From Oscillospiraceae bacterium (lineage in GTDB: Bacteria; Bacillota; Clostridia; Oscillospirales; JAAYXM01): a stretch of 64,000 bases of DNA. The DNA is taken from assembly GCA_017435965.1 (NCBI GenBank), contig JAFSEA010000027.1, positions 1-64,000 of the forward strand. The letters run 5' to 3'. Within the stretch, counting starts at the first letter, position 1; each line of letters opens with the position of its first letter. The notes under the pieces are model-generated. The model worked only from the letters and a program-made list of their open reading frames with translations, was not told the origin of the DNA and did not search any database. A program made the position numbers and the translations under genes. Shown one piece after another: positions 1 to 64,000 of the stretch.

Positions 1-2
1 AT

Positions 3-557
3 AGCATTGTTTATGCAGTTGTTATTCCGTCATTTCTCCTTACGGTGATTTCATTTATCTCGGATATTTCGAAAGAATGTGAAAAAATTGCAGGGAAGAG
101 ATTTGCGGGAGATCAAAAAATTTCTGAATTGGCAAAAGAAAATGCAGATATAAGGCTTCGGTTTCACAAAGAAGCGAACAAAGGGATTTGTGAAGTTGAA
201 ACGAAAGTCCCTGAAGATGTGTTGGCAGCCATTGCGACAAGCGAAAAATGGCGTAATAGTGCGGTGGAGCATGCGAGTACGCAAAGTTTCTTTTTGAAAT
301 GTATAATAGTATGCAATGTTCTCGTTGTTGTTGGATATGTTCTTTTGTTTTTGTCGCTTTTCTTTTCTCCAATTATATTTAAATGGATTTCTGTTATTAA
401 TCTCAACTGTATTACGTTGTGGTCATTAACTGTTCTTTATTTGACGATACAACTGAAAAGGGAAATTTGCAATCGTGTGTTTTCGTTATTGCACAAAATC
501 AATAAACACCGACTGAATGTGGAGGAATTATTGAGTGATGACGCGTGTGAAGAATAG
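3..557 (+). CDS. membrane protein of unknown function, 5' end outside the window
   Basis: The frame is open to the left edge, so the N-terminus is missing; a GTG at 45 is not needed as a start. The visible part has a hydrophobic segment at the very edge (codons before position 60), a charged, Lys/Glu-rich stretch of about 85 residues that may be helical, then two close membrane segments (around 297-375 and 400-450), and an acidic tail ending in DDACEE. I do not recognise a family. It is followed by a strong hairpin terminator and lies beyond a tRNA-linked recombinase gene, so it is probably cargo of the integrated element whose end is seen here. This is inference from position only. Confidence 0.5.
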   Translation, partial: SIVYAVVIPSFLLTVISFISDISKECEKIAGKRFAGDQKISELAKENADIRLRFHKEANKGICEVETKVPEDVLAAIATSEKWRNSAVEHASTQSFFLKCIIVCNVLVVVGYVLLFLSLFFSPIIFKWISVINLNCITLWSLTVLYLTIQLKREICNRVFSLLHKINKHRLNVEELLSDDACEE

Positions 558-584
558 TTGCATAAAAGATGTATGAATGATGTT

Positions 585-624
585 AAAAAGACGCAGGAAA
601 CTTGATTGTTTCTTGCGTCTTTTT
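585..624. terminator. hairpin terminator between convergent genes
   Basis: A near-perfect 17-bp inverted repeat (585-601 with 608-624) has a 6-nt loop, with A-runs on the left arm and T-runs on the right. It can end both the plus-strand membrane gene and the minus-strand recombinase gene, whose stop lies 2 nt away. Confidence 0.75.
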
Positions 625-625
625 G

Positions 626-1558
626 TTATTTTTTGATATACTTCCCACTCGTTTTTTTGAGTTGTGCAAGTGGTGAAAGACTTTCGTATTTATCAACAAT
701 ATCTGAATTAAAAATGTTGCAATAATGCTTTGTCATTGCAAGAGTTGAGTGTCCTAATATCCTCTGCAATGTGAAAGCATCGCCGCCGCAATCTACAAGA
801 TACTTTCGCGCGAAGGTATGCCGAAATGCGTGGATGGAGGTTCGCTTTATTCCTCTTTTCCTATTGTATTTTACAATTGTCTGCCGCAAGGCACTTTCGG
901 AAAGATAATTGCCGAACTCATTACAGAACAGATAATCAGTCCTGCTTCCACCGCGTATCTGCATATACTCTTGGAGAATAGAAACCATTTCCATGCAGAG
1001 CGGGATTGTTTGCAGTTTGCCATTTTTCGTATGCCTCAGCAGTATCTGACGATTTTGCAAATATACATCTTGTATCTGAATGTTGCGCACGGTTGCCGCG
1101 CGACAACCGCTATTTAAAAGGAAATTGATAATAACCCAATTGCGGTATTCGCAAAAGTTACATCCCGCTCTTGGTTTCTTTAAAAGTATCAACAATTCAT
1201 CATCCGAGTATGTTTCTTTTGTGGATTCGCTTGCTTTATAAATGGGAATGTTCAAAGAAGTGTATCCTTCAGAGTTGCACCAAGAGAGAAAAGTTTTCAG
1301 AGTGCGTGTATAACTGTTTATTGAGCGTGAAGAAAGACCGTCTGCTCGCATTTCGGATATCATATCATCTAAATGCACTTTTGTCAGATTGCCTATTGGA
1401 ATTGAGGTATCAAGTCGTTTGGAAATAGAACGAAAATGCTGTTTGTAAGTGTCAAGTGTTTTGTCTTTTGCACCTCGTGCGGCAGTCGCTGAAATGAAGA
1501 AAGAAAACACTTGTTCGGCTGTTGGATTTGCGCTTGTTGTCATCATAATTCTTGCCAT
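626..1558 (-). CDS. tyrosine-type site-specific recombinase/integrase (310 aa)
   Basis: Phage-integrase family (tyrosine recombinase) that would cut and rejoin DNA at att sites. It has an N-terminal SAM-like core-binding domain (about residues 15-100: TAEQVFSFF..KDKTLDTYKQ) and a C-terminal catalytic domain. The catalytic set is visible: Arg in SGCRAATVR, Lys in HTKNGKLQ, HxxR in HAFRHTFAR, His in LGHSTLAMTKHY and the nucleophile Tyr in the same motif. The start at 1558 is chosen because GAGGTG lies about 8 nt upstream; an in-frame ATG at 1597 has no ribosome site. Its position next to tRNA-Ala fits an element integrated at a tRNA gene, with the element body extending left, out of the window. 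Confidence 0.93.
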   Translation of the reverse strand: MARIMMTTSANPTAEQVFSFFISATAARGAKDKTLDTYKQHFRSISKRLDTSIPIGNLTKVHLDDMISEMRADGLSSRSINSYTRTLKTFLSWCNSEGYTSLNIPIYKASESTKETYSDDELLILLKKPRAGCNFCEYRNWVIINFLLNSGCRAATVRNIQIQDVYLQNRQILLRHTKNGKLQTIPLCMEMVSILQEYMQIRGGSRTDYLFCNEFGNYLSESALRQTIVKYNRKRGIKRTSIHAFRHTFARKYLVDCGGDAFTLQRILGHSTLAMTKHYCNIFNSDIVDKYESLSPLAQLKKTSGKYIKK

Positions 1559-1566
1559 AAATCTGC

Positions 1567-1608
1567 ACCTCTTGAATGATAGAATTTTTACAATCATTCA
1601 AGCGCTCT
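1567..1608. repeat. imperfect copy of the tRNA-Ala anticodon arm, candidate attachment site
   Basis: Positions 1567-1578 and 1596-1608 are identical to 1695-1706 and 1709-1721 of the neighbouring tRNA-Ala gene, 12 and 13 bases. The two anticodon bases between them are replaced by 17 bases. The copy also contains a perfect 10-bp inverted repeat (1571-1580 with 1593-1602), and its right-hand stem on the minus strand abuts the ribosome site of the recombinase gene. An att-related core or recombinase arm site is the simplest reading; control of recombinase translation by the hairpin is possible. Both are inference. Confidence 0.5.
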
Positions 1609-1624
1609 GAAAAAGCACACCACA

Positions 1625-1665
1625 AAAAGCAAAACACCTTGAAACCTCAATGATTCCAAGGTGTT
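1625..1665 (-). terminator. hairpin terminator just downstream of tRNA-Ala
   Basis: On the minus strand a 10-bp stem (1657-1666 with 1632-1641) begins at the tRNA 3' end and is followed by T-rich sequence. It probably ends the tRNA transcript and separates it from the recombinase gene. Confidence 0.55.
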
Positions 1666-1741
<76 letters not shown>

Positions 1742-1826
1742 GCAACAGATATGAGTATATCACAAAAACAAAAGACTGTCAACAAAAAAATCAGTATCTG
1801 TGTGTATCAGTCCGATAAATTCTGCG

Positions 1827-1855
1827 TTGTATGAAATCTGCTTTTATGATATAAT
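1827..1855 (+). promoter_or_regulatory. sigma-A type promoter of the nitroreductase gene
   Basis: TTGTAT, 17-nt spacer, TATAAT, with an extended TG one base before the -10 box. It lies 30 nt upstream of the start codon. Confidence 0.7.
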
Positions 1856-1884
1856 TAAATTACGCAATAAAAGGAGGTTATTTC

Positions 1885-2412
1885 ATGACTTTTTTTGAAA
1901 TTATAAAAACAAGACAATCGTGTCGCAATTACAACCCAAACAGAGAGGTTGAACAAGAAAAGCTTGATGCAATTCTCGAAGCCGCAAGGCTTGCGCCTTC
2001 CGCCTGCAACGGTCAGCCGTATCACTTAACCGTTTGTCACGGTGAAACCGCAAAGAAAGTAGCTAAAGCCACTATGGGAATCGGCATAAATGGATTTTCC
2101 GAAGATGCTCCCATTCTCATCGTTATCTCTGAAGAAAATTATGTCGCCACCGCCGCCCTTGGCTCAAAAATGAAAAACAACGACTACCGTTCAATGGATA
2201 TCGGAATTGTTGCCGCCTATATCACCGCAGCTGCCACAGAGGTTGGACTTTCGACTTGCATCCTGGGTTGGCTCAATGATTCCGAAATCCGCCAAATATG
2301 CGGTCTTTCCCATCCTGTCCGTCTTGTTATCACTTTAGGATATGCAAAAGACAATGACAAACTTCGTGAAAAGAAAAGGAAGTCGTTAGATGAGCTTGTC
2401 AGCGAAAAATAG
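1885..2412 (+). CDS. nitroreductase family protein (175 aa)
   Basis: A cytoplasmic FMN-dependent NAD(P)H oxidoreductase of the nitroreductase family, a single compact domain of the usual short length. Family signs are the N-terminal RQSCRNYNP (the R-S-x-R phosphate-binding motif of FMN), LAPSACNGQPYH in the middle and the C-terminal VITLGYAKDND. The physiological substrate cannot be read from sequence. The start has AAAGGAGG 9 nt upstream and a good promoter before it. It is monocistronic and converges on the PHP gene, with only 12 nt between the stop codons. Confidence 0.9.
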   Translation: MTFFEIIKTRQSCRNYNPNREVEQEKLDAILEAARLAPSACNGQPYHLTVCHGETAKKVAKATMGIGINGFSEDAPILIVISEENYVATAALGSKMKNNDYRSMDIGIVAAYITAAATEVGLSTCILGWLNDSEIRQICGLSHPVRLVITLGYAKDNDKLREKKRKSLDELVSEK

Positions 2413-2424
2413 TTCACACCGACT

Positions 2425-3138
2425 TTAAATGTTTTTTCTTGGTGATATCGCCTTTTTAAATGCTTCAAAGCTTCTGTTTGCAATCAATTCTTCAGGAAAA
2501 TCTATTTCGTTTAGAATTTTCATTGCCCGTTCAACATTTCCCACATTGGTTGCTATATGAGCATCGCTATTGACCACAACATTGGTTTTCAAATATTTTG
2601 CACAGAGTGCGATTTCTTTACATACCGACACATTATCCGGACGTATACAAAAAGTGTTTTCATTTATTTCAATAAATTTATTCAGTTCCTTTGCACGCGT
2701 TAAAACACGTTCCACATCAAAGGGGCATCGTGGATTTCCGCTATGTCCGATAATGTCAACATATGGATTTTCCAATGCATTTATATATGCGCTTGTGTTA
2801 TCCTCTGCCCCAATATCCCGATAAACCGGATTATGGATGCTTGCAATTACAATATCAAGTGCTTTGAGAATTGAATTATCCACACCCAAATCGCCATTAA
2901 GATTTATTATATTTGCTTCACAGCCACGGAAAACGCGAAAACCGTCTATCATTCCGGGCAATGTTGATAGATTCACAAAATGATAAATGTGCGGAGCATC
3001 CTCAAGAGGTGGACAATGGTTTGTAATCGCAATTGCCTCAAGTCCTTTTTTCTTTGCGGCGGCAATATTTTCTAAAATGGTGCTATGTGCATGTGTGCTT
3101 GCAACGGTATGACAATGCAAATCCACCAGAATTTCCAT
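2425..3138 (-). CDS. PHP-domain metal-dependent hydrolase, YcdX-like (237 aa)
   Basis: Polymerase-and-histidinol-phosphatase (PHP) superfamily, probable phosphoesterase. The metal ligands are recognisable: DLHCHT at residues 6-11, HS at 17-18, TNHCP near 39, GCEANI near 72, ASIHNP near 100, IIGHSGNPR near 130 and NSDAH near 190. Length and motif order match the YcdX/putative hydrolase group, in which a trinuclear zinc site is known; the substrate is unknown. It has its own promoter and a GGAGAG ribosome site. Confidence 0.88.
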   Translation of the reverse strand: MEILVDLHCHTVASTHAHSTILENIAAAKKKGLEAIAITNHCPPLEDAPHIYHFVNLSTLPGMIDGFRVFRGCEANIINLNGDLGVDNSILKALDIVIASIHNPVYRDIGAEDNTSAYINALENPYVDIIGHSGNPRCPFDVERVLTRAKELNKFIEINENTFCIRPDNVSVCKEIALCAKYLKTNVVVNSDAHIATNVGNVERAMKILNEIDFPEELIANRSFEAFKKAISPRKNI

Positions 3139-3168
3139 AATAATCTCTCCATTAAATTTGATTTGATT

Positions 3169-3198
3169 ATTCTAACATACATAAAATATGTTTGTCAA
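3169..3198 (-). promoter_or_regulatory. promoter of the PHP hydrolase gene
   Basis: On the minus strand: TTGACA, 18-nt spacer, TAGAAT, about 30 nt before the start codon. Confidence 0.7.
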
Positions 3199-3324
3199 TC
3201 CACCACGGGAGATGCACTTAAATTTCAAATTTCCATAACTTTCATCAAAAATTATGAATTTTATACAAATTCAAGTGAAATACTTCTTATGTACGTTAAA
3301 ACTATTATGAGGAGTTGATGATGA

Positions 3325-3543
3325 ATGCTGAACAAGTTAGCTCTCCTGCTCACTATTATCGGAGCGTTGAATTGGGGGTCGATCGGACTTTTTCAATTCG
3401 ACATTGTTGCAACAATTTTCGGAGGACAAGGCGCAATCATAAGCAGAATAATATATACACTTGTCGGACTTGCCGGAATCTGGTGTATTTCGTTCCTTTT
3501 CAGGGACGACGCAGTTGCTCATCACAGAACAAACGAAATATAG
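3325..3543 (+). CDS. DUF378 family small membrane protein (72 aa)
   Basis: A short inner-membrane protein of the DUF378 (YuzA-like) family, recognised by LTIIGALNWGSIGLFQFD near the N-terminus followed by a second hydrophobic helix (ISRIIYTLVGLAGIWCISFLF). Two membrane segments and a short basic tail are visible; no function is known for the family. The start was preferred over overlapping frames because of this family match. The AGGAG site is rather distant (about 11 nt). Confidence 0.85.
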   Translation: MLNKLALLLTIIGALNWGSIGLFQFDIVATIFGGQGAIISRIIYTLVGLAGIWCISFLFRDDAVAHHRTNEI

Positions 3544-3560
3544 CGTACAAAAAGGGATGC

Positions 3561-3621
3561 AAAAAAATCCCTGAAACAGGCAAAGATCTCGATCAGCGAG
3601 GTCTTTGTTCTGTTTCAGGGA
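3561..3621 (-). terminator. long hairpin terminator of the Na/Pi transporter gene
   Basis: Arms 3568-3579 and 3610-3621 pair perfectly over 12 bp, and an inner stem extends the pairing by about 11 bp with one wobble. On the minus strand the hairpin is followed by seven T, so it ends the 3681-5441 transcript. On the plus strand the tail is poor. Confidence 0.72.
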
Positions 3622-3680
3622 CATTTCTATCGTTTTGAGATACAAGAATCGAGAAAAATCAAATTACCACATCTTATTGT

Positions 3681-5441
3681 TTAGTATTGCTTTGACAATG
3701 TATATTTTTCTGCATATTTGTTGAAATCGCTTACAAAGTCTTCACCCATAGTTTCTTTTCTCTCATTGAGATATTGATGCGTATTGAGGCGATCTTTCTT
3801 TATCTGGATGATGCAAACAGCTATATTTGAACAATGATCCGATACTCTTTCACAGTTTGTGAGAACATCAGAAAGGATAAATCCAAGTTCTATTGTGCAG
3901 TTTCCTTCCTGCAAACGTTTAATATGTCGGGTCTTAATTTCACTACTGAGTCCATCTATAACCTGCTCAAAAGGCTCAACATGTGCTGCAAGCGAAACAT
4001 CGTCTTTTTCAAATGCTTCAACCGAAATGGCTATAATCTCTTCAATTGCTCCCGAGAGCACAGCAAGATCCTTTTTGGCTTCATCAGAAAACGACAAGCC
4101 TTTTTCATCCATTTCCCGGGCTGCTTTTAAAAGATTTACTGCGTGGTCACCAATTCTTTCAAAGTCACCTATTGTATACAACAGACGAGAAATTTCGCGG
4201 CTTTCCGTTTCATTTACTCCAAGTCCCGAAAGCTTTACAAGATATGTTCCGAGTTTATCTTCGTATGTATCAATCAGGGATTCTTTCTCCTCAATTTCCT
4301 GTGCTTGCTTTTCAGAAAAATTCTGCATAAGTCCAACTGCATCATGCAATGTATCTTTTGCAAGTACAGCCATTTCTACAGCTATGCTCTTGCAACGTTC
4401 GATAGCAAAACTCGGAGTATTGAGAAGTCTCTCGTCAAGAAAGTTTGTTTTGTCTTCAGCCACACTATCCGGCACAGATATTGTTGCGAGATGTCCGAGT
4501 TGTTTTCCGAAGGGCAAAAGAACAAGAGTTGAGAATATGTTAAATGCCGAGTGCAGAATCGCTATATCAACAACACTCATTTCCTGACTCTTAAAACTGA
4601 AATCGACAAACAAATCAATTCCATAGAAAAGTGTGAAAACAAGAATAACACCAATCAGGTTAAAATACAAATGAACCAACGCTGCACGACGCGCATTCTT
4701 TTTTGCACCGATGCACGAAATGAGAGTTGTGGTACACGAACCTATATTCTGACCGAGAATCATAGGTATCACAAAGCCGTATGTTACATTTCCCGCAACA
4801 GCCATAGCCTGCATAATTCCGATCGATGCCGACGAGCTTTGTAAAAGTGTTGTGAGAAGAAATCCGACCAAAACACCCAGGAATGGGTTTGTGAACATCT
4901 GAAGAAACTCATTGAATCCCGGAAGGCTTGTTATCGGTTCCATAGCATCAATCATGGTATTCATTCCCACCATAAGGATACCGAAACCTACAAGAATTGA
5001 TCCGACATCACGCTTTTTGCTACTCTTTGAAAGCATAATCATAACGATACCCACAAAAGCAAAGAGCGGAGCAAAGTTAGCAGGTTTCAAAATCTGTACA
5101 AAAAAGCTGTCGCCCGTGACACCGGTAAGACTGAGAATCCACGCGGTTGCCGTTGTTCCTATATTTGCACCCATAATGATTCCGGTTGCCTGTGCAAGTT
5201 TCATTATTCCGGAATTTACAAATCCGACAACCATAACGGTAGTTGCAGCAGAAGACTGAATTATAGCTGTGACTACTGCTCCCAGAAGCACACCTTTAAT
5301 CATTTTATCGGAAAGTTTTTCGAGTATTCCCTCAAGCTTACTTCCCGAAACTCTTTCGAGCCCTGTTCCCATTACCTTCATTCCATAAAGGAACATCGCT
5401 ATACCGCCAAGCAGAGCAAAAACAGTAAAAATGTCAAACAA
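3681..5441 (-). CDS. Na+/phosphate cotransporter family protein with PhoU-like tail (586 aa)
   Basis: An inner-membrane sodium-dependent phosphate transporter of the NptA/PNaS type. The two inverted-repeat signatures are present: AIIQSSAATTVMVVGF near residue 60 and TLLQSSSASIGIMQAM near residue 200. About eight membrane segments precede a soluble PhoU-like helical domain (about 340-560). Full length for the fused family. The start is TTG: AGGAGG lies 7 nt upstream and the transmembrane domain starts at once (MFDIFTVFALLGGIAMFLYG). It is monocistronic. Phosphate uptake or export is the family-level role; direction is not shown. Confidence 0.93.
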   Translation of the reverse strand: MFDIFTVFALLGGIAMFLYGMKVMGTGLERVSGSKLEGILEKLSDKMIKGVLLGAVVTAIIQSSAATTVMVVGFVNSGIMKLAQATGIIMGANIGTTATAWILSLTGVTGDSFFVQILKPANFAPLFAFVGIVMIMLSKSSKKRDVGSILVGFGILMVGMNTMIDAMEPITSLPGFNEFLQMFTNPFLGVLVGFLLTTLLQSSSASIGIMQAMAVAGNVTYGFVIPMILGQNIGSCTTTLISCIGAKKNARRAALVHLYFNLIGVILVFTLFYGIDLFVDFSFKSQEMSVVDIAILHSAFNIFSTLVLLPFGKQLGHLATISVPDSVAEDKTNFLDERLLNTPSFAIERCKSIAVEMAVLAKDTLHDAVGLMQNFSEKQAQEIEEKESLIDTYEDKLGTYLVKLSGLGVNETESREISRLLYTIGDFERIGDHAVNLLKAAREMDEKGLSFSDEAKKDLAVLSGAIEEIIAISVEAFEKDDVSLAAHVEPFEQVIDGLSSEIKTRHIKRLQEGNCTIELGFILSDVLTNCERVSDHCSNIAVCIIQIKKDRLNTHQYLNERKETMGEDFVSDFNKYAEKYTLSKQY

Positions 5442-5621
5442 AAGAACTCCTCCTCTTTTCTTATCTTTTTCCTCAAAATATATAATATCACATTTTCAGA
5501 CAATCTTCAATGCATCTTTACGTTTAATTATTCATTTTTCTTCTTTCTTTTTTTGGCGAAAATGTTTAATCGAAACAGCTTCAGTCAATAATCATAACAA
5601 AAGATTTTGGAGGAGAAAACT

Positions 5622-6845
5622 ATGCGAAATGATATTTTTCATCATACTCCGCTTGTTCCCATTGACGGTTTGTCATATCCGACACTATTCAACGAACCGG
5701 GTGAATGCAGCGGAAGTGCCACAGAAATAACTCCTGAATTTGCGCTGAAACTCGGCTATGCCTGTTCCGGTATTTTCAATCGGATTTCAATTTGTGCAAC
5801 AGAACACGGAATATGCCAACTTCTGTTATGTGCATTTATTTCCGGAGCCGGCATAAGCGGTGCGCAGATTTTAAAAAACGATGCAGATTTTTATGCCGCG
5901 GCTTCTTATGTTGCTTTAGCATTCGACTTTGAGCTGACAGTATTTATTGAAAATGACGGAACTAAACTTCGTATACATCTTATTGACAAGAACGGTTTTC
6001 CGATAAAGGAAGACACACAGAGAAAAATAGTCTCAAATTTCGGCACAAATGCATCCTTCACAATTACCGATATACAAGTTTCAAATTCCATCCACGGAAC
6101 AAAAGAATTTTTTGCTTCAAATTTTAAACAAAGCCATTCTTCAAAAGGTCTCGCTGTTGCCATACGAGGAAATACTTCTTCGGCAAAGGTTCTAAAACAT
6201 ACACTTTCCCTGTGCGGATGCGAAATCGTCCAAAAAGAAAAGTGCAATCTTCTTTTTGATATTTCAAGCGATGGTCTTAAGCTCCGAATCCGCGACGAAA
6301 AGCATATATGGCACGACGAATCGCACATCTCGGCACTCGTGGCATATTTATTCTTTTCAAATAATAAAAAAACGCTTGCCATTGATGCCGATGCACCAAA
6401 CGTCATCGAGCAAATAGCAAGCGACTGCGGAGGTCGAGTTTTGAGAATCGGACGTGACAAAAACGCAGAAGAGACATTTAAAAAGCAGCACATTCTCAGA
6501 AATGCCGTCGCAGATGCTGTTTATCTTTGCTCATATCTTTCTTCGAGCAAAGAGCCTCTTTTTTCTCTTATGAAAAAGCTTCCTGATTTTATCTTAATTT
6601 CACAAGAAGTTAATGTAAAATCCGACAAGCATGAAATTATATCTCATTTTGCCGAGTTAAAAAACGGACTTTACAAAGAAAACGCAGAATCGCTCAGAAT
6701 CTGTGCAGACGGCGGCTGGATAAATATAACTCCTTCACGTACAGGGAGAGCTCTTCGCATTACCGCTGAAAGCTTCAATGAAGAAATTGCATCGGAACTT
6801 TGTAAGCTATATGTTGAGCGCACCAGACATTTCGACAATACTTGA
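5622..6845 (+). CDS. degenerate phosphohexomutase homologue, probable pseudoenzyme (407 aa)
   Basis: The layout follows an alpha-D-phosphohexomutase (phosphoglucomutase/phosphomannomutase). Domain 1 starts ITPEFALKLGYA; domain 2-3 contains LLFDISSDGLKLRIRDE, where the metal loop DGDGDR is expected; a GGRVLRIG element follows; the C-terminal domain is ITPSRTGRALRITAES, where RPSGTEPxxRxxxEA is expected. The catalytic serine loop (TASHNP) is not recognisable and the metal and phosphate loops are altered, so normal mutase activity is unlikely. The ATG at 5622 has GGAGGA 7 nt upstream; a TTG at 5607 overlaps that site and was rejected. The frame is intact and long, so it is maintained rather than decaying. 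Assignment rests on pattern recognition, not alignment. Confidence 0.6.
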   Translation: MRNDIFHHTPLVPIDGLSYPTLFNEPGECSGSATEITPEFALKLGYACSGIFNRISICATEHGICQLLLCAFISGAGISGAQILKNDADFYAAASYVALAFDFELTVFIENDGTKLRIHLIDKNGFPIKEDTQRKIVSNFGTNASFTITDIQVSNSIHGTKEFFASNFKQSHSSKGLAVAIRGNTSSAKVLKHTLSLCGCEIVQKEKCNLLFDISSDGLKLRIRDEKHIWHDESHISALVAYLFFSNNKKTLAIDADAPNVIEQIASDCGGRVLRIGRDKNAEETFKKQHILRNAVADAVYLCSYLSSSKEPLFSLMKKLPDFILISQEVNVKSDKHEIISHFAELKNGLYKENAESLRICADGGWINITPSRTGRALRITAESFNEEIASELCKLYVERTRHFDNT

Positions 6846-6859
6846 TGACAAACTAACGC

Positions 6860-6888
6860 TGGACAACCGACATCATTTATGCTATAAT
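6860..6888 (+). promoter_or_regulatory. promoter of the RNase J leader
   Basis: TGGACA, 17-nt spacer, TATAAT. It would start transcription near 6895, giving a leader of about 220 nt before the RNase J start codon. Confidence 0.65.
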
Positions 6889-6937
6889 TAAATATAATTG
6901 ATTCAGGACGTTATTTTCGGAATTACTATATAAGACA

Positions 6938-7064
6938 AAAGGATAAACTCACAAATGGGCAGTTTCTTGTCCGGCATTCTTTTCATCAACATAGTGGGGT
7001 ATGTTGATTTGCAGTTTTTGCCGTTCATCGCTCTGCACGTTTTTTTTGTGTGCCCTTATCCTTT
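6938..7064 (+). ncRNA. candidate structured leader RNA upstream of RNase J
   Basis: The leader folds on paper into a nested rod. The outer stem is 9 bp (6938-6946 with 7056-7064), then GGGCA/TGCCC (6957-6961 with 7051-7055), CGGCA/TGCCG (6972-6976 with 7019-7023), and a 9-bp apical stem (6985-6993 with 7000-7008) closed by the loop GTGGGG. Internal loops separate the stems and a run of eight T lies at 7040-7047. I do not match it to a known riboswitch or to 6S or SRP RNA. It could be a cis-acting element that controls RNase J, or a separate small RNA. Confidence 0.4.
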
Positions 7065-7115
7065 ACATAGCAATTTCGCCTTATATTGAAAACAAAAAGG
7101 AGATGTTGAATTTTA

Positions 7116-8777
7116 ATGGCACAAAAATTAAAGATTTTTTCCCTGGGCGGACTCAATGAAATTGGCAAAAATATGTATGTTTACGAATACGCCGGAGAAA
7201 TTATAGTTGTCGATTGCGGTGTTGCTTTCCCCGATGACGATATGTTGGGAATCGACCTTGTCATTCCGGATATTACTTATTTAAAAAAGCACAAAAACCG
7301 AGTTCGTGCGATTGTGATAACCCACGGTCACGAAGACCACATAGGCGCTCTTCCCTATTTCTTAAAAGAAATAAATGTTCCTATTTATGCAACCAAATTA
7401 ACAGCCGGAATCATTGATAAAAAACTTGAAGAACACAACTTACTTTCCAAAGCAAAAATGAAAATCGCCGCACCAGGCGACCGTCTCAAAATCGGAAGTT
7501 TTGAAGTAGAAATGATAAATGTGAACCATTCCATCGCCGATGCGGTTGCTCTTGCAATCAAAACACCCCTCGGAACTGTAATCCATACCGGTGACTACAA
7601 GCTGGATATCACTCCCATTCTCGGTGAGATGATGGATATTGCAAGACTCGGTGAACTCGGCAAAGAAGGTGTCCTCGCCCTTCTCGGCGAATCAACAAAC
7701 ATAGAACGTCCGGGATATACACTTTCAGAATCCACAGTCGGTGATACTTTCGAGGATCTCTTTAAAGATTGTAATCAAAGAATTATCGTTACCACATTTG
7801 CTTCAAACATCCATAGAGTTCAGCAAATAATACACGCAGCCGCACGATATGGCAGAAAAGTAGCAATCAGCGGTCGCAGTATGGAAAATGTTCTTGAAGT
7901 AGCAAACAATTTAGGCTATCTCGACATTCCCAACAACGTACTTGTTGATCTTAACACCATAAACAAGCACCCTAAAAACAAAATCTGCATCATTACAACA
8001 GGAAGCCAAGGAGAAGCAATGTCCGGTCTTTATCGTATTGCTTTTTCTGCACACAAAAAAATCGAAATCACGCCAAATGATCGAGTAATAATATCCGCAA
8101 GCCCCATTCCCGGAAACGAAAAGGCCATAAGCAACGTTATAAATGAACTATACCGAAAAGGAGCAGAGGTCATTTACGAAAAACTTGCCGATGTCCACGT
8201 CTCAGGTCATGCCTGTCAGGAAGAGATCAAGCTTATGCTTGCGCTCACAAAGCCCAAATATGTTATCCCGATACACGGTGAACACCGTCACTTAAAGGCG
8301 CACGAGGCTTTAGCCGTAAAAATGGGTGTAAAACCCAAAAATATATTTGTTTGTGATATCGGCAAAGTTGTTGAGTTTACTGAAAAAGGAGCAAAGCTCG
8401 GTGCAACTGTTCCATCCGGCAAGGTTCTTATAGACGGAACGGGAGTCGGAGATGTCGGCACCGTTGTTCTCCGTGACAGAAAGCATCTTGCACAAGACGG
8501 AATTATAACTGTTGTTGTTGCTTTAAGCAGCGAAACCGGACAATTGGTTTCCGGTCCGGACATTGTGTCCAGAGGCTTTATTTACGTCCGCGAAGCCGAA
8601 GATCTTATGGAAGAACTCCGCATACTTTCGGCAGAGGTAATGAGCACTTGCTTATCAAGCAAACGACACTCCGATTGGGCAACTATAAAGAATGTTTTAA
8701 AAAGTCGTATTTCCGATTTTCTCTATCAAAAAACAAAGCGTAGTCCTATGATTTTACCCATAATCATAGAAGTATAG
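7116..8777 (+). CDS. rnj: ribonuclease J (553 aa)
   Basis: A metallo-beta-lactamase/beta-CASP ribonuclease with 5'-to-3' exonuclease and endonuclease activity in mRNA decay and rRNA maturation. Metal motif HGHEDH at residues 70-75, further ligands in VNHSIAD and HTGDYKLD, the beta-CASP domain from about 200 (VTTFASNIHRVQQ, ITTGSQGE, ISASPIPGNE), VHVSGHA and PIHGEHRHL, then the C-terminal domain typical of RNase J. Length is normal. GGAG lies about 13 nt before the ATG, a little far. The gene sits behind a long structured leader, so post-transcriptional control is plausible. Confidence 0.97.
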   Translation: MAQKLKIFSLGGLNEIGKNMYVYEYAGEIIVVDCGVAFPDDDMLGIDLVIPDITYLKKHKNRVRAIVITHGHEDHIGALPYFLKEINVPIYATKLTAGIIDKKLEEHNLLSKAKMKIAAPGDRLKIGSFEVEMINVNHSIADAVALAIKTPLGTVIHTGDYKLDITPILGEMMDIARLGELGKEGVLALLGESTNIERPGYTLSESTVGDTFEDLFKDCNQRIIVTTFASNIHRVQQIIHAAARYGRKVAISGRSMENVLEVANNLGYLDIPNNVLVDLNTINKHPKNKICIITTGSQGEAMSGLYRIAFSAHKKIEITPNDRVIISASPIPGNEKAISNVINELYRKGAEVIYEKLADVHVSGHACQEEIKLMLALTKPKYVIPIHGEHRHLKAHEALAVKMGVKPKNIFVCDIGKVVEFTEKGAKLGATVPSGKVLIDGTGVGDVGTVVLRDRKHLAQDGIITVVVALSSETGQLVSGPDIVSRGFIYVREAEDLMEELRILSAEVMSTCLSSKRHSDWATIKNVLKSRISDFLYQKTKRSPMILPIIIEV

Positions 8778-8797
8778 CTTAATAACCTTATCGATAA

Positions 8798-8835
8798 AAA
8801 GGGATTGCAGTAAGGCATTTTACTGCAATCCCTTT
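8798..8835. terminator. bidirectional hairpin terminator after RNase J
   Basis: A perfect 16-bp inverted repeat (8798-8813 with 8820-8835) with a 6-nt loop and A/T ends, placed between convergent stop codons. Confidence 0.75.
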
Positions 8836-8838
8836 GGA

Positions 8839-11754
8839 TTATTCTCCGTATATTACTCTTATTGTTCCGTCGGTATCTTTAAATACCAGATATCCCCGAA
8901 CTATCGTCTGCATATCTGCATTGTTCTCGTTTTTCTTTGCCGTGAACTGTCCGTGAGATACTGTATTTTTGACTTTTGCCTTATAATAACAGGAAGAAAC
9001 GGTATTGTATGTTTCAGTTCCGAATAAAATTCCCACTTCAAGTATTTCGCAGTCACCCGCATCGTACTCTATCATATATCCCCCATTCGCCGCATCATCA
9101 AGATATACTACAGGTATTTTCTCAACAATCTCTGCAGACGAAGTAATTTCCGTTTCATCCCACACATAGTAGGTATATGTATCGCCGTAACCCACAAGCT
9201 TTCCGTCACGATACCATGCTGTTGCTCCTTCAATTGTCTGTGTGATTTTATCGCCATACTTGAGACTGCTTATCGGGTTTCCGTTTACCGTTACACTTCC
9301 CGAAACCGAGACTCCGTCTTCTTCATAAAGTGCAACTGCATTTATGAGAGAGTTGATTTTTTCATTATCGTCAACACTCCATTTTTCAAAAGTATACCCG
9401 GTAAGTCCGTAATTTGTCGGTTTTTTTACATCTGCAAATGAGGTTTGTGGCAAAACTTCTTCAAATCCAAGATAATTCTTATTTCCGTCAAAGAACTTTA
9501 CGCCGACAACTTCATTCGCTTCCGTTTTTTCAAAAACAGCTACGAGGAAAGTATTCGTAAAGAAGCATTCCGAAAGCTCAGCATTGTCGCTTATAAATTT
9601 TCCGGAGGAATCCGTCCAGTAAGCAAAGCCATATCCTTCTTCGGGGATTGCACTTATGCTTATCCTCTTTCCAGCAGGTATGCTTTCAACCTCACCCTCG
9701 GTAATATCCGTTGAAACAAGCTTTCCTGCACTTTCATCATTCACCCATGCCGAGAAAGAAATATTTGAATTTATTTCCTCTCCGATTTCATCTGAAGTAA
9801 CATTGATTTCAAAGGTTTCGGTTGCCGCAACTTTACCGCCAGCAGTTGCTTTTACCGTGACAGTTGCGCTGCCTTTACCAACAGCAGAAAGCTCATATGC
9901 CGCGTTTCCGCCATATTTATACATAAGAAAGCTGTCCTCTGCAACCTTTAAATCGGTAACCTTTATGACATTTTCATCCGAGGATGTGATACTTATGGAA
10001 TTTGCCGCATCAAAACTTCTGTCTGCAGAATAACCGTTTAAATGTCTTCCCTTGAGCATTCCCGAGATTATGAGCGAGTCGCCCTTTTTAAGAGAGTCTG
10101 CGTTTGTTTCTGCACCGGTCGAATCATATACTTTACATTCTATCTCCGTGGTTTCGGGAATGGTATCAACAGGGGTGAAGGTAGTCGGTCCGACGACCAT
10201 AAATATACCGTTATTCTTATATGTTTCGCCATCATCATTCGGTACACCGGCAGACCTTGCGGCATATGTATACATTATCTCAACGCCATCCGAAATATCA
10301 GAAGCATCAATTTCCGCATATCCCACGTGAATCGGTTCTGTTGTTCCTTCGTTTGCACCATAGAGGTAGCTGTCATACATTCCGACGTATTTCCCCTCCA
10401 CATAAACGTATACCATACCACCGCGGTTATTCTTTGCCACATCGGGTGATACCGAAACTGCATATGTGCCCTGAGGAATCTTATCGGATTTTATTGTAAA
10501 CTGACCGATGGTTGCTCCTGTTTTCTCGGGATCATTTTCAACCCATGTAGTTGCATCACTTGAAGTAGTGCCGCCGCTTATATTTATATATTGAGTTCCA
10601 CCGCCGAAGCTTTGCGTTGTAGTTTTATCTGCAACAACCTCAAACCCCGCATCATCGTATGTCAATAATTCATTTGAACCTGAAGCCAACGGTTCTTCAG
10701 TACCGTTTGCGAAAGAATACTTCCTTGTTATATTTAAAGTAACTTCGCCTTTGACTGAAATCTTCTTTGTGTATACGACAGGTTCTGTCATACCGTCAAC
10801 CTTTGCCGTTACGGTAATCGTTGCAACCCCCACACCAACAGGTGTTAAGGTGTATTTGTTTACAACACCTTCATTATCTCTCATTGATGCGGAGTCTGTC
10901 TGATCTGTTACTTTTGAAACCTTAACAACATTTTCGTTATCGGAAGTTACTGTCATATAGTTTATATTTTCCGAAACAGAAGCGTCCGAGTTATAACCAT
11001 TGATTTCAAATTCTTTTTCGTCAATTATGAGTTTCGGAACAACGGTAACAGCCTCTGCATCTTCTTCAAATACTTCCGGAAGGTCTTCACAAACAATTTC
11101 GGCATTTGCAAAATCCGGTGCAGCTACTCTTGTAAAAGTGATTCCTGCAACGGAGAGATATGATGCAGAGCTCAAATTTCCTACCGCAGCCACACGAAGC
11201 TGAATATATACCTTTCCGCTATTTTCTGTGGGGTCAATATACACAGTATTGAGAGTTTTTGTTTTTGGCTGTGATGCACCGACATCATCATTATAATCTT
11301 CGTCAATACCATTGAATATACCTGCATATCTTCCGTTTACATATACGTATATCATCGTATTGCGCCAGAAGTGAGCTCCTGAAAAATCAACCTTATAATA
11401 TCCGGGGTCTGTTATTTCTTCCGTGGAAAGAGTAAGTTTACCTTCGACTGCAGTAGCCGAATTGAGCCAGTTGTTTTTCGCATTACCCAAATCCATATAA
11501 GCATTATAGCCATAATCGTAAATACGGGCAGTTTCATTATCGCTGTCTTCGTCTACAAAGTCGAAAATTGCCGTATAATTCCCGGCATTTTCAGCCAGCG
11601 TGCTTCCATGCATTGTATTTCCGTGCACAACCGTCTTTTTTGAAAACACGAGAGACACAGAATCTCCCTCTTCACTTGCAAAAGCTGTTGTTTTCGGCAA
11701 AAAAGTGAGCGAAAGGAAAATAACGAGCATCAAAGAAAAAAGCCTTTTTTTCAT
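8839..11754 (-). CDS. large secreted multi-domain protein with Ig-like (BIG2) repeats (971 aa)
   Basis: A Sec signal peptide is clear (basic MKKR, a hydrophobic run, TAFA cleavage near residue 26). The mature part holds two related modules (about 40-215 and 345-540). Each has a YVYVxGxYxGxxx strand pair (VYVNGRYAGIF and VYVEGKYVGMY) and resembles a carbohydrate-binding jelly-roll. Each is followed by a bacterial Ig-like group 2 domain (VGVGVATITVTAKVDG; VGKGSATVTVKATAGG). Then come InlB-like strands (GYTFEKWSVDD) and an unassigned C-terminus. No sortase motif, S-layer repeat or catalytic motif was seen, so it is probably released or loosely bound. Start chosen at the ATG with GGAGGT 8 nt upstream. 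Confidence 0.8.
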   Translation of the reverse strand: MKKRLFSLMLVIFLSLTFLPKTTAFASEEGDSVSLVFSKKTVVHGNTMHGSTLAENAGNYTAIFDFVDEDSDNETARIYDYGYNAYMDLGNAKNNWLNSATAVEGKLTLSTEEITDPGYYKVDFSGAHFWRNTMIYVYVNGRYAGIFNGIDEDYNDDVGASQPKTKTLNTVYIDPTENSGKVYIQLRVAAVGNLSSASYLSVAGITFTRVAAPDFANAEIVCEDLPEVFEEDAEAVTVVPKLIIDEKEFEINGYNSDASVSENINYMTVTSDNENVVKVSKVTDQTDSASMRDNEGVVNKYTLTPVGVGVATITVTAKVDGMTEPVVYTKKISVKGEVTLNITRKYSFANGTEEPLASGSNELLTYDDAGFEVVADKTTTQSFGGGTQYINISGGTTSSDATTWVENDPEKTGATIGQFTIKSDKIPQGTYAVSVSPDVAKNNRGGMVYVYVEGKYVGMYDSYLYGANEGTTEPIHVGYAEIDASDISDGVEIMYTYAARSAGVPNDDGETYKNNGIFMVVGPTTFTPVDTIPETTEIECKVYDSTGAETNADSLKKGDSLIISGMLKGRHLNGYSADRSFDAANSISITSSDENVIKVTDLKVAEDSFLMYKYGGNAAYELSAVGKGSATVTVKATAGGKVAATETFEINVTSDEIGEEINSNISFSAWVNDESAGKLVSTDITEGEVESIPAGKRISISAIPEEGYGFAYWTDSSGKFISDNAELSECFFTNTFLVAVFEKTEANEVVGVKFFDGNKNYLGFEEVLPQTSFADVKKPTNYGLTGYTFEKWSVDDNEKINSLINAVALYEEDGVSVSGSVTVNGNPISSLKYGDKITQTIEGATAWYRDGKLVGYGDTYTYYVWDETEITSSAEIVEKIPVVYLDDAANGGYMIEYDAGDCEILEVGILFGTETYNTVSSCYYKAKVKNTVSHGQFTAKKNENNADMQTIVRGYLVFKDTDGTIRVIYGE

Positions 11755-11786
11755 ATTACAACCTCCAAAACAAACTATTTTTGCTA

Positions 11787-11815
11787 ATTTTATCATACAC
11801 AACTTTCCGTTTCAA
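11787..11815 (-). promoter_or_regulatory. promoter of the large secreted protein gene
   Basis: On the minus strand: TTGAAA, 17-nt spacer, TAAAAT. It is divergent from the AraC-type regulator promoter about 60 nt away. Confidence 0.6.
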
Positions 11816-11875
11816 CGAATTATGCAAAACCCGATTTATTCAAATTAACTTTTTTCTCTCTCATTTGTTTTTGGT

Positions 11876-11904
11876 TTGACATCCGTGATAAAAAATGAGA
11901 TAAT
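11876..11904 (+). promoter_or_regulatory. promoter of the AraC-type regulator gene
   Basis: TTGACA, 17-nt spacer, GATAAT, followed by AAGGAGGTG and the start codon at 11932. Confidence 0.7.
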
Positions 11905-11931
11905 AAACAAAAAGCTTAAGGAGGTGCTGTT

Positions 11932-12792
11932 ATGCTGAATCTGCCGATAGATACTTTTTCCATAACTATGGGTATGCGCCCGGCATTCAAACCTGACAAT
12001 CAGGTGCTTGGCACACGGCGCAATCTTGATATTCTCCCACCCTCCGAGCTTGCAGTTCACGGTCATCCTTACTATGAAGCCACATATGTTATAGATTCCG
12101 ACAACTTCACAACTTATATAAACGATACTCCGCTTGTCATAAAAAAGAATCTTGTCTATTTCAAAGTACCCAACACACTTCACCCGGCAACAAACCGTCT
12201 TTCCGGATTTCAGCGTGGCATAAGCGTGCGTTTTAGAGTGAATAGTCCCGAATGGGCAATGAAACTCGGAAACCACCCGTTCTTTTTTGATTGTAATGAA
12301 GAAATGCGGAATATGTTTCTTGCTTTTGCCCCATATGCAAAAGAAGAACCGCTAAACAAGACGATTCTGAACACACAGGTTTCAGAGCTTCTTGATGCGA
12401 TTCTTTCTACTCCGGGAATTCAATACATAAATGGTGACTGCAATATGCAGGATGACAACTTCATCGGTCTTATCAGATATATGTATAACCACATAAGTGA
12501 AAGTATGACCCTTGCAGATCTTGCCGCAAAGGTACATCTGCATCCCACATATTTTTCCAGAAAATTCAAGGCAATATATAAGATAACGCCTATGAACTAT
12601 TTATACTCGGTAAAGCTTTTCCGTTCTCTCGATGAGCTTGCCTTCTCAAACAAGTCCATCTCTTCCATTGCCGAATCAATAGGCTTCGGTCATACTGCGG
12701 CATTCTGTTCCGCTTTCAAACGTGCATATGGCATTTCTCCCGGTGAATACCGTGAAGCAACAAAACGCAACGGTCATTTTGTGGTTGTATAA
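11932..12792 (+). CDS. AraC family transcriptional regulator (286 aa)
   Basis: A cytoplasmic transcription factor. The N-terminal half is a cupin-like ligand domain (HGHPYYEATYVID, VYFKVPNTLHPA, about 40-100). The C-terminal 100 residues carry the paired helix-turn-helix of AraC/XylS proteins (MTLADLAAKVHLHPTYFSRKFK and ISSIAESIGFGHTAAFCSAFKR, ending GISPGEYRE). It is divergently transcribed from the large secreted protein gene, so that gene is a natural candidate target along with sugar genes nearby; this is inference. Strong AAGGAGGTG ribosome site. Confidence 0.93.
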   Translation: MLNLPIDTFSITMGMRPAFKPDNQVLGTRRNLDILPPSELAVHGHPYYEATYVIDSDNFTTYINDTPLVIKKNLVYFKVPNTLHPATNRLSGFQRGISVRFRVNSPEWAMKLGNHPFFFDCNEEMRNMFLAFAPYAKEEPLNKTILNTQVSELLDAILSTPGIQYINGDCNMQDDNFIGLIRYMYNHISESMTLADLAAKVHLHPTYFSRKFKAIYKITPMNYLYSVKLFRSLDELAFSNKSISSIAESIGFGHTAAFCSAFKRAYGISPGEYREATKRNGHFVVV

Positions 12793-12823
12793 TAACTATT
12801 CATATGTTTTACAAAACTATTTA

Positions 12824-12862
12824 AAGCGGCTTTGTACAAATCAACTCTGTACAAAGCCGCTT
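12824..12862. terminator. bidirectional hairpin terminator
   Basis: A perfect 15-bp inverted repeat (12824-12838 with 12848-12862) followed by T-rich sequence, between convergent stops at 12792 and 12867. Confidence 0.78.
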
Positions 12863-12866
12863 CTTT

Positions 12867-14405
12867 CTATCTTTTCTGGGGAATCAGCACAAGTCTTCCT
12901 GCCTGAAGTTCTGTTTCATCGAAAATACCGTTTGCAAGCTTTATTTCTTCTTCTGTGGTGAAATGCTCTTTTGCAAGAGACCACACATCGCAGTCTGACA
13001 TAAGTCGTTTTACAACAACTCCCGGACGATCCTTCATCTCCATCGAATGTTCCGCATCAACAGATATTTCGGAGATTGAGACAACGCTTATCTGCTCTGT
13101 TTCCGTTATGTCGAAATCAGCAAAGAATCGCACATTAACCTCATTTCCTCCGCTGATTGAAAAGTTTTTTGTCCCTATGGTCACCATAGATTCATAATCT
13201 CTGCCACTTTTCAAAGCCAATGGACAAACAGCTGCCATACGCCGCATTGCCGAATATACGGAATCATCATCTGCCAGATACATAACCGTTACGATTGCAT
13301 CCGAAACAAGAACCTCCCCGTTTTCTTCACTTCGTCTCACGGGATTTCCTGCCTTTATCTCCAGATCAAGAAGGCGTTTTATATTCATACCTGTGCCAAT
13401 CACATCTGATACAGAAACCCTTTTTTCAAACTTTTCACAGAGTTTTATTTCTGCGTTTTTTTCTTTTTTCACCTCAATCGGATACTTTGTGCTGTAAACA
13501 TCATCTATCATTTCCTGCTCATCATTTGAAAACACAAACACCGAAGCTTCCGAGGTTGCATTTACCGTCATATATCTTGCCTTACCTGCCGCATCATACT
13601 GTGGCTCAAGCTCAAAACCGGCAACAGAAAGATCAATTTTCAAGCTATCCTCCGTGTTCATTCCCTCAACATCGATTATCTGGGAAAACGGAAGTTCATA
13701 GCTGCCACACTCAATCGTATCATCAGAAAGAGTGTATAAATAATTTATCCCTGCATTTCCCTTTATTATTGCCTTGTTTCCTATTACCTTTGTGTCTGTT
13801 ACCATAAGTGCAATGTCACTTGTGAGAAGCTCACACATATCCGATTCCGAAGATGTGAGTTCTATGTCATCACTTATTACGAAGGTCTTGTTTGCAATTC
13901 TGACAGGACGGTATGCTGACATTTTGCCGATTCTTGTGCATATACCGTAATCTGCCTTTTTCTTGACATCATTACAAAGGGATATTTCGCCATATTTATA
14001 GACGGAAATATGTATCTCCAGACTGACCTTCACGGAAATCTTTCTGGGATTTATTTCTCTCACATCTACACTTCTCACACAAACAGAGGCAACAACAGAA
14101 GAATCAGTTGACGTTCCCGGACAATCTGCAACATATGCAAATGGCACAGAAACATTCAACCTTCTTATATTTTTCTCACCTTCCGCAACGTATAATACCA
14201 CACCTTTTATGTTTCCGCTTATATCGACTTTACCTTCTCTTGCGTTCTTGTCCTTTAAAAATGCATTTACACTCCCCTTTATTATTCTTGCAACATCGGG
14301 GCTCTGATCGGATACAATTATCTCTGTGGTTTCCTCGTGGATTGACTTTCCGTCAAAAACCCTCTCATATCTTTCTTCTTTTCTCTTTTCAAGTTCCAGT
14401 TCCAT
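12867..14405 (-). CDS. SPOCS (DUF3794) domain protein with C-terminal LysM, spore-coat type (512 aa)
   Basis: Resembles the SipL/SPOCS group of spore-forming Firmicutes: several repeated beta-rich DUF3794 segments (for example KIIVSD-like starts and repeated VKVSLEIHISVYK, IIKGNAGINYLY and VSDAIVTVMYLADDD strands) and a C-terminal LysM-like domain (DVWSLAKEHFTTEEEIKLAN to GRLVLIPQKR). In C. difficile SipL links the coat to SpoIVA; the same role here is inference. The start at 14405 has AAGGAG about 8 nt upstream; a frame extension to 14579 would overlap the divergent promoter and was rejected. Confidence 0.85.
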   Translation of the reverse strand: MELELEKRKEERYERVFDGKSIHEETTEIIVSDQSPDVARIIKGSVNAFLKDKNAREGKVDISGNIKGVVLYVAEGEKNIRRLNVSVPFAYVADCPGTSTDSSVVASVCVRSVDVREINPRKISVKVSLEIHISVYKYGEISLCNDVKKKADYGICTRIGKMSAYRPVRIANKTFVISDDIELTSSESDMCELLTSDIALMVTDTKVIGNKAIIKGNAGINYLYTLSDDTIECGSYELPFSQIIDVEGMNTEDSLKIDLSVAGFELEPQYDAAGKARYMTVNATSEASVFVFSNDEQEMIDDVYSTKYPIEVKKEKNAEIKLCEKFEKRVSVSDVIGTGMNIKRLLDLEIKAGNPVRRSEENGEVLVSDAIVTVMYLADDDSVYSAMRRMAAVCPLALKSGRDYESMVTIGTKNFSISGGNEVNVRFFADFDITETEQISVVSISEISVDAEHSMEMKDRPGVVVKRLMSDCDVWSLAKEHFTTEEEIKLANGIFDETELQAGRLVLIPQKR

Positions 14406-14481
14406 TTTCACGCTCTCCTTTCTGCATTCTGTCTGTTCAAGTATATTCTTGAAATTCACACAATATTCCTTTATATTTTTC

Positions 14482-14509
14482 TTGACAGAAAGGCTGATTG
14501 TGTTATTAT
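14482..14509 (+). promoter_or_regulatory. promoter of the thiamine pyrophosphokinase gene
   Basis: TTGACA, 16-nt spacer, TATTAT, 29 nt before the start codon. Confidence 0.6.
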
Positions 14510-14538
14510 TTATGTATACATATAAAGGAGCTGTACTT

Positions 14539-15162
14539 ATGAAAAGATGCGTGATCATCGGTGGTGGAGAGATTAACAATGTTAGTGCAATAAAAGCCGT
14601 GCTCTCCGAAAAAGATTTTTATATATTCTGCGACAGCGGGCTTTATCATTCAGAAAAGCTCGGCATTTCTCCCGATTTGATTGTTGGTGACTTCGATTCT
14701 CACCAAAAGCCGCAAACAGATATTGAAACAATCGTGCTTCCGCGCGAAAAAGACGATACCGATACGGTTTTTGCTGTAAAAGAAGCAATAAAGCGCGGTT
14801 TTACCGATTTTCTCCTGCTCGGCGTTTGCGGAGGAAGACTTGACCATACTCTCGGAAATGTTTCAATCCTTCTTATGCTTCATAAACACGGGTTTGACGG
14901 AAAAATCGTTGATGACTTTTCCGAGATGGAAATAGCGGGCAAAGAGCCAAAATATATCGATGACTCATATTCATATTTTTCTCTCCTGAGCATTGATGGC
15001 ATTTGTCGGGGAGTGAATGAAAAAAACGCAAAATTTCCGCTTTCCAATGCCGAAATTACCTCGGAATATCAATATGGCATAAGTAACGAACCATTGCCCG
15101 GAAAAATTGCCGAAGTAAATGTTGAGGAAGGCCGCGGACTCCTTATTAAAATACGAAAATAA
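14539..15162 (+). CDS. thiamine pyrophosphokinase (207 aa)
   Basis: Transfers pyrophosphate from ATP to thiamine, giving thiamine diphosphate, in the cytoplasm. Signature motifs in order: VIIGGGEIN at the start, CDSGL, DLIVGDFDS, the DDTDTVFAVKEA metal/ATP motif and LLGVCGGRLDHTLGN. A C-terminal thiamine-binding beta domain follows (SLLSIDGICRGVN; NAEITSEYQYGISNE). Length is normal. The start is the ATG with AAAGGAG upstream; a longer frame reaching 14326 runs through the promoter. Monocistronic. It implies dependence on thiamine salvage or on a kinase route separate from ThiL; no other thiamine gene is nearby. Confidence 0.93.
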   Translation: MKRCVIIGGGEINNVSAIKAVLSEKDFYIFCDSGLYHSEKLGISPDLIVGDFDSHQKPQTDIETIVLPREKDDTDTVFAVKEAIKRGFTDFLLLGVCGGRLDHTLGNVSILLMLHKHGFDGKIVDDFSEMEIAGKEPKYIDDSYSYFSLLSIDGICRGVNEKNAKFPLSNAEITSEYQYGISNEPLPGKIAEVNVEEGRGLLIKIRK

Positions 15163-15177
15163 AGCTTACTCAGACTT

Positions 15178-15216
15178 AAAAAGAAGTGCACAGCAACAAA
15201 CTGCGCACTTCTTTTT
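15178..15216. terminator. bidirectional hairpin terminator
   Basis: A perfect 12-bp inverted repeat with A5/T5 ends (15178-15189 with 15205-15216), between convergent stops. Confidence 0.78.
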
Positions 15217-15220
15217 GATT

Positions 15221-16588
15221 TTAGAAGTTTTTGATGTAAATAACCTGTTCTGTACCGAGGGTGAATTTGGATGAGGACATATCCTCTTTTGTGAGATGAT
15301 GTTCTGCATCAATGAGATATACATTCCATCCATCGGGAAGGTTGGTTTCAATCTCCTGTGCAACCTTTTTGGGGTTTGAAATCATAATTGCACGTCTTAC
15401 GCCGTCTGTTGCGGCAACTGCATAGAGGTTTTCGCCTTCAATTTCGCACTTGACCTGATTTTTGAGATCGTGGTACATCTCACCGAAGGTATAGAAACCA
15501 TAGTATGTGGCAAGAGGCTTTGCATTAAGGGGATTGAAGAGACCTGCATAGCAGGAAACTGCGATTCTTGCATCATAATAGTTAAGCATATCAACATCCT
15601 TGTCCTGCATCATAAGAAGCATTGCCGCAGACTGGGATGATGCAAAGGAGGTTTCTCTCTTCTCCTGATACTGATAATCGTTTGCGCCGAATGCAAGGTT
15701 CCATTCATTGAGGTGGCTTTCCACATGACCGAAGCCAAGCTTTTTAAGCTCTTTTGAGAAAAAGTCTGCCGCAAAGCCTGTTTGTTCAAGAGTCATATAG
15801 CTATGCCATGTGAAGAAATCGATGGGCACATTGTTCTTTTTGAGATAATCGAAGAAACCATAGAAGAAGTCAATTCTATATGTTTCCTGTTCGCTATTAT
15901 ATCTCTTTCCCGGAAGCTTCGGTGTGTCGATACCATATTTTTCAGGATCACCAAAAAGACCGAAGAGACCGGAGCAAGCATAACCTCCGATTTTGATTTT
16001 ATCGCCGAAGCAGTTTTTGAGATGAGTTGCCGCAATACCATAAAACTCAAAATACTGCTCCATTGAACCTCTCCACATTCCGTTACCTGTTACGGGATGC
16101 GGAAGACCAACTTCAGGCTCATTCCAGATTTCCCAATATTCAATACCATATTCAAAGCCGTCTGCCCAGCCTTCGTTATAGTGGCGAATGATGTGCTCAC
16201 AGATTCTTGCCCACTTCGCAAAATCCTCGGGCGGATCTGTGCGATATACCTTTATTTCAAAGAAGTTTTCAATGGTTACACCGAGGCGATAGATGGGTGC
16301 ACAGCCATAATCATAAAGACCCTTGATGAGGATATCCGTGAAGGTAAAGTCATATTTTGTAGGGTCGTTTTCATCGGCAGAAAAGTCTCTGAAAATGTTT
16401 GGAACATCAACATAAAGATTGCCGCCAAACCAACCGCCCACATCGTGGAGACGTGAAAAAGGCATATGTGCCTCTTTGATATAATGGAAGTGGTGGCAGT
16501 TTGTTCCCGAAAGCGGCGGCTGACCGATGGCGTGCATCGGTTTAATCAGACCGACAACATTATTAAAATCAACATTTATCTTTGCCAT
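15221..16588 (-). CDS. GH39-like glycoside hydrolase (455 aa)
   Basis: A (beta/alpha)8 clan-A type glycosidase resembling family 39 beta-xylosidases. The likely acid/base glutamate is in EYWEIWNEPEVG and the nucleophile in ESHLNEWNLAFG; SRLHDVGGW near the start and FFTWHSY between them are further family-like elements. There is no signal peptide, so it acts on imported oligosaccharides. Substrate is not determinable. The ATG at 16588 is chosen with AAGGAG 11 nt upstream; an upstream GTG overlaps that site. Monocistronic with its own promoter. Confidence 0.82.
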   Translation of the reverse strand: MAKINVDFNNVVGLIKPMHAIGQPPLSGTNCHHFHYIKEAHMPFSRLHDVGGWFGGNLYVDVPNIFRDFSADENDPTKYDFTFTDILIKGLYDYGCAPIYRLGVTIENFFEIKVYRTDPPEDFAKWARICEHIIRHYNEGWADGFEYGIEYWEIWNEPEVGLPHPVTGNGMWRGSMEQYFEFYGIAATHLKNCFGDKIKIGGYACSGLFGLFGDPEKYGIDTPKLPGKRYNSEQETYRIDFFYGFFDYLKKNNVPIDFFTWHSYMTLEQTGFAADFFSKELKKLGFGHVESHLNEWNLAFGANDYQYQEKRETSFASSQSAAMLLMMQDKDVDMLNYYDARIAVSCYAGLFNPLNAKPLATYYGFYTFGEMYHDLKNQVKCEIEGENLYAVAATDGVRRAIMISNPKKVAQEIETNLPDGWNVYLIDAEHHLTKEDMSSSKFTLGTEQVIYIKNF

Positions 16589-16622
16589 AATCAAATACAC
16601 TCCTTTGTATTTCTTAAGTTTT

Positions 16623-16651
16623 ATTTTAAGCTATAAAGAAATACAAGTCAA
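16623..16651 (-). promoter_or_regulatory. promoter of the GH39-like gene
   Basis: On the minus strand: TTGACT, 17-nt spacer, TAAAAT, about 35 nt before the start codon. It lies between this gene and the preceding operon's last stop. Confidence 0.65.
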
Positions 16652-16683
16652 GAATTCAAAGTTGTAATAACGTACAAAAAACT

Positions 16684-17379
16684 TTATTTGAAAGCTTTGC
16701 AAATGCGATTTCTTTCAGAAAGAAGAATTGAAATCTTACCTATTTTATCTGCTGCTTCTTGTTTTGAATTTGCTTCAACCAAAGCGCGAAGATCAGCAAG
16801 TTCGCCCGTTAATCTCTGTTCAATCTCCTCTGTTGCTTCGCTTGATACCGGGTCGCTGTATCGGAAGTCCTCCGCAAGCTTTGTAAGGTCTTTCCTTAAT
16901 TCCTGATCCTTACAAATATCCACAACATAAGAGATATCGAGATTATAAAGCTTTACCTTCTTTGTGACTTCCCTTTCTTCTGCTTCTCTTTCTTCCACAA
17001 CAACTTTCACTGCACTTGTTGCGATAACTCCGATTGCCGCCGCACCGAGCACAACAACCGACAAGAGCACCGGAATCCAATATGGCAACTCAACAAATGC
17101 AGCAATGGCAGAGAGAATCACACAAATGATAATCTGGGCACAAGGATATACTATACCGATTTTTGCAATCGGAACGCCATAGAACTTACTTCTGAGAGTC
17201 TCCTCGCCGGAAAAGGCATATTTTATAATGCCAAAGCCTGCAGCCATTGAAACTACCACAAAAGCAAAGCTTATCCAGCTTGTTGGATTTTTAGGGAATG
17301 GGATGATGATAAACGCAAGTGCAAAAATAAAGAGAATTATTCCAAAAATCAAGGCTACGTTTGTATCATTCTTTTTCAT
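16684..17379 (-). CDS. multi-pass membrane protein of unknown function, last gene of the TIR/SPFH operon (231 aa)
   Basis: The first half has about four membrane segments (near 8-28, 34-52, 75-95 and 100-120). The second half is charged and helical (EEREAEEREVTKK, then repeated Glu/Leu-rich helices), likely cytoplasmic. I do not recognise a family. Its start codon is 2 nt after the stop of the SPFH gene, so the two are translationally coupled and probably work together. By analogy with the membrane partners of the B. subtilis SPFH protein YdjI, it may anchor the SPFH protein to the membrane; this is inference. Confidence 0.8.
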   Translation of the reverse strand: MKKNDTNVALIFGIILFIFALAFIIIPFPKNPTSWISFAFVVVSMAAGFGIIKYAFSGEETLRSKFYGVPIAKIGIVYPCAQIIICVILSAIAAFVELPYWIPVLLSVVVLGAAAIGVIATSAVKVVVEEREAEEREVTKKVKLYNLDISYVVDICKDQELRKDLTKLAEDFRYSDPVSSEATEEIEQRLTGELADLRALVEANSKQEAADKIGKISILLSERNRICKAFK

Positions 17380-17381
17380 AA

Positions 17382-19154
17382 TCAGCTTCCTCTCTTATTT
17401 CCGCAATTCGGGCAAAAATTTGATGTTATATCCTTTGTTCCGCAAGCACAATCCCAGGTTGACGGAGCTTCGGGTTTCTTGCTTCCGCAATCAGGACAGA
17501 AATTTGATGTTATGTTCTTCGTGCCGCAAGCACAATCCCAGCCTGCAGGCTTTTCAGGCTTTTTGGCTCCGCAATTCGGGCAGAAATTTGATGTTATACC
17601 ATTCTGACCGCAAGCGCAGCTCCAGCCTTCCGCTACCGGAGGAACAACGGCACCGCCGATTTCTGCACCTGTCTGCATAATGGGGTTGATAGCATCCTTT
17701 GTCATATTGATAACGCCGCCCATTGCACCGAGAGTTACGCCAAGACCCGCGATATCACCGAGTGCAGAGCCGCCACCGTTTCCGCCGGTGATTCCGTTTT
17801 TCATTGCTTCCACACCAACCATGCGACTTGTTTCCTGCTGATATGTATATCCCTTCGCTCGCATTTCCTCGGCTTCGGCAAACGCCTGGGCTTTATATGC
17901 CTCTGCCTCTGCCTGAGCACGGATTTTAATCGCTTCCGCATCGCCCTGTGCACCGACCATTTTAAGCTGTGCTTCTGTCTGTGCTTCGAGAATCTTTCTT
18001 GCCTGTGCTGCTTCTGCTTCTGCCTTTTTTATCTCCTCTTCACGGACCTTCAGAGTTTTATCGGCAAACTGCTGCTTGAGTCTCTTGAAGTTCGGGTCAT
18101 CATCGGGAGTAAGAACCGATGTGATAAAGAACTCAGGCATAACCATACCATATTCAACAAGAGTCTCATTGATACAGTCTCTTAATTTTTCGGAAATAAC
18201 ATCTATGTATTCATCAACTTCAAGGATATTTATATTGCTTTCTTTAATGATTCTCGCAAGATTGGATTTGACCTTGTTCATAACAAGTGCCTTGAATTTT
18301 CCTACAGCGGATGTGACGCTGTAGCCTCCGCCGACAACATCTTCCTGTGTGAATTCAGAAGCTGTTCCGACAAGCTTCAGAACGAGTCTTCTTGCATCAC
18401 ATACACGAAGGCTGAAGTTTCCGCAAGCACCGATTTCTATATGGAGTCCCGATGCCGGGTCAAAAAGTCTTACTCTGCTGTCTGTTCCCCATTTGATACC
18501 CATCTGTGTGGTGAGGTTAATGAAATAAACCTCGGAATGGAACACTTCATCGTTATTTGTCGGAAGCTTATAAAGACTATTGAGAATCGGAATATTCTGC
18601 GTTGCGAGAGTATAGCGACCTTTTCCCAAAAGATCAAGAGCTTTTCCGTCACGGAAGAAGAGTGCCTCCTGAGTTTCGTGAACGATAAGCTGTGAGCCGA
18701 GGTTAAAATCTTCAATGGGATGCTTCCATACAAAGACATCGTTTCCACCCTCATATTTTATAACACTTGCAAGTCCCTGATTCTTTACCGCTTCTTTTGC
18801 GAGTCGTTCCTGAACGTCAATGACCGTATCACAAAGCGGACAGGTATAGCTTTTTGCATTTTTATCTGCCGAGAGCTTGCACGCACAGGAAGGACAAGTG
18901 AACTCCGCAAGCTGTGCCTTATGCTCTATGGTATTGATTTGTGCATTACAGACCGGGCATTTTGCGGCATCGCCCTTGCTCTGGTCATAGACCACGTGAT
19001 TTCCGCACTTCGGGCAGATTTTTGACGACATTTTATCTGTCTTTACCTGGATTGTGTATCCACATCCACAATCGATTTTCTTTCTCGCAAAAAATCCTGT
19101 TGATGCTTCGGTATACCGTCCACAATTCGGACACTCGATAACAAATTTAGCCAT
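17382..19154 (-). CDS. SPFH (flotillin/band-7) protein with zinc ribbons at both ends (590 aa)
   Basis: Three N-terminal zinc-ribbon pairs are visible (C8/C11 with C29/C31; C47/C50 with C66/C69; C87/C90 with C105/C108). A central SPFH-type domain follows (about 125-350: VFVWKHPIEDFNLGSQLIV, ALFFRDGKALDLLGKGRYTL). Then comes an Ala/Glu-rich helix typical of flotillins (about 365-440), a Gly-rich linker, and three tandem C-terminal ribbons of about 28 residues (CACG..ITSNFCPNCG, about 510-590). The family resembles the YdjI-type proteins formerly called virion core proteins, which assemble at membranes under stress. There is no transmembrane helix, so recruitment probably goes through the downstream membrane protein. 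GGAGAG ribosome site. Confidence 0.88.
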   Translation of the reverse strand: MAKFVIECPNCGRYTEASTGFFARKKIDCGCGYTIQVKTDKMSSKICPKCGNHVVYDQSKGDAAKCPVCNAQINTIEHKAQLAEFTCPSCACKLSADKNAKSYTCPLCDTVIDVQERLAKEAVKNQGLASVIKYEGGNDVFVWKHPIEDFNLGSQLIVHETQEALFFRDGKALDLLGKGRYTLATQNIPILNSLYKLPTNNDEVFHSEVYFINLTTQMGIKWGTDSRVRLFDPASGLHIEIGACGNFSLRVCDARRLVLKLVGTASEFTQEDVVGGGYSVTSAVGKFKALVMNKVKSNLARIIKESNINILEVDEYIDVISEKLRDCINETLVEYGMVMPEFFITSVLTPDDDPNFKRLKQQFADKTLKVREEEIKKAEAEAAQARKILEAQTEAQLKMVGAQGDAEAIKIRAQAEAEAYKAQAFAEAEEMRAKGYTYQQETSRMVGVEAMKNGITGGNGGGSALGDIAGLGVTLGAMGGVINMTKDAINPIMQTGAEIGGAVVPPVAEGWSCACGQNGITSNFCPNCGAKKPEKPAGWDCACGTKNITSNFCPDCGSKKPEAPSTWDCACGTKDITSNFCPNCGNKRGS

Positions 19155-19174
19155 TGTTTTTCTCTCCTTCTGTA

Positions 19175-19882
19175 TTAAGATCTCTTAATTACATCTACCA
19201 AATAACCGACCATCGTTTTAGCTATACCACCAAATGGCAAAGCATTTAAAACTGTTGTCATTAAATCTTTTGACGCAGTTAATGTCAACGACTTAAGTCC
19301 CTCTGACATAGAACCTTCAAGAATTTTTTGAATAGCGTTTTTTTCGCTATCATTTTCTTGTTTGCACTCTAACTCTCTTAACTTCCTTTCCGCTTCATCA
19401 TTGATTTGAACATCTTCTTCCGACAACCTATCGCATAGCTCAATGAAAAAGTCAAGTCTGCACTGGAAAAGTCTTGGGTTTAACTGATATTCATCATACC
19501 AACCATTTATTTCCATAAAATATCTAAGTTCTGTAAGTACATTTACATCAGAAACCATCATTTTAATCATTTTACTGTTATTGTCAAATGAAGCGTTACA
19601 AACATCTTCTGCAAAAGCATTTTTCCATTTAAAACCTTTTCTTGGATATTGAAGTTCTTTGCGAACTTTTAAAGTTCTCACCTTACTCTGACTTATCCCC
19701 AAAGCTTTTGATATTGTATAATCATCAAATGGTTGCTGATTATCAAGTAAAGTTTCTATGTAAATATGAAACAACAAGGTCTCAAAGTCAGTCTTCGACA
19801 TCATCCCAAAATTCCTTTCGAAATAATGCTTTTGTATCAAATCATAGGCTTTTTCTTTATTCATTTTATTTTCAACATCCAT
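19175..19882 (-). CDS. small HTH-like protein with hydrophobic C-terminus, between TIR and SPFH genes (235 aa)
   Basis: Not a family I recognise. Residues about 45-80 contain a helix-turn-helix-like stretch (YTISKALGISQSKVRTLKVR), so it may bind DNA. The middle is helical and charged. The last 45 residues (SEGLKSLTLTASKDLMTTV, then LNALPFGGIAKTMVGYLVDV) form a long amphipathic-to-hydrophobic segment that could insert in a membrane or oligomerise. The ATG at 19882 is chosen because AGAGGA lies 7 nt upstream, inside the end of the TIR gene; a TTG at 19912 lacks a site. Four nt separate it from the TIR stop. It is more AT-rich than its neighbours (two 60-base lines counted at 28% and 37% GC). 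Confidence 0.75.
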   Translation of the reverse strand: MDVENKMNKEKAYDLIQKHYFERNFGMMSKTDFETLLFHIYIETLLDNQQPFDDYTISKALGISQSKVRTLKVRKELQYPRKGFKWKNAFAEDVCNASFDNNSKMIKMMVSDVNVLTELRYFMEINGWYDEYQLNPRLFQCRLDFFIELCDRLSEEDVQINDEAERKLRELECKQENDSEKNAIQKILEGSMSEGLKSLTLTASKDLMTTVLNALPFGGIAKTMVGYLVDVIKRS

Positions 19883-19886
19883 ATTT

Positions 19887-22496
19887 TTATCCTCTATTGA
19901 GTTCTTTTTCAATTTCCGAAAGTCTTGTATTTATCTCTTTTTTTCGTCCCATCGCAAAGAATCCGAGGGTTGAAAGTTCTTTTGCGAGGTTTTCTTTTTC
20001 GGCAAGGAGTTTTTTTCTTTTTTCTTCCCATTTAATTTTATGCATTACCATTCTTTTCTCAATTTTCCCTTTTCTTTCTAACTCCAAATAATCTAAATTA
20101 TCAAAAAGTTTCCATTTTGAAATGTGTGCATACACATTTTTTTCAACTCCCGCACGAATTACTCTACCATTTGATTTTACCCCAACAGTACAAAATGCTC
20201 CTGCACTTATATATACTATATCGCGCCAATCCGAAACATTACATTGTCCATAATCATTTCTGCCACAAGCTACAACAGTACCATCGGATTTGAGTCCAAC
20301 TGTATGGCCGTTCAAAGTGCTTACAGCAACAATATCTTTCCATTTTAATACATCTCCTGCAAATTCTTCATAATCCCCTGTTGCCACAACTGTTCCATCT
20401 TCTTTCAAACCGACCATATGTTTATATGCCATAGCTATAGATTGAATATCAGTCCAGTTTTCCACATAGTATCTATCTATGTTGCCATCCCCGGCAATCA
20501 AAACTTTCCCATTTTTCGTTAAACCAACAGTTTTTGCATTAAAAGCATAAATATCAACCACATTCTTCCAATCTGAAACTCTTCCTCTATTCATACCAGT
20601 ATCAGTTGTTGACACAACTGTTCCATCTGCTTTTAATCCCACTGTATGTGCTTTTCCCACTGCAATTTTAACAATATTTTCCCACTTGGAAACATCAGTA
20701 GCCCTTACCAAATTTGAACCAACAGCAACGACTCTACCATTCTTTTTTAATCCAACAGTATGCCATCCTCCTGCTTTTACATCAACAATGTCATTCCATC
20801 CAAAAACATCGCACTGTCTATATTCATTATCACCTGTCGCCCTAACTGTCCCATCATATAATAAAGCAACTACATGTTTTTCTCCAACAGAAATAGCCCT
20901 AACATTCCACCAATCACTCAGCTCATGTCTGTAGTATGGATCATCTATACCTGAAGTTGCAATCGTACCATCTGTTCTTATACCAAAATGTATTTCTGCC
21001 TGTGCGTTTGGAGAACATGCGATACTATCTTTTACCATTTCTATTCGTTGAACTGCTTTCTGTCTTTTCGCCTCTGCTCTGCTTGCAGTTTCACTTGCTT
21101 TTTCTCTGCATTTGCTTGCGAGCGCAGATGCATCCTCATATTCGTTAATAGAATGAAACAAGCTTGCAGCCTTTAAATATTCGGCTTCCTCTTTTGCCTG
21201 ATTCATAATCTCTTTTGCTTCGTTATAAATTCCACAAAGAAAAGCTTGTTCTCTTCTTTTATTGATAAACTCTATATACCCCGTGAGCGTCTCTTTTAAT
21301 TCTTTGTCACCAAAGCGTATTACCTTTTGATAATTGTTGCTGTTGCCAAATGGAATTGAAAGATTTTTCAAATGTTCCTGTTTTGTGACATTTAGCTCAG
21401 ATAACAATTTTCCGAGATATGCTCTTGCACATTCCGGATCGATATCAAGAACCTTCTCACAATATTCATCGGCACTTGCCCAGTTTCCGTCTTCGAGGAA
21501 CATAAATACACGTTTGAGAAGCGGTTCTGTCTGTAATACCGTCTGATTCTGTACAACAACTGTTTCTTCAATCGTTTCCGAAACTGTTTCAGTCTTTGCT
21601 TTCGGAATAAAGCGGTTGACGTTGTCGAAAAGGTTTTTGAGGAATGTCATTTCTCCAATATCCAGTGCCTGAAGGTTTTTGAATTCCTTCGGGATATCAT
21701 ATGCATCAAGGTTTTTATAGCATGGGATGAGATGTTTTGAGCTATCGTCTGACATCATTGCAATATATCTTGACCACTCGTTTTTTACCCATACCGCATC
21801 GTAATACTCATACTTTGTTCCTATTGCAAGCATCACCTTTGCCGATTTCAATGCTGCATATATGTATGGCTCATATTCCGTTCCTGCCTTGTCACGGAGT
21901 GTTATACGAGAGAAAAAGACTTTATATCCCTCGCGCACAAGCTCGGTATAGATATCCTGGGCGATGGTGCTGTCTTCTGTTCTCTGCTTTGTTATGTCGT
22001 CTGTTTCTTTATAGCAGATAAACACATCATAAGGTTCTTCGCTTTCAACAACCGATATAATCTGTCTCTGCAGGCGGTCAATCGCCTTTGCCTCTTCGCG
22101 GTATACGCTTTTTGCTACAACATCTGCATTCTCAAGTGCCTGTTCAAAATCGGAATCGTCCATAATTGAGGTTGCGTTTGTTCTGTGGCAGGTGGGGATT
22201 TTTTTGCCGGTTGCGGCATCGTCAACATACTCAATTCCGAACTTACAGAGGCAGAGTCCCCAATAGCCTTCGGACTCTTCGGGATATTCGGAAACGATGC
22301 TCTCATAAACGCCCGATGCTTTATCAAACTCACAATCCATACGAAGACGGTTTGCACGGTTGAAGAGATTTGTTTTCTTCTCGTCACTTCCGTCCGGCAC
22401 GGTCTGATTTGTTCCGCAATATTCACATTCTACCACACGCACATCTTCGGAAACCTCAAGATTTCCTCCGCACATTTTACATTTGAACATCGCCAT
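19887..22496 (-). CDS. zinc-ribbon / TIR / RCC1-repeat / coiled-coil protein (869 aa)
   Basis: A modular cytoplasmic protein. Residues 1-30: zinc ribbon (C6, C9, C24, C27). About 40-150: TPR-like helices. About 155-295: TIR domain (YDVFICYKETDD, REGYKVFFSRITL, YEPYIYAALKSAKVMLAIG, WVKNEWSRYIAMM). E209 in TEYEPYI is placed like the catalytic Glu of NAD-cleaving TIRs (SARM1 E642), an inference from motif spacing. About 325-490: helical, TPR-like. About 503-810: eight repeats of about 37 residues with HTVGLKxDGTVVAxG and xVSxWxDIVxIxAG, an RCC1-type beta-propeller. About 815-869: basic coiled coil. It is the first gene of the operon, with its own promoter and AGGAG site. Likely an NADase-type or signalling effector joined to a sensor propeller. 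Confidence 0.88.
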   Translation of the reverse strand: MAMFKCKMCGGNLEVSEDVRVVECEYCGTNQTVPDGSDEKKTNLFNRANRLRMDCEFDKASGVYESIVSEYPEESEGYWGLCLCKFGIEYVDDAATGKKIPTCHRTNATSIMDDSDFEQALENADVVAKSVYREEAKAIDRLQRQIISVVESEEPYDVFICYKETDDITKQRTEDSTIAQDIYTELVREGYKVFFSRITLRDKAGTEYEPYIYAALKSAKVMLAIGTKYEYYDAVWVKNEWSRYIAMMSDDSSKHLIPCYKNLDAYDIPKEFKNLQALDIGEMTFLKNLFDNVNRFIPKAKTETVSETIEETVVVQNQTVLQTEPLLKRVFMFLEDGNWASADEYCEKVLDIDPECARAYLGKLLSELNVTKQEHLKNLSIPFGNSNNYQKVIRFGDKELKETLTGYIEFINKRREQAFLCGIYNEAKEIMNQAKEEAEYLKAASLFHSINEYEDASALASKCREKASETASRAEAKRQKAVQRIEMVKDSIACSPNAQAEIHFGIRTDGTIATSGIDDPYYRHELSDWWNVRAISVGEKHVVALLYDGTVRATGDNEYRQCDVFGWNDIVDVKAGGWHTVGLKKNGRVVAVGSNLVRATDVSKWENIVKIAVGKAHTVGLKADGTVVSTTDTGMNRGRVSDWKNVVDIYAFNAKTVGLTKNGKVLIAGDGNIDRYYVENWTDIQSIAMAYKHMVGLKEDGTVVATGDYEEFAGDVLKWKDIVAVSTLNGHTVGLKSDGTVVACGRNDYGQCNVSDWRDIVYISAGAFCTVGVKSNGRVIRAGVEKNVYAHISKWKLFDNLDYLELERKGKIEKRMVMHKIKWEEKRKKLLAEKENLAKELSTLGFFAMGRKKEINTRLSEIEKELNRG

Positions 22497-22532
22497 TTTT
22501 GTTTTCTCCTATATTTAAAGTCTGATATATAA

Positions 22533-22561
22533 ATTATATATTTATATTTAATGTAAGTCAA
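22533..22561 (-). promoter_or_regulatory. promoter of the TIR/SPFH operon
   Basis: On the minus strand: TTGACT, 17-nt spacer, TATAAT in a very AT-rich tract. It lies about 37 nt upstream of the first start codon, after the purine operon terminator. This shows the TIR operon is transcribed separately from fhs. Confidence 0.72.
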
Positions 22562-22594
22562 GATTTTAAAGCTCATATTTTGCCTTTTTGCAAC

Positions 22595-22637
22595 AAAAAA
22601 AGCACTATTCCGACATATTGCGGAACAGCGCTTTTTT
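22595..22637 (-). terminator. terminator of the purine operon
   Basis: Outer stem AAAAAAGC/GCTTTTTT and an inner TTCCG/CGGAA stem; on the minus strand it ends in a T-run 3 nt after the fhs stop. Confidence 0.75.
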
Positions 22638-22639
22638 AT

Positions 22640-24316
22640 TTAAAACAAACCTGTTATTTTTCCGTTTTCGTCAACGTCAATCTTTTCAGCTGACGGAACT
22701 TTGGGAAGTCCGGGCATTGTCATTATATCTCCGGTGAGAACTACTATGAATCCTGCACCTGCAGAAACCTTTACATTTCTTACCGTTACTGTAAAGCCAT
22801 CGGGAGCACCGAGCTTTGTCGGGTCATCTGAGAAGCTGTATTGGGTTTTTGCAACACAGATGGGAAGCTTATCAAGTCCGAGCTTTGAAAGCTCGTCTAT
22901 CTGCTTCTTTGCCGCCGGAAGTACTGATATTCCGTCTCCGCCATAAACCTTCTTTACTATTGCTTCAATCTTTTCTTCGATTGTTGCATCCGTATCATAG
23001 CTGAAGGTAAAGTCTCCCTTTTCTTCTTCGCAAAGTCTTACAACTTCACGTGCAAGAGCCTCTCCGCCCTTTCCGCCTTCTGCCCATACGGTTGAAAGAA
23101 CTGTATTTACTCCAAGCTCGCGGCACTTTTTTATGATGAAGTCGATTTCTGCATCGGTATCCGTTGGGAATCTGTTTACCGCAACCACACAAGGAAGCTT
23201 ATATACATTCTTTATGTTTGAAACGTGGCGGAGGAGATTTGGTATTCCCTTCTCTAATGCCACAATATCTTCATTTGCAAGCTCTGTTTTTGCTCTGCCG
23301 CCGTGCATCTTAAGTGCGCGGACGGTTGCAACAACAACTACTGCGCTTGGTATGAGACCTGCCACACGGCACTTGATATCGAGAAACTTCTCGGCACCGA
23401 GGTCTGCACCGAAGCCTGCTTCCGTTACGGTATAATCGCCCATCTTAAGAGCGAGCTTTGTTGCCATAACTGAATTACAGCCGTGTGCAATATTTGCAAA
23501 GGGTCCGCCATGGACAAAGGCAGGAGTTCCCTCTAAAGTCTGTACGAGGTTCGGTTTTAATGCATCCTTTAAAAGTGCAGTCATAGCACCCTGAGCATTT
23601 ATCTCTCCGCAAGTTACCGGTTTTCCGTCATAGGTATAGCCCACAATTATTCTTGCAAGGCGTTCCTTTAAGTCGGAAATTCCGTTTGAAAGACAGAGTA
23701 CTGCCATAATCTCACTTGCAACGGTAATATCGAAACCATCTTCACGCGTGACGCCGTTTTTTGCTCCGCCAAGACCGATTGCGATATTGCGAAGCTCTCT
23801 GTCATTCATATCAACACAGCGACGCCAGGTGATTTTATTGGGATCAATGCCGAGAGCATTGCCCTGATGAATATGATTATCAAGCATTGCCGCAAGAAGG
23901 TTATTTGCAGCACCGATTGCGTGGAAATCCCCTGTGAAATGAAGGTTTATATCCTCCATAGGTACAACCTGAGCATATCCGCCACCTGCCGCGCCGCCCT
24001 TGACACCGAATACGGGTCCTAATGACGGTTCGCGGAGTGCAACGGTTACATCCTTGCCTATTCTTGCAAGACCGTCGGCAAGACCTATTGTTGTGGTTGT
24101 TTTGCCCTCACCTGCAGGAGTCGGGGTGATTGCTGTTACAAGGATAAGTTTTCCGTCCTCGCGCTTCGTTTCATTAAGAAGCGCGAGATCAATCTTTGCC
24201 TTATATTTTCCATATTGCTCGATATATTTATCGTCAACATGAGCTTTTGCCGCAATTTCGCCTATGGGGCGCATTTCACAGCTCTGGGCTATTTCAATAT
24301 CTGATTTATATGCCAT
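22640..24316 (-). CDS. fhs: formate--tetrahydrofolate ligase (558 aa)
   Basis: Makes 10-formyl-THF from formate, THF and ATP; this is the formyl donor for PurN and the AICAR transformylase. The nucleotide loop [13 protein letters not shown] is at residues 64-76, followed by conserved [23 protein letters not shown] and [13 protein letters not shown] blocks (quoted in part). Full length. It is the last gene of the purine operon, 22 nt after purL, with GGAGGAG ribosome site. Placement under ZTP riboswitch control fits: ZTP accumulates when 10-formyl-THF is short. It could also serve acetogenic or formate metabolism, but no Wood-Ljungdahl genes are nearby. Confidence 0.97.
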
Positions 24317-24338
24317 TTGTTACTCCTCCAAAGGGCAA

Positions 24339-27300
24339 TTATTTGAAGTATTTTACTGCAGACTCGAACATACGGATATCATATTCACCCGGAACGTTCT
24401 TGTAAAGTCCATTGCCTTTACGCTCACTATGTCCCATCTTACCGAAGACTCTGCCATCCGGAGATGTGATACCTTCGATAGCATACATAGAATCGTTGGG
24501 ATTGAAGTGAACATCGCTTGTTGCATTGCCTTCAAAATCAACGTACTGAGTTGCAATCTGACCGTTCTTTGCAAGTTCTTTTATAAGAGCTTCATCTGCA
24601 AGGAAGCGACCTTCACCGTGAGATATCGGAACAGTATAGACATCGCCTACATTTGTAAGCGCGAGCCACGGAGATTTATTGGAAGCAACTCTTGTTCTTA
24701 CGATTCTTGACTGGTGACGTGCGATTGTGTTGAAGGTGAGTGTCGGGCAATTTTCATCGGTATCAATAATCTTTCCGTAAGGAACAAGTCCGAGCTTTAT
24801 AAGAGCCTGGAAGCCGTTACAGATACCGCACATAAGACCGTCGCGGTTATCAAGAAGATCGTGTACGCCTTCCTTGACTGCCGCATTACGGAAGAATGCA
24901 GTTATGAACTTACCGCTTCCGTCAGGCTCGTCACCGCCGGAGAATCCGCCGGGGATAAATATCATCTGTGCTGACTTAAGAGCAGTTGCAAACTTGTCAA
25001 CACTTGCACGGATGCTGTCGGAAGTGAGGTTTCTTATAACAATGATTTCGGGTTCTGCACCTGCATCACGCATTGCCTTTGCGGAATCAAATTCGCAGTT
25101 TGTTCCCGGGAATGCAGGAATGAGGACCTTCGGTTTTGCAACCTTGATTGCAGGAGCTTTGCGCTCACCTGCCTCAAACGAGAAGGTTTCCATCGGACCC
25201 TTGCGGTCCTCGATATTACAGCTGTATACGCTCTCAAGCTTATCTTCATAAACTCCGAGAAGTTCTGTGAGGCAGATGCTTTCTGATGCAAGAGTGAGCT
25301 TATTATCATCGGTTACTGTACCGAGAACATATGCCCCCTCAACATCCTCGCTCACTTCAAGAACGAATGAAGCATAGCTATAGCTGAAGAGCTTTTCAAC
25401 TGTTACATCATTTTCAAACTTAACACCGAGTCCGTTTCCGAATGCCATCTTCATAACAGCTTCGGCAATACCGCCGATACCCGGAGTATAGCAAGCAACG
25501 GCTTTACCGCTTCTCATAAGAGCTGTTACCTTATCAAATACAGCGAGAAGTGACTCTGTTTTCGGGAGATTATTTTCATCATATTCAGGAGAGATCACAA
25601 CAAGCTTATTGCCTGACTTTTTAAGCTCCGGAGAAACAACATCGGAAACTTTTCCTGTTGTTACCGCAAAGGAAACAAGTGTTGGCGGAACATCGAGATT
25701 TTCAAATGAGCCACTCATTGAGTCCTTGCCACCGATCGAGCCGATAGAAAGCTCCTTCTGTGCCTTGAAAGCACCGAGAAGTGCCGCAAGAGGCTTGCCC
25801 CAACGCTTTGAATCACGTCCGAGCTTTTCAAAATACTCCTGGAATGTGAGATATACATCGTTAAAGTCTGCACCTGTTGCAATGAGCTTACATACAGACT
25901 CCACAACTGCCATATATGCACCGTGATAGGGGCTCTGTTCTGTGAGGAATGGGTTATAGCCCCAGGACATAAATGAGCAATCATCGGTATGCTTCTTCTC
26001 AACGGAAATCTTCTGTACCATTGCCTGAATCGGAGTGAGCTGATTCTTTCCGCCAAAGGGCATAAGAACTGTTCCTGCACCGATTGTTGAGTCGAAACGC
26101 TCTGAAAGTCCGCGCTTTGAGCAGATATTGAGATCTCCTGCGATTCTCTTATAGTTATCAGTAAATCCGCCGGAGATTTCCTGCTTGCGGAGATTCGGTT
26201 TTGAGCTTTCGATATCAATATGCTTTTCAGCACCGTTTGAATTGAGGAATTCACGGCTTATATCAACAATTTTCTTGCCGTTCCAGTGCATAACAAGGCG
26301 AGGAGATTCTGTTACCTCTGCAACCGGGCAAGCCTGGAGGTTTTCTTCATCTGCAAGAGCGAGGAAACGGTCAACATCCTTTGCCTCAACAACAACTGCC
26401 ATACGCTCCTGAGATTCACTTATTGCAAGCTCAGTTCCGTCAAGTCCGTCATACTTTTTCGGAACTGCATTGAGGTTTATCTCTAAACCATCGGCGAGCT
26501 CACCGATTGCAACGGAAACGCCGCCTGCACCGAAGTCATTACATCTCTTTATAAGCTTGCTTGCCTCAGGATTGCGGAAGAGGCGCTGAAGCTTTCTCTC
26601 TTCCGGAGCATTACCCTTCTGTACCTCTGCACCGCAGGTTTCAAGTGACTCTGCAGTATGGGATTTTGAAGAGCCTGTTGCACCGCCGCAACCGTCACGT
26701 CCTGTGCTTCCGCCGAGAAGAATTACGATATCACCGGGATCGGGACGTTCACGTCTTACATTCTCCTGGGGAGCAGCAGCAATAACTGCACCTATTTCCA
26801 TACGCTTTGCAGCATAGCCATCGTGGAATATTTCATCAACGATGCCTGTTGCAAGACCAATCTGATTACCATAAGAGGAGTAGCCTGCCGCCGCAGTTGT
26901 TACAATCTTACGCTGAGGAAGCTTACCCTTTATTGTTTCGCTTACCGGCTTTAACGGGTCTGCCGCACCGGTTACGCGCATTGCGCCATAAACATATGAA
27001 CGGCCTGAAAGCGGATCACGGATTGCACCACCGATGCAGGTTGCCGCACCGCCAAAGGGTTCAATTTCTGTGGGGTGGTTATGGGTTTCGTTCTTAAAGA
27101 GGAGAAGCCAGGGTTCTTTTACACCATCGACCTCAACCTCAATTTTTACTGTGCAGGCGTTTATCTCTTCGGACTCATCAAGCTTATTAAGCTTTCCGTT
27201 TTTCTTGAGATATCTCACTGCAACAGTTGCAAGGTCCATAAGGCAAATCGGCTTTGTTCTTCCGATTTCCTTACGTGTTTCAATGTATTCATCATAGGTC

Positions 27301-28034
27301 TTCTGAAGAAGCTCATCCTCAAACTTTACTGAATCAATAGTTGTGAGGAAGGTTGTATGACGGCAGTGATCTGACCAATAGGTATCGATCATACGAACTT
27401 CTGTTATTGTGGGGTTTCTGCCCTCTGTTTTAAAGTAGTTCTGGCAGAATTCAATATCGTCTGCATCCATAGCAAGACCGTATTCGAAAACGAAAGCTTC
27501 AAGTCCCTTTCTGTCAAGGTCAATAAAGCCATCGAGTGTTTTTACTTCTGTAGGAATATCATATTCAACCTTCAGAGTTTCAGGCTTTGCAAGGTCTGCT
27601 TCTCTTGACTCAACGGGGTTGATTACATATTTCTTGATTTCTGCAACATCAGCATCGGTAAGTGAGCCATAAAGAGCATAGAGCTTTGCTGTACGGATAA
27701 GAGGACGGTCACCCTGAGAGATTATCTGAATACACTGTGCAGCTGAATCTGCTCTTTGGTCAAACTGACCCGGAAGGGGCTCAACTGCAAAAACAGATGC
27801 ATCGCAGGAACAGACATTTATATCCTCCGAAACGATATCAAGCTGAGGCTCGGAAAAAACAGTCTGCTTTGCATAGTTAAAAAGCTCTTCTGTGATATTC
27901 TCGGCATCATAGCGGTTTATAACGCGTACATCGGTAAGACTCTTTATACCGAGAAGTGTTCTCGCATCAGAAAGAAGTGCACGAGCTTCATTTGCAAGCT
28001 CTTTCTTCTTTTCGACATATACTCTGTATACCAT
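24339..28034 (-). CDS. purL: phosphoribosylformylglycinamidine synthase, single-chain type (1231 aa)
   Basis: Converts FGAR plus glutamine and ATP to FGAM, step four of purine synthesis. It is the large fused form: an N-terminal PurS-like region, two AIRS-like halves (NETHNHPTEIEPFGGAATCIGG; GIGGIAEAVMKMAFGNGLG, quoted in part) and a C-terminal class I glutamine amidotransferase with the Cys in CGICNGFQALI and His in ISHGEGRF. Hence no separate purQ or purS is needed. GGGAGG ribosome site lies within the end of purD; 3 nt separate the two genes. Length fits the clostridial/proteobacterial fused enzyme. Confidence 0.97.
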   Translation of the reverse strand: MVYRVYVEKKKELANEARALLSDARTLLGIKSLTDVRVINRYDAENITEELFNYAKQTVFSEPQLDIVSEDINVCSCDASVFAVEPLPGQFDQRADSAAQCIQIISQGDRPLIRTAKLYALYGSLTDADVAEIKKYVINPVESREADLAKPETLKVEYDIPTEVKTLDGFIDLDRKGLEAFVFEYGLAMDADDIEFCQNYFKTEGRNPTITEVRMIDTYWSDHCRHTTFLTTIDSVKFEDELLQKTYDEYIETRKEIGRTKPICLMDLATVAVRYLKKNGKLNKLDESEEINACTVKIEVEVDGVKEPWLLLFKNETHNHPTEIEPFGGAATCIGGAIRDPLSGRSYVYGAMRVTGAADPLKPVSETIKGKLPQRKIVTTAAAGYSSYGNQIGLATGIVDEIFHDGYAAKRMEIGAVIAAAPQENVRRERPDPGDIVILLGGSTGRDGCGGATGSSKSHTAESLETCGAEVQKGNAPEERKLQRLFRNPEASKLIKRCNDFGAGGVSVAIGELADGLEINLNAVPKKYDGLDGTELAISESQERMAVVVEAKDVDRFLALADEENLQACPVAEVTESPRLVMHWNGKKIVDISREFLNSNGAEKHIDIESSKPNLRKQEISGGFTDNYKRIAGDLNICSKRGLSERFDSTIGAGTVLMPFGGKNQLTPIQAMVQKISVEKKHTDDCSFMSWGYNPFLTEQSPYHGAYMAVVESVCKLIATGADFNDVYLTFQEYFEKLGRDSKRWGKPLAALLGAFKAQKELSIGSIGGKDSMSGSFENLDVPPTLVSFAVTTGKVSDVVSPELKKSGNKLVVISPEYDENNLPKTESLLAVFDKVTALMRSGKAVACYTPGIGGIAEAVMKMAFGNGLGVKFENDVTVEKLFSYSYASFVLEVSEDVEGAYVLGTVTDDNKLTLASESICLTELLGVYEDKLESVYSCNIEDRKGPMETFSFEAGERKAPAIKVAKPKVLIPAFPGTNCEFDSAKAMRDAGAEPEIIVIRNLTSDSIRASVDKFATALKSAQMIFIPGGFSGGDEPDGSGKFITAFFRNAAVKEGVHDLLDNRDGLMCGICNGFQALIKLGLVPYGKIIDTDENCPTLTFNTIARHQSRIVRTRVASNKSPWLALTNVGDVYTVPISHGEGRFLADEALIKELAKNGQIATQYVDFEGNATSDVHFNPNDSMYAIEGITSPDGRVFGKMGHSERKGNGLYKNVPGEYDIRMFESAVKYFK

Positions 28035-28037
28035 ATC

Positions 28038-29306
28038 TTAGTCCTCCCTTGCACGAAGTGCTTTTGCACCGATATCACTGCGGTAATATGCATTATTAAA
28101 GTGAATCTGCGAAACGAGCTTATACGCTCCGTCAATTGCGCTCTTGAGTGAGCTTGCAACAGCGGTTGCACCAAGAACACGTCCGCCGTTTGTGAGAAGC
28201 TTATCTCCCTCAAGCTTTGCACCTGCAACATAGACATTATCGGATATCTCATCCGGAATTGTCATCTCAAAGCCCTTTTCATAATCAGTGGGATAACCCT
28301 TTGATGCCATAATTACACAGCAGGCATTCTTATCGCTGAATCTGACATTTATATCCCTGAGCTTACCGTTTGTTACAGCCTGCATAACTGTGAGAAGATC
28401 GCTCTCAAGAAGCGGAAGTACAACCTGGGTTTCGGGATCACCGAAACGGCAGTTATATTCAATGACCTTCGGACCATTCGGGGTGAGCATAAGTCCGAAA
28501 TAGAGGCATCCCTTGAAGGTTCTTCCTTCTTCATTCATTGCCTTCATTGTGGGTATGAAAATGGTCTTCATACATTCTGCAGCAATGTCGTCTGTATAAT
28601 AAGGATTCGGAGCAACTGTTCCCATACCGCCGGTGTTGAGACCTGTGTCGTTATCCCCGATTCTCTTATGGTCCATTGAGGAAATCATCGGAACAACGGT
28701 TTCACCGTCGGTGAAAGCAAGAACAGAAACCTCGGGGCCAGTGAGGAATTCTTCGATGACAATCGTCTCACCACTCTTGCCGAATGCCTTATCCTGCATC
28801 ATTGATTTTACTGCATCCATTGCCATTTCTCTTGTTTCGGCAATGATAACGCCTTTACCAAGTGCCAAGCCATCTGCCTTTACAACAGTTGGAATCGGCG
28901 CAGTTTCAAGGTATTTGAGTGCAGCATCCATATTATCGAAAACTTCATACTGCGCTGTTGGAATATTATACTTTTTCATAAGGTTCTTTGAGAAAACCTT
29001 ACTGCCTTCGATTATTGCAGCATTTGCACGGGGTCCGAAGCAAGGTATTCCCTTTTCTTCAAGTGCATCAACTGCGCCGAGAACAAGGGGATCATCGGGT
29101 GCGACTATTGCATAGTCGATTCCCTTCTCTACCGCAAAATCAACTATTGCGGGAATATCCTTTGCTCCGATATTCACACAAGTGGCATCCTGTGCCATTC
29201 CCCCATTTCCGGGAAGTGCGAATATTTCGGAAACGTTTTTATTAAGTTTAATTTTCTTTATGATGGCATGCTCTCTTCCGCCGCCACCTACTACCATAAT
29301 TTTCAT
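28038..29306 (-). CDS. purD: phosphoribosylamine--glycine ligase (422 aa)
   Basis: GAR synthetase, step two of purine synthesis, an ATP-grasp enzyme. GGGGREHAI at the N-terminus, LPGNGGMAQDA, VKADGLALGKGVIIA and the ATP-grasp core GGMGTVAPNPYY, then NCRFGDPETQVVLP. Normal length. The gene sits mid-operon, between the AICAR transformylase and purL genes. Confidence 0.97.
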   Translation of the reverse strand: MKIMVVGGGGREHAIIKKIKLNKNVSEIFALPGNGGMAQDATCVNIGAKDIPAIVDFAVEKGIDYAIVAPDDPLVLGAVDALEEKGIPCFGPRANAAIIEGSKVFSKNLMKKYNIPTAQYEVFDNMDAALKYLETAPIPTVVKADGLALGKGVIIAETREMAMDAVKSMMQDKAFGKSGETIVIEEFLTGPEVSVLAFTDGETVVPMISSMDHKRIGDNDTGLNTGGMGTVAPNPYYTDDIAAECMKTIFIPTMKAMNEEGRTFKGCLYFGLMLTPNGPKVIEYNCRFGDPETQVVLPLLESDLLTVMQAVTNGKLRDINVRFSDKNACCVIMASKGYPTDYEKGFEMTIPDEISDNVYVAGAKLEGDKLLTNGGRVLGATAVASSLKSAIDGAYKLVSQIHFNNAYYRSDIGAKALRARED

Positions 29307-29324
29307 TACGAAAACCTCCGATTA

Positions 29325-30509
29325 TCAGTGGTGGAACAAACGCATTCCGGTGAATGCCATTGCAATACCGTGCTTATCACAACATTCGATAACGATATCA
29401 TCACGGATTGAGCCGCCCGGCTCTGCAATGTATTTTACGCCGCTTGCAAATGCGCGGTCGATATTATCAGCAAAGGGGAAGAATGCATCGGAACCGAGTG
29501 CAACACCGTCTATAGTATCGAGGTATGCACGCATTTCTTCTGCTGTAAAGGGCTCAGGCTTTCTTGTGAAATACTTTTCCCAGTTGCCGTCTGCCGTTAC
29601 ATCTTCTTCATTTTTATTGATATATCCGTCAATTACGTTGTCACGATCGGGTCTGCCGATATCTTCCTTGAAGGGGAGATTAAGTACCTTCTCGTGCTGA
29701 CGCAAGAACCATGTATCAGCCTTTGTACCTGCAAGACGTGTGCAGTGGATACGTGACTGCTGGCCTGCACCTACACCGATAGCCTGTCCGTCAACTGCGT
29801 AGCAAACGGAGTTTGACTGAGTATATTTAAGTGTGATAAGAGCAACGATAAGATCGCGGAGTGCTTCTTCCGGAATGTCCTTATTTGCAGTTACAATATT
29901 GCCGAGAAGCTCACGGTTGATTTTGAAGTTATTTCTTCCCTGCTCAAATGTGATACCGAAAACGTGTTTATGTTCAACCTCCTGCGGAACATAATTCGGA
30001 TCAATCTTTACAATATTATAATTTCCCTTACGCTTTGTTTTGAGGATTTCGAGTGCCTCAGGCTCATATCCCGGAGCGATAACACCATCGGAAACCTCAC
30101 GCTTAATCATCTTTGCGGTTGTTACATCGCAGACATCGGAAAGTGCAACCCAGTCGCCAAAGGAGCACATACGGTCTGTTCCTCTTGCTCTTGCATATGC
30201 GCAGGCAAGGGGTGATTCGTCAAGACCTTCAACATCGTCAACAAAGCAAGCTTTCTTGAGCTTATCGGAAAGAGGAATACCAACTGCAGCAGAGGTGGGG
30301 CTTACGTGCTTGAAGGATGTTGCAGCAGGAAGTCCGAGAGCTTCTTTAAGCTCTTTTACAAGCTGCCAGGAATTGAATGCATCAAGGAAGTTAATAAAGC
30401 CCGGACGACCGGAAAGGATTTCAATAGGAAGGTCACTTCCGTCGCTCATAAAGATTTTTGCAGGCTTCTGATTCGGGTTACAGCCATATTTAAGTTCAAA
30501 TTCTTTCAT
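29325..30509 (-). CDS. stand-alone AICAR transformylase (394 aa)
   Basis: Phosphoribosylaminoimidazolecarboxamide formyltransferase, corresponding to the C-terminal domain of bifunctional PurH only. It formylates AICAR with 10-formyl-THF. Evidence: YGCNPNQKPAKI, the catalytic Lys-His in SFKHVSPTSAAVG, TQSNSVCYAVDGQAIGVGAGQ (quoted in part), DAFFPFADNID and the C-terminal MAFTGMRLFHH. The MGS-like IMP cyclohydrolase domain of PurH is absent; the next gene upstream in the operon supplies that activity as a PurO-type enzyme. Normal length for the stand-alone family seen in some Firmicutes. Confidence 0.93.
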   Translation of the reverse strand: MKEFELKYGCNPNQKPAKIFMSDGSDLPIEILSGRPGFINFLDAFNSWQLVKELKEALGLPAATSFKHVSPTSAAVGIPLSDKLKKACFVDDVEGLDESPLACAYARARGTDRMCSFGDWVALSDVCDVTTAKMIKREVSDGVIAPGYEPEALEILKTKRKGNYNIVKIDPNYVPQEVEHKHVFGITFEQGRNNFKINRELLGNIVTANKDIPEEALRDLIVALITLKYTQSNSVCYAVDGQAIGVGAGQQSRIHCTRLAGTKADTWFLRQHEKVLNLPFKEDIGRPDRDNVIDGYINKNEEDVTADGNWEKYFTRKPEPFTAEEMRAYLDTIDGVALGSDAFFPFADNIDRAFASGVKYIAEPGGSIRDDIVIECCDKHGIAMAFTGMRLFHH

Positions 30510-30524
30510 TGGTATTTATCCCCC

Positions 30525-31244
30525 TTACTTATTCTTGTTTATCATTCTGTTTTCTTCTTTTCCGCTTGCAAGGTCTGTATAGCGGACATAAAGAGAAATC
30601 TTATTATCTTCATCAAGTGCGTTCCAGAGTGCATTTGTGAATGCATCAATATCATCGGGAATTGCCACACGCTCAGGCTCGCCCTGGAATGTGGGAATGG
30701 GATTTCCGTCACATACATATGTATGAATGAAATGACCGAGGCCGGCAATTGACGGATAATCATATGTGAAACGGGCACAAGCAGAACCGACTTCGTCAAT
30801 GCTCTTGAGAATGCTCATCTCATATGTGAAATCACCGTTTGCAAAAGTTGCCATACCGCTGATACGAGGTGTGAAATTCGGTGCATCCGGCTCAAATTCA
30901 CGGGTGTTGAGTGCTTCTCTGAAGCCCTTGCCTTCCTTTATAAAATCATAAATTGTATCGGTCTGGTCGCCGTTTGTGACGATAAGCTTATTTTCAAACT
31001 TACGTATTGCCGCATAGATGATAAGACTTGGGTCTTCAACTTTTGAAGCATCAAAAGGCTCGGTAAAAACTGCATTATCCTTTTCTGTGAATATGCGGTT
31101 GCGACTGTTGGCACTTCTGCCCATAATGAAATATGCAGTACATGCCTTTTTGCCATCCGCACTCTTGCCGATGACTATTCCTCGGCCTACATAGGAATTA
31201 CCCTCGACCTGCTTTACAATGTCATTTACTTCATATATATTCAT
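30525..31244 (-). CDS. purO: IMP cyclohydrolase, archaeal PurO-like type (239 aa)
   Basis: Closes FAICAR to IMP, the last step of purine synthesis. The fold and motifs are those of the PurO/IMP cyclohydrolase-like family (Ntn-hydrolase-like): N-terminal NSYVGRGIVIGKSADGK, the TAYFIMGRSANSRNRIF block (quoted in part) and GLGHFIHTYVCDGNPIP. It is unrelated to the MGS-type domain of ordinary PurH. Its position directly upstream of the stand-alone AICAR transformylase, 15 nt apart, supports the assignment: together they replace bifunctional PurH. The family is best known from Archaea but occurs in Clostridia. Confidence 0.85.
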   Translation of the reverse strand: MNIYEVNDIVKQVEGNSYVGRGIVIGKSADGKKACTAYFIMGRSANSRNRIFTEKDNAVFTEPFDASKVEDPSLIIYAAIRKFENKLIVTNGDQTDTIYDFIKEGKGFREALNTREFEPDAPNFTPRISGMATFANGDFTYEMSILKSIDEVGSACARFTYDYPSIAGLGHFIHTYVCDGNPIPTFQGEPERVAIPDDIDAFTNALWNALDEDNKISLYVRYTDLASGKEENRMINKNK

Positions 31245-31261
31245 ATGTATATTCCTCTCAA

Positions 31262-31867
31262 TTACTTTGAAATTATTTCGGCACTTACCTTTTCAACGGA
31301 TGCAGGGAGAATCTTCCACTCTGCAAGACGCATAACACGCTTTTGCAGAGTTTCTGCAGTATCATCCTCACGGATGCTTACCGCTTTTTGCATTATAATC
31401 TCTCCGCCATCCGGAATTTCATTCACAAAATGCACCGTTGCACCTGTTACTTTAACTCCGTATTCAAGGGCCGCTTCGTGGACACGGAGACCATAGAAGC
31501 CTTCACCGCAGAATGACGGAATAAGAGACGGATGAACATTGATTATCCGCTTTGGATAACGCTTTGTGAAGTTTTCGCTGAGAATTACCATAAATCCGGC
31601 AAGAACGATTATATCAATCTTCTTTTCTTCAAGACGGGATATAATTGCCTCTTCAAAAGCAACTTGACTTCCGAGAGCCTTTTTTGAAATCACACAAGCT
31701 TCGATATCTGCTTTTTTTGCTCTTTCAAGGGCATATGCACCCTCTTTGTTTGAGATAACAAGCTCTATCTTTCCGCTTTTGATGATTCCCTTCTTCTCGG
31801 CATCAATAAGTGCCTGAAGATTTGTTCCGCCGCCGGAAACGAGAACTGCTATGCGTGCTCGACTCAT
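31262..31867 (-). CDS. purN: phosphoribosylglycinamide formyltransferase (201 aa)
   Basis: GAR transformylase using 10-formyl-THF, step three. [19 protein letters not shown] at the N-terminus (nucleotide site), [12 protein letters not shown], the catalytic Asn-His in [11 protein letters not shown], and Asp in [12 protein letters not shown]. Normal length. Its ATG overlaps the purM stop by 4 nt (ATGA), so the two are translationally coupled. Confidence 0.96.
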
Positions 31868-32904
31868 AAAATCACCTTTTCATCGGACTTTACGATTTCA
31901 CCGATAATATATGCATCCTCGCCGTTATCACGGAGGATTGAAAGTGCAAGGTCTACCTCTTCTGCAGGTACAACGATGCTCATACCAACGCCCATATTGA
32001 AGGTGTTGAACATATCACGCTCGCTGATGTTGCCTGTTTTTGCAATGAGGTCAAAAATCGGAAGAATACGGACTTTGGACTTATCAATCTTTGCACCGAG
32101 ACCTTCGGGAATGCTTCTCGGAATATTCTCATAGAATCCGCCTCCTGTGATATGGGAAATTCCCTTTACCTTTACTTCTTCAAGAAGAGCAAGGACAGGC
32201 TTTACATAAATTCTTGTGGGGGTGAGAAGTGTTTCGCCGATACTCTTTCCGCCAAGAGCCTCACAAGGAGACTTGATATCGGCATTTTCAACGTCGAATA
32301 CCTTACGGACAAGGGAGAAGCCGTTGGAATGAACGCCGCTTGACGGAAGTGCGATAACAACATCTCTCTCTTCCATTGTTTTGTTATCAATTATCTTTGA
32401 TTTGTCAACTACACCTGTGCAATAACCTGCAAGGTCATATTCATCGATGGGATAGAATCCCGGCATTTCAGCAGTTTCGCCGCCGATAAGAGCCGCACCT
32501 GACTGAACACAGCCCTCAGCTACACCCTTTACTATATCTGCAATCTTCTCGGGGAAGTTCTTTCCGCAAGCAATATAGTCAAGGAAGAAAAGAGGCTTTG
32601 CACCTGCACAGATGATATCGTTTACGCACATAGCGACACAGTCGATACCAACAGTATCGTGTTTATCGAGAAGGAATGCCATTTTAAGCTTTGTTCCCAC
32701 ACCGTCTGTTCCGCTTACAAGAACGGGACGTGTCATACCTGTGACATCAAGCTCAAAGAGACCACCAAAGCCTCCTACATCGGAGCAGACACCGGAGGTC
32801 ATTGTTTTTGCGATGTGTTGTTTCATAAGTTCAACAGCACGGTAGCCTGCGGTAATATCAACTCCTGCTGCTGCGTAGCTGTCTGATTTTGATTGCATAC
32901 TCAT
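31864..32904 (-). CDS. purM: phosphoribosylformylglycinamidine cyclo-ligase (346 aa)
   Basis: AIR synthetase, step five. Motifs: [19 protein letters not shown] at the N-terminus, [54 protein letters not shown] and [13 protein letters not shown]. Start set at 32904, one base after the purF stop, with AAGGAAG upstream; a longer frame running into purF is not supported. Normal length. Confidence 0.96.
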
Positions 32905-32905
32905 T

Positions 32906-34333
32906 TTATTTATCTTCCTTTCCGTTCCAGCAATAAGTGCAAAGCTTACACGGATCCATACCGATAGCCTCAATTACACCTTCAAGAGACTGGAATTCAA
33001 TTGATGCAAGGTGAAGTTCTTTTGCGATGGTTTCACGAAGTTTTTTTCCACGTTCCGTGGAAGAATCGCTGTATTCATTCATATACTTAAGGCCTTCCTC
33101 GCCCTCAAGCTCCACTATGGTCTTTCTTGCGATAAGCTCCATTTCATTTGTTGCTCGCGAGAAATTAAGATATTTGCAAGCATGGGTTATCGGAGGACAA
33201 GCTGAGCGCATATGAACTTCTTTTGCTCCGTTTTCATAAAGGAACTCAACCGTTTCACGAAGCTGTGTGCCACGGACAACGGAGTCATCAACAAAGAGAA
33301 GGCTCTTGTCCTGTATGAGGTCGTGTACCGGAATCATCTTCATCTTTGCGATTTTATTGCGTTCCTTCTGCTGTGTCGGAATAAAGCTTCTCGACCAGGT
33401 CGGAGTGTATTTTATGAAAGGACGTGCAAATGGGATTCTGCTTTCATTTGCATATCCGATTGCATGAGGTGTTCCTGAATCCGGCACGCCACTGACATAA
33501 TCAATTCCCGAAAGCTTACCGCTTTCTCTGTCGTTTTTTGCCATTATCTCACCGTTGCGATAACGCATCTTTTCTACGTTAACTCCCTCATATGTGGAGG
33601 TAGGATAACCATAGTAGCTCCAGAGGAATGCACACATGTGCATTTCCTCCCCCGGCTCTGCAAGCTGCTCCACCCCATCAAGGGTCAGTCTTACAATCTC
33701 ACCGGGGCCAAGCTCACGCTCATGCTTATATCCGAGCTTTGTATATGCAAAAGCTTCAAAAGATACACAGTATCCATCGTCATTCTTTCCCACAACAACG
33801 GGGATTCTTCCCACCTTGTCACGGGCGGCGATTATTGAACCGTCATCGCACAGTATGAGAATGGATGCAGTTCCTTCTATTTTGCTTTGAGCGAACTTGA
33901 TTCCTTCAACAAAATCTTTTCTTCGGTTGATAAGAGCCGCAACAAGCTCCGTGCAATTGACACCGCCGCTTGTCATGGCATCAAAGTGACCACCGAAATC
34001 GAGATATTCCGAAATCAGATCTTTTGCGTTGTTTACAAGACCTATAACACAGATTGCATATGTACCGAGCATTGAACGAATAAGCAACGGTTGAGGGTCA
34101 AAATCGCTTATGCATCCGATGGCGGATGTGCCTCTCATGTCCTCAAAGACATGTTCAAACTTTGTTCGAAACGGAGAGTTCTGAATGTTATGAATCTCAC
34201 GTTGTAATCCTATTTCCTTGTCGTATGCCGCAATTCCTGCACGGCGTGTTCCGAGGTGGGAATGATAATCCGTACCGAAGAAAACATCACCGAGAGCATC
34301 ATCACGGCTGATTGCACCAAAAAAGCCTCCCAT
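32906..34333 (-). CDS. purF: amidophosphoribosyltransferase-family protein lacking the N-terminal Cys (475 aa)
   Basis: PurF family: first step of purine synthesis, PRPP to phosphoribosylamine. The PRPP loop [13 protein letters not shown] is at 345-357. Cysteines C234, C379, C462 and C465 match the four [4Fe-4S] ligands of the B. subtilis enzyme. However, the protein starts MGGFFGA where active PurF has a Cys immediately after Met or a propeptide, so the glutaminase nucleophile is missing. The rest of the Ntn domain ([22 protein letters not shown]) is kept. It may use free ammonia, accept ammonia from a partner, or be a regulatory paralogue. Similar MGGFFG-type proteins exist in other anaerobes. 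GGAG-type ribosome site; 12 nt after purC. Confidence 0.88.
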
Positions 34334-34345
34334 TATCTGTTCTCC

Positions 34346-35056
34346 TTATTCTCCGAGAATACGCTTCATCATTTCCTGATATGCATCTTCAACATTGCCG
34401 AGGTCACGACGAAAACGGTCCTTATCAAGTTTTTCGTGAGTTGTGCTGTCCCAGAAGCGGCAGGTATCGGGGGAAATTTCGTCTGCGAGAACGATTGCGC
34501 CGTCTGCCACCTTACCAAACTCAAGTTTGAAATCTACAAGGTCAACATTGAGCTTCTTGAAGAATTCCTTCATAACAGCATTGACCTTAAATGCCATACT
34601 CTTGATTGTCTCAATTTCTTCCTTCGTTGCAACGCCGAGAGCGAGAGCATGGTAATCATTGATGAGGGGATCGCCAAGGTCATCGTTCTTATAAGAGAAC
34701 TCAATTGTGGGTTCCGAAAAAACAATGCCTTCCTCTACACCGTAACGCTTTGCAAAAGAACCTGCAGAAATATTTCTGATGATAACTTCAAGAGGAACAA
34801 TGGAAACCTTCTTAACAAGAGTTTCACGGTCGGAAAGCTCCTCAACAAAGTGAGTGGGAACGCCTTCCTTTTCAAGAAGCTGCATCATAAAGTTTGTTAC
34901 ACGGTTATTGATTGCACCCTTACCTGCGATTATGCCCTTCTTTACACCGTTGAATGCTGTTGCATCGTCCTTGTAGTCAACAAGGAGAATCTCGGGGTTA
35001 TCTGTTGCATAGACTTTTTTCGCCTTGCCTTCGTAAAGCAAGTCTTTTTTTTCCAC
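34346..35056 (-). CDS. purC: SAICAR synthetase (236 aa)
   Basis: Phosphoribosylaminoimidazole-succinocarboxamide synthase: CAIR plus aspartate and ATP to [19 protein letters not shown] at the N-terminus, [20 protein letters not shown] (quoted in part) mid-protein, DFKLEFGK and [14 protein letters not shown] near the end. Normal length, AGGAGG ribosome site, second gene of the operon. Confidence 0.97.
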
Positions 35057-35079
35057 TTTATATAACCTCCTAAAATATT

Positions 35080-35574
35080 TTACTGATTTAATTCTGCTGC
35101 GACCTTTGCATCCTTTTCAAGGACAGCCGCCGCATCGGATTTGCGCTTTGCATCGAGCTTATCAGCAAGTGCTTTATCTTCAACCGCAAGAATCTGCGCC
35201 GCCAAAAGCGCCGCATTTGCACCACCGTTTATTGCAACGGTTGCAACGGGGATTCCCGACGGCATCTGAACGGTTGAGAGAAGTGCATCAAGACCATCGA
35301 GGTTTGATGACTTACAGGGGATTCCGATAACCGGAAGAGTTGTGTTTGCCGCAACTGCACCTGCAAGGTGAGCTGCCATACCTGCCGCCGCAATCATAAC
35401 ACCGAAACCGTTTGCTCTTGCATTGACAGCAAAGTCGCGGGCCTCCTCAGGTGTTCTGTGGGCAGAATAGACGTGTACCTCAAAAGGGATTCCGAGAGTG
35501 TCAAGCATATCGGTTGCCTTTTTGATGATAGGCAGATCGCTGTCACTTCCCATAACAATTCCTACTTTTTTCAT
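35080..35574 (-). CDS. purE: N5-CAIR mutase (164 aa)
   Basis: Class I PurE: carboxyl shift in AIR carboxylation. [12 protein letters not shown] at residues 9-20, [27 protein letters not shown] and [22 protein letters not shown] (in part) are the standard motifs. No purK is beside it. The start at 35574 has AAGGAGG 9 nt upstream; the in-frame extension to 35619 enters the riboswitch terminator. First gene of the operon. Confidence 0.97.
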
Positions 35575-35600
35575 AATCTTTGACCTCCTTAAATTTAAAA

Positions 35601-35647
35601 AAAACAAAAAAGGGCGCACTTAACTCACCGGGGAGTTAAATGTGCCC
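35601..35647 (-). terminator. riboswitch-controlled terminator of the purine operon
   Basis: Arms 35633-35647 and 35612-35626 pair over 15 positions with one mismatch and one wobble, followed on the minus strand by a long T-run. The first arm shares its GGGC with the 3' end of the ZTP aptamer, so ligand binding should block this hairpin and allow read-through into purE. Confidence 0.8.
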
Positions 35648-35730
35648 AGACGGTCGGCAAATGCGGGGGAACACCCCGAGATTTCTCTGCTTCCTGTGGT
35701 GCTCCACAAATCCGTCAGTCACAGAGAAGT
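35643..35730 (-). promoter_or_regulatory. ZTP (pfl) riboswitch aptamer
   Basis: On the minus strand the conserved pieces follow in order. P1 is CTTCTCT with AGAGAA; the core is GTGACTGACGGA (35711-35722 plus flank); the P2 hairpin GTGG..CCAC is followed by AGGAAGC (35689-35707); a variable GC-rich hairpin comes next; the 3' P3/pseudoknot part is CCGACCGTCTGGGCA (35643-35657). This matches the ZTP/pfl class, which turns on purine and folate genes when ZTP (or ZMP) rises. It sits between the operon promoter and a terminator, upstream of purE. Confidence 0.88.
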
Positions 35731-35751
35731 TTATCAAATTTTCACTACATA

Positions 35752-35781
35752 AGTATATCATATTTTCGTGCTTTATGTCAA
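35752..35781 (-). promoter_or_regulatory. promoter of the purine operon
   Basis: On the minus strand: TTGACA, 18-nt spacer, TATACT. The predicted start near 35745 leads directly into the ZTP aptamer. Confidence 0.72.
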
Positions 35782-35829
35782 GGAAAATGCGCCGTTATTT
35801 TGACTGATTTTCAAAGCCTCTGACACCTT

Positions 35830-37056
35830 TTATTTGTATAGCATATTCGCAATAATTTTTGTGATTGAAACAGGGTCACAGACAAAATCCTGTTTTGAGA
35901 ATAAAAAGCACACTTTTCCTTGCTTATAGACCGTAATATTCTCTTCCTCCAGAGTGAAAAATGCATCTTCAAAATCAATTGTGTCTGCATTTTGAGATAT
36001 AAGTCCCGAAACAGCTCGGTAAATGAGTCTTTCCCTCTTGTCTTTCAAAAGAAGCTCCGTTGTCGTATGACTTTCAAGAAGTGCCGAAAGAGTTGTTGTG
36101 ATGCTTATAATATCCTTCCCATTTGTCACAATAGGTTTTTGAAGTTTTTCCCACGATTTTACGTCGAAGCGATAGTAAAGCGTGTCAGATTCCTTTGGGA
36201 TCTCACGAATTTTCCTTCTTTTGAGTCGCGAGCACTTTACAACCTCACCATAATAGGTAACTCCAGCATCTTTCCCAAATTTAGATATAGACTGATATAT
36301 TGCAACAAACTTTATGGGAAGCATATCTTTGGAAATACGTGTTGCCGGAATATGATAAAAATTATATTTCATCGCTGTGAGCAGCTGCATCGGTCCCTTT
36401 GTTGTCCCAACAAGTACACAAGCATCCTCTTTATCGGAAAGCCCTTTTGTCTTCGGATTTTTTCTTCCTTTTCCAATGGAATTGACAGCACTTATTATCT
36501 GTCCCGATATAATGACGGTGATGAGAGAATAAAGAATCTTTTCCATCGGAATATAAGTGAGGGAAAGCAAAAGCACAACGCCGTCACTTATGAGATATAT
36601 CCATTTTACATCAAGTCCTGTCTTTTCCGAGACTCCCATTGCAATGGCATCATCACCGGTAGGCGCTCCGCCAAAGCGAACTGCAACACCCACACCGATA
36701 CCCACAAACACGGCACCTGCGACAGATGCTATTATCGGATAGTTTGCAATCTGCGGAAACAGAGGAGGAAATAATTCAAAAAGTGCATAGAATCCCGAAA
36801 AGGATACACCCGCAATTGCCGAATAGCCTATGAATTTGTTGCCGAAAACATACCAGCCAAATCCATAGCACAAGGCATTCAGGAAAAATCCCGAAATTGC
36901 AGGAGACACACTTAACCAATGCTCACAAAGAAGAATAAGTCCCAATGTGCCGCCCTCTGTGACCGGTGAAATGGAATGTATATTATATATTCCGAATGCA
37001 AGAATCATCCCGCCAAGTATCATCGCAATACTCGGCTTAATTTTCATCCCAAACAT
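35830..37056 (-). CDS. YitT-like membrane protein with extra C-terminal domain (408 aa)
   Basis: The N-terminal half (about 1-210) has five to six membrane segments and YitT/DUF161-like features: VTEGGTLGLILL, FLNALCYGFGWYVFGNKFIGYS, and a second GAPTGDDAIAMGVS element (quoted in part). The C-terminal 200 residues are soluble, with beta-alpha pattern starting DACVLVGTTKGPMQLLTAM, the position of the YitT C-terminal cytoplasmic domain but longer. Function of the family is unknown. The start is uncertain between 37056 and 37047. Probably the last gene of the murC set. Confidence 0.7.
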   Translation of the reverse strand: MFGMKIKPSIAMILGGMILAFGIYNIHSISPVTEGGTLGLILLCEHWLSVSPAISGFFLNALCYGFGWYVFGNKFIGYSAIAGVSFSGFYALFELFPPLFPQIANYPIIASVAGAVFVGIGVGVAVRFGGAPTGDDAIAMGVSEKTGLDVKWIYLISDGVVLLLSLTYIPMEKILYSLITVIISGQIISAVNSIGKGRKNPKTKGLSDKEDACVLVGTTKGPMQLLTAMKYNFYHIPATRISKDMLPIKFVAIYQSISKFGKDAGVTYYGEVVKCSRLKRRKIREIPKESDTLYYRFDVKSWEKLQKPIVTNGKDIISITTTLSALLESHTTTELLLKDKRERLIYRAVSGLISQNADTIDFEDAFFTLEEENITVYKQGKVCFLFSKQDFVCDPVSITKIIANMLYK

Positions 37057-37090
37057 TTATCCCCACAACCCAAAACAAAAATATCTTTAT

Positions 37091-38281
37091 CTAAAAGAAA
37101 AACCCACAGTCATCGTAAATAGCTCCGCCATTTTTATAAAGCTCCTTGACATTACGTTGAAGGCTTGTCCCCTCCGAAAGGCTTTCGATATCCGAAATTC
37201 CCTTTTCACCGGGAAAAACAAAGCCAAACACCCACGTCCCTGCACTTTTGCAAGGATAGTGGATATATTTTTTCTGAAAAGCAAGTATGTTTGAAGTCGG
37301 CTTCAACACCTTCCGCAAATCCCTTGACATCATCCATGTATGACAATGGATAGCCTTGTATGGCATATCCACAAAGCAATTTGCCATAACTTCACGAAGT
37401 CTCGCATACGAACTTTCAATGGTATCAACATCAAAATCTCCGTCTCTGGGGATATGTACGGGGATGACAGCATCATCCTTTGAAAGGCAAAGCTCCCACT
37501 CCAATTTTGAAAAGGACGTTTTTTCCCTTGCCACATTACCGTCGGTTATAACGTGTCCGATAATCTCGTTTTCTGTTTCCGTGATATCGGCAACAAAGCT
37601 TTCAGTTTCGTCTTCACAGTATATCGAGCCCACGATACGTCCTGTTCTGTGAATATGCAAGCCATCTGCCAATGTCAAAATTTCACCTTTTGAATTTTTA
37701 TATACCCTCACTCCGCTTACACGTTTAGTCGGCAATTCATATTTGAATCTGCCTATTCTTATCAACTCATTATTTATAGTGTGACAAATCCAAACCAAAC
37801 GCCCCTTATCAAAAGCAATTCTTCCGATATTCATTCGGCACATTTCAAAGCAATAATCATACTCTTGCAAAGATGCCGCAATTATATCTTCCGGCACATT
37901 TCTGTTCCGAAAATACCTGACACTATCAGGAATTGTAGGTATAGCGGCAAACAAGTGAAAAAAGTCATAATCAAGTCTCGGACCTTTCGGAGGCGTATAA
38001 TCGGGATCGTTTATATTTCCGCCGTTTTTTACCCACTTTTCAAGAACACACACAAGCAGGCACAGCGCATCATTTTCCCGCACCTTTGCCGCAGCAGAAA
38101 GAACGGTTTCCATATATGGCAAAAGTACTTTTGCCTCCGTCAATACACCTTCTATATACGCTTCCGATAATATGAGCGAAGCTCTGTTTTTCCATTCATC
38201 CTTTATTTCTTCATATATTTCCGCAAAACATCCGGGACAACTTTCCATCCCAAGCTCTTTTTTCATTTGTTCAAAATTCAT
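37091..38281 (-). CDS. uncharacterised protein, possibly an acyltransferase-type (DUF5596-like) family member (396 aa)
   Basis: I do not recognise this confidently. The sequence is soluble, with CPGC at residues 15-18, conserved aromatic patches (YDFFHLFAAIPTIPDSVRYF, in part) and, in the second half, a GRIAFDKGRLVW segment and a VPVHIPRDG-like element. The layout resembles clostridial proteins labelled acyltransferase-domain or DUF5596, but the match is from memory and no catalytic residues are claimed. Its ATG is one base after the CPBP protease stop, with AGGAG upstream, so it is co-translated with that gene. Confidence 0.6.
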   Translation of the reverse strand: MNFEQMKKELGMESCPGCFAEIYEEIKDEWKNRASLILSEAYIEGVLTEAKVLLPYMETVLSAAAKVRENDALCLLVCVLEKWVKNGGNINDPDYTPPKGPRLDYDFFHLFAAIPTIPDSVRYFRNRNVPEDIIAASLQEYDYCFEMCRMNIGRIAFDKGRLVWICHTINNELIRIGRFKYELPTKRVSGVRVYKNSKGEILTLADGLHIHRTGRIVGSIYCEDETESFVADITETENEIIGHVITDGNVAREKTSFSKLEWELCLSKDDAVIPVHIPRDGDFDVDTIESSYARLREVMANCFVDMPYKAIHCHTWMMSRDLRKVLKPTSNILAFQKKYIHYPCKSAGTWVFGFVFPGEKGISDIESLSEGTSLQRNVKELYKNGGAIYDDCGFFF

Positions 38282-38282
38282 T

Positions 38283-39053
38283 TCATTTTCTCCTCACCAA
38301 AGCTTTTCTGCCACCCGAGCACGCCAGTATAAAGCTCAAAACAATCAAGACCGGAAGTACTGCAAACGCAATATCCGGCAGTTCCAGTTCACTTGTAGCA
38401 AGAACTGTTCCCGACAAATTAAATGACATATGGAGTGCAACTGCATTCCAAAGGCTTTTACTTCGAATCCGCACCATACACAAAACAATACCAAGTACAA
38501 ACGCATATATCATTTGTGTAATACCTGTATGTGAGATTGCGAAAAGCAATGATGTCATAAGTATTGCCCCCGCAACACCAAGCACTTTTCCATACATGCG
38601 AAGAAGTATTCCTCTGAATACAAATTCTTCAACAAAAGGTCCGAGAAAAAGGCACACTAAAAGCAAAAATGTCATTTCTGTTTCATCCGTGTGTATCGGA
38701 GCTACAATGGAAAAGGTTATAAAATTTAAAATTGCGCCAAAAACAACAGCACCAAAGATACCGAGAGGATATACGGATAATATTCCCGTATAAGAGCGCA
38801 CATCCTTACGTTGAAATTTTAACAGTAAAAATGAAACAATCAACACAAGTGCATAGGAAATAACAAGCACAAGTGAAGAATCTTTTTCCGATATCTCACC
38901 AAAGCTTTCTGCGAACGATCCTACACTTCCCTTTTCAAAAAGTTTTTCAACAAGCTGAAACAAATACAAAAACAGCGCCGCCAGAACTCCGGACAAAAGA
39001 TACAATACATACCCGCCTGTTGCAAAAATAAACTTGCCGATTTTTGATTTCAC
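38283..39053 (-). CDS. CPBP family intramembrane metalloprotease (256 aa)
   Basis: CAAX-processing/bacteriocin-processing (Abi, CPBP) family membrane protein with about eight membrane segments. The three motifs are present: EEFVFRG (EExxxR, near 143), FAISH (FxxxH) and HMSFN (HxxxN). Roles in the family include prenyl-protein or peptide processing and bacteriocin immunity; the substrate here is unknown. The start is GTG, 10 nt after the murC stop, with GGGGAT before it. Confidence 0.88.
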   Translation of the reverse strand: MKSKIGKFIFATGGYVLYLLSGVLAALFLYLFQLVEKLFEKGSVGSFAESFGEISEKDSSLVLVISYALVLIVSFLLLKFQRKDVRSYTGILSVYPLGIFGAVVFGAILNFITFSIVAPIHTDETEMTFLLLVCLFLGPFVEEFVFRGILLRMYGKVLGVAGAILMTSLLFAISHTGITQMIYAFVLGIVLCMVRIRSKSLWNAVALHMSFNLSGTVLATSELELPDIAFAVLPVLIVLSFILACSGGRKALVRRK

Positions 39054-39063
39054 GCCTTATCCC

Positions 39064-40437
39064 CTACTTTTTCTCGGAAACGAGCATTTCTCCGACCTTA
39101 TATATATCTCCTGCTCCCATTGTGAGAACAAAATCACCATCGGTTACGACCTCCGAAAGACGTTCCTTAATGCAATCAAATCCACTTATACATTCTGCAT
39201 TCTCAATCTTATCTCCGATTGCAGACGAATCTATTCCTATAGTATTTTTCTCACGTGCGGCAAAGATGTCGGCAAGAATTACCTTATCTGCAATAGAGAG
39301 AGCTTTTGCAAAATCATCTTTGAGCGCCGCGGTTCTTGTATAGGTATGCGGCTGAAAAACACATATTATGCGTCCGCTATGTGCCTTACGGACAGCTTTA
39401 AGCGTTGTCTCAATTTCGCTCGGATGATGTGCATAGTCATCAAAAACTGACACACCGCGATACTCACCCTTATATTCCATTCGTCGTCCGACACCCGTGA
39501 ACGCCGACAACGCTCCCATAATGCATTCTGCATTGATTCCCATAGAAATAGCAACTGCGGCAGCCGCAAGAGCATTCTTAATATTGTGCTCACCCAAAAC
39601 AGACAGGCGAATATCTGCAATTTTCTCATTTTTATTTATCAAAGAAAACATCGGGTAGCCATCTCTGTAAGCTATGTCAGATGCTCTTACATCGCAATTC
39701 TCCGAAAGACCGAAAGTTATAAACTCACGACCTGAAAGTTTTGCGGCAGAATATGCATTTTCATCGTCACCGTTTATGATAATCTTACCATTCGTTTTTA
39801 CATTACAGAGAAATTTTGCAAACGATTTTATTATATCATCAATTCCTGAGAAGAAATCAAGATGATCCTCTTCTATATTGAGTATTACCGCGATGGTTGG
39901 ATTGAAGTTGTGGAAAGAATTACAATACTCACAAGCCTCTGCAATAAACAGTTCACCATCCGAAATTCTGAAAACACCGCCAATCTCTCGCATATCTGCA
40001 CCTATCATAACCTCAGGGTCCCTATCTGCCGCAAGAGCGATGCAGGTTGTCATTGCGGTTGTGGATGTTTTTCCGTGAGTTCCGGAAATGCAAACTACTT
40101 CAGAAAACTTTTCCATAAGAAGTCCCCATGCTTCAGTTCGTTCCAGTACAGGTATACCAAGTTCCCGAGCTCTCATAATCTCCGGATTATCATCTTTGAT
40201 TGCCGATGTGCGGATAACAACATCGACACCTTCAACATTTGATGCAAAATGTCCTTTTATGACTTTGAAACCTTTTGCCTCAAGACGTTTCGCATAAACG
40301 CCCATATTCATATCAGAGCCGCGTACAGTAAGACCATAAGCCGCGATAGCCTCAGCAAGTGCATTCATCGATACGCCGCCAACACCTACAAGGTGCACGA
40401 CATTTTTCTTGTCCGACAAAAAGTTTGTCTTCTTCAT
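39064..40437 (-). CDS. murC: UDP-N-acetylmuramate--L-alanine ligase (457 aa)
   Basis: Mur ligase adding L-Ala to UDP-MurNAc, first amino acid of the peptidoglycan stem. VHLVGVGGVSMNALAEA at the N-terminus, ATP loop CISGTHGKTSTTAM, EACEYCNSF, NIEEDHLDFF, GEHNIKNALAAAA and DDYAHHPSEIE. Normal length. Start at 40437 with GGAG 6 nt upstream; the longer frame to 40815 runs antisense through spoVG and is rejected. It leads a minus-strand set with the CPBP and YitT-like genes. Confidence 0.97.
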   Translation of the reverse strand: MKKTNFLSDKKNVVHLVGVGGVSMNALAEAIAAYGLTVRGSDMNMGVYAKRLEAKGFKVIKGHFASNVEGVDVVIRTSAIKDDNPEIMRARELGIPVLERTEAWGLLMEKFSEVVCISGTHGKTSTTAMTTCIALAADRDPEVMIGADMREIGGVFRISDGELFIAEACEYCNSFHNFNPTIAVILNIEEDHLDFFSGIDDIIKSFAKFLCNVKTNGKIIINGDDENAYSAAKLSGREFITFGLSENCDVRASDIAYRDGYPMFSLINKNEKIADIRLSVLGEHNIKNALAAAAVAISMGINAECIMGALSAFTGVGRRMEYKGEYRGVSVFDDYAHHPSEIETTLKAVRKAHSGRIICVFQPHTYTRTAALKDDFAKALSIADKVILADIFAAREKNTIGIDSSAIGDKIENAECISGFDCIKERLSEVVTDGDFVLTMGAGDIYKVGEMLVSEKK

Positions 40438-40504
40438 AACAATTCTCCAATCAAAATATTCTATTATGATGTGTATTTTATAGTATGACCCGGTTAAAAT
40501 ATAC

Positions 40505-40532
40505 TTACATATTTTCCTTTGTATATTATAAT
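40505..40532 (+). promoter_or_regulatory. probable promoter of spoVG
   Basis: TTACAT, 16-nt spacer, TATAAT, 50 nt before the spoVG start. The -35 is weak, so a sporulation sigma factor or an activator may contribute; this is not resolved. Confidence 0.45.
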
Positions 40533-40582
40533 ATCTTCTAAAAGAAAAGTCTACAAAAAAAAGAAAAAACAAGGAGAACAGT

Positions 40583-40855
40583 ATGAAAATTACCGATGTT
40601 AAAATCCGCAGAATGTCCGATGAATCAAAAATGAAAGCGATTGTATCAGTTACCTTTGATGACGAACTTGTAATACACGATATCAAAATAATACAAGGAC
40701 ACGACAGAATGTTTCTCGCAATGCCTTCAAGAAGACTCCCGGATGGTGGGTACAGCGACATTGCACATCCGACAAGAAAAGAACTTCGCAACGAGATAGA
40801 AGCAAAGGTACTCATAGCTTTTGAAAACTATCTTAACGGAGAAATGGGAAACTAA
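40583..40855 (+). CDS. spoVG: SpoVG family regulator (90 aa)
   Basis: A small RNA/DNA-binding regulator involved in sporulation, septation and gene expression. MKITDVKIRRM at the start, AIVSVTFDDELVIHDIKIIQG (in part), and FLAMPSRRLPDGGYSDIAHP are diagnostic; length is typical. AAGGAG ribosome site. Divergent from murC, followed by a glycosyltransferase gene with its own promoter. Confidence 0.96.
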   Translation: MKITDVKIRRMSDESKMKAIVSVTFDDELVIHDIKIIQGHDRMFLAMPSRRLPDGGYSDIAHPTRKELRNEIEAKVLIAFENYLNGEMGN

Positions 40856-40858
40856 TAC

Positions 40859-40887
40859 TTGCCATATCCTCAAAAAAGTTATATAAT
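40859..40887 (+). promoter_or_regulatory. promoter of the UgtP-like glycosyltransferase gene
   Basis: TTGCCA, 17-nt spacer, TATAAT, starting 3 nt after the spoVG stop. Confidence 0.68.
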
Positions 40888-40917
40888 ATAATTACTTATC
40901 GCAAGGATGTGAAAAAA

Positions 40918-42048
40918 ATGAAAGTTCTCATTCTGAGCATAACCGCAGGATACGGACACCACGCTGCAGCAAAATCTGTTGCAGGTGCGCTCACCGAAAA
41001 GGGTGTCGAGGTCGAGAGTGTCGATGTATATAAAAGTGTAAATAAATTGCTTTATTGGGCTGTAGACAAGTTCTATCTGATTTTTACAAAATACACACGC
41101 AAACCCTATAGCGCAATTTACAATCATCTTGCAACAAAAAAGCGTTCTGAAAAGAAACGTCATTCAAGCGGTTTCCTCACAAGATATTGTTCAAAAAGAT
41201 TTGAAAAATTCGTAGCCGAATCACAGCCGGATGTAATAGTCTGCACCCACGTTTATGCATCATTGATTATCAATGATTTGAAACGAAAAAACAAGTTTAC
41301 CGATATTCCCACAATAGGAATTGTAACAGATTACACAATGCATCCGTTCTGGGATTGCGTTCCTTTTACCGAATACGTTGAAGTCGCAAATGAAATCGTT
41401 TCCGAAGAAGCAAAAGCGCTCGGGATTGAAGAAAGCAAAATTTTACCATTAGGAATCCCAATAGATAAAAAGTTTACAAAAGCTTCAGAAAAGAATGATG
41501 CCCGAAAAGCACTTAACCTCCCCATTGATAAGAAAATAGTTCTCGTTATGGCAGGAAGTATGGGATACGGAGACATTCCCTCAATCATTTCCGACATACA
41601 TAAATATGACAAAGATTGTCTCGTTCTCGCTGTGTGTGGCAATAATAAAAAGCACTATAAAAAGCTGACATCTTTAGCAAACAACAACGTGAAGATCTTT
41701 ACCTTTACAGAAAATATCAATCTTTTTATGGATGCTGCTGACTGTATCATCACAAAACCCGGCGGTCTTTCCACATCGGAGGCCATTGCAAAAGAACTTC
41801 CAATGATATTTGTAAATCCAATTCCCGGTCACGAAGAAAAAAACCTCCAATTTTTCACAAGCAACAATGCAGGTATTGATGCAACCGGTCAGCTTAAAGT
41901 ATATGATGCTTTATATCAACTTTTTGATTCCCCCGGAAAATTGGATGAAATAAAAAAACAACTCTCTGCTCTTGCAAAACCAAATGCAACCGACGATATT
42001 GCAAACTTCGTAATTTCCATATGCGAAAAAGACAACAGATCACGATGA
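40918..42048 (+). CDS. GT28/MGDG-synthase type glycosyltransferase, UgtP-like (376 aa)
   Basis: Probably adds sugar from a UDP-sugar to diacylglycerol, making membrane glycolipid or lipoteichoic anchor. The N-terminal domain starts VLILSITAGYGHHAAAKSV and has VSVDVYKSVNK; the MGDG-synthase N-domain includes VCTHVYASLIIN and IVTDYTMHPFW. The C-terminal GT-B domain has VMAGSMGYGD and the donor motif KPGGLSTSEAIAKELPMI. The ATG at 40918 is favoured over GTG 40909 because AAGGA lies 10 nt upstream of the ATG and only 2 nt from the GTG. Length is normal for UgtP relatives. Acceptor and sugar are not certain. Confidence 0.88.
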   Translation: MKVLILSITAGYGHHAAAKSVAGALTEKGVEVESVDVYKSVNKLLYWAVDKFYLIFTKYTRKPYSAIYNHLATKKRSEKKRHSSGFLTRYCSKRFEKFVAESQPDVIVCTHVYASLIINDLKRKNKFTDIPTIGIVTDYTMHPFWDCVPFTEYVEVANEIVSEEAKALGIEESKILPLGIPIDKKFTKASEKNDARKALNLPIDKKIVLVMAGSMGYGDIPSIISDIHKYDKDCLVLAVCGNNKKHYKKLTSLANNNVKIFTFTENINLFMDAADCIITKPGGLSTSEAIAKELPMIFVNPIPGHEEKNLQFFTSNNAGIDATGQLKVYDALYQLFDSPGKLDEIKKQLSALAKPNATDDIANFVISICEKDNRSR

Positions 42049-42071
42049 ATAAAGTGATCTGTTGTCTTTTT
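42031..42071 (+). terminator. terminator overlapping the end of the glycosyltransferase gene
   Basis: A perfect 13-bp stem (42031-42043 with 42054-42066) followed by TTTT; the left arm lies within the last codons and the stop codon is in the loop. Confidence 0.8.
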
Positions 42072-42087
42072 AAATAACCATTCATAA

Positions 42088-42134
42088 AATTCAACAGGGC
42101 ACCTTCAAAAAAGGTGCCCTTAAAAAGTTGAATT
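42088..42134 (-). terminator. hairpin terminator of the ABC permease operon
   Basis: Inner stem GGGCACCTT/AAGGTGCCC (42097-42105 with 42111-42119) and an outer 8-bp stem AATTCAAC/GTTGAATT (42088-42095 with 42127-42134), just after the 42144 stop on the minus strand. Confidence 0.65.
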
Positions 42135-42143
42135 CTTTAAATT

Positions 42144-43025
42144 TTAGCCCTTAACCGAACCAATCATAACGCCCTTAACAAAGTACTTCTGCAAGAACGG
42201 ATACACAGCAATGATCGGAGCAATAGCAACGATAATTGTAGCATACTTAAGAGCATCACCGGCAGTTTTGTTATTGACAACCTCAGCTGCAGACTCTTCA
42301 GTATTTGTTCCCTGAAGAACAATCTGACGAAGGATGATCTGCAACGGATATCTTGTATCTTCATTGAGGTAAATGAGCGGACCGAAGAATCCGTTCCACT
42401 GTGCAACAGCAACGAAAAGTCCGATTGTTGCGATAATAGCTGTTGATGTCGGAAGAACAAGATACCAAAGGATACCGATATCGTTAAGTCCGTCAAGACG
42501 TCCCGACTCTTCAATTTCCTTCGGGAATCCGTGGAAAAACGATCTCATAATAATACAGTTATACGCACCGAATGCGCCCGGAAGGACTATCGCCCAGATT
42601 GAGTTCATAAGACCGAGCCACTTGATACACATAAATGCAGGAATCATACCGCCGCCGAAGAACATTGTGATAAGAACAAGGATGTTCATAAATGCACCGC
42701 CGGGAAGTCTCTTCTTACTGAGAGCATAAGCACCGGTTGTGAGAACAAACAAGGCTATCGCCGTTCCAAGCACCGTGTATATGATTGTGTTCTTATAAGC
42801 CGTAAAGATAAGCGGCTGTTCAAGAACCTGCTCATACGTGGCAAGCGTTGCGCCAAACTTACCGTCTACCTTAGGATAAATACCTACATTACCGGACATA
42901 ACGTCCCAGTTCTCGGAAAGAGAGATGGACAACATATAGAGGAACGGGAAAATCATAATGAATATAACAAACCAAAGAACTGCATTTCGGAGCAGCCAAC
43001 CAACCGTAAACTTTTTCTCAACCAT
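42144..43025 (-). CDS. carbohydrate ABC transporter permease, LplC/YtcP-type (293 aa)
   Basis: Inner-membrane CUT1-type permease with six membrane segments. The binding-protein-dependent transport signature is visible as EIEESGRLDGLNDIGILWYLVLP (in part), the EAA loop that docks the ATPase. The C-terminus KYFVKGVMIGSVKG is typical. It pairs with the upstream permease 15 nt away. No ATPase or solute-binding protein gene is in this operon. CUT1 systems often share a common MsiK-type ATPase, but the missing binding protein is odd. Probable substrate: an oligosaccharide. Confidence 0.92.
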   Translation of the reverse strand: MVEKKFTVGWLLRNAVLWFVIFIMIFPFLYMLSISLSENWDVMSGNVGIYPKVDGKFGATLATYEQVLEQPLIFTAYKNTIIYTVLGTAIALFVLTTGAYALSKKRLPGGAFMNILVLITMFFGGGMIPAFMCIKWLGLMNSIWAIVLPGAFGAYNCIIMRSFFHGFPKEIEESGRLDGLNDIGILWYLVLPTSTAIIATIGLFVAVAQWNGFFGPLIYLNEDTRYPLQIILRQIVLQGTNTEESAAEVVNNKTAGDALKYATIIVAIAPIIAVYPFLQKYFVKGVMIGSVKG

Positions 43026-43040
43026 TATATTTTCCCTCCT

Positions 43041-44069
43041 TTACCAAAGACTTGTTTCACTAACTGTCTTGGAGACATAGTTAGAAACAACAACAAGAAT
43101 CAAACATACAACCGAGTTGAAAAGACCAACCGCTGAACCGTAACTGAAACTTGAGGATGTCAAGCCGTATCGATAAACATACGTTGAAATAACCTCTGAA
43201 GTCTCATATGTCGGTGCAGACTCAAGCAAGAATACCTTTTCAAAACCGACCGAGAAAATGCTACCCATTCTGAGAAGAAGCATTGTGATGATTGTGGGTG
43301 CGATACTGGGAAGCGTGATGCTCCACAAGCAACGCATCTTTCCTGCTCCATCAACTGTTGCCGCCTCATAAAGCTGCGGGTCAACATTGGTAAGAGCAGC
43401 GAGGTAAATGATAGCACCCCAGCCAAGTTCCTGCCAGATACCGGAAGCTATGTAGATAGTTCTGAAGTATTTTGCTTCTGCAAGAATATCGAGAGACTCA
43501 ACACCGAGCGAACCGAGAAGATTTGCCACGATACCGCTGTCGGGAGAAAGAAGCATCTTTACAAGACCAACAACAACAACGACTGAATAGAAGTGCGGCA
43601 TATAGCTTATTGTTTGTACCCACTTCTTGAACTTCATATTCTGTACTTCGTTAAGGAGAAGCGCAAGAATAATCGGTGCCGGGAAGCCCCAAAGCAAGTT
43701 GTAGAACGCAAGCAAGAATGTGTTCTTGATCATTCTCCAACAATAATTATAGTCGAAGAAACGTTCAAAGTGACTCAAACCTACCCATTCACTTTCCAGC
43801 ATACCAATGAACGGCTTATACTCTTTAAAAGCGATGATAAGACCATACATCGGGAAGTATGCGAACAGCATAAGGCAGATCATTGCCGGACAGACAAGAA
43901 TCAAAAGATACTTTCCATCTGCAAGCTTTTTTAACCACTGCGGTTTTGCGGCCGCCGGAGAATCCGGAAGCACTTCTCCCTTCAAGGGAGCACTGTTGTA
44001 CTGCTTATTGGCCTTTGCGGTTGCTTCGGCCAACGTCTTTTCAGACTCAGCATTTTTTGTTGCCTTCAA
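43041..44069 (-). CDS. carbohydrate ABC transporter permease, LplB/YteP-type (342 aa)
   Basis: Partner permease of the CUT1 system. A soluble, Ala/Lys-rich head of about 55 residues precedes six membrane segments; the EAA loop is YEAATVDGAGKMRCLWSITLP (in part), with FAYFPMYGLIIAFKEYKPF near the start. The likely start is TTG at 44069, 9 nt after AAGGAG; a TTG at 44078 directly abuts the site. Substrate probably an oligosaccharide, judging by family; the membrane-bound AraC-type regulator just upstream is the usual partner of such permeases in Firmicutes. Confidence 0.9.
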   Translation of the reverse strand: MKATKNAESEKTLAEATAKANKQYNSAPLKGEVLPDSPAAAKPQWLKKLADGKYLLILVCPAMICLMLFAYFPMYGLIIAFKEYKPFIGMLESEWVGLSHFERFFDYNYCWRMIKNTFLLAFYNLLWGFPAPIILALLLNEVQNMKFKKWVQTISYMPHFYSVVVVVGLVKMLLSPDSGIVANLLGSLGVESLDILAEAKYFRTIYIASGIWQELGWGAIIYLAALTNVDPQLYEAATVDGAGKMRCLWSITLPSIAPTIITMLLLRMGSIFSVGFEKVFLLESAPTYETSEVISTYVYRYGLTSSSFSYGSAVGLFNSVVCLILVVVSNYVSKTVSETSLW

Positions 44070-44522
44070 AGTATTCAACTCCTTGAAATTTTCTTTTGCA
44101 CACGCCTTACAGAAATGTGAAACGCATACATATTATAAAGTATGGACAATACGCCTTTCCATACAGTATAAACAAATAAGCTATCGGATCCGGAAGTAAA
44201 CCTGTCCGATACTTCGATAAATCTGTTATGTCTGTTCAGAACGCAATTTTCCACATTTGTATTATACAACATAATATACCCAAATATGAATCATTATTTT
44301 TTTAACTCATCATCATTTCTTTGAATTTTGGTAAAAATAATTATGAGCACAATTTATGACTACACCACTTCTCTAAATCGCATCCAAAAAACAAAAAAGT
44401 TACAAAAAACCATCTTTTTACACAAAAAGCATAACTTTGCACTTAGCAAATCCCATTTAACAAGTCGTTAATATTTTCCCAAAAAACGACATAAACATCC
44501 ATGTTTTTCTAATTTTTTGTAA
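44070..44522. other. 453-nt intergenic region upstream of the permease pair
   Basis: No gene was seen. On the minus strand there are two TATAAT-like boxes (around 44130-44136 and 44259-44264) without clear -35 partners. A perfect 7-bp inverted repeat GTATGGA/TCCATAC (44140-44146 with 44158-44164) overlaps the nearer one, a candidate operator. The part next to 44523 is AT-rich and homopolymeric. No riboswitch or RNA was recognised. Confidence 0.4.
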
Positions 44523-46778
44523 TTATTTTTTACAGTCATCACCATAATGCTTTTTGCGATACTCTCCCGGAGTATATCCTGTATACTTTTTAAAGAGACG
44601 GATAAACGTGTTTATATTGGGAAGACCAACCATAACCGCTATATCTTTATTCTTATTCTGAGGATTTTCGCTGAGTTCGACCGCTTTTTTTATGCGATAA
44701 TTATTTAAATAATCGCTCAGATTGACATTCATCTTTTCTTTGAAATAAGAAGATATATACGCTGCCGTAAGCTTGAGCTTTTCCGCAAAAAGATTAAGAT
44801 ATATATCCTCTGCATAATGATTATCAATATATTCGAGAATGTAACTTATAATGTAATCATCTTCCCTTTTGTTTTCCCGTATCATCGACATAACTTCAGC
44901 AAGGAATTCCCCACACACGCGTCTGTATTCGGACGGAGTGTGTGCACGTTCAAGATCCTTGTACACATCAGAAAGCCTTATATTTTGCGGAATTGCATGT
45001 AGTTTTCTATTCACAAGCTTTACCGCACAATTGATAATCTCAGTAGAAAGAAGATACAATTCAAAACAATTGATATCCTTCTTTATGTTATACTCAAGTA
45101 TCTCATCGACGGCACGAAGTGCTTCTTCTTCATTTCCATTCTGAAGGATGGCCGAAAGCCTCCCCATTTCTTCAACTGAAAAATAAAACCTACTTGCACT
45201 GAGTTGAACATCTTCTTCAAACAAAATCTGTGTTTCAGCTATTGGTTTACTATACTTTGAAAGATCGATAAGAGCATCGTAAACACTTTTGATATTTTCC
45301 ATTCCATCATAAGAACGAGAAACTGCAATTGTAAAAAAGGCATATTCAGATTCGTTGGAAAGCTTGGCAACAAGACTGTCAACAACTTCTTTTTCTCCCG
45401 AAAAGCCTTCTTTTATATCAAACACCGAAACAATTCCATTCTTTTCAATTTGAAAAGTTGTTGCATTTATATCCCAAGTTTTAAGATACATCTCAATCAG
45501 CTGTTTAAGCAAAAATGTTGCTTTTCCCGAATCCTTTCCGATATAATCCTCAAACTCTTCTTTGTAGTTCACTCTGAGGTATATCATAAAGAAAGCTCTC
45601 GAAATATCAACATTTTTTTCAATATCGTCAATCCCTACATACACATCTCTCATACGGGACTGAAGCAACATAGAATCAAGCACCGAATCCATCGGCTTTA
45701 CCTCTGCAGATGAACGTATATTGTGTGAAGCAAGTAACTTTACAGCATCTACAAGCTCATCAATCGACCTAACAGCTTTTTTTTCTCGTTCGCTGTCACT
45801 CATATTTTCAAAAACGACATCTGAAAGCTTAGTAAATTTCTTTGCATAAGCGTATGCCAAAGCAAATGCAACAATTACCATAGAAAAGATAACCAGAACA
45901 GGAACAACCAAATCCCCACCAAGAGAAAACTTGACTGCATCACTCAGTTCTTTTTCCGAAAGAAGCTTTACGATACGGATGTTCTCATTGTCCGTGTCTA
46001 TCATCTTGAAGATATATCCCTTTTCATCCGCAGAAAGCTCTGCATTTCCCTCGATGCGAACAGCTTCCGTAATAACTTTTTCTGAAATCCCGTCCCCCAC
46101 ATACAAAGGAACATTTTCTTCCGACAAAATGCACGAAACACCAAATTCTCCGGCAACTTCTTCTATGTCCAACAAAGCAACAATCGCATATGTGCTTTCC
46201 GAGCGAGGTTTAAATACAATCGGAAGAAGATCGCATTTGGTTCTTTGCATTGTCTCCCCTTCTATTGAAAACTCCGTTGCTTTCAACATTTCAAAAACAG
46301 AATTTCCTTTTGCCTTTTCAATCCAGAAATCTTCGCGATATTCCGTTCCCGAAAACTTAGAAAAGAACTCTTTATCGGAATATGTTCCTGTATATTCGTA
46401 AATAACATTCGGATTTCTGTCATCAACAACGAACACAGCAGAAAGAAAACTCGAAAACTCACTTTGATGACGGTCGACAAGAATGGATTTCATAGCACTT
46501 CTGATGTCATTCTTATCGATGTATGAATTATTTTCAAATCTGACATCAGCAGAGATTTCCACAGAGACTTCATGCAGAGCAGCGCGAAGCTGACTGAACA
46601 TTTGTCCCATATTTTCTGAATCATTTATAAATTCGATATTCAAATTTTCGACTGCCGCTTCTTTTCGTTCTTCAAAAGCATTGAACTTTACCAATAATAA
46701 TGTTAAGGAAAACACAAGAATTATCGCAAGAAAACAAGAAAACAGTCGTATAAAAAACTTGTTATTTTTAAGAGACAA
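44523..46778 (-). CDS. membrane-bound AraC-type sensor-regulator (about 751 aa)
   Basis: A single-chain regulator: TM1 (about residues 6-26, FIRLFSCFLAIILVFSLTLLL in part), a large extracytoplasmic sensor domain (about 30-275), TM2 (about 285-305), a cytoplasmic linker and a C-terminal AraC double helix-turn-helix (LNLFAEKLKLTAAYISSYFK; IAVMVGLPNINTFIRLFKKY, ending YTPGEYRKKHYG). This YesN-like architecture senses extracellular sugar signals and controls nearby ABC transporters; the permease pair downstream is the obvious target. The start is uncertain: GTG 46787, ATG 46784 or TTG 46778; the TTG has GGAGG at 9 nt and is preferred. Confidence 0.9.
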   Translation of the reverse strand: MSLKNNKFFIRLFSCFLAIILVFSLTLLLVKFNAFEERKEAAVENLNIEFINDSENMGQMFSQLRAALHEVSVEISADVRFENNSYIDKNDIRSAMKSILVDRHQSEFSSFLSAVFVVDDRNPNVIYEYTGTYSDKEFFSKFSGTEYREDFWIEKAKGNSVFEMLKATEFSIEGETMQRTKCDLLPIVFKPRSESTYAIVALLDIEEVAGEFGVSCILSEENVPLYVGDGISEKVITEAVRIEGNAELSADEKGYIFKMIDTDNENIRIVKLLSEKELSDAVKFSLGGDLVVPVLVIFSMVIVAFALAYAYAKKFTKLSDVVFENMSDSEREKKAVRSIDELVDAVKLLASHNIRSSAEVKPMDSVLDSMLLQSRMRDVYVGIDDIEKNVDISRAFFMIYLRVNYKEEFEDYIGKDSGKATFLLKQLIEMYLKTWDINATTFQIEKNGIVSVFDIKEGFSGEKEVVDSLVAKLSNESEYAFFTIAVSRSYDGMENIKSVYDALIDLSKYSKPIAETQILFEEDVQLSASRFYFSVEEMGRLSAILQNGNEEEALRAVDEILEYNIKKDINCFELYLLSTEIINCAVKLVNRKLHAIPQNIRLSDVYKDLERAHTPSEYRRVCGEFLAEVMSMIRENKREDDYIISYILEYIDNHYAEDIYLNLFAEKLKLTAAYISSYFKEKMNVNLSDYLNNYRIKKAVELSENPQNKNKDIAVMVGLPNINTFIRLFKKYTGYTPGEYRKKHYGDDCKK

Positions 46779-46845
46779 GAGCATCACCCTCCAAAAACAT
46801 CACCATATTTTTAGATATCATCTTAAATATTATACAACATAATAA

Positions 46846-46877
46846 TAAAAAAAGCAAAGACATTTTACGTCTTTGCT
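46846..46877 (-). terminator. terminator after the TagO-like gene
   Basis: A perfect 9-bp stem AGCAAAGAC/GTCTTTGCT (46853-46861 with 46869-46877), followed by seven T on the minus strand. Confidence 0.78.
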
Positions 46878-46907
46878 TAAAAATATTTGCATTTTTTTAA
46901 TTTACCG

Positions 46908-47984
46908 CTATTCTTCCGAGTTATCGATGTCCTTTTTGTCACCATTTCTCTTTAAAAAAGTATAATAAATTTTTATAGCAATTATCGAAGCGATGATAAA
47001 TGCGACAATAAAGAACAACGAGCGAACTGCACCGCTTGATGTGAGAAGAACCGCAGAAATGCCGAGAATTCCACTAATAAGATACAATATCAAAACAGTC
47101 TGCTTCTGAGAAAATCCCATATCTATCAATCTATGATGCACATGTCCTCTATCCGGATGCATGGGACTCTGGCCATGAAGCAAACGCCTGATAATAGCAA
47201 AGGCTGTATCAAAAATCGGAAGTCCGAGAACAAGAAACGGTACTGCAAAAGAAAGAATTGCATAAGTCTTGAATGTTCCCTGAATAGACATAGTAGCAAG
47301 AATAAATCCAAGAAATGTTGCACCGGTATCTCCGACAAACATTTTTGCAGGATTGATATTGTATGGCAAAAAGCCGATACAAGCACCGGTGAGCGCCGCC
47401 ATTATTACCACAAGAGTAAATTCGGAAAGAAGTGCCGAAATAACAAGAAGCGATATTGATGCAATCGTGCACACACCTACCGAAAGACCATCAAGTCCGT
47501 CTATAAGATTGACCGCATTTGTGATAGCAACAATCCAAAAAACAGTAACGGGGATTCCCCAATCACCCAAGCTGAAATACGCAGTATCACTAAACACATT
47601 CACATTTGATATGACATCAATTCTCGTCCCGTGATATACAACCACAAGTGCCGCCACAATCTGTATTACAAACTTCACCATAGCAGGCAAAGAAACAGAG
47701 TCATCTATGACACCGAGAACAACGATGATAACCGCGCCGAGAAGAATACCTTGTAGTTCTCTATTCATCGGCACAAGCAATAACACAGTTACAAGAAACG
47801 CAAAGAATACCGCAAGTCCGCCAAGTCTCGGAATTGGCTTCTTATGCATACGCCGATCGTCTTTCGGAACGTCTATTGCACCTATTTTATAAGCCGTCCT
47901 TTTTGCAATCGGAGACAAAATAAACGAAAGAATTCCCGAAATCAAAAATGCGACTATCGTTTTAATAACAGTCATTTTATCCAT
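46908..47984 (-). CDS. undecaprenyl-phosphate GlcNAc-1-phosphate transferase, TagO/WecA/MraY family (358 aa)
   Basis: A membrane enzyme that puts a UDP-sugar phosphate onto undecaprenyl phosphate, starting wall polymer or polysaccharide synthesis. About ten membrane segments. Motifs: DDRRMHKKPIPRLGG, GVIDDSVSLPAMVK, ITNAVNLIDGLDGLSVG, KMFVGDTGATFLGF and HPDRGHVHHRLIDMG. The last is typical of WecA/TagO rather than MraY. The start with GAGGAATGTACA before the ATG fits. It is the last gene of a run with the aminotransferase and trpS, ending at a strong terminator. Confidence 0.9.
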   Translation of the reverse strand: MDKMTVIKTIVAFLISGILSFILSPIAKRTAYKIGAIDVPKDDRRMHKKPIPRLGGLAVFFAFLVTVLLLVPMNRELQGILLGAVIIVVLGVIDDSVSLPAMVKFVIQIVAALVVVYHGTRIDVISNVNVFSDTAYFSLGDWGIPVTVFWIVAITNAVNLIDGLDGLSVGVCTIASISLLVISALLSEFTLVVIMAALTGACIGFLPYNINPAKMFVGDTGATFLGFILATMSIQGTFKTYAILSFAVPFLVLGLPIFDTAFAIIRRLLHGQSPMHPDRGHVHHRLIDMGFSQKQTVLILYLISGILGISAVLLTSSGAVRSLFFIVAFIIASIIAIKIYYTFLKRNGDKKDIDNSEE

Positions 47985-48006
47985 TGTACATTCCTCTTAT
48001 CTTTCG

Positions 48007-49017
48007 TCAGCGTGCCTTTGCCACAAATCCGACTTTTTTGCTGACCTTTTCAAGTGTGCGCTCTGCAAGCTGCGATGCACGAATCGCATTTTTCTTGTAT
48101 ATTTCTTCAAGATAGTCCTTATTCTTAAGGATATCTTCAGTTTTTTCACGAACAGGCCGAAGCAGTTCAACAACAGCCTCACCTACTGCACACTTGAAGT
48201 CTCCGTAGCCTTTGCCCACAAACTCGTTTTCGATCTCGGAAACACTTTTTCCCGTTGCGACAGAATAGATGGTGATAAGGTTGTTTACTCCGGCTTTTCC
48301 CTCACGGTATTCAACCTTCGCCTCACTATCTGTTACCGCACGTTTGAACTTTCGCATAATATCTTCGGGCTTATCCATAAGAAGAACATATGCATTGGGG
48401 TTGGTATCGGACTTTGACATTTTCTTCTCAGGTTCTGCAAGACTCATAATTCTTCCGCCAACCTTTGGTATATAAGGCTCCGGAATTCTGAAAACATCTC
48501 CGTGATGGTTGTTAAAGCGCTGTGCAATATTTCTTGCAAGCTCAAGATGCTGTTTCTGATCCTCACCTATCGGAACGTAATCCGCGTTATAGAGAAGGAT
48601 ATCGGCAGCCATAAGCACGGGATAGTCAAAAAGACCTGCATTGATATTATCGGCATGCTTTGCGGATTTATCCTTAAACTGAGTCATTCTGGAAAGTTCG
48701 CCATACATAGTGTAGCAATTGAGAATCCAGGAAAGCTCTGCATGCTGTCTGACATGGCTTTGAATATACATAATATTCTTTTCGGGATCAAGGCCACAAC
48801 CGATAAGAAGCGCAAGGAGAGAAAGAGTCTGCTCACGAAGCTTTTTAGGGTCCTGACGAACGGTTATGGCATGCATATCAACAACGCAGAAAAGGCAATC
48901 ATACATATCCTGCATACTTACCCAATTTGTGATAGCACCCATATAATTTCCCATTGTTATATTACCGGAAGGTTGAATTCCGGAAAAAACGCGTTGTCTT
49001 CTTTCTGTATTTTCCAT
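48007..49017 (-). CDS. trpS: tryptophanyl-tRNA synthetase (336 aa)
   Basis: Class I TrpRS. HIGH-like SGIQPSGNITMGNYMGAI and KMSKS in PEKKMSKSDTNPNAYV; YPVLMAADILLYNADYVPIGEDQKQHLEL (in part) is the Trp pocket region. Normal length. GAGGT ribosome site; 14 nt after the aminotransferase gene. No T-box is seen in front, unlike proS. Confidence 0.97.
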   Translation of the reverse strand: MENTERRQRVFSGIQPSGNITMGNYMGAITNWVSMQDMYDCLFCVVDMHAITVRQDPKKLREQTLSLLALLIGCGLDPEKNIMYIQSHVRQHAELSWILNCYTMYGELSRMTQFKDKSAKHADNINAGLFDYPVLMAADILLYNADYVPIGEDQKQHLELARNIAQRFNNHHGDVFRIPEPYIPKVGGRIMSLAEPEKKMSKSDTNPNAYVLLMDKPEDIMRKFKRAVTDSEAKVEYREGKAGVNNLITIYSVATGKSVSEIENEFVGKGYGDFKCAVGEAVVELLRPVREKTEDILKNKDYLEEIYKKNAIRASQLAERTLEKVSKKVGFVAKAR

Positions 49018-49031
49018 AAGATGAACCTCAC

Positions 49032-50219
49032 TTATCCAACATACTCATTAAGCACCTTTGCAAGGCGGTCTATTCCGCGTTCAATCTCATCAAGAGACGG
49101 AAGCGAAAAATTAAGACGGAAGGTGGGGTAAATTTTGGTATCATCCGCCGCAAAAGTACATCCCGGCACGATTGCCACCTTCGCCGCCTTTGCACGGTTT
49201 GTAAGCTCCGCACCATCAAAGCCATCAGGCATTGTGCAGGAGACAAAAAGTCCACCTTCGGGTCTTGTAAACGAAACTTTCTTTGTGAATGCCTTTTCAA
49301 TGCATTCAAGCATCTTATCAAGCTTCACCCTATAAATATCGCAGATTTTTGCAATATGTTCATCAATATCGTTTTCTTTGAGATATTCTGCCGCAAGCAT
49401 CTGGAAGAAAAGGTTTGTGTGAACATCAGAAACCTGCTTTGCAACGGTAAGCTTGCTGATAATCTCCTTTGATGCACAGGCAAAACCTATTCTGATACCC
49501 GGAGAGAGAATCTTTGAATATGAACCGCAGAAAATTACTCTTCCCTTTTCATCAAGACTCTTGATTGTGGGAACCGGCTCACCACGGAATCGAAGTTCAA
49601 AATAGGGACTATCCTCAAGAACCATAACATCATACTTTTCCGCAAGCTCAAGAAGTTTTTTGCGACGAGAAAGACTCATAGTTGTTCCTGTGGGATTCTG
49701 GAATGTAGGTATGGTGTAGATAAGCTTTATATTCTTTTCAGTTTTAAGCTTTTCTTCAAGAACATCCATAAGCATACCATCGTTATCAACAGGTACACCG
49801 ACAAGATTTACACCATAGGAGCGAAGAGCATTGAGAGCTCCGACAAAAGCAGGATCCTCGCAGATAACGGAATCGCCTTCGTTAAGAAGGATTTTGGCTG
49901 TCATTTCTATTGCCTGCTGTCCGCCGCTTGTGATGATGAGGTCATCGGTTTCTTCCTTAAAAACATTATGTTTTTTGCCCATTCTCTCTTTTGTTATATC
50001 ACGAAGCGGAGTATACCCCTCACTGACACCATACTGGAGAGCACTTGCTGCCTTTGTTTCAAAAATATTTGCCGCAATCTTCTTCATTGCATCTACCGGA
50101 AAACTATCCGGAGCAGGATTGCCTGCCGCGAAGGATATGAGATCCGGGTCGTTTGGCATTTTTAATATTTCACGAATAGCCGAAGGCTTAAGCGATGATA
50201 TTCTGTTTGAAAATTCCAT
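49032..50219 (-). CDS. PLP-dependent aminotransferase, class I/II (395 aa)
   Basis: Fold-type I PLP aminotransferase, 2-aminoadipate/MocR-like catalytic type without a GntR domain. ISFAAGNPAPDSFP at the N-terminus, TSGGQQAIEMTAKIL, TIPTFQNPTGTTMS, EDSPYFELRF, and the PLP lysine in GSYSKILSPGIRIGFA. The true substrates cannot be read; aromatic or branched amino acids and aminoadipate are usual. Start at 50219 with GGAGG 11 nt upstream. A good promoter lies just before it. Probably co-transcribed with trpS and the TagO-like gene. Confidence 0.9.
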   Translation of the reverse strand: MEFSNRISSLKPSAIREILKMPNDPDLISFAAGNPAPDSFPVDAMKKIAANIFETKAASALQYGVSEGYTPLRDITKERMGKKHNVFKEETDDLIITSGGQQAIEMTAKILLNEGDSVICEDPAFVGALNALRSYGVNLVGVPVDNDGMLMDVLEEKLKTEKNIKLIYTIPTFQNPTGTTMSLSRRKKLLELAEKYDVMVLEDSPYFELRFRGEPVPTIKSLDEKGRVIFCGSYSKILSPGIRIGFACASKEIISKLTVAKQVSDVHTNLFFQMLAAEYLKENDIDEHIAKICDIYRVKLDKMLECIEKAFTKKVSFTRPEGGLFVSCTMPDGFDGAELTNRAKAAKVAIVPGCTFAADDTKIYPTFRLNFSLPSLDEIERGIDRLAKVLNEYVG

Positions 50220-50262
50220 TGTGACATACGCCTCCAATTTAATATGTATGTTATATTTTATT

Positions 50263-50291
50263 ATTCTACCATATATAGAAAAAAATATCAA
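50263..50291 (-). promoter_or_regulatory. promoter of the aminotransferase-trpS-tagO run
   Basis: On the minus strand: TTGATA, 17-nt spacer, TAGAAT, about 38 nt before the aminotransferase start. Confidence 0.68.
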
Positions 50292-50322
50292 CTCATTTCA
50301 TAATATGCTTTGTATTTTTTAC

Positions 50323-50362
50323 AAAAAAACAACCTGTTCGGCACGCGCCCGAACAAGTTGTT
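50323..50362 (-). terminator. terminator of the symporter gene
   Basis: A GC-rich 14-bp stem with one mismatch (50328-50341 with 50349-50362), then a T-run on the minus strand, 5 nt after the symporter stop. Confidence 0.78.
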
Positions 50363-50367
50363 TTAAA

Positions 50368-51726
50368 TCATTTTAATCTGTCGAAATGTTGACGGCTCAT
50401 AGCACGTACAACCCCCGAAAGACCTATCAGTCCGATTAAGTTAGGTATTGCCATAAGCCCGTTCATCATCTCGGAAATGCTCCAGACAAGGTCGAGACTT
50501 CCAACCGCACCGATGAAAACGAATGCGACATATACATATCTGTAAGCAAGAACTGCTTTTCTTGAATTTTTCGAAAGAAACTCTATGCTTACCTCGCCGT
50601 AATAGCCCCATCCGAGGATTGTTGAAAGTGCAAAAAACACCGTTGAAAGCGTTACAACAACTCCACCGACACCGGGAAGAATTTCATTAAACGACGCTAT
50701 TGAGAGAGCTGCGCCTTCATATGCACCACCCTGCCAAAAATCACAAGTGAGGATAACAAGAGCAGACACGGTACAGATTACTATACTTGTGAAGAAAACT
50801 TCAAACATACCCCAAAGACCTTGTTTTACAGGGTCTTTGGCACTTGATGCCGCATGAGCAATAGGTGCACTACCAAGTCCCGCTTCGTTTGAGAACACTC
50901 CTCTTGAAAATCCGAACTGCATTGCACGCATAATTCCATATCCCGCAACTCCGCCGAATGCCGCTTTGAAATTGAATGCTTCTTCAAAGATAAGCGCAAA
51001 AGCGGCAGGAATTTCTTTTATTCTGAGAACCAGAGCAGTAAGAGCACACGCAACAAAGAAGATAGCCATAAAAGGGACAAGCTTTTCATTTACGGATGCA
51101 ATTCTCTTCATACCACCGAGCACTACCACGGCAGTTATTGCCGCCAAAACAATTCCCGTTATCCACGGACTTATACCGACTGTACTCTTAAGAGCGATTG
51201 CGATTGAGTTTGACTGTGTTGCGTTTCCCGTTCCGAGACACGCAATCATTGCAAATATTGCAAATGCGCCTGCGAGAACAGGAAGCTTCAGTCCGTTCTT
51301 GATGTAATACATCGGTCCTCCTACCCAACGCCCATCCTCGTTCTTTTCCCTGAAACGAAGAGAAAGAATTATCTCGGAATATTTTGTTACCATTCCGAGA
51401 AGTGCGCTTATCCACATCCAGAAAACAGCACCGGGACCACCCGATACTATCGCAGTTGCGATACCTGCTATGCTTCCCGTTCCGATAGTTCCTGCCATTG
51501 CAGTTGCAACAGCCTGAAACGGACTTACGCCCGAACTATCCTTCTCATGCTGATTTTTTGAGAAAATTCCAAAAATCGTATTGCGGAGCATATATCCGAA
51601 TTTGCGAAATTGAGGGAAACCCATCCTCAAAGAAAGGAAAAGACCTGCTCCTATAAGAAGCGTGAGCATAATAGGTCCCCAAACTATTCCATTGATTTCT
51701 CCGACAATTTTACTTATGATTTCCAT
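50368..51726 (-). CDS. alanine/glycine:cation symporter, AGCS family (452 aa)
   Basis: An inner-membrane Na+ or H+ coupled amino-acid symporter of the AlsT/DagA type, about eleven membrane segments. Family motifs: GLFLSLRMGFPQFR, GVSPFQAVATAMAGTIGTGSIAG (in part), GGPGAVFWMWISALLGMVTKYSE and FSRGVFSNEAGLGSAPIAHAA. It lies 30 nt after the Lrp gene, whose product probably regulates it. Confidence 0.94.
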   Translation of the reverse strand: MEIISKIVGEINGIVWGPIMLTLLIGAGLFLSLRMGFPQFRKFGYMLRNTIFGIFSKNQHEKDSSGVSPFQAVATAMAGTIGTGSIAGIATAIVSGGPGAVFWMWISALLGMVTKYSEIILSLRFREKNEDGRWVGGPMYYIKNGLKLPVLAGAFAIFAMIACLGTGNATQSNSIAIALKSTVGISPWITGIVLAAITAVVVLGGMKRIASVNEKLVPFMAIFFVACALTALVLRIKEIPAAFALIFEEAFNFKAAFGGVAGYGIMRAMQFGFSRGVFSNEAGLGSAPIAHAASSAKDPVKQGLWGMFEVFFTSIVICTVSALVILTCDFWQGGAYEGAALSIASFNEILPGVGGVVVTLSTVFFALSTILGWGYYGEVSIEFLSKNSRKAVLAYRYVYVAFVFIGAVGSLDLVWSISEMMNGLMAIPNLIGLIGLSGVVRAMSRQHFDRLK

Positions 51727-51756
51727 TTTGCTATCCCCTGTTTTTCATTTTTCTGT

Positions 51757-52218
51757 TCAGCCGATACTTTTTATATCCGGCAGGTGACATACTTCGCATT
51801 TGTTTGTTGAGAGAACTACCGATGTTCTCGTCAGCGAAACGCCGCCTATTGCTTTGACGAAATTGAGAATTTCTTCAAGATTTTTTCCTATTTTTGTTAT
51901 GACCTTGAGAATGAAATCAAAATCTCCCGCAATATAATGACATTCAACAATTGAATCATTCTTCTTTATCTGATTTATAAACTCTTCATTATATTTAGGA
52001 TGCTCAAGGCTTACGGAAATAAACGCCCAAAGCTCACGTCCCAACACACTTTGATCAATTATCGCCGTGTATTGAGCGATAATCCCCGTGTTCTCAAGTT
52101 TCTTTATCCTCTCAATAACCGCCGAGGTAGATAAATTTATTTTTGAGCCGATAACGCTTGCTTTTTCTCTTGAGTTGTTTTTGAGGCATTCAAGTATGCG
52201 ATAGTCAAGAATATCCAC
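51757..52218 (-). CDS. Lrp/AsnC family transcriptional regulator (153 aa)
   Basis: N-terminal winged helix-turn-helix (LDYRILECLKNNSREKASVI, in part, then LSTSAVIERIKKLENTGII) and C-terminal RAM ligand-binding domain (ALGRELWAFISVSL-type strand, ECHYIAGDFDFILKVIT). Binds an amino acid and controls transport or metabolism. The start is GTG 52218 with GAGGGGGG 5 nt upstream; a TTG further up is weaker. It is the first gene of an operon with the AGCS symporter. Normal length. Confidence 0.94.
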   Translation of the reverse strand: MDILDYRILECLKNNSREKASVIGSKINLSTSAVIERIKKLENTGIIAQYTAIIDQSVLGRELWAFISVSLEHPKYNEEFINQIKKNDSIVECHYIAGDFDFILKVITKIGKNLEEILNFVKAIGGVSLTRTSVVLSTNKCEVCHLPDIKSIG

Positions 52219-52241
52219 AATATCCCCCCTCAAATAAGTAG

Positions 52242-52270
52242 ATTATAATAAAAACAGAAAAATTTGTAAA
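52242..52270 (-). promoter_or_regulatory. promoter of the Lrp-symporter operon
   Basis: On the minus strand: TTTACA, 17-nt spacer, TATAAT. The start lies close to the Lrp GTG, consistent with autoregulation typical of the family. Confidence 0.7.
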
Positions 52271-52460
52271 GCAAACAGGAAATCATAAGTATTATTTTTG
52301 TTATTTTTTAATTTCACCAAAATATTTTCCGAATCCCCATCACCTTTCCGAATTTTTTAATCAAGAGCATCTTCAAAGAGGAGTATACCATATCTTTCAT
52401 CTTCCTTCAAGGAGAATATCGAAAGCCACAAAAAGCATTGCAGATGGTACTTTTCTCATA

Positions 52461-52489
52461 TTTACTTTTCACACTTTCTTTAGTATAAT
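52461..52489 (+). promoter_or_regulatory. promoter of the amidotransferase gene
   Basis: TTTACT, 17-nt spacer, TATAAT. Between here and the Lrp promoter (52271-52460) I see no gene, hairpin or RNA, only AT-rich sequence. Confidence 0.55.
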
Positions 52490-52524
52490 GAAAAAGCGAA
52501 ATATGATTGGAGGGAAACTTCATT

Positions 52525-53559
52525 ATGTGTAATATTGCAGGATACGTGGGCAAGCGGGATGCTGCTCCGATTATAATTGAAATGATGAGACGAGAAGAGG
52601 GCTTTGCAGGTGGATATTACAGCGGTCTTGCAACCATTTCCGATAGTGTAATTCATCATCGGAAGCTTACTGGAAACCTCAATGATCTTCTCTCAAAAAC
52701 CGATGCCGCAACGCTACCGGGAAATGTCGGTATTATACACAGCCGTTCAAACTCAGGCGGAGGCGATGAATTTGCCCATCCCTTCTGCAGATTCTGTGAC
52801 GAAAAAGCAACCATTGCATATGTTGCCAACGGAGCTGCCAACTTCTTTGCCAATCGCTTTGATGAGTGCACGGAAATTGCCGCATCTCTTTTTAAGGATG
52901 GATATAGCTTCACATCGGTGCAGGATGAGGAAATCCCTGCCTATCCAAAGCTTCCCGACGGTCGCACCGTGCATATGAGTGATCTTATGGCACAACTCAT
53001 TGCACGATATATAGAAAGCGGAAGCACTCACGCCGATGCAATAAACCTTGCATATCAGGAAATGCCGGGCGAAATTGTGGGACTTCTTCTCTCCCCTAAT
53101 CATCCCGACAGCATTGCGTGGTCAAGAATAAATATGCCAATGTTTGTAGGCTTTGCTTCACACGGTGCATATCTCGCATCTACCCCCTACGCTTTCCCCG
53201 ATGATGCAAGGGACATAAAACTTCTTCCTGCCATGTGCGGCGGCGAGGTTTTTCCGGACCGTGTTACAGAAAAGCCATATGCAAAAGAGCTTTGCTCAAT
53301 TGCTCCCATAGATGACGAGACCTATAACAAAGCTAAAAAACTTCTATCAAAACACATATCCCATGAGCCAAAGAATATGATTACAGGTGTTGATGCAATA
53401 AAACCTGCATTTTCTTCTGCCGACATAATTCCCCGCGATGCGCTTTATTACCAACTGGTCTATGATATGAAGGATGAACTTGAATTTTCCGAAGAAATGC
53501 TTGACGGCGCATTCAACGGACTTCTCGCACCCAAAAAGTATATAACATTTAAAAAGTGA
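52525..53559 (+). CDS. stand-alone class II glutamine amidotransferase-like protein (344 aa)
   Basis: An Ntn-hydrolase glutaminase domain covers the first 190 residues. Cys follows the initiator Met (MCNIAGYVG), HSRSNSGGGDEFAHPFC corresponds to the GlmS/PurF HxR..HP motif, and VANGAANF carries the oxyanion Asn-Gly. The C-terminal 150 residues match no synthase or SIS domain that I recognise. It may release ammonia for a partner enzyme or hydrolyse another amide. The ATG at 52525 is chosen with GGAGGG 10 nt upstream, since the N-terminal Cys must be exposed; the frame start at 52507 would bury it. Monocistronic. Confidence 0.8.
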   Translation: MCNIAGYVGKRDAAPIIIEMMRREEGFAGGYYSGLATISDSVIHHRKLTGNLNDLLSKTDAATLPGNVGIIHSRSNSGGGDEFAHPFCRFCDEKATIAYVANGAANFFANRFDECTEIAASLFKDGYSFTSVQDEEIPAYPKLPDGRTVHMSDLMAQLIARYIESGSTHADAINLAYQEMPGEIVGLLLSPNHPDSIAWSRINMPMFVGFASHGAYLASTPYAFPDDARDIKLLPAMCGGEVFPDRVTEKPYAKELCSIAPIDDETYNKAKKLLSKHISHEPKNMITGVDAIKPAFSSADIIPRDALYYQLVYDMKDELEFSEEMLDGAFNGLLAPKKYITFKK

Positions 53560-53571
53560 AAAAAGCATACG

Positions 53572-53602
53572 AAAAAGGGCGGTGAAATTCACCGTCCTTT
53601 TT
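53572..53602. terminator. bidirectional hairpin terminator
   Basis: A 15-bp stem with one wobble and A/T ends around GGGCGGTGAA/TTCACCGTCC, between convergent stops at 53559 and 53613. Confidence 0.75.
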
Positions 53603-53612
53603 ACAATTATGT

Positions 53613-55778
53613 TTATGCATTTTCTTCGCAGACGAGATGGATTTCTTTTATTTTTCCATCAGGAAGAGCGAAAGAAACTGTGTTTTCCCGCTTTTCGGCA
53701 GGCTTTACCGAAATTTTAAACTCACCGTCTTTTTCTGCAATTGTTATGCGAAGTCCCCCAAAGTGATAGTCTGTCATCGGCACAAGAGGAAGTGACTTTT
53801 CCGTCCCGAACATATCAAGCCCATGACGAATCCACAGTGTGCCAAGAAGCTCACCTGCTCCGACATTTGATGACATACACGGAGTGCAGTAAAAACCGAT
53901 ATTGCTTCTTGCAATATCGCCATTTCCCGCATCAATGCACTCCCAGATATTAGGATAAGCAAGGTTTGAATTAAGTACAGAATCAAAGACCGTATCTACC
54001 AGCTCCGGAAAATGCTTTTTTGCAATAGCAACGGCAAGAGAGCAGGATTTCGGCCACGACGGACCTCTCCAGTATATGTCGGAGAAGAAACCTTCCTCCC
54101 CTTCTGCACAAGTGCGTATTCCATACTTTCCGATAAGTCTCTCAAACTGTGGCTTTACAAGAGCAAGCTTTTCTTCGTCTGCAAGATTATAAACCAGCGG
54201 AAAAAGACCGTCAACTCCCACTCTTGTGTCAAGTGTGCCGTCTGCCTGAAGTGCGCCGTACCAATGCTTTTCCTTATCCCAGAGAATATCGTTTATCGCC
54301 TTCTTCGTCTTTTCGGCTTCATCATACCAATATCGGGCATCACCAAAGCCTGTAAGTTCCGAAATCTTTCCCATCGACATTTCATAATGGTATCTCTCTG
54401 CAGAGAGTATTGAGCCATAGCAGAATTCTGTCGGTTCGTTTCCGTCAACACCATAAGTTGCCGCCTGGAATGCAGGGAACGTATCAAGACCCGTATCATA
54501 GGCATTGTGAAGTGCCCAGAGATGATTGTTATTATGCTTTTCATCAAACTCACGGCAGATGAAGAAATAATATCGGCAAAGTGGCTCATACCATTCTTTT
54601 AGCGAATCAACATCACCGCTCACATTGTAATAGCGGAGTGCCGTACCCGGAAGCTGGGGGTTTTGTATTATTCCTCCCTCCATCCAATCTGAGCCGGGCA
54701 CCTCTTCGTGAAGATATGCCGCATGGGTAACATATCCGTCTTCTCTTTGTGCGGAAAGTAGAATGTTCATCGCTCTTTTTATCCATTCACACGGATGAAA
54801 AACATCTTGCGAAGAATACCACTCCACAGCAGGTATCGCCCACTGCCATATTCCCTTATAAACCGGGAGAGATTCAAGAACATTGAAGCCCCACCCCGGA
54901 TAGTTGCAGTAATTGAGAAAAATCACCCACCAAGATTTGTAATAAAGTTTGCGCTCACGCTCATCGGCTCCGTCAAACCCCACGGTCGGAAGCGAGAGGA
55001 ATCGCTTATTCCACTTATTGCGAAGAAGTGAGTCGGCATCTGTTACAGAAAGTGCCTTAAGCGCAGCCTCACGACTGTGGTGGCTCATTCCGAAACGAAG
55101 TGAAACCTCTCCGTCATTCTCTATTGAAACTTCTGTTTCAATCAACATCACGCGACCTTTTCCGAAGTTTTCGGAAAAAGCTTCTCCTGCAGAGTCATAG
55201 GCATCGAGTTCATTGTCAAAAACCGATATTTTTACTGAGTGCGAACTTGCAATATAATAATGTCTGTCTGAAAGAGTTATGGAAATAACCCCGTCACAAT
55301 CTCGCTCAGCAGAAAATCCGTCGTATGCAATGAAGGTTGAATACAACTTCTTTTTATAGCTGTAGATGCCTGTCGGATCCTTTAGTCCAACAGAGGTGTT
55401 GCGGAGAAGAAAATCCCATGTAAGTCCTTTTTCTGTTGCGGCAGAAAGCTTTTCACTCCCTGCAAGCGCAGAATTTGGAAACCGGAAAGTATGCGAAATC
55501 TGCCCCGGGCGATAACTCTGTTCAGAAAAAATAAATCGACTTCGTCCCGGTGCTCCGCAAAGATTGGGGTATTCAAGTGCCGCAAAGCACAACTCAAAGG
55601 TATATCTGTCCTGATTGTATTTTGAAAGGTTTGTATCAAGAAAATTATAACCTATTCTTCCGTCGTGAGAAGGACAGTAGAAACCCAGGTCATAATCGTC
55701 CTCCTTGATTGAGATCGCACTCATTCGAGGAAGAGAGAAATCAAAGTTTTCAGAAAGCGATGACCAGATATCAGTCAT
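53613..55778 (-). CDS. (alpha/alpha)6-barrel glycoside hydrolase, GH63/MGH1-like (721 aa)
   Basis: An N-terminal beta-sandwich (about 1-270) and a C-terminal helical barrel (about 280-680). Barrel elements resemble the MGH1/GH63 glucosidase type: WQWAIPAVEWYSSQDVF, QREDGYVTHAAY, HNAYDTGLDTFPAF and DIYWRGPSWPKS. The acid and base are probably carboxylates within these. No signal peptide, so it is intracellular. The substrate is not determinable; trehalose, alpha-glucoside or mannosylglycerate types occur. GGGGGAA ribosome site; monocistronic. Confidence 0.8.
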   Translation of the reverse strand: MTDIWSSLSENFDFSLPRMSAISIKEDDYDLGFYCPSHDGRIGYNFLDTNLSKYNQDRYTFELCFAALEYPNLCGAPGRSRFIFSEQSYRPGQISHTFRFPNSALAGSEKLSAATEKGLTWDFLLRNTSVGLKDPTGIYSYKKKLYSTFIAYDGFSAERDCDGVISITLSDRHYYIASSHSVKISVFDNELDAYDSAGEAFSENFGKGRVMLIETEVSIENDGEVSLRFGMSHHSREAALKALSVTDADSLLRNKWNKRFLSLPTVGFDGADERERKLYYKSWWVIFLNYCNYPGWGFNVLESLPVYKGIWQWAIPAVEWYSSQDVFHPCEWIKRAMNILLSAQREDGYVTHAAYLHEEVPGSDWMEGGIIQNPQLPGTALRYYNVSGDVDSLKEWYEPLCRYYFFICREFDEKHNNNHLWALHNAYDTGLDTFPAFQAATYGVDGNEPTEFCYGSILSAERYHYEMSMGKISELTGFGDARYWYDEAEKTKKAINDILWDKEKHWYGALQADGTLDTRVGVDGLFPLVYNLADEEKLALVKPQFERLIGKYGIRTCAEGEEGFFSDIYWRGPSWPKSCSLAVAIAKKHFPELVDTVFDSVLNSNLAYPNIWECIDAGNGDIARSNIGFYCTPCMSSNVGAGELLGTLWIRHGLDMFGTEKSLPLVPMTDYHFGGLRITIAEKDGEFKISVKPAEKRENTVSFALPDGKIKEIHLVCEENA

Positions 55779-55880
55779 TCATATTCCCCCTTTAGTTCTT
55801 CTGCTATAGCGGAGCATTGGGTTGGCTTTAGTACGCCGTTTCAATAATGATGTCCAAAAATGTACATTTCCAAGCGACTT

Positions 55881-56399
55881 TTAATTCAACTCTAATACTT
55901 GGTCATATTCACCGCCAAAATCTTCAATTGACTCAATAATCGGCGAGAAGTCGCTTGTGTACGACATTGACCTGTATCGTTTAAAAGGTGATTTGTCTGC
56001 CACTTCTTTTCTCCCATCTTTATAAACAACCACACAATCAAAAATTCCGGAATTTTCATAGTATGGAGAAGATCCAAAGCAATCGGACATAAGCTCAAAC
56101 TCAACTATGTAATCAATGTTACCAAACATCTCTTCCGGTGTTGGTATGCTCATTCCATTTGATATCTGTTTTGCCTCACTTGCTTCTATTTCCTCTTTTA
56201 TATTGACAATCCGGGTGTTAACAATTTCCAGATGCCTATCCGTATTTTCGGACACGCTGCCCAAGTCACCGTCATAATACTTATCCCAATGCTCTTTAAG
56301 ACATTCTATCGCCGTTTCCACACGATCGTCACTCCGATCACATCCGCAAAACGAAAAAATCAAGCTCATACATATTAAACACAAAAATGTTTTTTTCAT
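55881..56399 (-). CDS. small putative lipoprotein (172 aa)
   Basis: A lipoprotein signal: basic MKKT, hydrophobic LCLICMSLIFSF, then the CGC near residue 20, whose second Cys could be the lipidated one. The mature part (about 150 aa, acidic, many Asp/Glu) has no recognised domain. GAAGGAG ribosome site. It lies between the glycosidase and RluA genes without evident partners. Base composition is ordinary. Confidence 0.75.
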   Translation of the reverse strand: MKKTFLCLICMSLIFSFCGCDRSDDRVETAIECLKEHWDKYYDGDLGSVSENTDRHLEIVNTRIVNIKEEIEASEAKQISNGMSIPTPEEMFGNIDYIVEFELMSDCFGSSPYYENSGIFDCVVVYKDGRKEVADKSPFKRYRSMSYTSDFSPIIESIEDFGGEYDQVLELN

Positions 56400-56441
56400 C
56401 GCAAATTCTCCTTCAATATTATAAGTTAAAGAGACTATCTT

Positions 56442-57071
56442 TTACTCAATATCAAATATACTCCAGGGGAGTTCTTTCGGGGGATTTTTTGAGATATCTT
56501 GTCCTGAGGTTTTTATTCTGTGGGAGAAAAGTCCTATGGGGCATTTTTCACGGCTTCCGTATTTGCCGTCGCCGAAAAGTGGGTGCTTTCGGCTTGCAAA
56601 CTGAACTCTTATCTGATGACTTCTTCCCGTATGCAGGCTTATGAGGACGAGAGAGCAACATCTTCCCTCCCACTCTCCTTTTGCAAGCACTTTATATGAG
56701 AGAGAGGCTTTTTTAACACCTTTTCTTTCTCGCTTTACAACAAAGCTCTTGTTTTTTGAGGAGTCCTTAAAAAGAAGGTCTTCCATAATGCCTTCGTTAT
56801 CCGAAAGCTCACCTTCGCAGACAACAAGATATTCCTTAGTAAAATCCTTATGCTCGGAAATCTTTGCACTCATCTTTGCGGCGGAAGCTTTTGTTTTTGC
56901 ATATACCATAACACCGCCGACCGGCTTATCAAGTCGGTGCAAAGGGTATATTTCACTCCCAAGCTGTTCTTTTAAGATTGTGACCGTTTCTTCTTCCGAG
57001 GATATCCCGGATGGTTTTACAATGAAAACCAAATCATCATTCTCAAATAGAATTTCAAGCTGAATATTCAT
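56442..57071 (-). CDS. RluA-family RNA pseudouridine synthase (209 aa)
   Basis: Isomerises uridine in rRNA or tRNA. The catalytic Asp is in YPLHRLDKPVGGVMVYAKT (RLDxxxxG motif); the KEYLVVCEG and SLHTGRSHQIRVQFA strands and HPLFGDGKYG fit the RluA/RluC/RluD group. It is short, with no S4 domain, so a minimal member. Its ATG follows the ridA stop by 2 nt, so the genes are coupled; the ribosome site is weak. Confidence 0.93.
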   Translation of the reverse strand: MNIQLEILFENDDLVFIVKPSGISSEEETVTILKEQLGSEIYPLHRLDKPVGGVMVYAKTKASAAKMSAKISEHKDFTKEYLVVCEGELSDNEGIMEDLLFKDSSKNKSFVVKRERKGVKKASLSYKVLAKGEWEGRCCSLVLISLHTGRSHQIRVQFASRKHPLFGDGKYGSREKCPIGLFSHRIKTSGQDISKNPPKELPWSIFDIE

Positions 57072-57073
57072 AG

Positions 57074-57445
57074 TTATATCTTTGCAACAGCTTCAACTTC
57101 AAGAAGCACATCTTTGGGAAGTCTTGCCACTTCAACACAGGAACGTGCAGGATAAGGTGCTTCAAAATAGCTTGCGTAAATTTCGTTTATGGTGGCAAAA
57201 TCCTCCATATTCTTTATGAATACAGTTGTTTTTATTACATTTGCCATCTTTCCGCCGGAGGCTTCAATCAGGTTTTTAAGATTGGAAAAAGCCTGCTCCG
57301 CCTGTGCCTTTACGCCTTCGGGAATTTCTCCTGTTTCGGGGTTTACGGGAATCTGCCCGGATGTGAAAACCATATCACCGAGAGTAATAGCCTGAGAATA
57401 AGGTCCGATTGCGGCAGGTGCCTTATCTGTTTTAATAACGTTCAT
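57074..57445 (-). CDS. ridA: RidA family enamine/imine deaminase (123 aa)
   Basis: Hydrolyses reactive 2-aminoacrylate-type imines made by PLP enzymes. DKAPAAIGPYSQAI, FTSGQIPVNPETGEIP, IKTTVFIKNMEDFA and PARSCVEVARLPKDVLLEVEAVA (in part, with the catalytic Arg) are all present. Full length. GGAGAA ribosome site. First gene of a pair with rluA. Confidence 0.96.
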   Translation of the reverse strand: MNVIKTDKAPAAIGPYSQAITLGDMVFTSGQIPVNPETGEIPEGVKAQAEQAFSNLKNLIEASGGKMANVIKTTVFIKNMEDFATINEIYASYFEAPYPARSCVEVARLPKDVLLEVEAVAKI

Positions 57446-57481
57446 AATATATTCTCCTTTTACTTTTGTTTTTGAGAAAAT

Positions 57482-57514
57482 CGAGTTGCGACAGCTTCAC
57501 ATAATCGCAACTCG
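57482..57514 (-). terminator. hairpin terminator of proS
   Basis: A perfect 10-bp inverted repeat (57482-57491 with 57505-57514) followed on the minus strand by a short T-run, 7 nt after the proS stop. Confidence 0.6.
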
Positions 57515-57521
57515 AATATTC

Positions 57522-59231
57522 TTATTTCATTTCCTTTATAAGTGCTTCAATTTCAGATACAACCGAATCAAGCTCAACACTCTTTGAGATTGACTTATCT
57601 CTTGAAGAAATTTCGACAACGCGCTGCTTCATATTTCTGGGGCTTACGATTATGCGGAGAGGCACACCCAAAAGGTCTGCATCGGAGAACATAACTCCTG
57701 CGCTGACCTTGCGGTCGTCATAAATAATCTCTATTCCCCTATTCTTAAGTTCTTCATAGAGCTTATCCGCAAATGCCTTGACCTCTGCATCATCGGCACG
57801 GACAGCACAGAGATGAACCTGCCACGGAGCAACGGACATAGGCCAGATGGGGCCGTAATCATCGTGGTGCTCCTCGCAGATTGCAGCCGCAAGACGGCCG
57901 ACACCGATACCGTAGCAACCCATAATGGGATACTCGGACTTACCTTCGCTGTCAACATAGGTCATATTCATTGACTTTGTGTATTTTGTGCCGAGCTGGA
58001 AGATGTTACCGACTTCGATACCACGAGAAACTGTTATTGCCTTCTTTCCGCAAACAGGGCAGATGCCGCCCTCGGTAATCTTTGCAAAGTCAAAGAACTC
58101 TGCACCCTCAACATCACGGGACATATCAAGACCTGTGAGGTGATATTCATCTTCATTTGCACCACAGCAGAGGTTATTGCGATTTTCAAGAGACTTATCA
58201 TAAAGAACGATACAGTCAGCATCGAGATTTACAGGACCGATGTAGCCTGTGTGAAGTCCGCTTTCTTCTGTGATAACTGCCGGGTGGATTTCAAAACCGA
58301 GGTGGTTTGTGAGCTTTGTTTCGTTTGCTTCAAGATCGCCGCGGATAAAGAGAACAATATATTTATCATCGGAATTTCTCTGATATACAACTGCCTTACA
58401 GGAGTTCTTTGCATCGCTTCCGAGGAAGTTGCATACATCTTCAATGGTCTCAAAACCGGGAGTGTGAACCTTCTTGATTTCTTCAGAGATTGCATCACGG
58501 GCAATATCGGAAATATTCTCTGCAGCTTCCATATTTGCACGGTAGTTACATTCATTACAGATTGCGATGGAATCCTCGCCGATGGGAGTGAGGAGCATAA
58601 ATTCGTGAGAAACGCTTCCGCCCATCATACCGGAATCTGACTTTACGGAGATAACCTCAGGAACACCTGCACGGGCATAGATATTCTCATATGCCTTATG
58701 GCACTTCTCATAGTATTCTTCAAGGTCTGCCTGGCTTGTGTGGAAAGAATATGCATCCTTCATTGTGAATTCACGGACACGGATAAGGCCTGCCCTCGGT
58801 CTTGCTTCATCACGGAATTTGGTCTGAATCTGATAAATCATAAAGGGGTATTTTGCATAGGTCTGACCATATTCACGGACAAGGTGAACAGCAGCTTCTT
58901 CATGGGTCATACCGAGAACGAGAGGAGAACCGCTTCTATCGTCAAAGCGAGCCATTTCCTTTCCGATGCTTGTGTATCTTCCCGACTCTTCCCAGAGGGA
59001 TGCCGGCATAACTACCGGGAACATAACTTCCTGACCGTCGATTGCATCCATTTCTTCACGGATAATCTGCTCAATCTTACGTGTTATACGCTTCAATGGC
59101 ATATACGATGAGAAGATACCGCTTGCAACGTATTTCATATATCCGCCACGGGTCATAAGAGCATGGCTGTCTACCACGCAATCGGCAGGTTTTTCTTTAA
59201 AACGATCGCCAACGAGTTTTTCAAGCTTCAT
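57522..59231 (-). CDS. proS: prolyl-tRNA synthetase, bacterial type with editing insertion (569 aa)
   Basis: Class II ProRS. Motif 2 is TKFRDEARPRAGLIRVREFTMKDAYSF (in part); motif 3 lies in YGIGVGRLAAAI; an editing INS domain separates them (about 220-380), and an anticodon-binding domain ends the protein. Start at 59231 with GGAGGA 9 nt upstream; a longer frame reading into the T-box is rejected. Expression is controlled by the T-box in front. Confidence 0.97.
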   Translation of the reverse strand: MKLEKLVGDRFKEKPADCVVDSHALMTRGGYMKYVASGIFSSYMPLKRITRKIEQIIREEMDAIDGQEVMFPVVMPASLWEESGRYTSIGKEMARFDDRSGSPLVLGMTHEEAAVHLVREYGQTYAKYPFMIYQIQTKFRDEARPRAGLIRVREFTMKDAYSFHTSQADLEEYYEKCHKAYENIYARAGVPEVISVKSDSGMMGGSVSHEFMLLTPIGEDSIAICNECNYRANMEAAENISDIARDAISEEIKKVHTPGFETIEDVCNFLGSDAKNSCKAVVYQRNSDDKYIVLFIRGDLEANETKLTNHLGFEIHPAVITEESGLHTGYIGPVNLDADCIVLYDKSLENRNNLCCGANEDEYHLTGLDMSRDVEGAEFFDFAKITEGGICPVCGKKAITVSRGIEVGNIFQLGTKYTKSMNMTYVDSEGKSEYPIMGCYGIGVGRLAAAICEEHHDDYGPIWPMSVAPWQVHLCAVRADDAEVKAFADKLYEELKNRGIEIIYDDRKVSAGVMFSDADLLGVPLRIIVSPRNMKQRVVEISSRDKSISKSVELDSVVSEIEALIKEMK

Positions 59232-59254
59232 AATAAATTCCTCCAAAAGTTTAA

Positions 59255-59523
59255 TAAAAAAGTCCCAAGCTGTGTTACACAGCTTAGGACGAACTGAATA
59301 CATAGTCCGCGGTACCACCTAAATTCGGATAAATCCGCACCTCACAAGCACGAAAGCCCGTGCTTTTCTCTATAACGGGAGAAGACCGGTATGACTTAAT
59401 CGGAGAAAGCTCTCCTTTCGCCAACAGCTCCGAGACCGGTTCGGCATATCCTCAATAAGGGCTTGCACCTTCCGCCCTCTCTCTGAAAAATCAGAAGTGC
59501 CTACTATTCCTCTTCACAGCTTT
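59255..59523 (-). promoter_or_regulatory. T-box riboswitch of proS (specifier CCG, proline)
   Basis: The antiterminator T-box AGGTGGTACCGCGG is at 59307-59320. A terminator with a 13-bp stem (59262-59274 with 59278-59290, two mismatched positions) and T-run follows it. Upstream is a stem I with the GAA-CCG-G specifier region at 59437-59442; CCG is a proline codon, matching the downstream gene. Uncharged tRNA-Pro should favour antitermination. All distances are normal for the class. Confidence 0.92.
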
Positions 59524-59529
59524 TTAGGT

Positions 59530-59559
59530 ATTATATCACAAAGACTCCCGAAAAGTCAA
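59530..59559 (-). promoter_or_regulatory. promoter of the T-box-proS transcript
   Basis: On the minus strand: TTGACT, 18-nt spacer, TATAAT; transcription would start a few bases before stem I. Confidence 0.72.
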
Positions 59560-59564
59560 CGGTT

Positions 59565-60086
59565 TTAAGAAGGATTTGTCTCTTTCTTTACCGCAAGATA
59601 AAAATTGATGTTATGAAGGGAGAAGTTTATATCGGCGGAGTTATATTTACTCAAAAACCGACTGTTTATCTCTTCTTCTCCGATGTGCTCATAGATAAGA
59701 AAGCCGAAAGATGACATAAGCTTTTCAAGCTCGTGAAAACTTTCATTTCCGGGACGGGCAAACACCATTGTGCTACCCTCCACAAAGAGCCTTGAAACCG
59801 CACTTAAAAAGCCTCTGAACTTTTCCTTTGGCATTGTGTAGGACTTATCCATAAAATCAAAGAAGCTTATTACCTTTGCAAAGCGAGGAATTTCAAGCTT
59901 TGACACTCTTCCCTCTTCGCTTAAAATTATCTTTGATTTAAGAAGACCTTCACAGACGGCAGGTTCAAGAAATGCTCTTTTTGCATCCACCGTTACATAC
60001 TGTCGTGCTCCGATTTGTATTGCGTTTTTTAAAGCAGTCTCCGAAAAATCAGCAGAAGCAAGAAGCCTCAAAACTATATTCTGCAT
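59565..60086 (-). CDS. small protein resembling a truncated leucine-carboxyl-methyltransferase fold (173 aa)
   Basis: Not firmly recognised. The first 40 residues contain AIQIGARQYVTVDA, like the SAM-site strand of PPM1-type methyltransferases, and FLEPAVCEGLL and FFDFM appear in similar order; the C-terminus has FLIYEHIGEEEINSRFL. The usual GxGxDxR glycine loop is missing, and the protein is about 100 residues short of the family. It may be a degenerate or divergent methyltransferase. Start ATG at 60086 with AGGTG upstream is preferred to GTG 60095. Confidence 0.5.
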   Translation of the reverse strand: MQNIVLRLLASADFSETALKNAIQIGARQYVTVDAKRAFLEPAVCEGLLKSKIILSEEGRVSKLEIPRFAKVISFFDFMDKSYTMPKEKFRGFLSAVSRLFVEGSTMVFARPGNESFHELEKLMSSFGFLIYEHIGEEEINSRFLSKYNSADINFSLHNINFYLAVKKETNPS

Positions 60087-60256
60087 AAAAATCACCTATA
60101 TATTTAATACCACAAAAAGAGGAAAAATACAAGACTTGACATAAGAAAAAGCAGATTATGAGACTTACTTTTAATTAAACTACAACAAATTTTCTATAAC
60201 TGTGCACACTTCCAACTATTCCCGTTTCAACACACCAACATTTTACATCTATTGTG

Positions 60257-60285
60257 TTGACATTGTAAATAAAAACGCATATAAT
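60257..60285 (+). promoter_or_regulatory. promoter of the RelB/YafQ toxin-antitoxin operon
   Basis: TTGACA, 17-nt spacer, TATAAT. An inverted repeat TTTACA/TGTAAA (60242-60247 with 60264-60269) straddles the -35 and could be the antitoxin operator. Confidence 0.7.
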
Positions 60286-60315
60286 ATTATTAGAAAGCAA
60301 GAAGGAGATGTTAGT

Positions 60316-60582
60316 ATGAATGATACAAGTATGACTATCAGAACAAATAAAGAAACCAAACAGCAAGCTCAAATGATTTTTTCCGAATTAGGAATGGATA
60401 TGTCAACGGCCGTAAACGTCTTTTTGCGACAGGCAATAATTCATCGCGGCTTCCCTTTTGAATTGACTTTGGAATCGCCAAACGCAACCACAAAAAAAGC
60501 AATGATAAATGCTGAAAACGGTACTGACACTTACGGTCCTTTTGATAGCGTGGACGCTTTAATGGAGGCATTGAATGCTTAA
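60316..60582 (+). CDS. RelB/DinJ family antitoxin (88 aa)
   Basis: The N-terminal ribbon-helix-helix starts SMTIRTNKETKQQAQMIFSE (in part) with LGMDMSTAVNVFLRQAI, diagnostic of RelB/DinJ. The C-terminal part wraps the toxin. GAAGGAG ribosome site. It overlaps the toxin start by 8 nt. It should repress its own promoter. Confidence 0.92.
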   Translation: MNDTSMTIRTNKETKQQAQMIFSELGMDMSTAVNVFLRQAIIHRGFPFELTLESPNATTKKAMINAENGTDTYGPFDSVDALMEALNA

Positions 60583-60853
60583 AATCGAATTTCAAGGGCA
60601 ATTCAAGAAAGATTATAAACTTGCGATAAAACGCGGATGCAATATGCAACTCTTTCAGGAAGTGGTTACATTACTTGCCGAGGAAAAAACGTTGCCTGCA
60701 AAATATAAAGACCATGCACTACTGGATTCAAAAGAATACAAAGGAATGCGTGAATGTCACATACAACCCGATTGGCTTTTAGTATACAAAATTTACAAAG
60801 ACACATTGATATTACAGTTAATCAGAACAGGAACACATAGTGATTTATTTTAA
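60575..60853 (+). CDS. YafQ/RelE family toxin, mRNA interferase (92 aa)
   Basis: A ribosome-dependent mRNA endonuclease of the YafQ type. FKKDYKLAIKRGCNM, LPAKYKDHALLDSKEYKGMREC (in part), LLVYKIYKDTLILQLIRTGTHSDLF (in part); the C-terminal His and the GTHSDLF end match YafQ. Translation couples to the antitoxin through the 8-nt overlap, with GGAGG before the ATG. Complete and apparently intact. Confidence 0.92.
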   Translation: MLKIEFQGQFKKDYKLAIKRGCNMQLFQEVVTLLAEEKTLPAKYKDHALLDSKEYKGMRECHIQPDWLLVYKIYKDTLILQLIRTGTHSDLF

Positions 60854-60866
60854 ATGATTAAATCTC

Positions 60867-60904
60867 AAACGGACGAGCTTTGCATACACAAAACTCGTCC
60901 GTTT
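60867..60904. terminator. bidirectional terminator after the toxin-antitoxin pair
   Basis: An 11-bp perfect stem AAACGGACGAG/CTCGTCCGTTT (60867-60877 with 60894-60904), between the toxin stop and the gltX stop. Confidence 0.75.
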
Positions 60905-60911
60905 TACTTAT

Positions 60912-62387
60912 TTACGACAATTTTTCTATCGCTGCGTCTATTCTTTTGAGGGTTTCTGCTTTTCCGAGGATGTGGCAGAACTCTACTCCGCCGCCGGGGG
61001 TTACTTGTTTTCCCGAAAGTGCTGTGCGAAGCGGCCAGAGAACGAAGCCGTTCTTGAGCTCTTTTTCTGCAATGTATGCAAAGAGAGTATCGTGGATATT
61101 ATCAAAAGTCCACTCTTCTATTCCCTCGATTACCGGGCGAAGCTCCGTTAAAGTTACAAGAGCAGTCTCTGCATTTGTCTTCATCTTCTTATGGAAATAC
61201 ATCTCGTTATCGTATTCAGGGACAGCATCAAAGAAGTCAACCTGCTCCGGAATATCTGCAAGACGCTCACAACGCTGATGGAGAAGGGGTGCGATAAGGT
61301 CGGGGTTGATGTCGGGATTCTTTACACCCTGACGGATATAGGGACGTGCAACCTCTGCAAACTCCTCCGTTGACATTGCACGGATATACTCTGCATTTAT
61401 GTATTTAAGCTTTGCAACGTCAAATATTGCAGGAGACTTTGAAATACCCTTTATTTCAAAGATATCAACAAGCTCGGAAAGTGAGAATATTTCCTGCTCA
61501 CCGCCGGGACTCCATCCGAGAAGAGTTACATAGTTTACAACTGCATCCTTAAGATAGCCTTCATTTATGAGGTCTTCATAAGATGGGTCACCGTTACGCT
61601 TTGAAAGCTTATGCTGGGCATCCTTCATAACGGGAGAGCAATGAACGTATGTGGGAACTTCCCATCCGAAGGCTTCATAGAGAAGGTTATACTTCGGTGC
61701 AGATGAGAGATATTCCGAGCCTCGTACAACGTGGGTGATGCCCATAAGGTGGTCATCAACGACGTTTGCGAAGTTATATGTTGGGAAACCGTCTGACTTG
61801 ATAAGAACCTGATCGTCAAGGTCTTCATTGGGGACGGTTATATCACCATAAACAACATCGGAAAATGTTGTTGTTCCGCCTGCAGGCATTTTTTGACGGA
61901 TTACATAAGGGACGCCTGCATCGAGCTTTGCCTGAATTTCTTCGGGAGAAAGGCGTGAGCAACGTCCATCGTACTTTGTCGGTGCTTCCCCTTCCTTTTC
62001 CTCGTGGTCTGTTTTTTCACAGAAGCAGCGGTAAGCAGCACCTCTCTCAATGAGGACTTCGGCATACTTCTTATACATTCCCATTCTTTCACTCTGAATA
62101 TATGGGCCTACGGGACCTCCGATATCGGGGCCTTCATCATAATTAAGCCCTGTTTCACGGAGAGTTCTGTAAATAAGGTCTGTTGCACCTTCAACAAGTC
62201 GGCCTTGGTCTGTGTCTTCAATGCGGAGAATAAAATCGCCGCCATTATGCTTTGCAATCATATAGGTATAAAGTGCTGTGCGGAGATTACCTATATGCAT
62301 ATATCCTGTGGGACTTGGAGCAAAACGGGTTCTCACTTTACCTTTGGGAATCCGTGCCTCTGCCTCCTCAAAAAATTTCATATCCAT
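60912..62387 (-). CDS. gltX: glutamyl-tRNA synthetase (491 aa)
   Basis: Class Ic GluRS. HIGH motif in [52 protein letters not shown] (in part) and KLSKRNGD (KMSKS). Normal length. GAGGT ribosome site; 18 nt after glnS, so probably one operon. Confidence 0.97.
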
Positions 62388-62405
62388 TTATATTACCTCG
62401 TTTAT

Positions 62406-64000
62406 TTATTTCTTTTTTGCCCAGGAATCCTTGAGTGATACCGTTCTATTGAACACAGGCTTGCCCGGTTCTGAAAGCTTGGTATCACGGCAGAAGTAGC
62501 CGTTTCTGAGGAACTGGTAACGACCGTCACCTATACCCTCTTCTATTGCGGCTTCACACTTACAGCCTGTGAGAATTTCAAGGGAGTTGGGGTTGATGTT
62601 ATCGGTGAAAGCTCCGCCCTCGGGGAACTCGCCGGGGTTTTCCGCATTAAAGAGGTTTTCATAGATACGAACCTCGGCATCAACCGCATCGCTTGCCGAT
62701 ACCCAATGGATTGTTCCCTTTACCTTGCGCTTATCGGGAGTATCTCCGCCACGTGATTCGGGGTCATACTCTGCATGGATAACGGTAACGTTTCCCTCAT
62801 CATCTGTTTCAAAGCTCTTGCAGGTTACATAATATGCATACTTAAGTCTTACTTCGTTTCCGGGGAACATTCTGAAATAGCCTTTGACCGGCTCTGCAAG
62901 GAAGTCTTCCCTTTCGATATAAAGCTCACGGGAGAAGGTCACCTTATGAGTGCCGCTGTTTTCATCGAGGGGATTGTTCTGTGCATCAAAGGTTTCTGTC
63001 ATGCCTTCAGGATAGTTATCAATAACAAGCTTTACAGGGCGAAGCACAACCATCATACGTGCTGCGGATTCATTCAAATCCTCACGGATGCAATGCTCGA
63101 GGAAGCCATAGTCAACGGTGTTATATGCCTTGGAAACGCCGATTCTCTCGCAGAAAGTGCGGATGGATTTCGGAGTATATCCACGGCGGCGAAGACCCGA
63201 AAGTGTTGGCATACGGGGGTCATCCCAACCATCAACATACTTTTCTTCAACAAGCTGACGGAGATAACGCTTTGACATAACTGTATTTGTTACGTTAAGA
63301 CGTGAGAACTCAATCTGACGCGGCGGATTCTCAAATCCGATTTCGCGTACAACCCAATCATAAAGAGGGCGATGGTTTTCAAACTCGATTGAGCAGAGAG
63401 AATGGGTTATTTCCTCAAGAGCATCCTGGATAGGATGTGCATAGTCATAAAGCGGATAGATGCACCACTTATCACCCTGGCGGTGATGATGGGTATGAAG
63501 GATTCTATAAATTGCCGGATCACGCATATTCATATTGGGTGATGCCATATCTATCTTTGCGCGGAGAGTGTGGCTTCCGTCGGGGAATTCACCATTCTTC
63601 ATACGTTCAAAGAGGTCGAGATTTTCCTCAACGCTTCTGTCACGGTAGGGGCTGTTCTTTCCCGGTTCTGTGAGTGTGCCACGGTATTCACGCATTTCAT
63701 CAGCAGAAAGGTCGCAGACATATGCCTTGCCACGCTTTATAAGCTCGACTGCAAATTCATAGCATTTATCAAAGTAATCAGAGCCGTAGAAAATACCGCC
63801 GTTAGGCTCTGCACCGAGCCAACGAAGGTCTTCCTCGATTGAACGGACATACTCGTCATCTTCACGGACGGGGTTTGTATCATCAAAGCGAAGATTAAAA
63901 AGTCCATTGTATTTCTGGGCAACTCCAGCAGAAATCCAGATAGCCTTTGCACTTCCTATATGGAGATAACCGTTAGGCTCCGGTGGAAAACGGGTGTGGA
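62406..64000 (-). CDS. glnS: glutaminyl-tRNA synthetase, 5' end outside the window
   Basis: Runs off the right edge. Visible: the HIGH region [19 protein letters not shown] at the edge, [15 protein letters not shown] (KMSKS) and the C-terminal anticodon-binding beta-barrel. Only a few dozen N-terminal residues are missing. A direct GlnRS with a separate GluRS is less usual in Firmicutes, which mostly rely on GatCAB. Confidence 0.96.

Follow-up and report, generated by a model that had tools for sequence, protein, structure and literature searches.

A structured mRNA leader with a predicted EndoA site precedes the RNase J gene of an Oscillospiraceae bacterium

Results

We analysed a window of 64,000 nt from Oscillospiraceae bacterium (GCA_017435965.1, contig JAFSEA010000027.1), in which a leader RNA lies in front of rnj, the gene for RNase J (Table 1). 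RNase J is a main RNA-degrading enzyme and acts as a 5'-3' exonuclease. The four other genus members have orthologues of 86-88 per cent identity. A preliminary description of the locus had claimed a clear promoter ahead of the leader, and a consensus scan found a promoter-like site there. The site at 6860-6888 matches 11 of 12 consensus positions, and a TG precedes its second hexamer. It is the top-scoring of 11 promoter sites in 4 kb; since shuffled sequence yields 9.7 comparable sites (at least 9 consensus matches), it is distinctive by score only. A TGGACA followed by a TATAAT-like box also lies 5' of the closing stem, P1, in all five leaders of the genus. Transcription would start at about 6895. 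Directly 3' of rnj we detected a strong terminator-like hairpin of 17 pairs (8798-8835, + strand), and so the transcript may carry no gene beyond rnj.

Two further features were noted around these loci. At locus L037, in a genome of the window's family, Rfam places a Gut-1 sRNA (RF01706) just 3' of rnj and on the opposite strand (L037:1360-1437, +; 51.5 bits, cut-off 50). In the window itself, a protein that resembles tyrosine recombinases by sequence (626-1741, - strand) adjoins a tRNA gene (1669-1741), and the pair is a possible integration site.

Table 1. Features of the rnj locus, and the EndoA gene of the same genome
Feature	Position	Strand	Description	Basis
Putative promoter	6860..6888	+	sigma-70-type, TGGACA-17-TATAAT, extended -10	consensus scan
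P1, 5' strand	6918..6932	+	CGGAAUU-A-CUAU-A-UA	genus alignment, pairs read out
P2, 5' strand	6938..6946	+	AAAGGAUAA, foot of variable rod	folds, cognate-arm test
P3, 5' strand	6972..6976	+	CGGCA, pairs with 7019-7023	fold
P4, apical hairpin	6985..7008	+	AUCAACAUA-GUGGGG-UAUGUUGAU	fold, genus pairing
P3, 3' strand	7019..7023	+	UGCCG	fold
U-tract	7040..7047	+	within 3' arm of rod	sequence
P2, 3' strand	7056..7064	+	UUAUCCUUU	folds, cognate-arm test
P1, 3' strand	7064..7078	+	UA-C-AUAG-C-AAUUUCG	genus alignment, pairs read out
UACAUA hexamer	7064..7069	+	within P1 3' strand	conservation, published EndoA/MazF specificity
Shine-Dalgarno of rnj	7097..7102	+	AAGGAG, 3' of predicted EndoA cut	read from sequence
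rnj	7116..8777	+	RNase J, 553 aa	open reading frame
EndoA gene	G000:C105:6652-6975; L221:1483-1839 (strand as in L221)	-	own genome, contig C105	PF02452 match

The preliminary description had drawn nested stems with a GTGGGG loop over about 127 nt. These stems are present: an outer stem of 9 bp (P2, 6938-6946 paired with 7056-7064), the 5-bp CGGCA/UGCCG stem (P3), and an apical stem of 9 bp (P4, 6985-6993 paired with 7000-7008) around a GUGGGG loop at 6994-6999. Together they make a rod of 127 nt, 6938-7064. The extent given earlier thus stands for the rod, but the conserved structure is wider, from 6918 to 7078, and includes P1, which had been overlooked. The segment 6937-7070 folds at -38.4 kcal/mol (z = -3.8), a value equalled by none of 200 shuffles, and the whole leader (6895-7115) shows a weak excess (z = -1.75, equalled by 13 of 200 shuffles). 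Because the excess over the whole leader is weak, folding of the single sequence is indecisive, and comparison with relatives settles the rod.

All four other genomes of the genus have a homologous leader at the same place as in the window, built to one plan: P1 closes the structure, the rod above it is long and variable, and a hairpin with a GUSGGG loop forms its tip. The genus alignment reads UUUCG[GA]AAUU[AU]CUAUAUA on the 5' side, AUCNNNNUA-GUSGGG-UANNNNGAU in the middle, and UACAUAG...UUUCG on the 3' side, about 60 nt 5' of the rnj start codon. The GUSGGG loop and a run of 4 to 8 U occur in all five leaders, and the GG/CC core of P3 is retained in all four that were aligned. MAFFT alone misplaced the 3' strand of P1 in some rows, and a two-sequence model (A4, R1) was used instead. 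One leader, L063, has an extra hairpin and its P1 was misaligned by R1; it was omitted from alignment A5, which holds four of the five sequences, and included in the arm-swap test and in the readout of P1 and P4 pairs described below.

Across P1 and P4, 21 of the 22 listed positions can pair in each of the five leaders; the sole exception is a constant A.C mismatch facing the C of UACAUA. P4 retains all nine pairs in every leader, with pairs 4 (AU, AU, GC, AU, GU) and 5 (AU, GC, CG, GC, GC) altered on both sides. Both strands of P1 are almost invariant, and such variation as occurs is on one side only. The apical hairpin is present in the lowest-energy fold of every single leader. P1 appears as drawn in the lowest-energy folds of L035 and L036. 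The fold of L033 has the inner CUAU/AUAG half of P1 with the outer pairs displaced, and those of the window and L034 lack P1. In the model-fitted alignment of four sequences, 98 per cent of cells pair; shifting the partners by 1 to 3 columns lowers this to 30-44 per cent. Column-wise covariation on these four sequences is modest: of 500 shuffles, 25 equalled the covariation score and 101 had as many two-sided pairs.

The rod between P1 and P4 is too divergent for reliable alignment; hence, we used an alignment-free arm-swap test. Over the five species, rod arms paired with their own partners at a mean of -35.3 kcal/mol, compared with -25.1 for mixed arms, and among the 120 assignments the own-species pairing was the best in total. 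There were two individual exceptions: the 5' arms of the window and of L036 pair with the 3' arm of L035 at -30.4 and -34.4, against -29.3 and -32.8 with their own. On the short P4 strands alone, 6 of 120 assignments were as good. The compensatory change that the preliminary description had asked for in homologous leaders was found, in the rod arms and in pairs 4 and 5 of P4 (n = 5). The rod is conserved and compensatorily paired within one genus, and we conclude that 6918-7078 is almost certainly a structured cis-element of the rnj mRNA.

The leader had been described as of unknown class, and the Rfam check agrees. Rfam 15, run on the whole window at gathering score, returned tRNA, T-box and ZTP matches elsewhere (a ZMP/ZTP riboswitch at 35637-35732 and a T-box leader at 59282-59526, both on the - strand) and nothing on the rnj leader; with E up to 10, the interval 6800-7200 gave four chance-level matches far under gathering score. 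We searched 59 genomes, the five genus members and 54 others, with the two-sequence covariance model. Every genus member gave exactly one match, each before rnj; none of the 54 others gave a match below E 0.1 under stricter filters, and one gave a match at E 0.79. R1 also gives a match on the complementary strand of the leader in the window (26.5 bits, E 0.04), as expected for a near-symmetric rod. A DNA similarity search of the leader against 98 relatives gave only short matches, except for a 70 per cent match in G002, and is uninformative because the sequences are too diverged. As the leader is structured, compensatorily paired, and found solely before rnj among 59 genomes, a part in the control of RNase J is a sensible reading. 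The preliminary description had suggested as much, with a structured leader that the pairing upholds, but had foreseen neither P1 nor the UACAUA hexamer in its 3' strand.

No other hexamer is as enriched as UACAUA in the rnj leaders of the order. In an initial count over the 300 nt 5' of rnj at 90 non-redundant loci (reduced from 99), TACATA was found at 42, against 5.8 expected. Of 53 occurrences, 29 lie 27-63 nt 5' of the start codon and none from -107 to -63; the distance from hexamer to start codon ranges from 27 to about 110 nt. Within -80 to -15, TACATA occurs at 29 of the 90 loci, compared with a shuffle mean of 1.5 (maximum 5 in 300 rounds), and related sequences are scarce there (TACATC 1, TACATG 1, TACATT 0, TATATA 3, TAAATA 5). 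The A at the sixth position thus appears to be under selection. Leaders that lack UACAUA showed no substitution by UACAAA or other UACAUN sequences. TACATA is unlikely to be a promoter -10 box, since no upstream base is strongly conserved and the flanks hold no -35 signal.

We then counted the hexamer from -115 to -18 in 141 rnj leaders, some from other orders, after removal of 9 of 150 windows as short or near-duplicate. TACATA is present in 48 and its reverse complement in 1, with about 3 expected. It is the top hexamer both in the first set (27 of 86 leaders; reverse complement 1 of 86; shuffle mean 1.4) and in a second set of rnj starts from 60 further genomes of the order (21 of 55; reverse complement 0 of 55; shuffle mean 1.6). 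We drew 140 leaders of other genes from the window and from twenty stretches of 20 kb in other genomes; 7 of the 140, the window's rnj among them, contain TACATA, and 7 contain its reverse complement (Fisher p 3e-10). Because the leaders share descent, this and the other p-values given for them exaggerate independence. As neither the leaders of other genes nor the reverse complements are enriched, the enrichment is specific to the rnj leaders and to their RNA strand.

By genome, the hexamer precedes rnj in 35 of 89, the remaining 54 having leaders without it; by family, it is found in 18 of the 26 of the order. Butyricicoccus pullicaecorum strain ET57 has it at -40 (locus L086); the DSM 23266 locus, L079, is without it. 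The count by genome covers 89 of 98 order genomes, 3 without an rnj match and 6 others having been left out. For rnj genes with N-terminal extensions, the start codon was chosen by the strength of the Shine-Dalgarno sequence, a guess that may conceal some sites or produce spurious ones. In other orders of the class we observed no clear enrichment (9 of 67, against 6 of 67 for the reverse complement). A second count found the hexamer in 8 of 90 leaders from other orders, which were divided from the order by similarity rank rather than by taxonomy. It is absent from L109-L141, 27 of the first 90 windows and largely from other orders.

The 90 rnj coding sequences hold 8 hexamers where 16.8 are expected, a number that equals the lowest of 200 synonymous shuffles; hence, the site is retained in leaders and rare in rnj itself. 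MazF enzymes cut single strands. The predicted unpaired fraction is 0.59 for the hexamer and 0.37 for the preceding 60 nt (51 leaders, p 1.7e-7). In the genus the hexamer is predicted to be partly open, 0.42-0.75 unpaired, with the window at 0.42 because its fold can pair the hexamer. In a group of other gut Oscillospiraceae (L070, L072, L073, L075, L084 and relatives) we noted a shared GGCGAUUCAGGGCC block at -133 to -34 before rnj, which in the five named leaders is flanked by UACAUA on both sides.

We also examined leaders of two other genes for RNA-degrading enzymes. Of the 30 rny (RNase Y) leaders examined, out of 55 found, five have the hexamer, and these five all belong to the 8 that stem from the window's family. 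The rny leader of the window's own genome reads UACAUU. For pnp, the hexamer was present in 2 of 30 leaders examined, of 55 genomes with pnp. The rny loci of the genus (L335, L338, L339, L343, L351) have a second conserved leader, GGNUAAUAUCGUUGUUAUUG...CAAUAACUUGANUUAUUACAU, at about -170 to -60, with UACAUA in four of the five and UACAUU in the window's genome.

A match to PF02452 (EndoA/PemK) is present in 88 of 98 genomes, including that of the window. The EndoA of the window's genome aligns with B. subtilis EndoA 4mdx over 111 residues (E 4e-47), and its gene lies about 130 nt behind alr, an order also found in B. subtilis. The gap between alr and the EndoA gene, examined alone, contains no recognisable antitoxin gene, its longest open reading frame having 33 codons, and this is possibly an orphan EndoA. 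We noted that pnp is on the same contig (C105). The hexamer precedes rnj in 31 of 76 genomes with a strong EndoA match; where the match is weak or missing, it does so in 4 of 13 (Fisher p 0.56). It is not significantly commoner where EndoA is present; these are draft genomes, in which absences are soft.

The sequence at 7064-7069 equals the published EndoA/MazF hexamer in all six positions, the A at position 6 included. B. subtilis EndoA cuts U/ACAUA, and only with A as the sixth base, according to the available text of Taggart et al. 2025 (PMC11780869). The available parts of two further papers report that Symbiobacterium MazF-sth prefers UACAUA and cuts UACAUC and UACUUA weakly (PMC10893535), and that a MazF of Desulforudis, also of the Firmicutes, cuts UACAAA instead (PMC8634880), so that we can only infer the specificity of EndoA in the window organism. 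We consider the UACAUA hexamer to be a probable EndoA site. No report of such a site in an rnj leader appeared in the open-access literature, as judged by titles and the starts of abstracts among the matches listed, and the available part of the open-access paper that names both UACAUA and RNase J does not discuss one.

Discussion

We propose that the rnj leader is a cis-element that is cut by EndoA and that this cut serves the autocontrol of RNase J, an explanation to which we give, as a whole, a probability of roughly 0.45. The recurrence of the hexamer before rnj suggests that the EndoA toxin helps to set the level of RNase J. EndoA would cut U/ACAUA between 7064 and 7065, separating the entire rod from a short rnj mRNA that starts 51 nt before the AUG. 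This mRNA would retain the Shine-Dalgarno sequence and remain translatable. With its structured 5' region, the intact mRNA would offer a poor entry for a 5'-exonuclease; the cut mRNA would have an unprotected 5' end (5'-OH, in B. subtilis trimmed to 5'-P) open to RNase J. When RNase J is plentiful, the cut message would be destroyed; when it is scarce, the message would survive and be translated. EndoA would thus provide the entry step for RNase J autocontrol on the rnj mRNA. P1 would partly pair the hexamer in the genus, such that folding of the rod could tune access to the site.

In B. subtilis, ends made by EndoA are visible in the absence of RNase J1, not in the wild type, and are gone in an ndoA deletion (PMC11780869, available text). 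They are therefore probably substrates of RNase J, although the authors raise the alternative that EndoA is activated in cells deficient in RNase J1 (same source). That RNase J feedback runs in the direction given above is a tentative proposal. Several results speak against the EndoA reading: the hexamer does not track EndoA across genomes, most leaders of the order are without it, other orders show no clear enrichment, the site is predicted to be just partly open in the genus, two of the lowest-energy folds lack P1, the Desulforudis MazF cuts a different sequence, and rny in the window's genome has UACAUU. We also considered whether the cut opens the ribosome-binding site. Mean accessibility rises from 0.47 to 0.53 (p 0.01, 51 leaders), yet the effect is mixed within the genus, and we do not take it as the mechanism.

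The hexamer could act without EndoA. If UACAUA is bound by another factor, such as RNase J itself or another RNA-binding protein, or is the seed target of an sRNA, translation or decay would be controlled at the same place. Any recognition at the RNA level would suit a hexamer that is strict and strand-specific and whose flanks are not conserved, and it is found in 4 of the 13 genomes with no or a weak EndoA match. However, all six positions coincide with a published endonuclease hexamer, and distances of 27 to about 110 nt from the start codon are probably a wider spread than is usual where a bound protein or sRNA blocks the ribosome; we regard this reading as unlikely, with about one chance in a few of being right. 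We think it considerably less likely that the rod protects the 5' end, or is sensed directly by RNase J in the manner of the E. coli rne leader, with UACAUA kept merely as a part of P1. Both strands of P1 are almost invariant in the genus, as such a role would have it, and mRNAs of self-sensing RNases are known from rne, pnp and rnc (PMC3997798) and rny (PMC10303841), as far as the available parts of these papers go. It would leave unexplained a hexamer that stands between unconserved flanks in leaders of 18 of 26 families, when the rod model has no match below E 0.1 in the 54 genomes outside the genus.

The remaining readings concern the rod rather than the hexamer. A ligand riboswitch, an attenuator of transcription, and a leader that masks the Shine-Dalgarno sequence each find some encouragement: the GUSGGG loop is conserved, and U-rich runs occur in all five leaders, one of which (L036) has a strong hairpin ahead of U7. 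In the window fold, 7071-7082 pairs with the Shine-Dalgarno region, as does a stretch just 5' of P1 in the L033 and L034 folds. Yet the leader has no Rfam class, and apart from L036 none of the sequences showed by eye a stable hairpin immediately ahead of the U-run. Pairing of the stretch 5' of P1 with the Shine-Dalgarno region is not specific to its own species (24 of 120 assignments are as good), removal of the leader changes the accessibility of the ribosome site inconsistently in the genus, and there is no consistent Shine-Dalgarno pairing, so that this group of readings is improbable. A separate small RNA that merely adjoins rnj, for example a 6S-like regulator of RNA polymerase, is suggested by the rod shape and the length of about 160 nt. 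Against it, a 6S RNA scores above the Rfam cut-off elsewhere in the genome (G000:C45:11814-12011), the U-tract lies inside the rod, a terminator scan found no site between rod and rnj, and the leader stays joined to rnj in all five genus members; we give it very little credence. Least credible is a small hydrophobic protein or leader peptide. A 44-codon reading frame (6955-7089) is open in the window, but its start is unconserved in the other four leaders, where lengths and stops vary whereas the pairing is retained, and all that it has by way of a Shine-Dalgarno sequence is AAGGA, 11 nt 5' of the ATG.

The normal role of chromosomal MazF/EndoA enzymes is unsettled. If the proposed EndoA-RNase J circuit exists, EndoA would have, across many families, a physiological target in the RNase J leader whose logic is plain, and a toxin would be linked to the feedback that governs the main 5'-exonuclease. 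More speculatively still than the direction of the feedback, EndoA in this order of gut Clostridia might be a house-keeping endonuclease that controls the RNA-decay machinery more than a stress toxin, with UACAUA in rnj, and in rny in the window's family, letting it set RNase levels.

In the autocontrol of E. coli pnp, RNase III cuts the leader and PNPase then degrades the message. The arrangement that we propose for rnj would resemble it in having a structured leader on the mRNA of an exonuclease, with a predicted cut by a different endonuclease 5' of the ribosome-binding site. It would differ in that EndoA is predicted to act at a hexamer of primary sequence, where RNase III acts at a duplex in pnp, in that the exonuclease is the 5'-3' enzyme RNase J, and in the phylum. 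The pnp case is also touched on in the available part of PMC3997798, which describes as well how an RNase governs the life of its own mRNA through the E. coli rne 5' UTR; the autoregulation of B. subtilis rny is a further example (PMC10303841, available part). Unlike rne and rny, whose enzymes cut their own mRNA, rnj would involve a second endonuclease. The rod is of similar length to 6S RNA (RF00013), but the rnj leader has no match to that family and the 6S RNA of this genome sits at a separate locus. The hexamer itself, including the A at position 6, is identical to that of B. subtilis EndoA and Symbiobacterium MazF-sth targets. Whereas the EndoA sites described in the available text of PMC11780869 are spread across transcripts, the predicted site recurs in the leader of one gene over an order.
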